From a virus, in IMG/VR virus record IMGVR_UViG_3300043466_001485, positions 1 through 37,683 of that record: DNA of 37,683 bases. One strand, given 5' to 3'. Of the stretch, positions 1 to 37,683 are shown piece after piece. Numbering within the stretch: the first letter of the stretch is position 1; each line of letters begins with the position of its first letter. Below the pieces are notes generated by a model that was not told the DNA's origin, searched no databases, and saw only the letters and a program-made list of their open reading frames with translations. A program made the position numbers and the translations under genes.

Positions 1-127
1 AATCAAAAACCTGCTGGCCGTTTACGGTGCGAATTGTAAGGCCCGAATTTGCAACATATGATGACCCTGGTATCCCAGAGGCTATTCCATTAACAACTAC
101 ATCTGATTTTATTGTGCTCATTTTTTT
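1..127. repeat. Terminal direct repeat, left copy
   Basis: These 127 bases are identical to 37557-37683. An exact overlap at both contig ends is what an assembler leaves when it closes a circle or a circularly permuted molecule, so one copy should be removed, leaving 37,556 bp. The repeat lies inside a coding region, which argues against it being a functional phage terminal repeat. Confidence 0.95.
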
Positions 128-394
128 GGTTCTTTTCTTTTTATTTTTTGGTTTCTTTTGTTTTGGGGGAATCTTTGTCGGCTGAGGAGGATGAGCCCAC
201 CAAGGGGCTTTTGCTACTACTCTTGCCGCAATCCGATCAACTGGTGTTCTGACTGGATCGCCACCATCTATCCGAGTTCTTTTTTGCGGCTTCCATAATT
301 TGATTGGTTTGCTATCTGGAATTTCTATCGGCTTTTGAAGCAATCGCACATAATTAAGAGCTTCATCTAATTTAGAAAACTGTGCCGTCTTCAT
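1..394 (-). CDS. 5' part of a gene that wraps the contig junction; unknown protein with Lys-rich linker
   Basis: The reading frame opens at the ATG at 394 and runs without a stop to base 1. On the circle it continues directly into the gene at 37677-37177, giving 257 aa. The first 91 residues include a Pro/Trp-containing stretch (APWWAHPPQP) and end in a strongly basic tail (KKPKNKKKRTKK) just before the internal ATG at 121. The start overlaps the upstream nuclease gene by 23 bases and has no Shine-Dalgarno sequence. The internal ATG is preceded by an A-rich leader like those of other early genes, so two products (257 and 166 aa) or a fusion of two former genes are possible. No family is recognised. 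Confidence 0.6.
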   Translation of the reverse strand, partial: MKTAQFSKLDEALNYVRLLQKPIEIPDSKPIKLWKPQKRTRIDGGDPVRTPVDRIAARVVAKAPWWAHPPQPTKIPPKQKKPKNKKKRTKKMSTIKSDVVVNGIASGIPGSSYVANSGLTIRTVNGQQVFD

Positions 395-719
395 GCCTGT
401 CAATAAAGTTGCTTTCACGGATAATCCGCAGAAAATCCTCGGCTGGCATAATGGCCAGCCACTTGTGGTCATTACGGCGATGAAGAACCACCGGCAGCTT
501 GTAGCCACAATCGCGTTGAGCTTGAGAAACCCAGTCGTATGGGTTCCCTTTTTCAGTGCGCTTGACCTCGAAATGCAGGCCGGGCAATGACTCACAAACA
601 ATATCAGGCGAATCTTTGCCGCCAGAGAACTGTTGACCCCGGCGAGCCGGGAAGCCCTGATCGGTGAGAAAATGAGCGGCCTCTAATTCGCCGCGCTTGC
701 CTTTGTTGCGTGAGTTCAT
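372..719 (-). CDS. PD-(D/E)XK endonuclease, Holliday junction resolvase (Hjc)-like
   Basis: A 115-aa protein with the core layout of Hjc-type resolvases: an N-terminal GKRGELEAAHFL helix with E11, then a Gly-rich turn, SPDI with D39, and FEVK with E51 and K53 as the metal-binding and catalytic set. Such enzymes cut branched DNA and in phages resolve recombination or replication intermediates before packaging. Its start overlaps the stop of the 716-940 gene as ATGA, so it is probably translationally coupled. The recombination genes (ATPase, nuclease, SSB) lie just downstream across the junction, which fits. It could instead be a related VRR-NUC-type nuclease; the exact subfamily is not certain. 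Confidence 0.75.
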   Translation of the reverse strand: MNSRNKGKRGELEAAHFLTDQGFPARRGQQFSGGKDSPDIVCESLPGLHFEVKRTEKGNPYDWVSQAQRDCGYKLPVVLHRRNDHKWLAIMPAEDFLRIIRESNFIDRHEDGTVF

Positions 720-940
720 TTAAACGCCTTTCGTTGAATTTTATCGGCAGGAAGTTCTAATTCGTTGCATAAAAAATGAAAGAATTTTGAGGTGAGAAAT
801 GCCTTGGCAGTTCCTCGATAATGATTATGCAGATTTTGCGCGTCGCTTCTTTGAAATGTTTTGTCTTCCATATCGGCTACCGCCTGCTCGATTACCGCAC
901 ACCAGACGTTGCGGGTGAATTCTTGTTCGGCCCAGGTCAT
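716..940 (-). CDS. Hypothetical protein, 74 aa
   Basis: The start is set at the ATG at 940 (MTWAEQEFTR), because this ATG overlaps the stop of the small gene 937-1077 as ATGA; the frame is open further upstream but that part reads as a shadow of the neighbour. The protein is mostly helical with a mildly basic C-terminus and two cysteines. It belongs to the early operon in front of the Hjc-like nuclease. No family is recognised. Confidence 0.7.
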   Translation of the reverse strand: MTWAEQEFTRNVWCAVIEQAVADMEDKTFQRSDAQNLHNHYRGTAKAFLTSKFFHFLCNELELPADKIQRKAFK

Positions 941-1077
941 CGCAGGATAAAACGTGGAGACTTCTGATTGCGCATCCGCTCGCGGACTGTCCCGGCCAAA
1001 TAGCCGAGGATGGCGGTGCAGGTTGAGATTACGCCGATGATGGCGAGAAATTCGGTGGGTGTCATTACTTGGTTCAT
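937..1077 (-). CDS. Small single-span membrane protein, 46 aa
   Basis: ATG at 1077, stop TGA at 937-939. One hydrophobic segment (residues about 9-28, FLAIIGVISTCTAILGYL core) is followed by a basic tail (VRERMRNQK), which predicts an N-out, C-in topology by the positive-inside rule. The gene is joined to both neighbours by ATGA overlaps, the strongest argument that it is real despite its length. A role in early host takeover, superinfection exclusion or lysis timing is conceivable, but nothing in the sequence decides this. Confidence 0.65.
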   Translation of the reverse strand: MNQVMTPTEFLAIIGVISTCTAILGYLAGTVRERMRNQKSPRFILR

Positions 1078-1220
1078 TTGATAAGTTGGATGTGATAGGG
1101 CTTTTGGCCTTTTTCTTGTTCAAATTTAATCACGGCATCTTGCCGATCTTTTGCCCAGACATAATCGGAGTAAATCCCGAATGCGCCTGTGGCGGTGCAG
1201 AGGTAAAGGTAAACTTTCAT
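1074..1220 (-). CDS. Hypothetical protein, 48 aa
   Basis: ATG at 1220 and TGA at 1074-1076, with ATGA overlaps at both ends. The protein begins MKVYLYLCTATGAF and continues with a DYVWAKDRQDAVIKFEQ segment, resembling a small alpha/beta fold of the kind seen in many tiny phage proteins. No function is assigned. Coupling to its neighbours and protein-like composition support it as a true gene. Confidence 0.65.
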   Translation of the reverse strand: MKVYLYLCTATGAFGIYSDYVWAKDRQDAVIKFEQEKGQKPYHIQLIK

Positions 1221-1393
1221 TGTAGGATGAGAGTAGAATCATCGCCGGTATAGCCGACAAGATAAGTCGTTTCGATAATGGTCTCCACGTCTTGAACGGA
1301 TATTCCAAGATTCTTTGCGCAGTTGCGAATAGCTTCAGATGCGGTCTTGCCTTCGCCCATCACATTGCCTTCACAGTCGATGATTGTTTTCAT
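1217..1393 (-). CDS. Hypothetical protein, 58 aa, first gene of the early operon
   Basis: The start is set at the ATG at 1393 (MKTIIDCEGNVMGEGKT), because it directly follows an A-rich leader and because the longer frame upstream crosses two terminator hairpins. The frame ends with TGA overlapping the next start as ATGA. The sequence looks like a compact domain with a helix (TASEAIRNCAKNLGI) and an acidic C-terminus. It is the first gene after the terminator cluster at 1441-1547, so it probably opens a new transcription unit that runs across the contig junction. No family is recognised. Confidence 0.65.
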   Translation of the reverse strand: MKTIIDCEGNVMGEGKTASEAIRNCAKNLGISVQDVETIIETTYLVGYTGDDSTLILQ

Positions 1394-1418
1394 TTTTGTT
1401 TTTGTTTTTGGTTTTGCC
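1394..1418 (-). promoter_or_regulatory. C/A-rich translation leader, copy 1
   Basis: Read on the minus strand, the leader contains GGCAAAACCAAAAACAAAAA directly before the ATG at 1393. A near-identical element (one base shorter near its start) precedes the SSB gene at 35172. Neither contains a Shine-Dalgarno sequence. It may act as an unstructured ribosome entry or S1-binding leader. Confidence 0.45.
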
Positions 1419-1440
1419 AGCTCGTGCTGACGTCGCAAAG

Positions 1441-1465
1441 AAAACAAAAAACACCCCGAAGGTGT
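1441..1465 (-). terminator. Rho-independent terminator (UUCG loop)
   Basis: On the minus strand ACACC-TTCGG-GGTGT forms a five-pair stem with a UUCG-type loop followed by TTTTTGTTTT. It lies between the HTH gene (stop 1556) and the early gene starting at 1393. It would end late transcription before the early operon. Confidence 0.7.
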
Positions 1466-1466
1466 A

Positions 1467-1495
1467 AATAAAAAAATGCAGAAAAAATTTTCTGC
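1467..1495 (-). terminator. Second terminator-like hairpin
   Basis: GCAGAAAA and TTTTCTGC (1478-1495) form an AT-rich inverted repeat followed on the minus strand by ATTTTTTTATTT. It stands directly upstream (in transcription) of the UUCG terminator and makes a tandem. Confidence 0.55.
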
Positions 1496-1519
1496 GACCC
1501 TACTTTTTTTCTTTACAAA
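1487..1519 (-). repeat. Shared intergenic block, copy 1
   Basis: The plus strand reads ATTTTCTGC, eight variable bases, then TTTTTTTCTTTACAAA. The same two motifs with the same spacing occur at 28523-28555. In both places the block follows the end of a gene and precedes a likely new transcription unit. Confidence 0.6.
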
Positions 1520-1547
1520 CCCGCACAACCGCATGGCAAGCGGGTTT
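1517..1547 (-). other. Hairpin after the HTH gene
   Basis: AAACCCGC (1517-1524) pairs with GCGGGTTT (1540-1547) around a 15-base loop, a few bases after the stop of the HTH gene. No clean T-run follows, so it is a 3' stem-loop or weak terminator feeding into the two terminators behind it. Confidence 0.4.
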
Positions 1548-1555
1548 GCGGGCTT

Positions 1556-1975
1556 TTACAATCCGAGAATTTTTTTTACCAAAGCCACATTGGCGAGTGT
1601 CCGAAGGCGCTTTGGAAGGCGCTTGATGATCTCGCTGGGTGGCAATTCGGGCCTTCTTTCGGCGGCTCGTATGATCGACTCTTCCAATTCCGAATCGGCC
1701 TTGGGAGTCTTTGCTGGTGCGGGTGTAGCGGCTTTCTCGCCTGCGATACGATAGCACGTCACAGGAGTCGGTCGCATCCCGGCCGCGTCCCAAATCGAGA
1801 ATTTTCCAACCACCACATCTTTTGCGGCGATGGCATCGCGAAGCATGTCATGGACGTTGCGCTCGGGCACCCCAAGCTGGCGCGCGGCTTCGGTGCGAGT
1901 CATCCAACCCTGACCTTCGGGAATGCCATGCTTGGCGGCTTTGTGTTTGAGAACGAGTGCGGCGAGTTTATTCAT
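1556..1975 (-). CDS. HTH DNA-binding protein, possible late or lysis-end regulator
   Basis: The start is set at the ATG at 1975 (MNKLAALVLKHKAAKHG), which overlaps the end of the phosphoesterase gene by eight bases, giving 139 aa. Residues about 25-48 (MTRTEAARQLGVPERNVHDMLRD, trimmed) read as a helix-turn-helix with a typical AARQLGV turn. A Pro/Ala linker and a helical C-terminal part (EESIIRAAERRPELPPSEII) follow. It is the last gene before the terminator cluster, and the next unit is the early operon, so a control role over that boundary is plausible but inferred. Confidence 0.6.
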   Translation of the reverse strand: MNKLAALVLKHKAAKHGIPEGQGWMTRTEAARQLGVPERNVHDMLRDAIAAKDVVVGKFSIWDAAGMRPTPVTCYRIAGEKAATPAPAKTPKADSELEESIIRAAERRPELPPSEIIKRLPKRLRTLANVALVKKILGL

Positions 1976-2954
1976 TTGTTTTAGGTTTGAGGAGGAGTGA
2001 GGCGTAGCTGACGCCTTCGTTAATGGTGACATTCACCATCTGGAAGTTTCCAGTCTTGCGGCTGATAAATCGCACAAGATAGCCGTGCGTCCATTCCGTC
2101 GGGCGGGTATTCGCGTAGAGCGGCTGACGCTTGCAAAGGCAGCCGGGGTTCCAAGCGGAGATCAAACCGACGCCTGGCAGGTGCATTGGTTTGAATGCAG
2201 CGCGGTGAGTGTCAAAGAAAACAATGTTGCCAGCGGCTTTTGCCATTGCTTGACCAGCGGCATCACGAGCATTGCTGATTTTGTGGACAAAGAAAACTCT
2301 GTCCATTTTAACCCATCCCGGCGTGTCGCAATCTCCATGCGTTTTGCCTTGGTGATAGTAGCGAATGCCACGATCGGCGAGCCTTAAGACGTGCTCCGGG
2401 CAGAATGTGCGACGAAGAAGATCAGTGTCTTTGTGGTGAGCAAGACGCTGTGTGAGCGCCCAGCGTTCCACACGCCATTCATGGTTGCCTTCGACGTAGT
2501 GCACCTCGTTCGGTGATGCCGCATCAAGAATTTGATCAAGCAAATAATTTGAGACGGCGACGTCGTCTTCGTAGGAATCCTCGGATTCGGCGACATAGCC
2601 GAGCGTGTGATGTTCGGCCAAGAATCCTCCGCAATCAATGAAATCGCCTCCGATGATCAAGCGATCGGGCTTCAGCGTTTTGAGATCACCGAGGAATGCC
2701 GCCATCGCAGCTGGATCGTGCTTGTTTCCGTGAACGTCCGAGAAGATCACCTCGACAATGTCGCCAGTGCCAGCCTTCCCAGTGGTTGGGGTGATCTTCT
2801 TCGGTGGCTTTGCAAACCGCACACGTTCGAGTGCGCGGACGGTTTCTGAATGCGCCTTACGCTCGGCTTCTAATTGAGCGCGAGCCTGCGCGGCCTCGTT
2901 CTGTGCGGTTGTGACCTGCGTAGCGGTCACGACTTCCTTGAGTGTCTTTTTCAT
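1968..2954 (-). CDS. Calcineurin-like metallophosphoesterase with N-terminal coiled coil
   Basis: The start is the ATG at 2954, overlapping the upstream stop as ATGA, giving 328 aa. Residues 1-47 are a charged, Gln/Ala-rich coiled coil. The catalytic signature follows: FSDVHG with D73 and H75, IIGGDFID with D104, YVEGNHE with N157 and H158, and a late FFDTHR histidine. This is the two-metal site of the phosphoesterase superfamily, whose members hydrolyse phosphomonoesters, diesters or nucleotides. It sits behind the lysis genes, away from the replication module, so its substrate is unclear; nucleotide signalling, RNA ends or capped nucleotides are open possibilities. Confidence 0.85.
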   Translation of the reverse strand: MKKTLKEVVTATQVTTAQNEAAQARAQLEAERKAHSETVRALERVRFAKPPKKITPTTGKAGTGDIVEVIFSDVHGNKHDPAAMAAFLGDLKTLKPDRLIIGGDFIDCGGFLAEHHTLGYVAESEDSYEDDVAVSNYLLDQILDAASPNEVHYVEGNHEWRVERWALTQRLAHHKDTDLLRRTFCPEHVLRLADRGIRYYHQGKTHGDCDTPGWVKMDRVFFVHKISNARDAAGQAMAKAAGNIVFFDTHRAAFKPMHLPGVGLISAWNPGCLCKRQPLYANTRPTEWTHGYLVRFISRKTGNFQMVNVTINEGVSYASLLLKPKTNE

Positions 2955-3157
2955 GCGTTTTCGGTTTCTTCCTCTTCCGGGGGGAACAGGATTTCGGTTG
3001 CACGATCTGCGAGATTTTCGGCGGCGTAATGGTTGCCAAATTTGACTTCCATGTGATACGTGGTCCCGCCTTGTTCCCAACTGGCGATTGCAAATCCCGT
3101 GTCAAAATTGTCAACGAGAATTTTGCGGATTGCCGCCATGGCTTGATTGCGAGTCAT
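2951..3157 (-). CDS. Hypothetical protein, 68 aa
   Basis: Start at 3157 and stop at 2951 both overlap neighbours by ATGA, so it is coupled to the M15 peptidase upstream and the phosphoesterase downstream. It begins with a helix (MTRNQAMAAIRKILVDNF), has a TYHMEVKFGNHYAAEN middle and ends in an acidic tail (PPEEEETENA). No family is recognised. Confidence 0.7.
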   Translation of the reverse strand: MTRNQAMAAIRKILVDNFDTGFAIASWEQGGTTYHMEVKFGNHYAAENLADRATEILFPPEEEETENA

Positions 3158-3591
3158 GCGCCTTTCCAGTTGGCCGAATAGCCACGGCAGTCAATGTGAA
3201 TAAACGTGCGATAGAGGCCGATGCCGCCTTTAAAAATGCCATCCCGGCGGACTTCCTGCGTGATCATCTTAAGGCGCACAAGATCGCTTGTGGCTGTAAA
3301 ATCCACCGCCATGAATCGTTGGTGGAATGAATTCTTCTCGCCGCCGATCGCGGCATTGTAGGCTGGCGAGCGATATGCCGAGAGAATCGTGATCGGCTTG
3401 CCAAAGCGAGCGCGGATGACGTCAAGAGCGTGAAGGGTTGGAATGATATTTGTCCAAAGTTCACGCGGCGGGATTTCGTTTAGCCGGAGACGCTCATTTG
3501 ATGCGCCGAGATAAAATGCCTCGTGCGCTTTGAAAAAGCGAATTCCCTGCTTGTCGAGCAGGTCTTGAAAATCTTTTATTTGTCCTTCCAT
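3154..3591 (-). CDS. Endolysin: peptidase M15 family (D-Ala-D-Ala carboxypeptidase-like)
   Basis: A 145-aa single-domain protein with the M15 zinc site: SFHQRFMAVDF gives H90 and D97, and FIHID gives H132. The SAYRSP segment (R74) is the usual substrate-side motif. M15_3-type enzymes cleave peptide cross-links of peptidoglycan and are common as phage lysins. There is no signal peptide, so release would depend on a holin. The gene follows the lipoprotein (16-base overlap) and the membrane protein, a compact lysis cassette. It could alternatively be a virion-bound hydrolase, but the location favours lysis. Confidence 0.85.
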   Translation of the reverse strand: MEGQIKDFQDLLDKQGIRFFKAHEAFYLGASNERLRLNEIPPRELWTNIIPTLHALDVIRARFGKPITILSAYRSPAYNAAIGGEKNSFHQRFMAVDFTATSDLVRLKMITQEVRRDGIFKGGIGLYRTFIHIDCRGYSANWKGA

Positions 3592-3770
3592 GCCCGAGAT
3601 TCCAGCACATTAATGCCGTATTGATTCAGGAGTTCAGGCGGAGGGTTGAATGAGAATGTGACATCCCCGGCTTTCGTCGGGTAGGTTACAGCGCAAGATG
3701 TCAAGAGCAAAATGCCTGCGGCCAAATAGGACAGCAGCATGAGCTTTGCAAGGTAGCGAGGATCGATCAT
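3576..3770 (-). CDS. Small lipoprotein, o-spanin (Rz1)-like candidate
   Basis: 64 aa with a signal peptide (hydrophobic core LMLLSYLAAGILLL) and a lipobox L-T-S-C with C26 as the lipidation site. The mature part is short and contains FNPPPELLNQYG, a Pro-rich patch of the kind found in Rz1-type outer-membrane spanins. It overlaps the preceding membrane protein by ATGA and the endolysin by 16 bases. If it is a spanin, the host has an outer membrane. Confidence 0.65.
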   Translation of the reverse strand: MIDPRYLAKLMLLSYLAAGILLLTSCAVTYPTKAGDVTFSFNPPPELLNQYGINVLESRAWKDK

Positions 3771-4048
3771 TTGTGGATTTCCAGTTTGCGCTCGACGCGT
3801 TCAATGACGGCCTTGGCCGATGCGATGACCTCGAGCATCTCTTTGTGTGCGGTGGTTAGGTGACTGACGAAATCGGCGGTTTGCTTGTCCATCCGGTCTT
3901 GGAGCGTATCCAAACGGGCTGTGAAATAGCGGAATAGCACACCGATTGCGCCAAGACCAATGACGAGAAGCGCAACAAATAGCCAACGGTCGGATTGCGT
4001 AGACGCAAAGTTAGCCACTTCCAGAATGGTCGAAGGTTCTCCGGTCAT
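3767..4048 (-). CDS. Membrane protein with coiled coil: holin or i-spanin candidate
   Basis: 93 aa with one transmembrane segment at residues about 22-42 (WLFVALLVIGLGAIGVLFRYF, trimmed) followed by a long charged helix (LDTLQDRMDKQTADF ... ERVERKLEIHK). This layout suits either a class III-like holin or an inner-membrane spanin partner for the lipoprotein coded next. ATGA overlaps join it to the tail protein upstream and the lipoprotein downstream. No second holin candidate is seen in the cassette, so the assignment stays open. Confidence 0.65.
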   Translation of the reverse strand: MTGEPSTILEVANFASTQSDRWLFVALLVIGLGAIGVLFRYFTARLDTLQDRMDKQTADFVSHLTTAHKEMLEVIASAKAVIERVERKLEIHK

Positions 4049-5781
4049 GACATTTTGGTGAGTCGGAGGGATGAGCCTTTGCGCAATTCTGCATCTTGTG
4101 CGGAGCCTGCGACCGATTGAGCAAAACCCAATTGCATTGTTCCGCCCGTGTCTGCCGTGAATGTCATATTCAGAGCGATCGCGCCAACTGATGTGGTTTC
4201 GACAAATTCGACAATTGGATTTAAGGTGGTTTCAAAATCGTTGCGAGAGCTCGAATTTCCTGCGATGCGATATTGACTGAGCGCATAAACATCGCTCGCG
4301 GTGATTCCGGTAAAACCGAATTTGATTCCGGTGCCTGGCATTGCGGCGTCGATCGCCAAAATGCCTTCGACCCAATATTGGCCACCAGTAATGACCGAGA
4401 ACGTCATGCCGGTGATGGCCTGCAAAGTGGTAGAGTTCTGCATCGACACGTCGCTTGCGCAAACTGCGAGCATCTGACCAGCCAAGGCCGATGGCTCGAG
4501 CGCCTGCGAATCGATGAGTTCCTCCGAGACCGTGCAGGCATTTTGCACAACCGTGGTTCGCTCACCTGCCTCGGTCAATTCGATCTCGAGGAGCAGATCC
4601 GTGCTGTCATTGTTGCCAAGCAAATCACGAAGTGAGAAGGTCGAGAAATTGACGCTCGCAGTCTTGCCTTTCTTGGCTTGCAGGTCATGCGAGATCGTCA
4701 TCAGCGGTTGATCCGCGTAGCCCTTGGAGCCGCCAAATGTGAGGTCGTAATACTCGCCCGGGATGCCTTGCACAGTCATGTTGCCAGTGCCGATCGAGTC
4801 GAGAGATTCAAGCGCGAATTGGACATCGCTGGCGCTTGCGTCTGCATCGAGAGGCGCAGTCTGGCGGGAGATTGTAACGACGCTTCCGGTCGTAGCCGAT
4901 CCGCTAATAGCTGTGCCGCCTGCGGTAATGGCAAGGGTGAAGAGCGTCGGCTCTGCGACTGCCTGCACGAAATACTGCGTGCCTGCGGTGTAGCCGGTGA
5001 GCGCCGAGAATCCGGTCAATGTAACGGGTTGCGATACGCGCAGTCCGTGATTCGCAGTTGTTCCAAAAACGCCTGCGGTGGCAGCCGTGACGCTGATCGT
5101 GTTGGCTGGGAGAGTGAGACGATAGGTGCCCGAAAATGGCTCTTGCGAAAAGGTGAGACGCTGGACCTCGTTGGTGGTCGAATTGCCTGTAATCGTGGTG
5201 GCGAGCGTCGCTGTGACGGTCGTGTCAATGTCTGTCCAAGTTGGTTGGTAGACGCTTGGGGTGAGACGCAATTGGATTTCCTGCACCTCAGTCACGCTTC
5301 CGCTTCCAGCAATGCGCTCGGAGATTTCAAGCGTCGTATCGGGGATGAGTTGGGTAACATCACCGGTGATCAGAGCGCGTGATCCTGCGCTGTTAAATCG
5401 GACTGTGAAATGACTCTCCAATTCGCCCGAGACCGTCACGCCACCAGCACTCGAAATGGCTGTGAGCGCGTTCAGTGCGCTTTGCACGTTGGCCGCAGTG
5501 GCGGCATACGTGATCGCCGTGGTGGTGTCGCCTCCAAAGGTAAGCGTCCATCCGCCATCGGTCGGTCTACCAGTGCGGGAACCCACGCCAAATTTGACGC
5601 TCGAGGCGGATTCGTCACTGATCTGGAACGGCTGATTCACGACTCCCGTGGCCCTGAGGAAATACAAGCGAACCTCGCCATTGTCGCCCTTGACGAATGT
5701 GATTGGCCCTGCGGGAGCGGGATTCGTCTCGCTCGCGGCGAGTCGGTTGTTGGTCAAATCTACGAAAAGTTCTCGCGCCAT
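4045..5781 (-). CDS. Large beta-rich tail or fibre protein
   Basis: 578 aa. The N-terminal half has DNGEVRLYFLRATG, WTLTFGGDTTTAITYAA and NVQSALNALTAISSAGGVTVSG. A second, diverged copy (LTFSQEPFSGTYRLTLP, DVQFALESLDSIGTGNMTVQG, YYDLTFGG) follows, so the protein contains an internal duplication of a beta-sandwich-like unit. Such arrays are typical of tail tip or fibre proteins. It is the last structural gene before lysis. Similar layouts are, from memory, seen in Verrucomicrobiota phages and prophages; this is the main but weak host hint. Receptor binding is inferred from position only. Confidence 0.65.
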   Translation of the reverse strand: MARELFVDLTNNRLAASETNPAPAGPITFVKGDNGEVRLYFLRATGVVNQPFQISDESASSVKFGVGSRTGRPTDGGWTLTFGGDTTTAITYAATAANVQSALNALTAISSAGGVTVSGELESHFTVRFNSAGSRALITGDVTQLIPDTTLEISERIAGSGSVTEVQEIQLRLTPSVYQPTWTDIDTTVTATLATTITGNSTTNEVQRLTFSQEPFSGTYRLTLPANTISVTAATAGVFGTTANHGLRVSQPVTLTGFSALTGYTAGTQYFVQAVAEPTLFTLAITAGGTAISGSATTGSVVTISRQTAPLDADASASDVQFALESLDSIGTGNMTVQGIPGEYYDLTFGGSKGYADQPLMTISHDLQAKKGKTASVNFSTFSLRDLLGNNDSTDLLLEIELTEAGERTTVVQNACTVSEELIDSQALEPSALAGQMLAVCASDVSMQNSTTLQAITGMTFSVITGGQYWVEGILAIDAAMPGTGIKFGFTGITASDVYALSQYRIAGNSSSRNDFETTLNPIVEFVETTSVGAIALNMTFTADTGGTMQLGFAQSVAGSAQDAELRKGSSLRLTKMS

Positions 5782-5782
5782 A

Positions 5783-6019
5783 TTATTCTGGTGATTGTGT
5801 CAAATAGTTCAGCGCCGAATCGCAACATCCGCTGATTCGCGGAGCCGATGCGGGATGAGATTTTGCGTAGCGTTCTTGGAGTTGTGACGCAAATTCTGGG
5901 GTGTTTTCCCGTCGTTCAATACATCGTTTGCAGGTGCCATGACTGGGTTTCCCGCCGTAGAGGCCGAGAGTGCAAACATTGTATTCGCGGGTGGTGGTGG
6001 TGATGTGTGGGCAGGTCAT
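5783..6019 (-). CDS. Small Cys-rich protein, 78 aa
   Basis: The start is the ATG at 6019 (MTCPHITTTTREYNVC), which overlaps the upstream stop as ATGA. Cysteines occur as C3, then C-x(7) GGKPS, then CxxC (GTCKRC), with two adjacent cysteines (CC) near the C-terminus. The CP....C.L...GGKPS.GTC..C pattern recurs in small proteins encoded among phage tail genes and suggests a metal site, possibly zinc or iron-sulfur. Function unknown. Confidence 0.65.
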   Translation of the reverse strand: MTCPHITTTTREYNVCTLGLYGGKPSHGTCKRCIERRENTPEFASQLQERYAKSHPASAPRISGCCDSALNYLTQSPE

Positions 6020-6642
6020 GAAACAACTATTCCGGGTCCATATGTGCCAGCCGGGGAATTTTGTGGATTTGCTTTTGGGTAAATACCAATGCTCGTGCTT
6101 CGAATCGTCCATTTGTATTCATATCCCGGATATCCGTATTCAATGATCCACGGAGATTCTAATTCTGGAGAAGGGGGCGGGGTGTATTGCCAAACGCAGA
6201 GCGATTGACGTTCTGCAACGCCGACGCCGGTAATCGTGTAACTATCGGCGAATTGGTCTTCTGTTTTTGTAACACTGGCCGTAGCTCCCTCTCCTGGGAC
6301 AAACGAATTACTAATCAAACAATTAAAATCAAAAAACTGTTCATCTTCCTGGCCGGGATTGAGGTAAACGCGCCATCCAGAGTAGATTTCAATTACAAAG
6401 CCACCTCCTGATCCAGAATAAATTGCATCTGGATAAGTATTTCCAGTTTTTGATAATGTATATTCCGATGAGTTAATTGTAATAACAATGCTATCTGGAA
6501 GGTCTTCGACTGTATATAAGCCATCAATAAATGGAAGTCCCGGATACATACAACATTCCCCCGGAGGCCCCTCACAACAAGTGCAACTGACCTTGCCTTG
6601 TTTCAAAATGACCTTACCGCCACTGGTTAATTTTACGGGCAT
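6016..6642 (-). CDS. Tail-region structural protein with Cys-rich N-terminus
   Basis: 208 aa, beginning with LTSGGKVILKQGK and then a cysteine cluster (CTCCEGPPGECC) in the first 35 residues. The rest is beta-rich with many Gly, Ser and Tyr. The start overlaps the previous gene by ten bases. Its place between distal tail proteins and the fibre-like protein suggests a virion part or chaperone. The closely packed cysteines could bind metal or form disulfides. No family is recognised. Confidence 0.55.
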   Translation of the reverse strand: MPVKLTSGGKVILKQGKVSCTCCEGPPGECCMYPGLPFIDGLYTVEDLPDSIVITINSSEYTLSKTGNTYPDAIYSGSGGGFVIEIYSGWRVYLNPGQEDEQFFDFNCLISNSFVPGEGATASVTKTEDQFADSYTITGVGVAERQSLCVWQYTPPPSPELESPWIIEYGYPGYEYKWTIRSTSIGIYPKANPQNSPAGTYGPGIVVS

Positions 6643-6968
6643 TCTTCGGTGTCAATCCATGTCAAGGCCCCACTAATCGCACCGAGAACATAAGTTCCCG
6701 TGGAAGGCGGTGCGGCGAGTGGCACGTAATTCGAGCCATCCCAATAAAGGATTTGATTGGCCGCATTGCCAGGGGCAATTTTGAGCCTGCGCTGGGTGTG
6801 GCCACCTTGGCCGGGGACTTGATCAATCAATGCGGAATCGGTATCAAGCGCGGCCCACACAAAATTGGCCATGAGATCGCGGCCTCGAATTTGATATGGG
6901 TATCCGCCAGAGGCGGGATTGCCGCCTTGTTTGGCGAGCGAGTCGAAATCTTGCGGGAAATTATCCAT
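6633..6968 (-). CDS. Small tail-region protein, 111 aa
   Basis: Contains GGYPYQIRGRDLMANFVW and a beta-rich second half (QILYWDGSNYVPLAAPP) like the short repeat domains of fibre-associated proteins. It ends in an acidic, Cys-containing tail (DTEECP). It overlaps both neighbours (8 and 10 bases), so it is part of the tail operon. Probably a distal tail or fibre accessory protein. Confidence 0.55.
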   Translation of the reverse strand: MDNFPQDFDSLAKQGGNPASGGYPYQIRGRDLMANFVWAALDTDSALIDQVPGQGGHTQRRLKIAPGNAANQILYWDGSNYVPLAAPPSTGTYVLGAISGALTWIDTEECP

Positions 6969-7518
6969 TTAGAACAAAGGCTTGGTAAACCAAAGTGACC
7001 TCCGAAAACTGACCATAGGTCACAATTTCGTTGCGTGTCAGGACGACGCCAACGCTGCGCCCAGCATACAGCACGCCATTTACAATCTCGTAGCCAGTAG
7101 GCATCACTTCAACGCCATTTCGATAATAAGCTTTTAATGTCGGCAGAAGCGCAAAATTGATTTCCTCGCCTCGTTCAATGACGAAGTTTTGCGTTTCCGT
7201 TTCAAGCAAATAATTCCCCTCAAGTAAAAGTGTGCGGTTTTTTGTCCCGCTCGAATTATTGCGCCGGTATCCCGTGACCGTGATTGATGTAAATCCGCTG
7301 TCATTAAATGAAATTTCGGGCTCTGGGAAAACAAAATACCCATCATCAAGCCGGTCGCCTTCGTTGAAGGGCGTATTGATTTGGTTTGGTGTTCCGGTGT
7401 TGAGCTTGCCCGGATAGATGTGCGTTTCCTGCACCATCGACAGGCCACTCGGCCAATTTTTAATGGTGCGACTCGGTTGCTTAATCCAAGCTTTTTTTCC
7501 AAAATAGGTATAACTCAT
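6961..7518 (-). CDS. Distal tail-region protein, 185 aa
   Basis: Directly follows the tape measure gene with an ATGA overlap, the usual site for distal tail proteins. The sequence is beta-rich with Tyr, Gly and Asn and few helices (YRRNNSSGTKNRTLLLEGNYLLE). No domain is recognised, so the assignment rests on position and composition. Confidence 0.5.
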   Translation of the reverse strand: MSYTYFGKKAWIKQPSRTIKNWPSGLSMVQETHIYPGKLNTGTPNQINTPFNEGDRLDDGYFVFPEPEISFNDSGFTSITVTGYRRNNSSGTKNRTLLLEGNYLLETETQNFVIERGEEINFALLPTLKAYYRNGVEVMPTGYEIVNGVLYAGRSVGVVLTRNEIVTYGQFSEVTLVYQAFVLNG

Positions 7519-10184
7519 ACTAATGCCGTTTGTGGAAGTTTCGGTTCAATTTTTTCAACAACGTTTTTAATTGTTTCGACGAATCCACGGATTTTTTCCA
7601 TGACCGTTTCCTCCAGATTCGCAGCCCCACCTTCGCCGCCTTCGCCACCTTCGCCACCTTCACCGCCGGTTGCTGATGCGCTGTTGTTAAACTCATTCTG
7701 CAATTCGATTTTTGTGCGCGCGAGCTCTCTGTCAAGAGAGGAGGTATCAAGGTGCACCCGCACCGTGACAGGATCGGCAGCGAGTTTCGCTAATGTCGCC
7801 TCCGCTTCGGTAGTGTCGGCATCGACTTTAATCTGGACCAACTTGTTCTGGAGTTGATCAATTGCGGACTCCGCTGGCGTGGTTTTGCCATCGACGTCAA
7901 CTGAAATCGTGTCGTCTTTTGGTTCAATCGGGAGCTTGGTCGGCTGTGATTCAAGTTGTTTGAGATAGCCGCGCACGGCGTCCAAGCGCTCATTCACGCG
8001 TGCTCCATCAACCTCGGGCGTGATGTCGCTGGGCTTGGCTTGTTCGAGCTTTTTAACGACCGCCTCGACGGCTTCGAGCTGTGATTTGGAATCGGTGAGT
8101 GAGAATGTGTCAATGCCGAATTTCTTCAGAATATCGGGAAGGGCCATGTTGGCCATGTCTTCGCCGATGAAATCTTTCATTTCCGAGAGCCTGCCGCGCG
8201 CTTCGTCGGTGCGTTCCTTGAGTGACTTGACGGGCTCGTCGATCTTCTTATTCGCGATTTCGTCGAGGATGTTTCGGATTGTCTTCGCAGGCATTGCCGC
8301 TTCGGTCATGCGGGTCGCGTATTGTTGAGCTTGGCTTTCGTTAAGCTGCAATTTCGTGCGAGCTTCTTCGAGATATTGATTGTAGAGTTTTTGCTTTTCC
8401 AAACGGTCAGCCTCTTCAACATTCCCGGCGGCTTTCGCTTCGTTGATTTGTAACTGCAACACTGCTTCCTTTTGAGCCTGTTCTAAAGCTGCGGCGGCTT
8501 TGTTTGCACGCTCTTCTTCTTTAGCATTTATTTCGCCAAGCTTCTTGGCGTGCTCTCCTGTGGTCGTGTCAATCAATTTTTGCAGATTCTGCGAAACCTG
8601 CAATTGCTCATTGATTCCACCGATGGATTGCGCCTGTTCATCGTTTTTACCAAGAATCGAATCACCGAGCGAAATCGAGCCCTCCAAGAGATTTTGATTC
8701 TCGAGCACCTTGTCATTGATGCCTGACCATCCGTTTTGAATGCTATCCAATTGCGGAGCGAAATCAGCATTGATGTCAAACGATTCGGCGACGCGCTTTG
8801 ATGCTTCTTCAGCGCTGCTTGCCATTCCATCGAAGCTGCCTGTTGCGTCGCTTGTAGATTTACCAATGCCATCAATTTTGCTACTTGCTTCTTGTGCGGA
8901 ATTGCCGAGATCATCCACGCTTTGAGCGGCCTGATCTTGGCTCTCTTTGACCTCTTCGCCACGTTTAACGAGAGTCTGCATAAACAGGCCCATCGGTGTA
9001 AAATTGTTGGTCACATCAGCCATCATTCGATTGAACCCATCTAATGATGTGCCAACGGCACGATAAGCGTCGCCTAAAAGACTGGATTCATTAGCAAGAC
9101 GACGTTCAGCTTTTGCCAGATCATCGATCGTTGCCATGGCTCCCAATACTGCGCTACTAAGGTTCTCAAGAACGGGAGCAAGTGCTTCGCCGATATCTTT
9201 GCCAAGTCCAGCGGCATCGACTTCTTCCATTGCCTTTCCAAGATCAGACAATGCCGGAATTGTCTCTGACAAAATACCGGCGGCAAATGCAGCGAATTTC
9301 CCATTGATCGCGTCAATCGTTTCGCCTGCCGCATCAAAAACAGCGGAATTCTCATCCATGACCTGCTCCAGTGATCCGACCTTGCTCCTGGCATCGTCAA
9401 GCGCCGGGGAAAATTCTTTGAGCAATGGTAGCAAACGCCCGCCTAGTTTCTCACCAAATACCTCGGAGGCCAGAGCCGCGCGTTGTGTGGGATCGTCGAT
9501 CTTGGAAATGGCATCGGCAAAAACCTGCATTTGCTCGGTGGGAGTCTTGCCATCCAGCGAAGCCATCGAGACGCCCAGCTTGTTCATTGCGTTGGTTTGC
9601 TTCTCACCACCAGCGGTAGCGTCCGCCATGAAATTCTGCAATTTGTTGATTGCGGTTCCGACCGTCTCCGCGCCAAGTCCGGAATTTTTGAAAGCCGTTT
9701 CGAGAACGAGCAGCTTGCCAGCAGTCTCGCCTGTGCGGCTTGATAGCTCGTTTAGCCTGCCTCCCAGGTCAAGAGCATCGCTGAATCCCTGGACGACCTT
9801 TTGAGCGCCAGCGAATGCAAAATCAATCGCCTTCTGGAATCCTGCTGATGCGAGATTCCCGAGCGTAAAAGCGGCGGTCATTTTCTTAAATGACTCATCG
9901 AACATGCCACCAGCTTTCTCCGATTTCGTCGCAGCCTCTTGAATGTTGCTCCCAAGGGCATCAAGTTTCGGTCCCGCCCCGCTCGCCTCATCTCCAATAG
10001 CTTTAATTCGCTTCTCCATGTTCTCGACCTGCCCGATGCGTTTCATCGTGCGTTCAAGTTCCTCCATGGAGAGTTCCCCGCTCTTGACAGCGGTCTTCAT
10101 TTCGGTGAGTTCCGCTTGAATTTTACTCAGCGTCGCTTCAAGCCCAGTGTCCTTGGCTCCAAATTCTACTGATACGTCGGCCAT
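7515..10184 (-). CDS. Tail tape measure protein
   Basis: 889 aa, the longest gene of the genome, placed just after the tail-chaperone region. The N-terminal part is a long coiled coil (LSKIQAELTEMKTAVKSGEL and on). A conserved-looking middle holds AFTLGNLASAGFQKAIDFAF and the LSSRTGETAGKLLVLETAF region typical of tape measure proteins (PhageMin_Tail-type). Hydrophobic stretches near FAAFAAGILSETIPALSDLG could cross membranes during DNA entry. A GGE repeat marks the C-terminal part. Its length would set the tail length, so a long flexible tail is expected. Confidence 0.88.
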   Translation of the reverse strand: MADVSVEFGAKDTGLEATLSKIQAELTEMKTAVKSGELSMEELERTMKRIGQVENMEKRIKAIGDEASGAGPKLDALGSNIQEAATKSEKAGGMFDESFKKMTAAFTLGNLASAGFQKAIDFAFAGAQKVVQGFSDALDLGGRLNELSSRTGETAGKLLVLETAFKNSGLGAETVGTAINKLQNFMADATAGGEKQTNAMNKLGVSMASLDGKTPTEQMQVFADAISKIDDPTQRAALASEVFGEKLGGRLLPLLKEFSPALDDARSKVGSLEQVMDENSAVFDAAGETIDAINGKFAAFAAGILSETIPALSDLGKAMEEVDAAGLGKDIGEALAPVLENLSSAVLGAMATIDDLAKAERRLANESSLLGDAYRAVGTSLDGFNRMMADVTNNFTPMGLFMQTLVKRGEEVKESQDQAAQSVDDLGNSAQEASSKIDGIGKSTSDATGSFDGMASSAEEASKRVAESFDINADFAPQLDSIQNGWSGINDKVLENQNLLEGSISLGDSILGKNDEQAQSIGGINEQLQVSQNLQKLIDTTTGEHAKKLGEINAKEEERANKAAAALEQAQKEAVLQLQINEAKAAGNVEEADRLEKQKLYNQYLEEARTKLQLNESQAQQYATRMTEAAMPAKTIRNILDEIANKKIDEPVKSLKERTDEARGRLSEMKDFIGEDMANMALPDILKKFGIDTFSLTDSKSQLEAVEAVVKKLEQAKPSDITPEVDGARVNERLDAVRGYLKQLESQPTKLPIEPKDDTISVDVDGKTTPAESAIDQLQNKLVQIKVDADTTEAEATLAKLAADPVTVRVHLDTSSLDRELARTKIELQNEFNNSASATGGEGGEGGEGGEGGAANLEETVMEKIRGFVETIKNVVEKIEPKLPQTALV
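7628..7668 (-). repeat. Nine-base tandem repeat encoding a GGE linker
   Basis: Four to five copies of a CCACCTTCG-type unit (plus strand) encode GGEGGEGGEGGEGG near the end of the tape measure protein. It is a simple-sequence linker that could change in length by slippage. Confidence 0.75.
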
Positions 10185-10185
10185 A

Positions 10186-10998
10186 TTATTCGATTGTTGT
10201 TTCGCGCTTTTTCAGAATCCGCGCCATCTGATTTCGCATTTTGTTTGAGACAATATTCAGAGCATTGAGTTGCTCCGAATACGGCAGGATTTGAGAGATG
10301 TATGGCGTCGAGTTGGTCAGTGTGACAGTCGGGTTCTTGGGGTCATTCGTGCGGTCGATGACATCGCCATGATAGCTATCATGTCGAGTTACCCACTTGG
10401 GAATCCCGCGCGTCATAGAACCTTTGACGACCTTGCGAAGATCACGCGCACACGCGGCCCAGCCAGCCTTTGCCCAGCCGACTTTCTTGATTTGCGAATC
10501 GACGTAGGTGTCAAGCGTGGATTTCGAGACCATCAATTTCTCGATGAATTTCCAGCGCCCAATATCACGAGAGCGAGAACCTGCGGATGACATTTTGCCA
10601 TTCACGTATTTTGATTTATGCCATGCACGCATCCGGTCATGAGACGCGTCTGGCTCATAGAAGGATTTGTCCGTGCCATAGACGCGCCCGTCCTTAGTAA
10701 TGAATAGACGCACGTTCGGCCCGGTGGCATACCATTCAAATCCCATGTCATCGGTGAAATCAGCCTTGGCAAAAATGCCAGCACGTTTCTTCCCGCCGAT
10801 AAGATCACGCGTGATGGCTTTCTCCCCGGTCAATTTGGTTTTGTCGTCAGCACCGAATGGCTGAGTGCGACGAGCAAGTTCAACGCAAAGAAGACGAGCA
10901 TTCGCAACGACGGCATCCGGAATTGTGACTTTGCGGATGTGCGCGTAGTCGTTCACGATTTTCTCAAACTTCAGAGCGTCGAGTTTAATTTTTGCCAT
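10186..10998 (-). CDS. Minor tail-region protein, 270 aa
   Basis: The ATG at 10998 follows GGAGG with a four-base gap, one of the better ribosome sites in the genome, and lies inside the end of the frameshifted chaperone frame (stop 10971). The protein is basic and mixed alpha/beta, with SSAGSRSRDIGRWKFI and several KK/RK clusters. It sits between the tail chaperones and the tape measure gene. No family is recognised; a tail assembly factor is likely from position. Confidence 0.55.
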   Translation of the reverse strand: MAKIKLDALKFEKIVNDYAHIRKVTIPDAVVANARLLCVELARRTQPFGADDKTKLTGEKAITRDLIGGKKRAGIFAKADFTDDMGFEWYATGPNVRLFITKDGRVYGTDKSFYEPDASHDRMRAWHKSKYVNGKMSSAGSRSRDIGRWKFIEKLMVSKSTLDTYVDSQIKKVGWAKAGWAACARDLRKVVKGSMTRGIPKWVTRHDSYHGDVIDRTNDPKNPTVTLTNSTPYISQILPYSEQLNALNIVSNKMRNQMARILKKRETTIE

Positions 10999-11605
10999 GC
11001 GTCCTCCATTAAGGCGATGGCGTCAACATCCGCCGCGCGTCGGCTGTATTTCCACTCGCGCCGATTGCCTTGTTGATAATCGTCCGCGTGCAGGAGTTGC
11101 AAGCCCGTCGAGAATGGCAACTCTTCAAGAATGTCCCGATGGCCCCAGCCTGTGATCTTTGCGAGCCTGTAAAGATAGGCGCAAAGCCAGTTGGGGCTCG
11201 TTAGTTTTTTGTTGACGAACCAGTCGAGATCGTGTCAGCCGCCATGTAATACTCGAAGGCGTCATTCATGGCTTTCGAGAGCTTGGCAATCATGGCAGGT
11301 CCGCCGGTGATGTTTTCTTCGACCCAACAATCCACAGCATCCGTGAATTCATCGGGATCGTTCACGACTTCGCGAATCTTCGCAAAGGGCTCGGAATGCA
11401 AGAATGCAAAGGCTCCAGCCTTCCAGATCATGTCGCGATTTTCGCCGAATACATTGTTTCGCTGCATCCAAGAAACTGTCAGTGCGATCATTGGGCGGAA
11501 TGTCCAGTGGCCGACTTTCTTCTCGCCATCTTCGATGGCTTGAATGCGGATAACTTCGTCATCTTTGACGAATTCGGGGTCGATGGGTTGTTTTGTTTTC
11601 TTCAT
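10971..11605 (-). CDS. Tail assembly chaperone G-T fusion made by -1 ribosomal frameshift
   Basis: The zero-frame protein (11605-11201) ends ...ACA AAA AAC TAA. The heptamer A AAA AAC at 11210-11204 is a canonical slippery site, and a -1 slip avoids the stop and continues to TGA at 10973-10971, adding 77 residues for a 211-aa fusion. The extension reads as real protein (NWLCAYLYRLAKITGW, then LQLLHADDYQQGNRREW). Three bases after the stop, CGAGCC (11200-11195) can pair with GGCTCG (11167-11162), a possible stimulatory stem. The position, after the tail tube and before the tape measure gene, is exactly that of lambda G/GT. Confidence 0.85.
11201..11605 (-). CDS. Tail assembly chaperone (lambda gpG-like)
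   Basis: 134 aa. The start is the ATG at 11605 (MKKTKQPIDPEF), which overlaps the upstream stop as ATGA; upstream codons are not needed. Features: VGHWTFRPMIALTVSWMQRNNVF in the middle and a helical, acidic C-terminal part (EFTDAVDCWVEENI). Proteins of this class bind the tape measure protein and are produced in excess over the frameshifted GT form. It ends at the stop directly after the slippery heptamer. Confidence 0.8.
   Translation of the reverse strand: MKKTKQPIDPEFVKDDEVIRIQAIEDGEKKVGHWTFRPMIALTVSWMQRNNVFGENRDMIWKAGAFAFLHSEPFAKIREVVNDPDEFTDAVDCWVEENITGGPAMIAKLSKAMNDAFEYYMAADTISTGSSTKN
11204..11210 (-). other. -1 frameshift slippery heptamer A AAA AAC
   Basis: The heptamer is in the correct phase (X XXY YYZ) relative to the zero frame and is followed at once by the stop TAA (11203-11201). 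Confidence 0.88.
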
Positions 11606-11943
11606 GGTTTTGCGTCTGGTCCTCGTTTGCCGCGCTTCCCACATCGTCCTTTGATGATGCTTTCGGCGCGTTGAGATTTTCGGAGCGCCTTGCGCTCTTC
11701 TGGTGTTAATTTTTTCCCCCGCTCACCCTTGGCTCCTTTATTGCCTTTGCGCCCTTCTCTGCGTTTTTTCTTTGCCTCTTCTCGTGCGGCTTTGCGGGCT
11801 TCTTTGGATCGTGCTTGGCGTTTCTTGGCGCGTTCTTCTTGGCGTGCAGCTTTGCGTTTTTCCGGCGTGTTTGCCTTGCGTGCCGCGCGTTCCTTCTCAC
11901 GCTGTTCAGCGGCAGACATGCACGCTTGGCGGTAGCTCTCCAT
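11602..11943 (-). CDS. Very basic, low-complexity protein, 113 aa
   Basis: Over a third of the residues are Lys or Arg, arranged in helical repeats such as KRKAARQEERAKKRQARSK with two related PEKRK/PEERK motifs (TPEKRKAAR near residue 26, TPEERKALR near 81). It starts at an ATG overlapping the previous TAA (TAATG) and ends with an ATGA overlap to the chaperone gene. DNA or RNA binding, or a charge role in tail assembly, is possible. Because the composition is simple, homology would be hard to judge. Confidence 0.6.
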   Translation of the reverse strand: MESYRQACMSAAEQREKERAARKANTPEKRKAARQEERAKKRQARSKEARKAAREEAKKKRREGRKGNKGAKGERGKKLTPEERKALRKSQRAESIIKGRCGKRGKRGPDAKP

Positions 11944-12356
11944 TAAATGCGCCTGGCAATTTCAGCTCGCTCCTCTGGGGTGGCATCTTCGCGAACCGCA
12001 ATGCGCTTGCCCTTGGCCTCAATCACGATCTGGCGCGGCGTCGCACGGATGATGTCCACCAAGGCGTCACGATTGGCCGCATATGCGCGAAGGTAGTTCA
12101 CGATGTGTTCGGGCTGTTCGCGCTCGAGTTCCTCCCCACCCTTGGTCATCCAGTGATGCACCTTCTCGGCTTTCATGCCGTCGGAGTTCAAGCAATCGAA
12201 CCAAAAGACCGTGGACTCTTTACTATCGGCGCGAACGATGCGCGTGACCGGATTTGGATACTTTGGACGAAAGCCCAATGTGGCGAGCGCCGTGGCGACC
12301 TTGAGGTTCGCAGTGTAAAAAAATTCTTCTTTGTCGAGTATTGTTTCGGAAATCAT
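11943..12356 (-). CDS. Tail-region protein, 137 aa
   Basis: Encoded after the tail tube protein and a strong hairpin, and before the basic protein. Mixed alpha/beta with RFKYP-like segments (FRPKYPNPVTRIV) and an acidic-basic helical C-terminus (EDATPEERAEIARRI). The gene order suggests a tail completion or chaperone-related role. No family is recognised. Confidence 0.55.
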   Translation of the reverse strand: MISETILDKEEFFYTANLKVATALATLGFRPKYPNPVTRIVRADSKESTVFWFDCLNSDGMKAEKVHHWMTKGGEELEREQPEHIVNYLRAYAANRDALVDIIRATPRQIVIEAKGKRIAVREDATPEERAEIARRI

Positions 12357-12368
12357 TTTCTAAAGAGG

Positions 12369-12392
12369 TGGCAGGCTTTCCCCGGCCTGCCA
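12369..12392 (-). terminator. Stem-loop after the tail tube gene
   Basis: TGGCAGGC (12369-12376) and GCCTGCCA (12385-12392) form a perfect eight-pair GC-rich stem with an eight-base loop. On the minus strand ACCTCTTTAG follows, so there is no full T-run. It could be a partial terminator or an mRNA 3'-end stabiliser raising tail tube levels over downstream genes. Confidence 0.5.
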
Positions 12393-12406
12393 GCGGGGTG
12401 CGTAAA

Positions 12407-12778
12407 TTACATTTCGGGATATTGCGTCGCTTCGATCGTCATGGTTTTGAACGCATCGGAGCCTTGCTCGTAGGAGATCGAATCGACCACGATCTTGCCG
12501 CCAGTCACGCCACCTGAGGTGGTGGAGTTGGCGAGAGTCAGGAGGCTCCCAACGGAAGCGGAAGCGACGCCCGATGAACCATTGATCGCTCCAGCAATCG
12601 AGATGGTGGCAGTCTTGCCGTAGTAAGAAGCTGCTACGATGTCGCCGTCTTCGTCCATCAATTCAGCCTTCTGGCTTTGGACGGAGCGGGAAAACGAGGA
12701 GAGGATGATGCCGGTTTCGGCGGTAGCGCCGAACGAGACGTTGGCGGCGGAAGATGAGGTGATGACTGTGGCGGCCAT
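12407..12778 (-). CDS. Major tail (tube) protein candidate
   Basis: 123 aa, Ser/Ala/Thr-rich and beta-rich, with ELMDEDGDIVAASYYGKTATISIAGAI and a C-terminal IVVDSISYEQGSDAFKTMTIEA segment. These resemble small tail tube proteins, where an early beta hairpin carries a charged loop. It is followed by a hairpin, as is usual after highly expressed virion genes, and precedes the chaperones and tape measure gene. The assignment is by fold impression and position. Confidence 0.65.
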   Translation of the reverse strand: MAATVITSSSAANVSFGATAETGIILSSFSRSVQSQKAELMDEDGDIVAASYYGKTATISIAGAINGSSGVASASVGSLLTLANSTTSGGVTGGKIVVDSISYEQGSDAFKTMTIEATQYPEM

Positions 12779-12793
12779 ATCTGGCCGATTTTG

Positions 12794-13258
12794 TCAACTG
12801 CCGAGAAGCCCGGCGTGCATCGTGATCGTCACGGTGCGCGAAAAATGGCGCTCGTTCGTGGCCATATCCACCGGACCATCGCGGAGGATTCCGAAGACGC
12901 TCATGTATTGCGGGCGGATTCCATTAAGCAATGCGCGAAGTCCGAAAACATCGTGCGAGACGCAGAGCACCTGCGCCCAATAGCTCTCCAAATCTTGAGG
13001 CGTGGCATCGTCAGCCTGGACGAGAAGCGTGATCGAAACTTGAAATTCGTAGATCGCAGAATTCACGATCGATTCGCGAATGCGCGTGGCTTTGACGAAG
13101 ACAGCCGGGAGCTGAACGCTCTCGAAATTCTCGCTGGCTGTCACCACGAGTGACGAATCAAGTTCCTGTTGCAGCACAAGAATCATCGCATCAGTGAGCG
13201 CCTTCTCAAGCGTCAAGGTAATCCGTGCGGCAGGCTTCTTGTATCCGAGGAGAAACAT
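12794..13258 (-). CDS. Tail terminator or completion protein candidate
   Basis: 154 aa; the ATG at 13258 overlaps the previous stop (TGATG). The layout, LTDAMILVLQQELDSSLVVTASENFESVQLPAVFVKATR then YEFQVSITLLVQADD and FSRTVTITMHAGLLGS, matches small alpha/beta proteins encoded right before the tail tube (gpU-like or phage Gp37-like proteins). It would cap the tail and join it to the head. The family is inferred from pattern and order. Confidence 0.6.
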   Translation of the reverse strand: MFLLGYKKPAARITLTLEKALTDAMILVLQQELDSSLVVTASENFESVQLPAVFVKATRIRESIVNSAIYEFQVSITLLVQADDATPQDLESYWAQVLCVSHDVFGLRALLNGIRPQYMSVFGILRDGPVDMATNERHFSRTVTITMHAGLLGS

Positions 13259-13617
13259 CAGGAGAGTGCAGCGGCGAGCTGTGCGCCAGTAGTCGAGACG
13301 GTCGAGACGGTGTCGAGTCGATCGGTGAGATGTTCAACACCTGCACGGCCAAGCACCCAGAGAGACGGGATGTGTTGCATATCGACCGACGTGTCAGTGG
13401 TCTTGAAAATCGCGATATATTCGCCAGCGGTAGAGTGGCCGCTTGTTAGCGTGTATTGATACAAGCCTCCGCCGATTGCAGTTGCCGAGGCGCTGTTCAC
13501 AGCGAGTTCCCCGGCGGGATTGTAGACGTCGACTGTCACAGTCAACCCTGTTTTGCCCTGCTTCGACGAGGAAAAGAAGGCGATGAATTTAATGTTAGTT
13601 GATACTTGTTCGAGCAT
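13258..13617 (-). CDS. Small beta-rich virion protein, 119 aa
   Basis: Contains GLTVTVDVYNPAGELA and GGGLYQYTLTSGHSTAGEYIAIF, an immunoglobulin-like strand pattern found in small head or tail decoration proteins. The C-terminus (DRLDTVSTVSTTGAQLAAAL) is a short helix of fibre-like heptads. It follows two other GELA-type proteins. Function unknown; probably virion-associated. Confidence 0.5.
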   Translation of the reverse strand: MLEQVSTNIKFIAFFSSSKQGKTGLTVTVDVYNPAGELAVNSASATAIGGGLYQYTLTSGHSTAGEYIAIFKTTDTSVDMQHIPSLWVLGRAGVEHLTDRLDTVSTVSTTGAQLAAALS

Positions 13618-13621
13618 AGTT

Positions 13622-13981
13622 TTAGAAAAGGTTTTCGCGATTCGACCACGCGCCTTCAGCGCTCAATTCAGCAATCGCGATGCCTGCCGAATTGGTTTCA
13701 ATGCGATAGATAGTCCATGCGGTCGCATCATCCGCGTCGCCCGTGGCGGGGTAATCGTCCCATGCGAGACGGCCCATAAAAAGGTAGTTTCCGCTCGTGG
13801 CGGCCTGATAGAGATAGAGCGACGGATCGCGTTGGCGAGCCAATCGAAAGACCTCTCCGGATTCGTCTTTCGAATAAAGACGGCGGTCGGTGAGATTGAT
13901 TGCCAGCTCACCGGCTACAAGGTCTTGCGCCGCCGGGACTCGCCCGGCGACGCTTGACTTCTTGGTGACAATGGTCGTCAC
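13622..13981 (-). CDS. Virion protein with GELA-N-D-LY motif, 119 aa
   Basis: The start is a GTG at 13981, nine bases after the upstream stop. The N-terminus (DLVAGELAINLTDRRLYSKDE) matches the N-terminal motif of the coiled-coil protein encoded just upstream (LLSGELAHNFVDEKLYLG). This module is common at the N-terminus of phage fibre proteins. The rest is beta-rich with Trp, Tyr and Asp. It may share a virion attachment site with the upstream protein. Confidence 0.6.
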   Translation of the reverse strand: MTTIVTKKSSVAGRVPAAQDLVAGELAINLTDRRLYSKDESGEVFRLARQRDPSLYLYQAATSGNYLFMGRLAWDDYPATGDADDATAWTIYRIETNSAGIAIAELSAEGAWSNRENLF

Positions 13982-13990
13982 CGGACGGAA

Positions 13991-14851
13991 TTAGAACGTT
14001 CCTCCGTCGATCGAGCTCTCAAGAGCGGCGATTCTGGACTCATGATCCGAAAGGTCGCTCTGAGCTGAGCTAACGTCACTCTGAAGAGCGCTGATGTTCG
14101 ACTCAGCAGTGTCGAGGTCGGACTGGAGGGTGCTGATGTTGGATTCAGCGGTGTCAAGATCAGACTGAAGAGTCAAGATGCTGTTTTCCGCATTACCAAG
14201 GTTTGTTTCCAAGGAATCAGCGCGTTCTTCCAAGGACGTGATGTCGCTTTCGGTAGTCGAAACACGGCCTTCCAAAGTGGAAGCGGCAGACTCGATCGAA
14301 GCGATGTCTTCCTCGGTAGTGGTAACACGACCTTCGAGCGAAGTGGCGCGGCTTTCGACCGAATCCATTTCGCCTTCCAAGGTGCTGATGTCGCTCTCGG
14401 CGCTGGTCAGGCGCAGGTCAATGGCGCTGATGGCAGTGCTGTTCGCGGTGATCAGACCGGTAACCGTCGCGGCAAAGCTGGCGTCGTCATTCAAAGCGGC
14501 GGCCAGTTCATTCAGGGTATTGAGGGCTTCAGGAGCGCTGTCAATAACGCCTTGAATGGCGGTGTCGACGTAGCCTTTGGTGGCGGCGTCGCTGTTGGAC
14601 ACAGGTGTGGCAACGTTCTCGAGAACGTTCGAACCAGCGTCAATACCACCGGAGAAAGTTTTCTTCCCAGAGATGGTTTGCGCGGTGGATTTGTCGACGA
14701 ATTCTCCACGGCCAGCGATGACTTTGATGTCACTGCCGGAGCCTAGATACAATTTCTCGTCTACGAAGTTATGCGCCAGCTCACCAGACAGGAGGCTCGA
14801 TGGGGCTCCAGCATTACCTGTGAGGCGGCGTTTGATGCGAATATTTGACAT
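13991..14851 (-). CDS. Coiled-coil fibre protein, 286 aa
   Basis: Residues 1-35 carry the GELAHNFVDEKLYLG module, followed by a short STAQTISGKKTFSGGIDAG segment and a TKGYVD element seen in tail fibres. The second half is a long trimer-type coiled coil with repeats such as LQSDLDTAESNIST and LEGRVTTTEEDIAS, rich in Glu, Ser and Asp and without aromatic residues. It is encoded between head-completion and tail genes, so a head fibre, collar whisker or side fibre is likely. No receptor-binding tip domain is visible after the coil. Confidence 0.7.
   Translation of the reverse strand: MSNIRIKRRLTGNAGAPSSLLSGELAHNFVDEKLYLGSGSDIKVIAGRGEFVDKSTAQTISGKKTFSGGIDAGSNVLENVATPVSNSDAATKGYVDTAIQGVIDSAPEALNTLNELAAALNDDASFAATVTGLITANSTAISAIDLRLTSAESDISTLEGEMDSVESRATSLEGRVTTTEEDIASIESAASTLEGRVSTTESDITSLEERADSLETNLGNAENSILTLQSDLDTAESNISTLQSDLDTAESNISALQSDVSSAQSDLSDHESRIAALESSIDGGTF
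14077..14190 (-). repeat. 42-base degenerate tandem repeat in the coiled-coil gene
   Basis: Adjacent copies encode the 14-residue unit LQSDLDTAESNIST and its variants. The copies differ at third positions, so they are an older duplication kept by selection for the heptad pattern. Confidence 0.65.
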
Positions 14852-14875
14852 GGTGTGGTGTTTGGTTGGTTGGGG

Positions 14876-15127
14876 TTAGAATTCAGCGGCTGCGATTCCT
14901 GTTTCTTGTATTGTCTGTATCAAAGTGGATCGTGTGAGAACCGGCAGTTCGATGCGAAGCACGACATCTTTTTCAGTGCCGATATTCACAACGCGCGGAC
15001 TCTCTCCAAGGGGCAGTTCGACAACTTGACCGACCGTCAGAGAGACGGTCTTGTCCTCGGGAACGATTGGCGAATTCTGCAAGATCGAGCGAGGAGTGGC
15101 GGCAGAACGTTTGAAGAAAAGACTCAT
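14876..15127 (-). CDS. Small head-tail region protein, 83 aa
   Basis: Starts at an ATG overlapping the upstream stop (ATGA). The first part is basic (MSLFFKRSAATPR); the second is beta-rich (VSLTVGQVVELPLGESPRVVNIG, trimmed). It is encoded between a head-completion candidate and the coiled-coil fibre. No family is recognised. Confidence 0.5.
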   Translation of the reverse strand: MSLFFKRSAATPRSILQNSPIVPEDKTVSLTVGQVVELPLGESPRVVNIGTEKDVVLRIELPVLTRSTLIQTIQETGIAAAEF

Positions 15128-15432
15128 CGGTTGATGTCCTCCAATGTGATCGTGACCGAGACGCCATCCTGTGCGAGATCGGCGGTGAGCACTCGGAATT
15201 TACGGCCATCGATTGTGACGATGTCTCCTAGGTTCACTTGTTGCGTGTTGGCATCGTAGTGCGCGGTAATGGCGCAAGCCGCGCCCTCAAGAAAGCCACC
15301 TTCGCCAAGTGAATTCGATCTGCGTAGTTCCGTGCGACAAGCGCCAAACGTGCGGCCCTTGTGTTCGACGACGATCGGCAGGTCGTCGATCATCGCGGCG
15401 AGATCGTAAGCGAAAATGTCGAGAATCCCCAC
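15124..15432 (-). CDS. Head completion or head-tail adaptor candidate, 102 aa
   Basis: The start is a GTG at 15432, 15 bases after the preceding stop. The C-terminal part (VNLGDIVTIDGRKFRVL ... VTITLEDINR) has the beta-barrel pattern of small neck proteins in which a GD.V.IDG..FRV segment recurs (lambda gpFII-type or phage head-tail joining proteins). It is the first head-completion gene after the glycosyltransferase cassette. Confidence is limited by the short length. Confidence 0.6.
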   Translation of the reverse strand: MGILDIFAYDLAAMIDDLPIVVEHKGRTFGACRTELRRSNSLGEGGFLEGAACAITAHYDANTQQVNLGDIVTIDGRKFRVLTADLAQDGVSVTITLEDINR

Positions 15433-15447
15433 AAGCGGGGAATGCTG

Positions 15448-16104
15448 TCAAATCGGCCTGCGAATGCGGAATTGTTTGGGATGAACCCAGTCGTGCTGGG
15501 GATGATCAGGGATGTGATACCAATTATCTCGAAGCGCCGATGCGAGGATTGACGGCGACGAGTTGATGGTCAGCACCTGTCCCGCGTAGCGAATCCATGC
15601 GCAAAGATCAGCGATGCTCGGCAGCTCAATCATGCCGTGGTCACGCTTGCCAATGTAGGCGTGAGGCATATTGGGGAAGAGCATCTGCGCATATTCCACA
15701 ACGCGCCTCGGGTCGATTGGCCATTGCTGGCTGTAGCCAGTCGGAAAGACCAAGAGCGCATCAGAGAGTTCTGGCGGGACCACGATGGCAGGAGGCTGGA
15801 GAACGATTTGACGATCGATTTCCGCTGGCAGTGGATCGTAGATAAAATCCATCCAGTTTTTCCCGCTTGCCAAAAATTCAGCATTTCGTGCTGGCCAGAT
15901 TTGCAAATCAAAGACGAGATCAAACGCTCTTCGATCAGCTCCGGGATAGCATGGTTTGCAATACGGCACCATCTCAAAAAGTCCATGATATTCAGGCAGG
16001 CATTCGAAGATCACGTCATGGCCTTGGTCTGCATAATGCTTCGCAATCGGCAGGCATCGAGCGATGTCCCCGAGGCGCATGTGGTAAATGATCAAAACGT
16101 TCAT
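15448..16104 (-). CDS. GT9-like glycosyltransferase (heptosyltransferase fold)
   Basis: 218 aa. It begins NVLIIYHMRLGDIARCLPIAK, the nucleotide-fold start of GT-B heptosyltransferases with the LGD motif, followed by GHDVIFECLPEYHGLFEMV. The C-terminal part holds SIADLCAWIRYAGQVLTINSSPSILASAL, which matches the donor-binding helix-loop of the family where S/T-x-x-x-H/S-x-A-A patterns occur. It is about two-thirds of the usual length (near 330 aa), so the inter-domain part is reduced. The ATGA overlap to the small gene upstream ties it to the cassette. It would transfer a sugar to a glycan or virion acceptor; the acceptor is unknown. Confidence 0.7.
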   Translation of the reverse strand: MNVLIIYHMRLGDIARCLPIAKHYADQGHDVIFECLPEYHGLFEMVPYCKPCYPGADRRAFDLVFDLQIWPARNAEFLASGKNWMDFIYDPLPAEIDRQIVLQPPAIVVPPELSDALLVFPTGYSQQWPIDPRRVVEYAQMLFPNMPHAYIGKRDHGMIELPSIADLCAWIRYAGQVLTINSSPSILASALRDNWYHIPDHPQHDWVHPKQFRIRRPI

Positions 16105-16316
16105 TTGTGGAAAAATGTCTTGAAAAGGTGGTCGAAAGCTCGGGAATCTCCAGCGGCTCTGGTCTCGTCAAATTGCTCTGTGGCACTGCGACGTGCAATC
16201 GCCCAAGTTGTATCAAACATTTTTTTCAAGCCACGAGCGCTGAGCGTCACCATGCCTCCCCGATCAAAGACAGGATTGCGCTTGACATATCGTGCCCATA
16301 ATTCATCGCGTGTCAT
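16101..16316 (-). CDS. Small protein of the glycosyltransferase cassette, 71 aa
   Basis: The start is the ATG at 16316 (MTRDELWARYVKRNPVF), overlapping the upstream stop as ATGA. The pattern MTR..L...Y...NP with MVTLSARGLKKMFDTTW is seen in small proteins near head genes of several tailed phages, so it may be a head-module gene caught between the sugar enzymes rather than part of their pathway. Confidence 0.65.
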   Translation of the reverse strand: MTRDELWARYVKRNPVFDRGGMVTLSARGLKKMFDTTWAIARRSATEQFDETRAAGDSRAFDHLFKTFFHK

Positions 16317-16891
16317 TTGTAATAATCCGACGGCTGCTTGCCTGCCACCCATCCATGAAAGCCAAACGAGCGATCAGGCCCGGCCAAGCCTTCTTCGATG
16401 TAATGTTCCCATGAAAATGCAGCGGCGACTTCCACAGGTGCATATTTGATTTTCAGCTCGCGAAATCGACCTTCCATCGTGCGGCACAGCCAGACATCGC
16501 CAGCGCCTTCAAACAACAACGCATGACGACGTGCGACTTTTAAGAATCGTTTTGATTGCAGGGAAAATCCAGAGTTCCCGACGCGGTGGCCGACGTTCCA
16601 AAATGCAGGCCAAGGTGCGCCGATGTAATCGTATTCGAGCCATTCATTGCGCCATAGATGCGGGTTGGCAATGAACCCGTCCCAAGTGCAAACGAGTGCG
16701 TGTGATGTCTCGACATATTTCAATGCCCCGCCAGCCTCCCATCGCATCGCCTCTTCATAGGTCATAGGTTGCGCGATGTATTGCACGGCTCCCCAATTTC
16801 CAAGTGCCACCATGCGGTCAAAGATTTTCTCGGACGATTCAAATCGTGCCGGAACGCCTTCAACCATGATGAGTGTGACGTCGGGCGTCAA
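16313..16891 (-). CDS. DUF5672 family protein (glycosyltransferase-like)
   Basis: 192 aa from a TTG at 16891 whose first bases overlap a tiny ORF stop (TTGA). The start is needed to include the first strand (DVTLIMVEG). Family landmarks are clear: CTWDGFIANPHLWRNEWLEYDYIGAPWP and VGNSGFSLQSKRFL. DUF5672 proteins are found beside GT2 enzymes in glycan loci and are believed to be sugar transferases or their partners. Here it follows a GT2 enzyme with two domains, which supports a common job in modifying a surface or virion glycan. Confidence 0.8.
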   Translation of the reverse strand: MTPDVTLIMVEGVPARFESSEKIFDRMVALGNWGAVQYIAQPMTYEEAMRWEAGGALKYVETSHALVCTWDGFIANPHLWRNEWLEYDYIGAPWPAFWNVGHRVGNSGFSLQSKRFLKVARRHALLFEGAGDVWLCRTMEGRFRELKIKYAPVEVAAAFSWEHYIEEGLAGPDRSFGFHGWVAGKQPSDYYK

Positions 16892-16941
16892 AACTCGCCT
16901 CCGTCTTGATCTTCGTCGATTTGTTCAGGTTCAGAATCCAT
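16888..16941 (-). CDS. Possible 17-codon acidic peptide ORF
   Basis: ATG at 16941 inside the end of the GT2 gene, TGA at 16888-16890. It encodes MDSEPEQIDEDQDGGEF. The stop overlaps the TTG start of the DUF5672 gene, so its main role may be to bring ribosomes to that start. Confidence 0.3.
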   Translation of the reverse strand: MDSEPEQIDEDQDGGEF

Positions 16942-18637
16942 GGATTTCTTCAAATAGTTTTTTTGCGCGTTCGTATTCAGCTGGATCGTTCCCGCGTTGA
17001 TAGGTGGCATCAAGTTCGGTCTTCTCCCAGAATGGATGGTGATGGATGAACGTGACATCCCGCGCGTCCACAATTGCGCCATTCTTTTGAGCGCGGAATG
17101 TGAAATCGGTGTCCGAATAGACGTTGCGGAATCGCGAATCGAAAAGGCCGTGAGCCTGATAATAAGGAGCTGTGAGGATTGCCATGCAAAGTAAATCATC
17201 TTTGCGGTAGCCATCGGAGATTCGGAGCACCTGTGGCTTCTCAATGTCCATACGTTCGGCAATCATTTCGTCCCATCCCGGAGGGCATTCCCAATCATCC
17301 GAAAGCTGGACGATGATGTCTCCAGTGGCATATTGTGCGGCGAGATTCCACGCGCCGACGCTGTAGCCATTGGGATTGGATTGCGTCACGCCACCGAATC
17401 GCTCGAGGTGCCGTGCGGTTGCGTCATCCGCATCGGTTGCGAAGATGTGCTGGACGCGCTCCGGATGGCGTGCACGTTGGAACCATTGCGTCATTGTCTG
17501 GACGGCTTTGATCGGCCTTCCGCGCGTGGCATGAATGAGCGAGATGATCGGCAGACCATCCTTGCGTGCCTGCTTCAATACTGCGGATTCGACATCTGCG
17601 GCTTCTTCTCCTCGGCCTGCCATGCGGAGTGCCCATGCTTTCAGTTGCGCGGCCTTCCATCCATACCATTCTCCTCGATGCGTCCATTGTTGGAAGGCAG
17701 GAGCCGGGATCGCTTCCATTTGTTCGATTGCGGTCAAAGCCTCATCGACTTGACCCATGTCAAGTAGAACACAAGCGCCTACGGCAAGAGCTTCGCGTCT
17801 TGCAGGATCGAGCTTGAATGCGGCTTGTGCCAGGTCAAATGCCATTTGCGGCTTTGGCGATAGATTGGAGAGATTGAGGAGCACCTCGTAGCGGTGGACT
17901 CCATCAAGACCATCAAGCGCCAGTGCCTCTTTTCCGTAGCGCACCGCGCGTTCATTTTGGCCGATGATCAGATTCTCGTAATGCTGATAAAATTTGAAAT
18001 GCGGAGTGAACGAATCGTTGTAGGCCAAGATGCACATGTTGCGCTCATTGGATCCGCGCTTATGCAAACCGGGAGCATGGACGATTTCAAGATCGCGGCG
18101 GGTCCAGATTTTGACGCTCGCAGGCTTCTCTCCGCAGGTCATGGCGGGATGCACATTCTCATGGATTGGCCTCGTCCACCAGCCTGTGCGGTAGCGAAAG
18201 AGCCTTTCGCGTGGCGCGCGGCGGCTCTGCTCCGGGATGACATAGTCAGTCATGATCCACTGGCAATCGCTCTTGCATTCGCGAATCGCCTTCTCATGCG
18301 GCTCGACCATGCTCTCGGGCAGGATGTCGTCGCAGTCTGCCCACATTACCCAGCCATCTTTGCCTGCCAAATCATACGCTCGCTCAAATGAGACGTTCCG
18401 AGCATTCGCGAAATGATCAAGGTGAGGCCATGATGCGCAGATGGGAGAGTTGCGATAGATCGCAGTGTGACATCCCAGCTTCTTCGCTATGTCAAGAGTC
18501 TTGTCGGGATCTGCTCCGCCGATTGCGCGGACAACGACGATGTCGTCAACTAATTTTTTGAGCGAGCGAATGCACCGCTCGATGATGTGCTCTTCATTTC
18601 CGGCAATGAGTGCCGCCACCAATTTCGGTTGTTTCAT
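16931..18637 (-). CDS. GT2 glycosyltransferase with two transferase domains joined by TPR-like repeats
   Basis: 568 aa. Domain 1 (about 1-190) has the GT2 start LVAALIAGNEEHIIERCIRSL and a metal-site motif WADCDD (D101, D103, D104). Residues about 210-345 are helical repeats of TPR type (ERAVRYGKEALAL, MAFDLAQAAFKLDP, VDEALTAIEQM). Domain 2 (about 360-568) starts PIISLIHATRGRP and has VQLSDDWE (D447, D448) with a DTDFTFRAQKNG acceptor-side helix. Two catalytic-type domains suggest a bifunctional or polymerising enzyme. It is the first gene behind a strong terminator and has its own promoter-like sequence, so it looks like an inserted accessory unit. Confidence 0.85.
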   Translation of the reverse strand: MKQPKLVAALIAGNEEHIIERCIRSLKKLVDDIVVVRAIGGADPDKTLDIAKKLGCHTAIYRNSPICASWPHLDHFANARNVSFERAYDLAGKDGWVMWADCDDILPESMVEPHEKAIRECKSDCQWIMTDYVIPEQSRRAPRERLFRYRTGWWTRPIHENVHPAMTCGEKPASVKIWTRRDLEIVHAPGLHKRGSNERNMCILAYNDSFTPHFKFYQHYENLIIGQNERAVRYGKEALALDGLDGVHRYEVLLNLSNLSPKPQMAFDLAQAAFKLDPARREALAVGACVLLDMGQVDEALTAIEQMEAIPAPAFQQWTHRGEWYGWKAAQLKAWALRMAGRGEEAADVESAVLKQARKDGLPIISLIHATRGRPIKAVQTMTQWFQRARHPERVQHIFATDADDATARHLERFGGVTQSNPNGYSVGAWNLAAQYATGDIIVQLSDDWECPPGWDEMIAERMDIEKPQVLRISDGYRKDDLLCMAILTAPYYQAHGLFDSRFRNVYSDTDFTFRAQKNGAIVDARDVTFIHHHPFWEKTELDATYQRGNDPAEYERAKKLFEEIHGF

Positions 18638-18648
18638 ATCTGCGCTTC

Positions 18649-18676
18649 ATCATTTCGGATTTTTTTTCTCTTGCAA
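18649..18676 (-). promoter_or_regulatory. Promoter candidate for the glycosyltransferase cassette
   Basis: TTGCAA, a 16-base spacer and AATGAT (four of six in the -10 box) stand between the capsid terminator and the GT2 start. The -35 box begins 39 bases before the ATG, the same distance as at four other phage promoters. Confidence 0.45.
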
Positions 18677-18718
18677 CAAAAAGAAACAGGGCTTGGAGGT
18701 TCTGTCTCCAAGCCCTGT
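18677..18718 (-). terminator. Strong rho-independent terminator after the capsid gene
   Basis: A perfect 13-pair stem (18686-18698 with 18706-18718) and a seven-base loop, followed on the minus strand by TTCTTTTTG. It separates the head genes from the glycosyltransferase cassette. Confidence 0.92.
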
Positions 18719-18738
18719 GTTATGCAGTCCTATAGCTA

Positions 18739-19689
18739 TTAGAAGCCAGTCGTGATACGGATGATCGAGCTTCCGTCGATGACTTTCTCGGTCGCATTCT
18801 GGCGAACGCGGAGAACGTCAGCGCGGCGGGCTTCGTCGCGGTAGGTCTCGGACACGAAGGGCACCGGAGAATCAGCGCTCCAGATGATCGTGCGTCCGAA
18901 TCCACCACCAGCGAAGTCACCGCCGGTCACGTTGGCGAGAGCCACGTAGGTATTGCTCCACACGAATCCGCCCGAGTAGGCCTGGCCTTTTTTCGCAGTG
19001 TTGCGAGCGGCGCGACCAACGAGGACTTTGTCCACGCCAACGGCGGCGGCAACTTCCTGCTCGGAGAGCAGGCGGCTTTGATCCGAAGGCACCACGCCGA
19101 AGAACTGGTTCTGCACTTTGGTCGAGCGGCGGACGCGCTCAAACACAGGCTGGGACATGATCAGCGCATTCGGAAGAACGCCATATTTGGCGAGTTCCAA
19201 TTTGGCCGAAGCAACGTCACCGGGAAGGTCGAAGGTGCTCAGGTTGGCTTCCGTGTAAGCGGCAGTCGCGCTGATAGCGGTGAGGCCGTTAGCGGCGAAA
19301 GCGGCGCTAGCAACGCGGACTTCGTGCGAGATCTGGATCTGACGGAGGAGCATCGAAGCGATGTTCACTTCGGTGTCGAAGAAACGGTCGAGATCGCGGC
19401 GATTCGCATCGGGCAGGACTTCTTCCAGACCGTATTCGACAGTGTCGAACGAGTCGGAGGTGAAGCGGCGGCTAGTGCGAGGATAGCCAGCACCAGGAGC
19501 GATCTTGAGCGCGTCATCATTGAGAGCCTCGGAGTCACCGAGGTTGAGCTTGAGGTAAGCGCCAGACTTTACGTCCGAGCTGAAGATCGGCATCACTTCA
19601 GCGCCGATGAACAGGTTCGCTTTGTTGCTGAGACCTTCGAAGACTGCCTGAGCGATGTCCGCGCGGATAGTTGTGTAGGAGAGAGCCAT
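18739..19689 (-). CDS. Major capsid protein
   Basis: 316 aa, within the range for HK97-fold capsid proteins of the gp7/E-like group. The N-terminus (LSYTTIRADIAQAVFEGLSN) has no long scaffold delta domain, since scaffold functions appear to be in the separate protease gene upstream. A long helix (TEVNIASMLLRQIQISHEV) and the PNALIMSQPVFERVRRST segment match the spine helix and P-domain of the fold; SYRDEARRADVLRVRQ near the C-terminus is typical. Gene order (protease, decoration, capsid, terminator) supports the call. Confidence 0.85.
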   Translation of the reverse strand: MALSYTTIRADIAQAVFEGLSNKANLFIGAEVMPIFSSDVKSGAYLKLNLGDSEALNDDALKIAPGAGYPRTSRRFTSDSFDTVEYGLEEVLPDANRRDLDRFFDTEVNIASMLLRQIQISHEVRVASAAFAANGLTAISATAAYTEANLSTFDLPGDVASAKLELAKYGVLPNALIMSQPVFERVRRSTKVQNQFFGVVPSDQSRLLSEQEVAAAVGVDKVLVGRAARNTAKKGQAYSGGFVWSNTYVALANVTGGDFAGGGFGRTIIWSADSPVPFVSETYRDEARRADVLRVRQNATEKVIDGSSIIRITTGF

Positions 19690-19695
19690 TGTAGA

Positions 19696-20055
19696 TTAGA
19701 GGTTGAAGTTAGGAGCGAATTCGACGACGTCGCCATTGACGCCCGAGTTGATTGCCACGCCGAGGGTCATCGCCGAGGTGATGAGGGAACCGGCAACGTA
19801 TCCACCGGTGATCGCGAATACGGCAGAGCCAGCAGTGACAGGACCAGCGGAGACGGTTCCGAATTGGGTGGGGTGAAACATTTTGACTGCTCCCATTCCA
19901 GCGGCAACAACGTCATCTTGGAGGACGCCGATAGCGGCTTTAGGAGCTGTGACTGCGGCGGCGGCGTTGTCGCCGGAGACCGCAACGAGGATGTTCGCAC
20001 TCAGCGCCGAAGCGAATGAGAACGATTTGAACTGGTTGTCGTTTTGGGTAGCCAT
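19696..20055 (-). CDS. Head decoration-like protein, 119 aa
   Basis: Small Ala/Gly/Val-rich beta protein directly before the major capsid gene. AAIGVLQDDVVAAGMGAVKMF and GTVSAGPVTAGSAVFAITGGYVAG fit the DUF2190-like/gpD-like group of capsid-stabilising proteins. The position between protease/scaffold and capsid is the usual one. No Shine-Dalgarno sequence is seen before the ATG; the leader reads CCACCACC. Confidence 0.7.
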   Translation of the reverse strand: MATQNDNQFKSFSFASALSANILVAVSGDNAAAAVTAPKAAIGVLQDDVVAAGMGAVKMFHPTQFGTVSAGPVTAGSAVFAITGGYVAGSLITSAMTLGVAINSGVNGDVVEFAPNFNL

Positions 20056-20065
20056 GGTGGTGGTT

Positions 20066-20917
20066 TTAGAAATTGAGTTGGTTGTTGCTCATCGCGGCGA
20101 GGTATTCGTCACGGTGATTGGCCATCGCGAATTTGATGGCGGCAGTGCGGGAGCCGAGTTCCTCGGTCTTCTCGGTGATGAGAGCTTTGAGATCGAATTT
20201 CTCAGTCGCCTTCTCTTCAGCGGCAACGCTCACAGGAAGCGGCTTGGCACCGAAATTGGAGATGATGAGATCGAGCTTGGCAGAGAGTTCGGAAGCCTCG
20301 TTGCGGGATTTGCACTCGCACATTTCAGCTTTGGGCTCTTCGGCCTTCGGCATTTCTTCCATGGCTTTTTTGTAGTCGCCGAAGGCGGTTTCCAGGTCAG
20401 CCACGCGTTTCAGAAGATCGGCGATGGACACCATATCTTCTTTGGGTTCGATTTCGATTTCGGCGGATTCCATTTCTTTGGATTTTTTGTCAACTGCCTC
20501 GAAAGAAAAAAGACCGGTCGGATTAGCGGCGGGCGTTTGCACGAGGTCCGCAGAATAAAGTTCCTGGCAGGACGCAAATGATTTTCCGTTGACCTCGCGG
20601 ACTGGCCCGGAGAAGGCGATCGAGATGCCGAAGGCGTCTGGAAGTTTGTCGGCGATCTCCAGCACGTATTCGCGCATGGGAGATGTCTTGAGAAGATTCA
20701 GATCACCAAGAAGCTGATCCTCGATGATGCGAAAATTGTTGACGAAGCCGACGATGTCCTTGATGCCAGCGCCATGGTCGAGATTGACCTTGACACCGCC
20801 AGAATATGACTCCGCGCATTCTTTAACTTCGCGGAGCGTCTGCTCGTCAATAAAGAGCCCGTGGCCTTTGGCTTCGCCTACGGAGATGATGGATACGCCT
20901 TCGATGATTTCGTCCAT
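20066..20917 (-). CDS. Prohead protease fused to a scaffold-like C-terminus
   Basis: 283 aa. Residues about 1-140 form a protease-like domain: GHGLFIDEQTLREV, VNLDHGAG with H48, FGISIAFSG with serines at 99 and 103, and ELYSADLVQTPAANPTGLF, the conserved end of the herpes-type prohead protease fold. Residues about 145-283 are charged and helical, with IADLLKRVADLETAFGDYKKAMEEM as coiled coil, like a scaffold cleaved during maturation. The active-site residues are proposed from pattern, not proven. The gene stands directly before the decoration and capsid genes. Confidence 0.75.
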   Translation of the reverse strand: MDEIIEGVSIISVGEAKGHGLFIDEQTLREVKECAESYSGGVKVNLDHGAGIKDIVGFVNNFRIIEDQLLGDLNLLKTSPMREYVLEIADKLPDAFGISIAFSGPVREVNGKSFASCQELYSADLVQTPAANPTGLFSFEAVDKKSKEMESAEIEIEPKEDMVSIADLLKRVADLETAFGDYKKAMEEMPKAEEPKAEMCECKSRNEASELSAKLDLIISNFGAKPLPVSVAAEEKATEKFDLKALITEKTEELGSRTAAIKFAMANHRDEYLAAMSNNQLNF

Positions 20918-20928
20918 GCCATGGCGAT

Positions 20929-20945
20929 GCTGTCAATTTGACAGC
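20929..20945. promoter_or_regulatory. Perfect palindrome before the protease gene
   Basis: GCTGTCAATTTGACAGC is an eight-base inverted repeat around a single base, only 12 bases upstream of the protease ATG. It could be an operator or a small mRNA hairpin. TTGACAGCAT recurs before the gene at 15432. Confidence 0.5.
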
Positions 20946-20954
20946 AAGCCTGGA

Positions 20955-21404
20955 CTAATCTTCGGAGAGGAGAGCGAGCGCGATGGCCGTGAGCTTTGCC
21001 ATGTCGAGTGGCTTGCATCCCACGACTGGCAGGGAGAGAGATATCGTCTGCCGTGATCGTGATGCTGACAGATATGTCACGCATCCCTGCGTCGAAATCG
21101 ACGTTGTTAGATCGACAATCACCGGCGATGTGGACTGCGAGAATGTTGTCCCGAGGGGAACGACCTGGGAGGAAATTGAGATGACCGGATCGACGTTTGA
21201 AAAAAGTGTCAAACGCACCCCGCGCACGCGCACGGTGACTGGTCGCTTCTTCGGTTCTGCCCCGCCGCCCCCCGGGAGATCCAGAGGCGAGATGATGGGC
21301 GGCGGGGCTTGCGACCGAAGCAGTCCTTGTGAGCCTATAATCAGCGGCGTCGGGCTTGGAAGCAAGCCCTGCGCGGCGATGAGTAGACTCGTCAGAATGG
21401 TCAT
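20955..21404 (-). CDS. Minor head-region protein with QGLL motifs, 149 aa
   Basis: Begins at an ATG sharing one base with the previous stop (TGATG). The N-terminus has two QGLL motifs (LLIAAQGLLPSPTPLIIG then SQGLLRS) and a Pro/Gly linker, followed by a basic segment (KKRPVTVRVRGVRL) and a Ser/Thr-rich beta part. The 46-aa protein at 23116-23256 has the same QGL spacing, so the two may be paralogues. Function unknown. Confidence 0.5.
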   Translation of the reverse strand: MTILTSLLIAAQGLLPSPTPLIIGSQGLLRSQAPPPIISPLDLPGGGGAEPKKRPVTVRVRGVRLTLFSNVDPVISISSQVVPLGTTFSQSTSPVIVDLTTSISTQGCVTYLSASRSRQTISLSLPVVGCKPLDMAKLTAIALALLSED

Positions 21405-22834
21405 CAGTCGCGGGTCACGGTCGTCGATGTCGAACCGTCACCAGAGATCGTTTGCGATACTGCGCCAGCCACGCGGCTGGTTGGCGTGACCGTCATGGCG
21501 CTTCCCGATTTGAGGCCGTGGATGAGGTGCATTTCTTGCACTTCCGGAATTGCCAGTGCCGTGATCGCGCTCGGTGCGAAGGCATCGTCGGTGATCACCT
21601 GCGTCTGAAATTCGTGAACGTCTGCGGCGGCATGGTGAGAGCCTGTGAGTTGGAGCGTGTTGTTGGAATTGAGCGAGCGAACAACGCGTGCGCCGAAGGT
21701 GTTGTTGGTGGTGTGATCGGCCAGTAAGGCGTCCCAGACTGCATCAGCAACTGCCGATGGTGTCAGGACTGCGGTGCCGGTTGTATTGTCCACCGGGACA
21801 CCGAATGCCACAGAGTTTGCGGCAGGGACAATAAGGGTGCCTGTCAGTGCGCCATTTGCATAAACCGTTCCAAGTCGGACATCGCTAATGGAGGCTTGTC
21901 CAAGGTTGTTGTCGGCTGTATACATGTCGACATATGTGCTGGTTCCGTTTAGGGCATAGCGCGTCACCGCATTAGTTGGGATCGGTGAGAGTCTAAATTT
22001 TGCGCAGCTAATTGGGTTGTTTCCCTCTGTTGAAAAATAAATCGATCCCGAGAACAAATTGCTTGTTGCAGTGGATGAAATGGCCCCTACAGAATTCGTG
22101 GCTGTGAAATTTCCTTGAACCGTCAAAAGCGAACCGTTGGCGAAGACTGCAAATGAGTTGGCGCTTGATCCTCCCGTGCAATTGCCAACGATATTTATTT
22201 GACCAGAACCATTTATTGCGCTGTTGCCCGATGCCCCTGAGCCTCCTGTAACGTTTCCATAAACATTAATAATTCCAGACGTAGAGTTTTGAATTCCGTA
22301 ACAAAAGCTATTAATTCCATTTCCTGTAGTGCCTCCAGTAACATTTCCGTAAATGTTGACTGTTCCTGTGGAGTTATTCCGCAACGCCCATGTTCCTATC
22401 GCAGGTTGAGACCCACCAATTAAATTGCCAGTAATCGTGAGTGTTCCGGTCGATGCATGATCAATTGCAAAATGGCTGACGGTCGCCCCCGCTGAATTCG
22501 TCGTAACGTTTCCCGTGATTGTCGCGGAAACAGTGCCACTTGTTGTAACTAATCCAGCGGCTTGGTTAGTATTATTCCGAGCAATATTTCCCACGACCTG
22601 CACTCCATTATTAAGCGCAAATGTGCCTCCAGCAGTTGCTGACGTTCCGCCGCCTACAAATGACGCGGTTATTGACGCATTTGTGATGAGCGCCACGTCG
22701 ACATTTTGGTCAACCGTGACCGTGAAATTGTTGGAATAAATATTGTGCCCTTCACCATTCGGAGGGACTGCCCCGCCCCCCCATGTTGCTCCAGATGACC
22801 AGTTGCCGTTTGCGACCGCGCGATAGTTTGCCAT
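21404..22834 (-). CDS. Beta-helix virion protein in the head module
   Basis: 476 aa. The N-terminus (ANGNWSSGATWGGGAVPPNG) resembles G8/pectate-lyase-like starts, followed by many short repeats of the form I-x-G-N-V/L-T-G (INVYGNVTGG, ITGNLIGG, INIVGNCTGG), typical of a right-handed beta-helix as in tailspikes. The last 100 residues have SAVADAVWDALLADHTTNN, a module shared by many phage virion proteins. A weak AAGGA-type ribosome site lies nine bases before the ATG. Its place between portal and capsid genes is unusual for a fibre; a head fibre or decoration protein is likely. Confidence 0.65.
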   Translation of the reverse strand: MANYRAVANGNWSSGATWGGGAVPPNGEGHNIYSNNFTVTVDQNVDVALITNASITASFVGGGTSATAGGTFALNNGVQVVGNIARNNTNQAAGLVTTSGTVSATITGNVTTNSAGATVSHFAIDHASTGTLTITGNLIGGSQPAIGTWALRNNSTGTVNIYGNVTGGTTGNGINSFCYGIQNSTSGIINVYGNVTGGSGASGNSAINGSGQINIVGNCTGGSSANSFAVFANGSLLTVQGNFTATNSVGAISSTATSNLFSGSIYFSTEGNNPISCAKFRLSPIPTNAVTRYALNGTSTYVDMYTADNNLGQASISDVRLGTVYANGALTGTLIVPAANSVAFGVPVDNTTGTAVLTPSAVADAVWDALLADHTTNNTFGARVVRSLNSNNTLQLTGSHHAAADVHEFQTQVITDDAFAPSAITALAIPEVQEMHLIHGLKSGSAMTVTPTSRVAGAVSQTISGDGSTSTTVTRD

Positions 22835-22837
22835 GGC

Positions 22838-23119
22838 TTAGAGTCCTTTCGAGAGAATGAATTTTTGGATTGCCGCGCTAATCTCGGCGACGGCTGTGAG
22901 AGTTGATTGATCAGCATCGGAGATAGAGCCGAGAGCGAGATTGACTGCCTGCTCTTGCGCCTGCTCGACCTCATCGCCTTCGATGCGCGTCGGGATGAAG
23001 CGTGCGGCAATATTCGCATCGCTGGATCCGTCACTGTTATATTTTCCGGTGATGGCAAGATTCAGCGAATAGCGGTCGTAAGTTTTTCCGTCAATGACGA
23101 TGGGATTGGTGGCGTTCAT
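22838..23119 (-). CDS. Small head-region protein, 93 aa
   Basis: The start (ATG 23119) overlaps the stop of a 46-aa gene and has AAGGA five bases upstream. The protein begins NPIVIDGKTYDRYSLNLAITGKY and has an Ala/Gln-rich helical C-terminal half. It reads as a compact virion or chaperone protein. No family is recognised. Confidence 0.55.
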   Translation of the reverse strand: MNATNPIVIDGKTYDRYSLNLAITGKYNSDGSSDANIAARFIPTRIEGDEVEQAQEQAVNLALGSISDADQSTLTAVAEISAAIQKFILSKGL

Positions 23120-23256
23120 AGAAGTCCTTGGGTTGCGATTTTAAGCGGGTTGATTGTGATGAGTCCTTGGGAGGAGATGATCAGTGTGCGCGTCTTTGCG
23201 GCGATTGCAATCGAGACGCCGAGCGGAGTCAGTGAGCCGAAGAGCGGAGAAATCAT
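23116..23256 (-). CDS. Small hydrophobic protein, 46 aa
   Basis: ATG at 23256 and TGA at 23116-23118, with ATGA overlaps to genes on both sides. The sequence begins MISPLFGSLTPLGVSIAIAA and holds IISSQGLITINPLKIATQGLL, with QGL motifs like the N-terminus of the protein at 20955-21404. It could be a duplicated small structural module. Its reality rests on the coupling pattern and on this similarity. Confidence 0.6.
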   Translation of the reverse strand: MISPLFGSLTPLGVSIAIAAKTRTLIISSQGLITINPLKIATQGLL

Positions 23257-23666
23257 GCGAGGAGAATCAAAGCCTGGTTGGCTGTTGGTGTTGGAAATTT
23301 GAGTTCAAATTTCCCATCCGTGACATGGCGCTCCGCGCCGAAATTGAGCACGCAGAGAGCCGCGCCATCTTTGCTCGCGTTGTAGATCAGAGCGCCAGAT
23401 GCGGAGAACGTGGCATTGTCGAGGACAACGTCGGAGAACGTGACGTAGGCATTTTTCCCGGCCATGCCATTGCGAAAGCCTTTGAGAAGGACGCCGCCGA
23501 TCGGATAGCCTTTGCCGGTGATTTCCCCGGCGCTTGTATAGCTTCGAGTGTTCGGCCCGATCTTCGCGTCACGTCCATAAAAAGCGATGCGGTAATCGTC
23601 GCCAGGTTGATGGACGCCGAACAAAAAAGCCTTTTTGGCTTCGAAGCAAATTCCGTGTTGAATCAT
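23253..23666 (-). CDS. Minor virion protein, 137 aa
   Basis: Coupled to the portal gene by ATGA. The layout, KAFLFGVHQPGDDYRIAFYGRDAKIG then GYPIGGVLLKGF, ASGALIYNASKDGAALCVLNFG and a beta C-terminus, belongs to a widespread phage protein found in head and tail modules (a small beta sandwich, often reported as hypothetical). The repeated occurrence of this pattern supports a virion role. Confidence 0.65.
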   Translation of the reverse strand: MIQHGICFEAKKAFLFGVHQPGDDYRIAFYGRDAKIGPNTRSYTSAGEITGKGYPIGGVLLKGFRNGMAGKNAYVTFSDVVLDNATFSASGALIYNASKDGAALCVLNFGAERHVTDGKFELKFPTPTANQALILLA

Positions 23667-25864
23667 AATTTCGATTGGTTGTAGCAGACAGCGGCGCGTT
23701 GATCGGCCTGTGGATATTCGGAAACCATCAAATCATCTTGCATACACCGTGCAACGAAATCTTGCTCGCTCTCTCCGCTCGACGGAGTCGGCATGACGAG
23801 TTCGGTCTTGTCCACGAGCGATGCCGATGTGGGTTGCCCGTAAGCGTCAAATTCAAACTTGACGGCCTTCAGTTTTTTGGAGGCGATTTTCTTGACTTTG
23901 GCCGCCGCCCACTCTGCGCCTGCGTCGCCGCCCCAGAGAGCCCACGCAATGCGGCCCGCCGACGGGAAGCCCGTCTCGCCCGGTCGGAAGCCTGTCGCCT
24001 TTTTATCGACCGCATGGCGAGAGAAGAAAGAGTGCATGCGCTTGACGGTGGAGTCGGAAAGGTTCTTTCGATTCGCAATGTCACGAGCGCGCGCCACACC
24101 CACAGCAGTGCCTCCACGACCATGTTCTCGACGCCATTGCAAGCCCCTTTTAGCTTCCGTCGCCATTGATTCATTCGGGAGGTTTTGACGTGTGTCGAGT
24201 TCATTCGTTGTTGGTTCTGCTTCGATTGGCGCTTGCTTTGCATTGATGATTTTAGCGGCGGCATCTTCGTCCATGCCGAAGACAGTAACGAGGATGATGG
24301 CGACCTGTTCGGGTGTTAGCTTACCCTCACCCATGGCAGCAAGAATTCCACCGAGCGCATCAGTTCCACCGATGCCGATTGAATCAATGAGAGGAGGTGC
24401 AGATTCTTCACCTTCCTCGATCTTGGAATCGATGATCGTGATCGGCACGGAATCGGAAATGCGGCTTGGTTGCACCTCGTATTCTTGGCCGAGTTCCTTG
24501 ATCATCGCGGCCTCTTTGGCGCGCGCTCGCAGGGCTTCTTCGTAATCTTCGCCAGCATCGCTGTAGATTTGTCCAGCGGTCTTGAGACCAGCTTTCCAAA
24601 GCGCAATGTCCGCATTGGCTTCGCGCCCATAATCGATCGAGACCTTGGCCGGCCAGCACCAGCGACCATCCAAGAGATATTCGCTGGACGGCAGGAGTCC
24701 ACGCGCGGAGGCATCCAACAAGACAATGTTCTTGATGCGCTCGAGAAATTGACGCTCCAAGAATCCGCGCCAGCGAGCAAACGTGCGCTCGGCCATAGCG
24801 GCCTCGAGACGCGCCATTGGCCCCGATTTGTCGGCATCGTAAGCGAATCCATACGGCAGGCCAACCGCCATGCAGATGTGCGATTGCACCATTCTCACGA
24901 ATTCTTGGAAGGCACCGCCGGGGCGTTCGCTTTTGAAGACCTCCATCTTCTCGCCGGGTGTCAGATAGTTGACGGTTCCGGGTTCGATCGAGGAAAGACG
25001 CTGGAGCTGATTGCTGTCGGAAATTGTCGCACGTGTGAAATAATCGCTCGGATCCGCCGCGCCATTTTCAGAGTAGATGATGCCAGTCTGGTAAGCAGCC
25101 CATTTGATCGCCTGCACTTCGGCTTTGATCGTCTCTTGTAGATCCCGAGTCGCATTCAGAGCGGACGCAAAGGCGCTTCGTCCACGGTATTCGTCGAGGC
25201 GCATTGCGTCGAAAATGTGAACGAATTCAGAAGCCGCAACATCAGCTGGCGAGATATATTGGTTGTTGATCGTGCGCGAAAAGATCGTGAACGACACCGG
25301 CCTTCCGTATTCATCAAGATTGATTCCGCCGATGTATTTGTCGGTATCGGTGCGGTCGTATGGCGAACCGATGCGATCAGCCTCGACCGATTGCAAGCGA
25401 AGATCGGCGCCGTCGCGAACAATGATAAATCCGCAATCACCATCGCGGAGGACTGCCATCACGGCGAGCTGAAGCAATTCAATGAATCCGTGGCGACGCG
25501 AGAAATCGCACGATGCGCACCATTTCGCCCAGTAGCGTTCGACCGCTTCATCGAGTTCATGGTCGCCAGTCCGGGCTTGATAGTTCAAGCGGCCAGCAAC
25601 ATAGGTCGCGAATTTGAGGAGGAGAGAGCGAACGGGCGAGAAGTTGTCAGCAAGGTCACGTGCGGCACGGATTAGTTGGTATCGTTCGCGTGTTGCGGAT
25701 GTGTCTTCTGCGCCCGAAATGTTTCTTGAAATCCCGCGCTTAGTCGAATCCAGAGCGGCATCAAAGCGCCCGAATTCACGCAGGCGTGCCTGTTCGACCA
25801 TGCGCGTCATGGCCAACTTAGGTGACACGACTGCCAGCGCGCGGGTGATAAGGTCAGGCTTCAT
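23663..25864 (-). CDS. Portal protein (lambda gpB family) with two extra C-terminal modules
   Basis: 733 aa, about 170 longer than the usual portal core. Residues 1-500 show the lambda-type portal pattern (NFSPVRSLLLKFATYVAG, HGFIELLQLAVMAVLRDGDCGF, YRGRSAFASALNATRDLQETI, GLPYGFAYDADKSGPMARLEAAM, trimmed). Residues 567-658 form a second module (AKRGLQWRREHGRGGTAVG, NRKNLSDSTVKRMHSFFSRH, GRIAWALWGGDAG), usually found in capsid-protease-type proteins. Residues 691-733 hold a short MPTPSSGESEQDFVARCM module with a conserved RCM and C-terminal AVCYNQ. ATGA overlaps join it to both neighbours. Confidence 0.88.
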   Translation of the reverse strand: MKPDLITRALAVVSPKLAMTRMVEQARLREFGRFDAALDSTKRGISRNISGAEDTSATRERYQLIRAARDLADNFSPVRSLLLKFATYVAGRLNYQARTGDHELDEAVERYWAKWCASCDFSRRHGFIELLQLAVMAVLRDGDCGFIIVRDGADLRLQSVEADRIGSPYDRTDTDKYIGGINLDEYGRPVSFTIFSRTINNQYISPADVAASEFVHIFDAMRLDEYRGRSAFASALNATRDLQETIKAEVQAIKWAAYQTGIIYSENGAADPSDYFTRATISDSNQLQRLSSIEPGTVNYLTPGEKMEVFKSERPGGAFQEFVRMVQSHICMAVGLPYGFAYDADKSGPMARLEAAMAERTFARWRGFLERQFLERIKNIVLLDASARGLLPSSEYLLDGRWCWPAKVSIDYGREANADIALWKAGLKTAGQIYSDAGEDYEEALRARAKEAAMIKELGQEYEVQPSRISDSVPITIIDSKIEEGEESAPPLIDSIGIGGTDALGGILAAMGEGKLTPEQVAIILVTVFGMDEDAAAKIINAKQAPIEAEPTTNELDTRQNLPNESMATEAKRGLQWRREHGRGGTAVGVARARDIANRKNLSDSTVKRMHSFFSRHAVDKKATGFRPGETGFPSAGRIAWALWGGDAGAEWAAAKVKKIASKKLKAVKFEFDAYGQPTSASLVDKTELVMPTPSSGESEQDFVARCMQDDLMVSEYPQADQRAAVCYNQSKL

Positions 25865-26130
25865 GGGCGTTGTGTCGGGAATGATGTCACAAACTTCTTG
25901 ACGCGCAACCCACGAGAATCATCGATCGCCGCTTGGAGTTCTTTGATCGTGTCAGAGACTTCGGCCAAATTCGCGCGGGTGAATGACCGCCCGGCGATGC
26001 TGTAGCTCGCCCCAGCCACGGCAATGGCCTTCAAGCAGGAGGTGAAATCGATCAGCAATTCTTGCAACGTGGCAAGCGGCAGACCGAAAAATGTTTTTTT
26101 AAGAGCCATCCTTTTTGAGGGCCTTGTCAA
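25861..26130 (-). CDS. gpW-like head-tail joining protein candidate
   Basis: 89 aa. The frame begins at a TTG at 26130 that overlaps the terminase stop (TTGA), or at the ATG at 26109, 17 bases further on; the second gives 82 aa. ATLQELLIDFTSCLKAIA, then YSIAGRSFTRANLAEVSDTIKELQAAI, matches the helix-hairpin-helix pattern of gpW (short helix, beta turn with aromatic residue, second helix ending in EL). It is placed between terminase and portal, as gpW is in lambda. Confidence 0.65.
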   Translation of the reverse strand: MTRPSKRMALKKTFFGLPLATLQELLIDFTSCLKAIAVAGASYSIAGRSFTRANLAEVSDTIKELQAAIDDSRGLRVKKFVTSFPTQRP

Positions 26131-27851
26131 ATTTCAGTCGGCAGAACCCGCGCCAACATTGCGGCGGCGAGCGCGATGCACTCGCAGTCCCAAAGGTGAT
26201 TCGCTTTGCCCCCGAGGCGCACCCATCGCTGCTCGACCTGCTTCGTTTTTGCATTGACAACATCGCGCTTGGCTTCGGAGAGCATGTGCCGCCGGTATTC
26301 ATCGGAGGCATCCCGCGGGACTTCCCACAGCGGCACGGCATCGGGTTGTCGCAATGCGGCCAACCTGTCTTTGATGCCTTCGTTGGAGTAGAAAAAGTAT
26401 GCGCATTTGAGCCCATGCGAACCTGCCTGTGCCGCCTCAATTTTGGAAACAAATCGCTTGATGCGTCTGCCGCCTTCTTGCGTCCAGAATCCATCGGAAC
26501 CGCTTCCGTGCGAGGCCGTCCAACCGCGCTTGGCGCATTGCTCGTAAACGATCGGCGTGTCGTAGCCTGCGTCCACCACCACGCATCGCGGTGCGATATT
26601 GTATTGAGTCGCCAGTCCATCCAACATTTCCCACGTCAGCGGTCGCGATTCGTGAATCAACCGTGATGATCCATCAACGCGGAACGCGCGGATGATTGCC
26701 CAGAAATGGTCGCGCTGTTTATCGACTGCGAGAAACCGGAACGCTTCGCCATCGATCTTCTGGCCCTCCGTAAATTCGCCCTTGCCATAGTCCGCAGTCG
26801 AAACATCCGGGAGATCAGAGACGACCTCCTCGACCCATGGATTTGCCTTGCGCTTTTGAACGAATTGTTTTAGCGGTTCCACGTTCCCGCTGTGCTTGGC
26901 TTCGTTCGCTTCCAGAAATTCGCGGACAAGCGAGAACCACGGGATCCACCAGACAGCGTGCGCCGGGAATTCGAACGATCTGACGCCTCGCACCGGATGT
27001 GGATTCATGGCGCGATAGCTCCCGCGCCCTGCGAGCTGGCGCCTTTGAGCGGCGGTATCGCAAAATACCGAAGTGCAATGTTGGCATTTCATCGAAACGC
27101 TGGCTTCCAGTTCATCCCATTTCCAGCCGCTCTCGCCCTTGGCTTCATTGTCCCAGGTAATGGCGTCGAATAAATATCGTTGCCATGCTCCGCAACTCGG
27201 ACACTCGAAACCCCAGACCTCTTGCGTTCCGTTGTTCCATTCCCCATCGGCCTCGTGCGGTGAATCCCAGCCCTGCGAGACGAGAATCGTCTTGCGATTC
27301 CATCGATCGTGGTGCCGCGCTTTGAGTTCCTTGATCATACCGCCTTTCCAGCGCCAGACCTCATCCCCCACGCAGTAGCGCATGGACTTTTCTTGGAGGT
27401 TGGTGATGTTGGCGCCACCGGCGAAGAGCGCCATATGCGGGAAGAGGATTGTGGTTTTCCGCATGGCGTGACGGTCTTCGGGAAAGAGTGAGCGCACTGG
27501 CTCGCATTCTTGGAAAATTGGGATGAGGCGACTCTCAGTCCAATCTTTAACCATGTCATCTGTTTGTCCAACAAGGAGTGTTGGCCCCGGCTTCTGTGCA
27601 ACAATATAACACGTAAGCGTTTCAAGGAAAGTGGTTTTCCCACCTCCTGTCGGGGCTCTTAATACAACCTCGACTGCCTCGTCATCCGTGGCCGCAATGA
27701 GCGGAGCATTGAGCCACGGCGCGACCGCGCGGTCGAAGCGGCTCGATCGGTCGCTGTTCGGGAAGCGGACATGGGCTTCTGCCCAGTCCAAGATGGTTCC
27801 CGAGAATGCGAGTTTGATGCCTTTGCAGAAGCCGGTGATCAATGCGCTCAT
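26127..27851 (-). CDS. Terminase large subunit (lambda GpA family)
   Basis: 574 aa from the ATG at 27851, chosen because it overlaps the upstream stop (ATGA); a start seven codons earlier is also open. Walker A is APTGGGKTTF (66-75, K72), Walker B is YCVGDE (159-164), with CxxC pairs at C217/C220 and C256/C259 forming the GpA zinc ribbon. Nuclease acids are FLAVDKQ (D377) and VVVDAGYD (D427), with a third near residue 555 (WDCECIA). This is the cos-type packaging motor. The gene overlaps the gpW-like gene by four bases. Confidence 0.93.
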   Translation of the reverse strand: MSALITGFCKGIKLAFSGTILDWAEAHVRFPNSDRSSRFDRAVAPWLNAPLIAATDDEAVEVVLRAPTGGGKTTFLETLTCYIVAQKPGPTLLVGQTDDMVKDWTESRLIPIFQECEPVRSLFPEDRHAMRKTTILFPHMALFAGGANITNLQEKSMRYCVGDEVWRWKGGMIKELKARHHDRWNRKTILVSQGWDSPHEADGEWNNGTQEVWGFECPSCGAWQRYLFDAITWDNEAKGESGWKWDELEASVSMKCQHCTSVFCDTAAQRRQLAGRGSYRAMNPHPVRGVRSFEFPAHAVWWIPWFSLVREFLEANEAKHSGNVEPLKQFVQKRKANPWVEEVVSDLPDVSTADYGKGEFTEGQKIDGEAFRFLAVDKQRDHFWAIIRAFRVDGSSRLIHESRPLTWEMLDGLATQYNIAPRCVVVDAGYDTPIVYEQCAKRGWTASHGSGSDGFWTQEGGRRIKRFVSKIEAAQAGSHGLKCAYFFYSNEGIKDRLAALRQPDAVPLWEVPRDASDEYRRHMLSEAKRDVVNAKTKQVEQRWVRLGGKANHLWDCECIALAAAMLARVLPTEI

Positions 27852-28012
27852 TTGATTTTTCTTGCAATCCATTTCGAGCGCGAAACACTACCGCGCTCGC
27901 GATCAATACGCTCCCAATCAGAGACCTGGAGCGATACTGATTTTGCAATGGCCTTTCGGCCTTTCCCTGATCCGGGCTTTCGCCCGGAGCCTTTGCGTGC
28001 GCCGCCTCTCAT
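27848..28012 (-). CDS. Ribbon-helix-helix protein, 54 aa
   Basis: ATG at 28012 and TGA at 27848-27850, with ATGA overlaps to both neighbours. The N-terminus is a basic Gly-rich tail (GGARKGSGRKPGSGKGRK) of the type often found before DNA-binding domains. KSVSLQVSDWERIDRERG then VSRSKWIARKI fits a MetJ/Arc ribbon-helix-helix domain with SVSLQV as the DNA-contact strand. It stands between two small genes and the large terminase and may bind packaging or promoter DNA. Confidence 0.7.
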   Translation of the reverse strand: MRGGARKGSGRKPGSGKGRKAIAKSVSLQVSDWERIDRERGSVSRSKWIARKIK

Positions 28013-28191
28013 TGTTTAATAAAATGTTGATAGGCGGCTCGCCATTTAACAATCAAATCCGAATGCTCTTGGCATTGGGGGTCCAGAAGCCATTGTTCAT
28101 CGTCGATTGCTTTACATGCAGCAATAAGGCGGTCAAGGTCGGCTTTGGCTGCCGCGTAAGTTACGTCAATTTTTTCGTCGTCAAGTTTCAT
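28009..28191 (-). CDS. Hypothetical protein, 60 aa
   Basis: Acidic, helical protein (MKLDDEKIDVTYAAAKADL ... DEQWLLDPQCQEHSDL) starting five bases after the tRNA-like sequence and ending with an ATGA overlap to the ribbon-helix-helix gene. No Shine-Dalgarno sequence; the leader is AAAAA. Function unknown. Confidence 0.6.
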   Translation of the reverse strand: MKLDDEKIDVTYAAAKADLDRLIAACKAIDDEQWLLDPQCQEHSDLIVKWRAAYQHFIKQ

Positions 28192-28195
28192 TTTT

Positions 28196-28221
28196 TAGAT
28201 GGCGCGGGGATCGAACCCGCG
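28196..28221 (-). other. tRNA T-arm and 3' acceptor-like sequence
   Basis: Minus strand GCGGG-TTCGATC-CCCGC is a five-pair stem with a perfect T-loop (TTCRANC pattern), followed by a seven-base GCCATCT acceptor-like strand and A. No matching 5' half (expected AGATGGC) occurs upstream, so it is not a full tRNA. It may be a fragment of a host tRNA, an attachment-site core or a chance hairpin. Confidence 0.45.
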
Positions 28222-28232
28222 TTGGTGTGAGG

Positions 28233-28466
28233 TTAGGCGACCGAGTATGGTTTGATGGACGCGATGTCCAATGCGATTTGTCCCGGCGTCGTTTCTGAAA
28301 GATTCTCGGGATTCACTGCTTTCAGAATCGCCATTGGGATATCGGCGATTCTTTTGAAATCAAGGATCACAAAGACTCCTGCGTTTTTTCCGCGCACGAT
28401 TTGGTTGAGGCGGAAGTTGTGGTTGAGGCCAGCTTCTTGAAGCTGGTTGAGAGTTGAAGTGTTCAT
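28233..28466 (-). CDS. Hypothetical protein, 77 aa
   Basis: The start is the ATG at 28466 (MNTSTLNQLQEAGL); upstream in-frame codons overlap a promoter-like sequence and are unlikely to be translated. The sequence has a mixed fold (FRLNQIVRGKNAGVFVILDFKR) and a Pro-containing C-terminus. It follows the small terminase and is probably made from its own promoter. The tRNA-like element begins 12 bases after its stop. Confidence 0.6.
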   Translation of the reverse strand: MNTSTLNQLQEAGLNHNFRLNQIVRGKNAGVFVILDFKRIADIPMAILKAVNPENLSETTPGQIALDIASIKPYSVA

Positions 28467-28476
28467 AACGGTGATG

Positions 28477-28505
28477 ACTATCTCACGGCTTTTGGAAGTC
28501 GTCAA
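28477..28505 (-). promoter_or_regulatory. Promoter candidate before the 28466 gene
   Basis: TTGACG, a 17-base spacer and GATAGT (four of six in the -10 box). The -10 ends 11 bases from the ATG, so the transcript would have only a few untranslated bases. Confidence 0.6.
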
Positions 28506-28522
28506 CAATTTTTTTCAAAAAT

Positions 28523-28555
28523 ATTTTCTGCCCCCATGATTTTTTTCTTTACAAA
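28523..28555 (-). repeat. Shared intergenic block, copy 2
   Basis: ATTTTCTGC, eight variable bases, TTTTTTTCTTTACAAA, the same order and spacing as at 1487-1519. It lies between the small terminase stop and the 28477-28505 promoter. Confidence 0.6.
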
Positions 28556-28577
28556 AATCAGAAAGCCCGCAGAGCCC

Positions 28578-29057
28578 CTATTTATGCGGTTCGGCGGCGT
28601 TGACTGATTGGAGTTCGGCCTTGATTTCCGAGAGCATTTGTTGCGTGCGCTCGTGCAATCGAGTGCGGATTTCTGCTTCGCCAAGACCGGCCAAGATGCC
28701 ACTGCAATCGTTCACGAGAGCCGCCAATTTCGCGCAGAGGATGGTGCCGACTCTCACGCCATCTTCTTCGATCTCGGCCTTCGAGACTAACTCGCCCCGG
28801 TCAGCCTGAATTTTGAGCCTGATTCGCTCCGTCTCCAGGATGGTCTTTTGCAACCGGGCTTCGGTGAGCGTGGTCGGCGCTTGTTCGCCACCACCTTTTT
28901 TTGCGAGGTAGGCGTCGCGCCATTTGGTTGCCTCTTCAACCGAGGAGATGGGCAACCCGAGTTTGACCCATTTGGCCACTGCTTGGCGGGAGACGCCCCA
29001 CGCGGTGGCGATGGTTTGGTGGCTAACCTGACAACCTCTTTTTTTTTGTTGAGTCAT
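28578..29057 (-). CDS. Terminase small subunit (Nu1-like)
   Basis: 159 aa. Residues 12-36 (SHQTIATAWGVSRQAVAKW region) form a helix-turn-helix, and the rest is long helices with basic and acidic faces (EARLQKTILETERIRLKIQADRGELVSKAEIEEDG). This matches DNA-binding small terminase subunits that pair with GpA. It is separated from the large subunit by three small genes. The start follows a near-leaderless promoter candidate. Confidence 0.8.
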   Translation of the reverse strand: MTQQKKRGCQVSHQTIATAWGVSRQAVAKWVKLGLPISSVEEATKWRDAYLAKKGGGEQAPTTLTEARLQKTILETERIRLKIQADRGELVSKAEIEEDGVRVGTILCAKLAALVNDCSGILAGLGEAEIRTRLHERTQQMLSEIKAELQSVNAAEPHK

Positions 29058-29069
29058 AAGAGACTAACG

Positions 29070-29097
29070 AGAGTATGTTAACCCGCTACAATTTCAA
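29070..29097 (-). promoter_or_regulatory. Weak promoter candidate before the small terminase gene
   Basis: TTGAAA, a 16-base spacer and TACTCT (three of six). The -35 starts 40 bases before the ATG, matching the spacing of the other candidates. Confidence 0.35.
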
Positions 29098-29121
29098 TAG
29101 CTTAGACATCTGTTTAGATTT

Positions 29122-30125
29122 TTATAAAAATTCAAATTGAAATGCGTGTGGAATTTTTGCGGATTTCTTCCTGTTGTCATGTATGAAAAGCGGCTGAAGA
29201 TTAGAAATGTGATTTGCGATTTTTAGATTTTTATCATCAGAAAAATCAAATGAAGAAAGCGGCATGATATGATCAATTTCCCACACGGTTCCATGGTTAG
29301 ACCAATTCATTCCCTTTTTAAATTTTGACTGAATTCTGTTAATTGCGTCTTGTAGTGTTGTGCCGAGAAATGATGTTGTCAATCTGCCACTCTTTTTTTG
29401 TTTGGCCTTCATAAGCATTCTATTTACACCGCCACGTAATTTTGCTTTAATGCGACGTTTAGGATTGTTTTTGTAGATTTTGGCTTGTTGTCTACCGCGT
29501 TCGCGCCCTGCATGAACGTCAGCCCAATAGCGAATACAACCGTCAGATACGCTCCTCCAATCAAAACCAGGACCATAGTTCTCTTGTGCCCGCATAATCA
29601 GTTCGCATTTACGTTTGAGCGATTTGATTATTTTGAGAGATTTGTTTATTTTCTTCAGCTCGTTCTGACGGTATATTTCTTGTTGAGATTTGATTTTGGT
29701 TGATTTGATTTTTGTTGATCTCTCGATCAGCCTATTAGCGGCTAGTTTCGAACTAGAGCGCGGCAGTCCTCGTTTCTTGATAATATATCGAACTCTTGGA
29801 TGTTTGACTCGGTATAAACGCCTGGCAATCGACTTAGATCCCATGCCAAGACCAGCAAGACAAGAGATGCAAAGAAGTTCAGTGTATGGATTTTTTTTGC
29901 GTTCGCTCAAAGACTCAGCGAAACATTCGTGTGAGCAGAATTTTTGATTCTTGCTTTCGGATTCGAAGGCTTTTGAGCAACGAGAACAGGAGCCTTGATA
30001 TTTTGTCCTTTTGGCCTTCCGCCCTTCTTGCCGTTGATTCTGGACGCTGTGGCCTTCTTCTGTGTCTTTGAGAGACCAAGAACCCTGCCGATATTGATTG
30101 GCTGATTGCAATGTGGACATAGCAT
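29122..30125 (-). pseudogene. HNH endonuclease gene with a -1 frame change near its 5' end
   Basis: Two frames are needed. The ATG at 30125 opens MLCPHCNQPINIGRVLGL ... ASRINGKKGGRPKGQ, a known-looking N-terminal module with a CxxC pair. The rest continues in the -1 frame as GSCSRCSKAFESESKNQKFCSHEC (a zinc ribbon, trimmed), a GLGMGSKSIARRL helix-turn segment and an HNH domain near the end (EIDHIMPLSSF, then HISNLQPLFIHDN). The change lies near 30000-30020, where no canonical slippery heptamer is in phase, so mutation, read error or an unusual shift is possible. The alternative start at 30120 stays in one frame. HNH proteins next to terminases can assist packaging. Confidence 0.6.
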
Positions 30126-30126
30126 G

Positions 30127-30154
30127 ACTGTAACCTAACTGATGGGTTTGTCAA
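30127..30154 (-). promoter_or_regulatory. Promoter candidate before the HNH gene
   Basis: A full TTGACA, a 16-base spacer and TACAGT (four of six). The start point would fall near 30120, at or after the first ATG, favouring a leaderless transcript that begins at the ATG at 30120 or a start slightly upstream. Confidence 0.45.
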
Positions 30155-30679
30155 CTACAAATCCAATTTCTTTGCAAATTCGATGATGGGCTTCAGAGCC
30201 AGAATCATGTTGTGCCTCTCATGCTCTTCCCATTTTTCAATTGGTCGTGACTCAATCATCGCATCAAGTGATTTGGTGAGTTTCCCAGCGAACGAGAACC
30301 AACCGAGCGCAACGCTCGCACCCTTGGCCACGGGCTCACCTGCAGCGGATGATGGCGGCGGTAATAGCCCGAGCCATTGCGTGCCGACCTTGGCCACGTC
30401 ACTTGGCCAGAGGTCAAGCATAAGCTGTTCGCGATTGCGGGCGAGATGGACGGCCTTTTCGGCATCGCTGGCGGGAATGCCGATTCTCGCGAGCCATTCG
30501 GCCCTAGAACCGCGTTGCGCGTCTTTGGCGACCATGAGCATGGTCCCGCAGTCTGCGAGAGCCAGAACGGCCTCTCGTGCGTTATCTTTGGCGGTAGCGG
30601 CCAACGTCATGGCACGCTCATATTGTGCGCGTGCTTCCAGTTCGGCTGGTGTCAGGTCAGGGTTGATTTCGATGTCCAT
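30155..30679 (-). CDS. Hypothetical protein, 174 aa (DUF3102-like impression)
   Basis: Overlaps the end of the HTH gene by 23 bases. TMLMVAKDAQRGSRAEWLARIGIPASDAEKAVHLA resembles the pattern of DUF3102-like phage proteins (a helix, then W-L-x-x-x-G-x-S). The second half has LGLLPPPSSAAGEPVAKG and an acidic-basic helical end. It is coded between the HTH protein and the HNH gene. The family call is weak. Confidence 0.5.
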   Translation of the reverse strand: MDIEINPDLTPAELEARAQYERAMTLAATAKDNAREAVLALADCGTMLMVAKDAQRGSRAEWLARIGIPASDAEKAVHLARNREQLMLDLWPSDVAKVGTQWLGLLPPPSSAAGEPVAKGASVALGWFSFAGKLTKSLDAMIESRPIEKWEEHERHNMILALKPIIEFAKKLDL

Positions 30680-31079
30680 TAGTTTTTTTGTAAATTTGGC
30701 GAGCGACTTCAGTTTTCAGGGATGGCGATGGTGGCAGGCCCAATTCGTCGATTAGGTCGATTGCGATTTTGCTGATAGCCTGCTTGGTGCAGCCGATCTG
30801 CCGGGCGACGTCAAGCATCGTTAGCCCCGCAGTGCAGGGATGCCCGAGCGCGAATGCGACTCCCCACAATAGCGGCGTCGGACGTTGCGAGCGGGCGTGC
30901 AGGAATGAAACGAGGTCATTGATCTTAACGAGCATTTTAAGCGAGGCATCTCGATAACTGGCCATCGGCTCTTCGGTCGGGAAGAGCCTGACAGCCGCGT
31001 TGCAAGGCTCATCACAGAAGCCCGCGTAGTCGACCTCGTAGCTTGCCTCGTCATATTCCGCCGCGTCTCTCTCAATCAT
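30657..31079 (-). CDS. HTH DNA-binding protein (sigma region 4-like turn)
   Basis: 140 aa. The N-terminus is acidic (DAAEYDEASYEVDYAGF). Residues 87-108 (TMLDVARQIGCTKQAISKIA) form a helix-turn-helix with the LDVARQIG pattern of region 4-type domains. It is the first gene after the non-coding region and has a TTGACA promoter candidate. A control role over late genes is plausible from position but not shown. Confidence 0.65.
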   Translation of the reverse strand: MIERDAAEYDEASYEVDYAGFCDEPCNAAVRLFPTEEPMASYRDASLKMLVKINDLVSFLHARSQRPTPLLWGVAFALGHPCTAGLTMLDVARQIGCTKQAISKIAIDLIDELGLPPSPSLKTEVARQIYKKTNGHRNQP

Positions 31080-31091
31080 ATTTGTGTGGCG

Positions 31092-31119
31092 ATTGTGGTT
31101 GATTTTGTGGGTGTGTCAA
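31092..31119 (-). promoter_or_regulatory. Promoter candidate before the HTH gene
   Basis: TTGACA, a 16-base spacer and CACAAT (four of six). The -35 begins 40 bases before the ATG at 31079. A second TTGAC box lies about 35 bases upstream, near 31151. Confidence 0.55.
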
Positions 31120-31188
31120 AGAGTTTTAAATCGCAAAATGTCCCCGCGCGTCAAAGATGCCATAAAAACTAACGAAGACCAAAAAATA

Positions 31189-31217
31189 CCCCCCCCCCCT
31201 TTAAGGGGGGGTTTTTT
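31189..31217. terminator. GC hairpin with T-run, bidirectional
   Basis: Eleven C and seven G flank TTTAA; seven or more pairs can form. On the plus strand TTTTTT follows directly; on the minus strand TATTTTTT follows. It would stop the replication operon, read on the minus strand. The long C run may contain assembly error. Confidence 0.75.
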
Positions 31218-31441
31218 GGCGTTATTTTTTGGCGTTTCTCCAAAAAATAAAAAATTCCAAAAAATCAATTTTTTGGCGTTTATGGGTGGCGTTGGTAGCA
31301 TTATGTAAATGTGTTTCATAATAAAGTTTTAGATAATATAAAAAGATGATTTTAGTATATAGATTTTGGGGCAACGCCAAAAAATAGGTTTTTAGTTTTT
31401 TGGCATAACGCCAAAAAATTGATTTTTGATTTTTTGGCGTT
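31212..31441. repeat. 12-mer array: AACGCCAAAAAA and its complement
   Basis: TTTTTTGGCGTT occurs at 31212-31223, 31225-31236, 31269-31280 and 31430-31441; the complement occurs at 31373-31384 and 31407-31418. A degenerate copy lies at 31396-31407. The pair 31407-31418 and 31430-31441 makes a perfect 12-base inverted repeat with an 11-base loop, and the last copy overlaps the primase stop. Confidence 0.85.
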
Positions 31442-33384
31442 CATGGTTCGCGTCGTTTTTTGGCTTGCGCGATGAAATTGGCAATTGTTTGGTCACAACA
31501 AGAGAGATTAAGGTCCTTCTTGATTTTTGAGTAGACACCACGTGCGCCTTCTTCGTGCATATTATATATCGCCATGATTTGTGGCTCCAGTGCGGTGGGA
31601 ATTGATTTTGATCGTCCTGCTTTTTTTTCTGCCTCTTCGGCTGTTGGCAGATCGCAAGCGACCCAATTGAGGCCCTTGTCGGCATGCTTGAGGCCAATCT
31701 GAATTGTCGGTTGACCATTAAAATCAAGAACGCCAGCACGGCGGCCACGCTTAGCCAACAACAAGCGAAATGTTCCTTCTTCAGGCGTTGTTTGCAGAAC
31801 CGCGATTGCTCGAGCCCAGTTGGTCAATTCAGACGAGCCAAGGCCGACGTAAGCATAGTCGTTCGCATTCCAATGCGAGCGCCCTTTGCTATCGCTTTGT
31901 GGCTTCCCGGTGTGGTGACTCCAGACCCATGCAAATTTACGGCGAAACGCAATGGGATTGCATAATCCGCGCAGGAATGTGCTGGCGACCGATTGCTGGG
32001 AGAGATCGTCGCCGATGTAGGACAGGAGCGGATCTCCGAAGACGAGGTCGCATTCGCCTTTTTTGTCAAGGAGCTTGTCGACTACGTCGATAAATTCTTT
32101 TCCGGTCTGCGATGTGACGCGCGCGAATGTGATGTTTTCTGTAAGCGTATTGATCGCCTCGCGATGATCCATGCGACTAACAGCAACAACGTGCTTCATG
32201 ACACCTTGAACAATTTCAGCCATGTCACCAGCATCATTCTCGGCTTGGATGAATAGGCTTTTGAGTGGCCTTCTTGGCTTGATTCCAAAGAATGGAAGGC
32301 CCAGCGCCCACATCATTGAAGCTTGAACTGTCAAGGACGATTTCCCGACGCCAGATTGACCAACAATAAGAAGCTGCCCGCCTTGGCAGACCCAACGATC
32401 CCCAAGAAGGACAGTATTGTCGTCTTGTGGTGTAAACTGAAATAGCTCATTGAATGAATGAATCTCCACGCCTACCATGGCTGGATCGTTGGCGTCATTT
32501 ATGGCCGCAATGACCAGCCTCTTGCTGCATTCTCCGCTCTTTACCCAGTCGTTAGCATCCTTGTATTTCTCAGGCGTGCGGACGCGCAGAATGCTTTTAT
32601 TGCACGCATTCGTGGCATCCTGCATCCATTGTTCGGATGGAATTTTTCCATTTTTAGGCTGATCGTTTTGCGGGAATGCATAGACCTTTTTGCCTTCTGC
32701 GAAGGCTCCAATTACCTTTCCATTGCTTGCGCCGCGTGAGGCCACCCAAAATACAGATTTCCACTCATCACCAAGTTTGTCCGCTATAGCGAGCATGTCC
32801 CATTGTGACTCGAAGAAGAAAACCTTGACAGAGTTGGGGTCGCCCATTGTCAGAGGTTCAACCTGGGTGCCCTTGGGTTCAAATCTCCAACGACCATCGT
32901 CACAGCGAACATGTGCGCCATGACCGCATCGGAATGCTGGCTGGCCATTGCTTGCGCCCAAGATGTCAAGTTCCCGAGCATCGCGCAGGATATTTGCCGA
33001 GATGCCGCGCATTGTTGCCAGTCGCTCGATGAATGCATCATTGGCGGCATTGCGATATTTTGACCAATCGCTTTTGCCGTTCAGCTTGTAGACTGGTTCC
33101 GATTGACGATTGTCTTGTCGCACACCAGCCAAGTCGCAGTAGGTGGCGATTGCTTGGGCATTGGATTGATTATTTAGCTTGGCAATGAAATCAACCTCAT
33201 CGCCACCTTCTCCAGTGCCATGGTCTTTCCAGCGCCAGCGCCCATTGTTTTCAAAAATGCCAAAGGAAGGATTGCGCTCTTCGCGGAATGGCGATTTGGC
33301 GTTGCGTTTGGCGTGATCTCCAAGGCCCATGCGATGCATGAGCTCCGGGAGGGGCAGCCTCTGACGTGCAAGTTCGAGATTCAT
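31441..33384 (-). CDS. Primase-helicase (RepA-like AAA_25 ATPase)
   Basis: 647 aa from the ATG at 33384, set by AAGGAGG six bases upstream and an ATGA overlap. Residues about 25-70 resemble the primase zinc region (SPFREERNPSFGIF ... DEVDFIAKL) but lack the CHC2 cysteines. A TOPRIM-like part has VFFFESQWDML (E192, D196) and AFPQNDQ. Residues 320-520 are a RecA-fold helicase: Walker A GQSGVGKS (K348), LFIQAENDAG, and a HHTGKPQ sensor. The C-terminal 120 residues are basic. No DNA polymerase gene is seen, so the host polymerase is probably used. Confidence 0.85.
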   Translation of the reverse strand: MNLELARQRLPLPELMHRMGLGDHAKRNAKSPFREERNPSFGIFENNGRWRWKDHGTGEGGDEVDFIAKLNNQSNAQAIATYCDLAGVRQDNRQSEPVYKLNGKSDWSKYRNAANDAFIERLATMRGISANILRDARELDILGASNGQPAFRCGHGAHVRCDDGRWRFEPKGTQVEPLTMGDPNSVKVFFFESQWDMLAIADKLGDEWKSVFWVASRGASNGKVIGAFAEGKKVYAFPQNDQPKNGKIPSEQWMQDATNACNKSILRVRTPEKYKDANDWVKSGECSKRLVIAAINDANDPAMVGVEIHSFNELFQFTPQDDNTVLLGDRWVCQGGQLLIVGQSGVGKSSLTVQASMMWALGLPFFGIKPRRPLKSLFIQAENDAGDMAEIVQGVMKHVVAVSRMDHREAINTLTENITFARVTSQTGKEFIDVVDKLLDKKGECDLVFGDPLLSYIGDDLSQQSVASTFLRGLCNPIAFRRKFAWVWSHHTGKPQSDSKGRSHWNANDYAYVGLGSSELTNWARAIAVLQTTPEEGTFRLLLAKRGRRAGVLDFNGQPTIQIGLKHADKGLNWVACDLPTAEEAEKKAGRSKSIPTALEPQIMAIYNMHEEGARGVYSKIKKDLNLSCCDQTIANFIAQAKKRREP

Positions 33385-33626
33385 TCCCAGCCTCCTTGGT
33401 CGCGGAGATACCACCATCCATATGCGTCCTTAAAAACACGGCCTTGCATGGCCATGTGGTCAAGAGCGTGGTCGGCGAGCTTTTTGGCCGCTTGCCAGTA
33501 TGTTGGATGAGCTCCTTGAGGAAGGAGTTGTTGAGCTATATCGAGCCTGTCGATTCCACCATTTCGTTGGGAGCATCTGAAGGCCCGAATGACGTGCCCT
33601 TGCAGGGCGTGATCGGGAAGTTCCAT
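33381..33626 (-). CDS. Winged-helix-like protein, 81 aa
   Basis: The ATG at 33626 lies just behind a terminator-like hairpin; a longer GTG start at 33692 would run through it. LQGHVIRAFRCSQRNGGIDRLDIAQQLL then TYWQAAKKLADHALDHMAMQGRVFKDAYGWWYL has the helix-helix-wing pattern of small winged-helix proteins. Its stop overlaps the primase-helicase start (ATGA), so it is coupled to it and may act in replication initiation or control. Confidence 0.6.
   Translation of the reverse strand: MELPDHALQGHVIRAFRCSQRNGGIDRLDIAQQLLPQGAHPTYWQAAKKLADHALDHMAMQGRVFKDAYGWWYLRDQGGWE
33391..33397 (-). promoter_or_regulatory. Strong Shine-Dalgarno site for the primase-helicase
   Basis: AAGGAGG, six bases before the ATG at 33384. 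It is the best ribosome site seen and fixes the start, whereas most genes here have none. Confidence 0.85.
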
Positions 33627-33733
33627 AGTTGAAAAAACCCTTCGTGCCGCCCCAGATGAGAAATTAGGCCATGCGAAGCCTCTGGTGCGCACGAAGGGGA
33701 AATTTGTTTAAGCATAGTTATTGGCTTTCTCAT
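33536..33733 (-). CDS. Possible leader-peptide ORF through the hairpin
   Basis: ATG at 33733 (MRKPITMLKQISPSC), 65 codons, running through the hairpin and overlapping the winged-helix gene in another frame. The TTGACA box stands 39 bases upstream, as at other starts. Translation would disrupt the terminator-like stem, so it may control read-through. It might equally be a chance frame. Confidence 0.3.
   Translation of the reverse strand: MRKPITMLKQISPSCAPEASHGLISHLGRHEGFFQLWNFPITPCKGTSFGPSDAPNEMVESTGSI
33632..33697 (-). terminator. Structured leader with terminator-like stem (attenuator candidate)
   Basis: On the minus strand CCCTTCGTGC (33697-33688) pairs with GCACGAAGGG (33647-33638), followed directly by TTTTTTC. 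Inside, CCAGA/TCTGG and an AGGC/GCCT hairpin can form a second and third stem. A TTGACA box lies upstream. A long multi-stem structure ending in a T-run in front of a replication gene suggests conditional termination. No known riboswitch class is recognised. Confidence 0.65.
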
Positions 33734-33744
33734 GGCCAATTGAA

Positions 33745-33772
33745 ATCCTGCGTTGAGTGTTTATTTTGTCAA
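33745..33772 (-). promoter_or_regulatory. Promoter candidate before the structured leader
   Basis: TTGACA, a 16-base spacer and CAGGAT (three of six). It overlaps the end of the preceding gene and would make a transcript containing the hairpin. Confidence 0.4.
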
Positions 33773-34251
33773 CGATTATTTTGTTGCTTGTGTAATTCTT
33801 CTTGCAATCGTTGTGATGCTGTTTCGCTAAACCATCCCAAGTCATCGATTGCTCGCTCTACTAATTTTCGCAGTTTGGGGATGATTTCGCGTTCGGAAAC
33901 AATCCCGTTGTCGCGCTCATGTTTTACTCCGCAAAGTCGCGCCTCAATGATTTCATACTCGATTTTCCAATGCTCCGCATCTTCCCGCGCCTCGTCCCGC
34001 TCGCGCTCCAGTTGGATGATTTTTAACCTCGCCTCGCTCGCGATCATTCTATCTATCCAAGACTCCCGATGGCGATACCTCTGCCACGCCAGGTTAAGCA
34101 TCCATGCTAATGTAATGGCGTAATTGAGAGGCCATGCCGCCATCACGATCTCCCTCGTCTGGTAATCCCGATAGCAAGCCGCCATCCAAGGCTTTGTTAT
34201 GATGTTTTCAGAGACGCGCTCAAAAATGAAACGCTTAATCATGTCGCTCAT
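33769..34251 (-). CDS. Hypothetical coiled-coil protein, 160 aa
   Basis: Coupled to the gene upstream by ATGA. A hydrophobic-aromatic stretch (AAWPLNYAITLAWMLNLAW) could touch or cross a membrane, followed by a long charged helix (ARLKIIQLERERDEAREDAEHW) predicted as coiled coil. The REREDEAR-type segment is similar to one in the upstream protein (LFRERDEAREIIKKL), so the two may share a domain. Function unknown. Confidence 0.6.
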   Translation of the reverse strand: MSDMIKRFIFERVSENIITKPWMAACYRDYQTREIVMAAWPLNYAITLAWMLNLAWQRYRHRESWIDRMIASEARLKIIQLERERDEAREDAEHWKIEYEIIEARLCGVKHERDNGIVSEREIIPKLRKLVERAIDDLGWFSETASQRLQEELHKQQNNR

Positions 34252-34685
34252 TTCGCGCCCTCCTTGAGTTGGTCGATAAATTCTAATACAGCCGCTGAAA
34301 GGCTCTTTCGCTCGACTCGCCCATTTTTAGGGAGCCACACACTCCAACACGGATATCGACCGCACATAGTAACGCTCTTGATATGTCTGGGACTCATTTC
34401 GAGTATGGCTTCATCCAACTTTTTAATAATTTCCCTCGCCTCGTCGCGCTCGCGAAACAATTCGTCGGTGCGTTTGCGATAGTCTTCAAGCAATTGTTTT
34501 GTGACTTTGGCAATGACTTTATCCGCCGCTACTTTATCGAAACTTAAGGCACCATAGTCCACATCATACCATTTATGATCGATCTTTATAGCATAGTGCC
34601 AGCGTTCGCAGTCATCTTGATGGTCGGGCATCATAGCGACCGGGAATCCTTGATGCTCAAAACTAATGTGTTTGTCGTAGTTCAT
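34248..34685 (-). CDS. Hypothetical protein, 145 aa
   Basis: The start is set at the ATG at 34685 (MNYDKHISFEHQGFPVAMM), 43 bases after the SSB stop; the longer open frame upstream overlaps the SSB gene and reads as its shadow. WHYAIKIDHKWYDVDYGAL suggests a small beta domain, followed by RTDELFRERDEAREIIKKLDEAIL as coiled coil. No Shine-Dalgarno sequence; ACAAAAT precedes the start. Confidence 0.55.
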   Translation of the reverse strand: MNYDKHISFEHQGFPVAMMPDHQDDCERWHYAIKIDHKWYDVDYGALSFDKVAADKVIAKVTKQLLEDYRKRTDELFRERDEAREIIKKLDEAILEMSPRHIKSVTMCGRYPCWSVWLPKNGRVERKSLSAAVLEFIDQLKEGAK

Positions 34686-34728
34686 ATTTTGTAAAAATTG
34701 CGCGTATCCGTCGCGCCCCGGCCATTCG

Positions 34729-35172
34729 TTAAAATGGAATTTCGTCGCTGTCGTCAATCTGTTTTGCGGCAGGTTTGGAGCGCAAGCGAGCCAGTTCTTC
34801 GCCATGCACCCACTTTTTGATCTCATTGAAACGAGCGTCTGTTTCGTTAGCCCTTTCCTTTTCTCCAATAAGCGCCCAGCCTTCGCAATCAACGATGTCA
34901 ATTGGTTCAAGGGTAACATTATCGCCAAGCGCAAATTTCTTGCCAATACTAAAAGCAAAATCTGTATTTTTTTCAGACATGCTATCAAGAAAAACAAGAT
35001 AGTGCCAAATTTCAGGCCCTTTTTGGTTATCGCCTAAAATAACGCGACAGGTCAGTTTCATCATTTCGTTGCCTTTTTGGCTGGTGCTAAGGAATGCGTT
35101 TTCGACGCGGATTTTGTAGAGTCCAGGCTCCACAAAATAGGTTTTGGATTTTGTTGCTGTGAATGATGGCAT
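34729..35172 (-). CDS. Single-strand DNA-binding protein, DUF669-like
   Basis: 147 aa. A beta-rich core (YFVEPGLYKIRVENAFLS, MKLTCRVILGD) with the conserved FSIGKKFALGD and VDCEGWALIGEKE segments of phage DUF669-type proteins, ending in an acidic tail (DDSDEIPF) like the protein-docking tip of bacterial SSB. It follows the nuclease and the RecA-like ATPase, the usual set for phage recombination and replication. The leader in front is the C/A-rich element shared with the 1393 gene. Confidence 0.78.
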   Translation of the reverse strand: MPSFTATKSKTYFVEPGLYKIRVENAFLSTSQKGNEMMKLTCRVILGDNQKGPEIWHYLVFLDSMSEKNTDFAFSIGKKFALGDNVTLEPIDIVDCEGWALIGEKERANETDARFNEIKKWVHGEELARLRSKPAAKQIDDSDEIPF

Positions 35173-35200
35173 ATATTTTATTTTTTGTTTTTGGTTTGCC
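35173..35200 (-). promoter_or_regulatory. C/A-rich translation leader, copy 2
   Basis: Minus strand GGCAAACCAAAAACAAAAA, then ATAAAATAT and the ATG. It also encodes the last residues of the nuclease (RQTKNKK stop). Compare 1394-1418. Confidence 0.45.
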
Positions 35201-36158
35201 GGAGCTGTTTAATCGGCGTGCTCCGAATTATCGCCGCTTCGTTAAACTCCACACCAACCTTGATGCAGAGGTCTTGAAATTGGTTTCGTTTCAGTGTGCC
35301 CAGCACGCTCATCAATTGTTCTGTGGTCGCTCCGGTGGCCACGACTGCTTCAGCAAGAATCGTCTCTTGGCCTCGCATTTCGACGATCTTCCATCCGGGC
35401 ACCTCACGCTGTTCGACGCGGGAACGGAGTTCGGCTATGGCAGATTCGGCCAGTTCTTTTTCAAGGAATTTGAACCTGCGCACAAACTCGGCCAATGTCT
35501 CATCCGTGGCGTAAATCTCCGCACGGATATCGTCGATAGATTGCTCGCTGCGAGCCGTCTCGAGCGCCAATCGAGATTGCGTTACAATCGCCGTGCAGTT
35601 TGGTTTGTTGGCACACCAGTCGCAGTATTCACAAAGGCGAGGACTCGCCCAATCGTCAGTTGATTTCGCAATAAGATCACCAACGAGACGCGTTGCCTGT
35701 TCATACGTAAATCGCTCGGTTTGCGTCGTCTTCTTATCAACGTAAATCGTGTGTGCGGTCCATTCGTCTGCTTGGTAGTGATCCATGCAGGCGAGAGCGT
35801 ATGCGGCCAATTGAGCGCGATAGTCGCGTGCTTGTCCTGTCTTTATGTCTGCTACCCAGCGCCTGCCAGGACAGACTGCGTCAGCGGTGCCGAGGCGTGA
35901 GAGCCCGGGCACTGCCATAGCAAGATGGCTTTCGCGTGTCTCGACGTAGTCGTCGCCTAATTCCCGCAGCATATTGACTCCGTAAGCAATCGCCTCATAG
36001 TCCTCATCGGCCGGAATGTCTTCGCCCTGCTCGATCACGCGGCGAATGATTGCATCGATGCGTGTTCCGCGTTCGGCGGCTTCGCTGGAGCCCTCCTTGC
36101 CAACGAACAATGGGCATTCGTCGAGCTTAGGAAGCATGGATGGGGAGAGTTCTTTCAT
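35178..36158 (-). CDS. PD-(D/E)XK nuclease with an Fe-S-type cysteine cluster (RecB/Cas4-like)
   Basis: 326 aa. Nuclease motifs: GTAD (D93), VADIKTG (D104, K106) and QLAAYAL (Q116, Y120). One cysteine near the start (C15) and three close ones plus one later (C176, C179, C182, C188 in CEYCDWCANKPNC) repeat the pattern that in AddB and Cas4 holds a 4Fe-4S cluster. The C-terminal third is helical. It follows the RecA-like ATPase (ATGA overlap) and precedes the SSB protein, so it probably processes DNA ends for recombination. Confidence 0.82.
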   Translation of the reverse strand: MKELSPSMLPKLDECPLFVGKEGSSEAAERGTRIDAIIRRVIEQGEDIPADEDYEAIAYGVNMLRELGDDYVETRESHLAMAVPGLSRLGTADAVCPGRRWVADIKTGQARDYRAQLAAYALACMDHYQADEWTAHTIYVDKKTTQTERFTYEQATRLVGDLIAKSTDDWASPRLCEYCDWCANKPNCTAIVTQSRLALETARSEQSIDDIRAEIYATDETLAEFVRRFKFLEKELAESAIAELRSRVEQREVPGWKIVEMRGQETILAEAVVATGATTEQLMSVLGTLKRNQFQDLCIKVGVEFNEAAIIRSTPIKQLRQTKNKK

Positions 36159-37066
36159 GGTATTGCGGCGAAGAATTTTTCCGGGTTAGCTTTGATGCGT
36201 GCAAACACGCGCTCTTCCATGTTGCGGAATGTCTGGCCCTCGGCGATGAGATTTTTGCTCAAAAGATAGCTGTTGACTTTCTCTTCGTTTTTTGCCAGTC
36301 GATCTTCCAAGGTCACCGTCTCGGAGTCGACAATTTCAACCGCAGGCGCTGGCTTGGGTGCTGGTGCATTAAATAGATGCGCAACGCTCGCCCAGGTCAT
36401 CGGCAGTTCCTCCGGAAGTCCGGAGCGTGTTTTTGCATCGTAGGCCGCGCTGTGCGTGGTCAAGATGATGCGTTCCTTGCCACCAATGCCTTTGGCCCGT
36501 CCGGATTCAGATTCCACCGTCTTGGTCTTGAAGCGAAAGAACCAGAGTTCATCAGCCCATTCTTTGACCAGCGGACTGGATTGTTTGGAGAGCTTGAGCT
36601 CATAGCGATCATATGCCGCCGGGAGATCCGGTGGCTCGACTTTGGTGACCTTGCTGTGCGCGATGAGTGCGACATTTTTGCCTGCGACAATTAAGCTGTC
36701 CAATCGGCTCAAGAAGCCTGCGATTTTCTCGCTCACCATTACCCAGCCTTTGCCAAATCCGAAATCCTCAATTGATCCTTTTTTGTGCTGTGCCAGCAGG
36801 TCCGCAATGGCAAGGCGCTCGGCCCAGTCTGCGGAATCGATAATGACCGTCTTGTAGTCAAGATGCGCGCACTCAGAGACAGCATCGTTGAGCTGTTTCC
36901 AACTGTCGATTTCAGCTCGTGCGGTGTCGAGGTGAGCGGTGCCGCCCTCAACGTCGAGGAAAAGCGGTGCCGGGAATTGCGCGGCGAATGTCGATTTACC
37001 GACTGATTCGACGCCGTAGATGACCACGCGCTGTGCGCGGGTTTGTTTGCCTTTTGTGATGTTCAT
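36155..37066 (-). CDS. RecA-like ATPase (AAA_24 type), recombination/replication
   Basis: 303 aa. Walker A GVESVGKST (K24), then LFLDVEGGTAHLD, Walker B TVIIDSAD (D77) and VALIAHSKVTKVEPPD as sensor region. This belongs to the phage ATP-binding proteins that occur next to RecB-type nucleases and DUF669 SSB proteins, and that are thought to act as recombinase or loader. A C-terminal extension (FNAPAPKPAPAVEIVD and a helical end) may bind partners. Confidence 0.82.
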   Translation of the reverse strand: MNITKGKQTRAQRVVIYGVESVGKSTFAAQFPAPLFLDVEGGTAHLDTARAEIDSWKQLNDAVSECAHLDYKTVIIDSADWAERLAIADLLAQHKKGSIEDFGFGKGWVMVSEKIAGFLSRLDSLIVAGKNVALIAHSKVTKVEPPDLPAAYDRYELKLSKQSSPLVKEWADELWFFRFKTKTVESESGRAKGIGGKERIILTTHSAAYDAKTRSGLPEELPMTWASVAHLFNAPAPKPAPAVEIVDSETVTLEDRLAKNEEKVNSYLLSKNLIAEGQTFRNMEERVFARIKANPEKFFAAIP

Positions 37067-37167
37067 TTTGATTTTTTTCTTTTGTTGGTTTTGTTCTGCG
37101 GACGTCCAATTAGCAATTTCAAATATTTGGGACGCCAGTTTAATAATACTTTTTTTAAGGGTAACAT
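37063..37167 (-). CDS. Small basic protein, 34 aa
   Basis: ATG at 37167, TGA at 37063-37065, overlapping the ATPase start as ATGA. It encodes MLPLKKVLLNWRPKYLKLL followed by a Lys/Asn-rich tail (NKTNKRKKSK). The tail coincides with the A-rich leader of the ATPase gene, so its sequence may be shaped by that leader. The gene may serve mainly as a translational entry for the ATPase. Confidence 0.45.
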   Translation of the reverse strand: MLPLKKVLLNWRPKYLKLLIGRPQNKTNKRKKSK

Positions 37168-37176
37168 AATAGGTAA

Positions 37177-37677
37177 TTATTGAGCGAGTCGAAGCATTGT
37201 ATCGGCAACATTGTCTAAGAATCCAGATTCTTTTAATACTTGAAGTCTTTCGCAGAGCTCAACAAATTCTTTTAGCCTTGCTATTTCTTCTTTGTAATCA
37301 CCACCTAGAAAGAACTGCCTTACCTCTTTTAACGCACCTGTCATTTGCGATGTCTCGGCAACCATCGCAAATCTTACACTGCGAATATCCTCTAAATATC
37401 TTTTATTGTCTGCGCGAAACTTTTCCATTTCGCCGCCAATGCCCTCAACTAGTTCGTGAATAATTAGACGCGCATCTTCTGCCGCCTTTACATTTGGCCG
37501 AGTTTCTTTTGGCAACTTTGCGATTTCGGCGCAAATTAATGCGGCCATTTCATCTAAATCAAAAACCTGCTGGCCGTTTACGGTGCGAATTGTAAGGCCC
37601 GAATTTGCAACATATGATGACCCTGGTATCCCAGAGGCTATTCCATTAACAACTACATCTGATTTTATTGTGCTCAT
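37177..37677 (-). CDS. 3' part of the junction-spanning gene; helical protein of 166 aa from the internal ATG
   Basis: From the ATG at 37677 (equal to 121) the protein is MSTIKSDVVVNGIASGIPG, a beta-like VNGQQVFDLDEMAALI element, then helices with heptads (EKFRADNKRYLEDIR, YKEEIARLKEFVELCERL). It ends at TAA 37177. The frame also continues upstream across the junction to 394. It is coded just before the small basic ORF and the RecA-like ATPase. No family is recognised. Confidence 0.65.
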   Translation of the reverse strand: MSTIKSDVVVNGIASGIPGSSYVANSGLTIRTVNGQQVFDLDEMAALICAEIAKLPKETRPNVKAAEDARLIIHELVEGIGGEMEKFRADNKRYLEDIRSVRFAMVAETSQMTGALKEVRQFFLGGDYKEEIARLKEFVELCERLQVLKESGFLDNVADTMLRLAQ

Positions 37678-37683
37678 TTTTTT
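37557..37683. repeat. Terminal direct repeat, right copy
   Basis: Identical to bases 1-127; see the left copy. The length of 127 equals a k-mer size commonly used by assemblers, which supports an assembly overlap. Confidence 0.95.

Follow-up and report, generated by a model that had tools for sequence, protein, structure and literature searches.

The locus raises the question of whether very short open reading frames (ORFs) that are recognised by four-base stop-start overlaps are genes, and what such an overlap means directly in front of the gene for the large terminase subunit (TerL). The window considered here is the whole stretch of DNA that was analysed, 37,683 nucleotides of the virus record IMGVR_UViG_3300043466_001485, and the host is probably a member of the Verrucomicrobiota.

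Stop-start overlaps in the window

All genes concerned are located on the minus strand. The ATGA overlaps (offset of -4 between neighbours) that the original prediction had named are present at 23116-23119, 23253-23256, 27848-27851 and 28009-28012, and further at 937-940, 1074-1077, 1217-1220 and 37063-37066, and the predicted lengths of 46 (ORF at 23116), 54 (27848), 34 (37063), 46 (937) and 48 codons (1074) match as well. The 46-codon gene at 23116-23256 lies between a 137-aa gene upstream (23253-23666) and a 93-aa gene downstream (22838-23119), and the 54-codon gene (27848-28012) is placed between a 60-codon gene (28009-28191) and TerL of the gpA type (26127-27851; Pfam GpA_ATPase and GpA_nuclease). 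The second 46-codon gene (937-1077), whose product has a weak holin match (phrog_1350, E 0.0015) and, by eye, a single hydrophobic stretch, is joined to the 48-codon gene (1074-1220). These four are locked between their neighbours at both ends as predicted, whereas the 34-codon ORF (37063-37167) overlaps at a single end and is separated on its upstream side by a 9-nt gap from the gene ending at 37177. The overlap at 27848 requires TerL to start at codon eight of its longest ORF, an ATG located at 27851. This start is supported by relatives, in which the TerL matches begin at the same position.

Among the 57 junctions in a hand-refined list of 58 genes of the window, the offset is -4 in 22 cases, -1 in three and -8 in two. 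The coding strand has 12 ORFs of 30-60 aa (nested starts counted) that carry ATGA at both ends, versus four on the opposite strand; four of these 12 (23116, 27848, 937 and 1074) are tied to called genes at both ends.

Coding status of the short ORFs

The related phage record G001 is roughly 89% identical to the window. The original prediction, which took all five ORFs for genes, holds in G001 for the ORFs at 23116, 27848, 1074 and 937, which are open there and retain ATGA at both ends, and fails for 37063. In G001, the frame of the latter is open for 11 codons, lacks a start codon and contains a TAG stop; it was rejected as a gene and looks like A-rich leader sequence in front of the next gene (36155-37066). 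Between window and G001, dN/dS is 0.24 for 23116, 0.17 for 27848 and 0.24 for 1074 (for the last, 8.5 synonymous and 9.5 non-synonymous raw changes), indicating purifying selection. The ORF at 937 shows two changes only, too few for dN/dS, and is the weakest of the four. In addition, the gene at 23116 is intact with both overlaps in a further relative, L047, at 65% amino acid identity. Both overlap partners are thus supported as real genes for four of the five ORFs, by dN/dS for three and by the open frame for 937, and the majority of the predicted very short genes look real.

The neighbours themselves vary. In G001, the gene corresponding to 27848 has 59 codons, with its start five codons further upstream, and the 60-codon gene (28009-28191) has no match; a different 75-aa gene stands there at -4. 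No DNA match in G001 was obtained for the upstream neighbour of the 48-codon gene (1217-1393), and there the 5′ ATGA of the 48-codon gene overlaps only a doubtful 35-codon ORF, taken for leader sequence. Because this leader-like ORF also ends in ATGA, an overlap alone is no proof of a gene. For phage genes below about 50 codons, the calling rule should be overlap at both ends together with conservation.

The 54-aa protein before TerL had been described as a ribbon-helix-helix protein, a label given from resemblance by eye. The family pattern SVSM..E.W..LD..RG..SRGKFI, together with two predicted helices, recalls a short strand-helix-helix unit, and the N-terminus is basic (GG-RKG-GRKPG). However, the model of the monomer (monomer only; mean pLDDT 72) has helices at residues 30-40 and 45-53 and no strand, and a Foldseek search with it against the PDB gave no matches at E<=10. 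Likewise, no matches at E<=10 were obtained against PDB sequence profiles, and no ribbon-helix-helix model is among the matches listed for the 16 family members in Pfam and NCBIfam. A proven ribbon-helix-helix identity is therefore not supported by any of these profile or fold searches.

Exchange of genes at the terminase joint

Across relatives, the gene directly before TerL swaps among unrelated families, comprising a 69-aa protein, a 24-aa hydrophobic peptide, the 54-aa protein, a PAPS-reductase-like gene, a methyltransferase and QueD. The exchange interval begins with the terminase small subunit (28578-29057; phrog_57, E 1.2e-15). In a record set that leaves aside 155 further TerL matches, the TerL joint is -4 in 75 of 80 records. 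Eight partner kinds are found at this offset: F0, the 69-aa family by which TerL is preceded in most relatives (52 records), F2 (13), F7 (three), F11 and F3 (two each), and F27, F30 and F32 (one each). The gene-chain caller used for these assignments scored -4 joints with a small bonus. The TerL tree has 79 labelled rows, and few of its inner branches are strong (25 of 74); it implies at least 22 changes of the gene before TerL. In the relative L005, the joint reads GTGA. In distant relatives, too, TerL follows a TerS-like gene at -4, namely in P8625 (gp05|gp06) and in a Verrucomicrobia MAG contig (L110), whose TerL start was located by codon counting. Imprecise inserts occur as well, with F11 at +2 in L012 and L013 and in the F29/F30 region of L010.

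Ten hand-picked pairs of near relatives were compared. In the eight with F0 in both members, the net inserts of 71, 863 or 1009 nt correspond to the gene length minus 4 per joint. On each side 49-56 of 60 flank bases are identical, the flank homology reaches the overlap on both sides, and the flanking genes are neither lengthened nor shortened.

Joints at other sites and Shine-Dalgarno signal

A 71-codon homologue of F0 is present in the window between a 184-aa and a 218-aa gene (16101-16316), with ATGA at both ends; relatives have F0 before TerL. At this 184|218 site the overlap is TTGA in six relatives, and in L125 a 64-aa ORF is inserted less precisely, with an offset of -16. The ATGA joint at 36155-36158 is the place where G001 has an additional 68-aa gene, which is also imprecise, with -8 on its 3′ side. 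Of the 44 rows with both neighbours present, 41 lack the 46-codon gene at 23116. An overlap is absent from this 137|93 site in most relatives (40 of 44 rows show +2, +3 or +5), and therefore the -4 joints there arose together with the new gene or later.

Downstream of TerL, -4 is found in 8 of 87 pair kinds and 12 of 166 joints, and the accessory genes there mostly lack it. The slot after TerL in relatives has a conserved leader of about 130 nt, which gave no Rfam match at the gathering score in seven sources, and in many loci a hairpin-plus-T trailer. Content differences between window and G001 are also seen at gene ends other than -4 joints, as for the gene at 29122-30120 and a 235-bp insert near 20950; by eye, breakpoints fall at both types of gene end.

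No strong Shine-Dalgarno (SD) signal driving the small genes was seen in the window, since anti-SD pairing at -4 joints equals that of random positions (-3.0 vs -2.76 kcal/mol, p 0.76). Genes after gaps of more than 20 nt pair more weakly than random (-0.64, p 0.002), and -4 joints pair somewhat better than these (p 0.07). The TerL starts at -4 in relatives have a mean pairing of -3.76 (75 records, a value that stands without matched background). These data leave room for a weak SD contribution at -4 joints.

Proposed explanation

We consider it likely that the window contains four genuine small genes, and that joints of the TerL type exchange accessory genes while coupled translation selects for -4 joints. 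The four short ORFs would belong, as small genes, to a long operon on a single strand. Their stop codons overlap the next start as ATGA, and termination-reinitiation probably passes translation on to the downstream gene, including TerL. The comparison of relatives shows that such joints serve as sites of gain, loss and replacement of accessory genes with the two flanking genes unchanged, and that an incoming gene brings its own start, usually with a -4 joint on both sides afterwards. Promoterless accessory genes could enter where termination-reinitiation can pass translation on, selection for coupled translation would keep mainly recombinants with -4 joints, and recombination in the conserved flanks may then spread the finished arrangements among phages. 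As far as sequence comparison can tell, the overlap is usually kept or remade on gene exchange, probably as a result of ribosome hand-over.

Alternative explanations

Ordinary operon packing, in which -4 offsets are common in compact genomes, joints arise by chance extension or deletion and swaps reflect phage mosaicism with breakpoints at gene ends, appears to us a rather unlikely account of the whole pattern. A part of this pattern is expected, because -4 is already the commonest overlap in the window (22 of 57); moreover, overlapping pairs are widespread in prokaryotes according to the accessible part of Huber et al. 2019 (PMC6728339), and the window and G001 differ also at gene ends other than -4. 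However, eight partner kinds stand at exactly -4 to TerL, the flanking genes remain unextended and untrimmed in eight comparisons, and no such habit is seen in the interval after TerL (12 of 166 joints). The probability of finding six kinds at -4 by chance is about 0.004, an estimate that takes the window rate of 39%, treats kinds as independent, covers F0, F2, F3, F7, F11 and F27, and leaves out F30, F32 and the +1 kind F13.

It is still more doubtful that ATGA acts as DNA microhomology, with cassettes that have ATGA ends recombining at a four-base (or longer) repeat, so that the precision would come from recombination and not from translation. Direct repeats including ATGA do flank inserts, some of them longer, such as ATGAATAA on either side of the 68-aa gene of G001, and similarity to the TerL start (consensus MNPLA) is seen at the N-termini of F7 (MNPF, MNPL or MTPL) and, in L047, of F11 (MNPLL). 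On the other hand, the GTGA in L005 and the TTGA at 184|218 in six relatives show the overlap to be kept and not the tetramer, the 137|93 site is without ATGA in most relatives, and a repeat of four bases is very short by the standards of known recombination systems.

That the short ORFs are open by chance and lie between real genes, as is true of 37063 and as might be argued from the commonness of ATG followed by A and from the accidental-looking ATGA of the G001 leader ORF, is very improbable in general and already disfavoured for 23116, 27848 and 1074 by their dN/dS of 0.17-0.24 and by intact double overlaps in relatives. Chance overlaps as sole explanation are likewise disfavoured by dN/dS, junction counts and the flank comparison of near relatives.

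Accessory-gene exchange at translationally coupled joints, which we prefer, may have a wider form that we regard as possible rather than probable. The four-base overlap could be a general docking joint in this phage group, with little or no SD signal, where promoterless accessory genes of 24-288 codons enter, leave and move between sites while the overlap is kept or remade on both sides; gene content would change and translation of the essential terminase would stay undisturbed. This suggests a way in which phages whose ribosome-binding sites are weak or missing can admit genes into an essential operon, namely by stop-start joining. If it is general, one can measure how translational coupling affects gene exchange.

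Comparison with known systems

The biology of such overlaps is already known; joints that re-form on gene exchange were not found described in the literature searched. In its accessible part, the study of Huber et al. 2019 (PMC6728339) deals with overlapping unidirectional gene pairs and termination-reinitiation, for which an SD motif was not always needed in tests. The joints described here are alike in the stop-start ATGA and the co-directed genes, and coupling is expected. The difference from that part of the study is that given gene pairs are treated there, whereas here unrelated partners are exchanged and the overlap is again present on both sides.

The packaging and head genes resemble the lambda type (Pfam GpA_ATPase, GpA_nuclease and Phage_portal_2; phrog_118 adaptor; phrog_57 TerS), from which this group differs by small accessory genes between TerS and TerL. 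The best-ranked TerL of a named phage is that of Verrucomicrobia phage P8625, which is 25% identical to the TerL of the window.

Phage morons are accessory genes with their own promoter and terminator. The genes before TerL are similar to them as accessory genes inserted between conserved structural genes, but mostly join at -4 without a spacer; in the measured near-relative pairs, -4 on both sides leaves no room for such signals. The slot after TerL in relatives, with its leader and trailer, is more moron-like than the genes before TerL.

Short genes and their overlaps

Nearly all called genes of the 37,683-base virus record lie on the minus strand, and every ATGA stop-start overlap named in the original prediction was found in its sequence. 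Within a hand-refined list of 58 genes, the junction offset is -4 (a four-base overlap) at 22 of 57 junctions, -1 at three and -8 at two. ORFs of 30-60 amino acids with ATGA at both ends, nested starts counted, number 12 on the coding strand versus four on the opposite one. Both ends are tied to called genes in four of the 12, and these are four of the five short ORFs originally proposed as genes.

For comparison we used G001 (IMGVR_UViG_3300037502_001767, 36,941 bases), a permuted relative with 84-98% identity in the main aligned segments, mostly 87-90%. The frames of 23116, 27848, 937 and 1074, named by their left coordinates, are all open in G001 with ATGA at each end, and 27848 starts five codons further upstream there. 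The dN/dS ratio is 0.24 for 23116 (9.5 synonymous, 6.5 non-synonymous differences), 0.17 for 27848 (14.5 and 9.5) and 0.24 for 1074 (8.5 and 9.5), the first codons of which are possibly misaligned; one synonymous and one non-synonymous difference in 937 are too few for judgement. In G001, the 5′ ATGA of 1074 overlaps a 35-codon ORF only, which we take for leader sequence because the upstream neighbour of 1074 has no match there. The 46-aa protein of 23116 is also intact in locus L047 (65% identity), with both overlaps kept. The proposed set does contain real small genes; one of the five is unsupported. This is 37063 (34 codons): the G001 frame ending in the same ATGA has 11 open codons, lacks a start codon and is interrupted by TAG. 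The stretch looks like the A-rich leader of the 36155-37066 gene in both genomes. The 46-aa protein (23116-23256) has a repeated QGLL-type motif in common with a 149-aa protein (20955-21404, via its G001 copy; a similar one occurs in L086).

The 54-aa protein of 27848, encoded directly before the large terminase subunit (TerL), had been labelled a ribbon-helix-helix protein. This identity is unproven, a guess by pattern: searches gave no match among PDB sequences (E<=10) or PDB folds, no ribbon-helix-helix family in Pfam and no family in NCBIfam. An AlphaFold2 model (mean pLDDT 72) has helices at 30-40 and 45-53 and is without strand. In an alignment of 16 family members, 13 positions are invariant and the N-terminus is basic (GG-R-G-GR). 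Homologues are found after TerL and in other places too; those of L089 and L090 likewise begin in an ATGA shared with an upstream stop, and that of L090 also overlaps a downstream start at its end.

Exchange of genes before the large terminase

The overlaps appear to survive, or to re-form, under repeated exchange of unrelated partners. Eighty of 235 matching TerL-relative loci were kept, and TerL starts with ATGA in 78; the exceptions are L005 (GTGA) and L003, where the match begins inside the gene. ORFs between the small terminase subunit (TerS) and TerL were called, with a chain score giving a small bonus for -4, and clustered into families. Where an ORF precedes TerL (80 records), the two meet at -4 in 75 cases, at +1 in four and at +501 in one (L085). 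Of the +1 joints, that of L082 is produced artificially by an intein-like insert, the true joint being -4; L015, L070 and L072 seem to retain remnants of F7, and an ORF of 22 or 51 codons also ends in ATGA there. The families joined to TerL at -4 are F0 (69 aa, 52 records), F2 (24 aa, 13), F7 (288 aa, PAPS-reductase-like, three), F11 (DNA methyltransferase, two), F3 (the 54-aa family, two: the window itself and L002, which is identical to it), and F27 (QueD-like), F30 and F32 (one each). A TerL tree of 82 rows (77 different TerL, some records being identical), with only 25 strong inner branches out of 74, implies at least 22 changes of partner across the 79 rows that carry a label, and at least 11 changes in the presence of F2. 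A -4 joint is shown by 21 of 37 ordered pair kinds before TerL versus 8 of 87 after it, or, by count, 130 of 227 joints versus 12 of 166.

A PAPS-reductase-like gene (L049:901-1767), a QueD-like gene (L005:1187-2199) and a DNA methyltransferase gene (L012:689-1396), all between TerS and TerL, perhaps have DNA-modification functions. The methyltransferase at 938-1570 of L047 begins with MNPLL, which resembles the consensus MNPLA at which TerL starts, as though the beginning of the terminase gene had been captured.

The precision of the swaps was assessed in ten hand-picked near-relative pairs, eight of them measurable and two without F0 in one member. The net insert is 71 nt (F2, four pairs), 863 nt (F7, three) or 1009 nt (F18 plus F27, one), in all eight the gene length less four per joint. 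The 60-base flanks are identical at 49-56 positions per side up to the overlap itself, which is ATGA at the measured joints save the GTGA of L005. F2 looks coding: its frame has no stops in 12 distinct copies versus 25 and 9 in the other frames, pooled dN/dS is 0.43, and FIWDAR is retained in L081 at 46% identity. The hydrophobic 24-codon peptide, MIISIIIAILLVGLFIWDARKDIE (L071:789-863 and 13 other loci), is patchy before TerL and weakly matches phrog_21118.

In the window F0 does not precede TerL; a homologue lies at 16101-16316 instead (E 9e-15), with -4 joints at both sides. Of 13 records searched, 12 contain an F0-like match (single in 11, two in G010, none in G002), and in the three worked through by coordinate arithmetic (G005, G008, G012) this lone copy precedes TerL. 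The neighbours of the window's copy adjoin directly at -4 (TTGA) in six of seven records with an identified 218-aa gene; the remaining record has a 64-aa ORF at the site, with offsets of -4 and -16. At the window's 36155-36158 joint, G001 carries a 68-aa gene with joints of -4 and -8; the eight-base repeat ATGAATAA flanks it.

Recombination at a pre-existing ATGA would be an alternative to selection for coupling. The 23116 gene is missing in 41 of 44 rows, its neighbours standing at +2, +3 or +5 in 40 and overlapping at -4 in one (L010); it is present in three, two being one contig. Judged by these spacings, the -4 joints at this site arrived with the gene or later, which speaks for selection for coupling rather than for such recombination. 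A TerS-like gene and TerL are also joined at -4 in the Verrucomicrobia phage P8625 (TerL 25% identical) and in a Verrucomicrobia MAG contig (34%); from these two distant relatives, the host is probably a member of the Verrucomicrobiota.

A second exchange slot lies between TerL and the head-tail adaptor, with a conserved leader of about 130 nt (120-140 nt; L035 from 8714 onward and 26 other loci) followed by unrelated small genes. In many loci these genes are followed by a trailer that contains a hairpin resembling a tRNA T-arm (GCGGGTTCAATCCCCGC) and a run of T; Rfam gave no match for this slot. A related hairpin lies at 28204-28220 of the window, minus strand. The TerL of G001 (L088, 2484-5249; 921 codons) has an insert, intein-like by eye, directly after the P-loop GGGK (CLGLGTPILMFDGTIKPVEQVEVGDQL...); the window's TerL does not have this insert. 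The 332-aa gene at 29122-30120 of the window weakly matches endonuclease VII (phrog_1035, E 1.2e-5) and has no DNA match in G001.

Translation at the overlaps

In the window, the 22 joints at -4 have a mean pairing energy with the anti-Shine-Dalgarno (SD) sequence of -3.0 kcal/mol, compared with -2.76 for random positions (p 0.76). For the 14 genes that follow gaps >20 nt the mean is -0.64, weaker than random (p 0.002; p 0.07 against the -4 joints); genes behind gaps of 0-20 give -0.53 and the remaining overlaps -1.55. Across 75 records, the mean for TerL starts with a -4 joint is -3.76, a figure without matched background. The A content of the 20 bases before the start is 37% after long gaps and 33% at -4 joints (genome 26%); genes in the slot after TerL have 75% A before the start (32 records). 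Some Verrucomicrobia are described as SD-scarce (PMC10783764), and in H. volcanii ribosomes are reported to reinitiate at overlaps where an SD is not essential (PMC6728339). For E. coli, the need for an SD at overlaps is reported to differ pair by pair (PMC6728339). We infer from all this that translation of the small genes and of TerL would proceed by ribosome hand-over at the overlaps. ATGA overlaps themselves are an already known type of gene joint; the part worth following is how they would persist or re-form through the exchange of partners.
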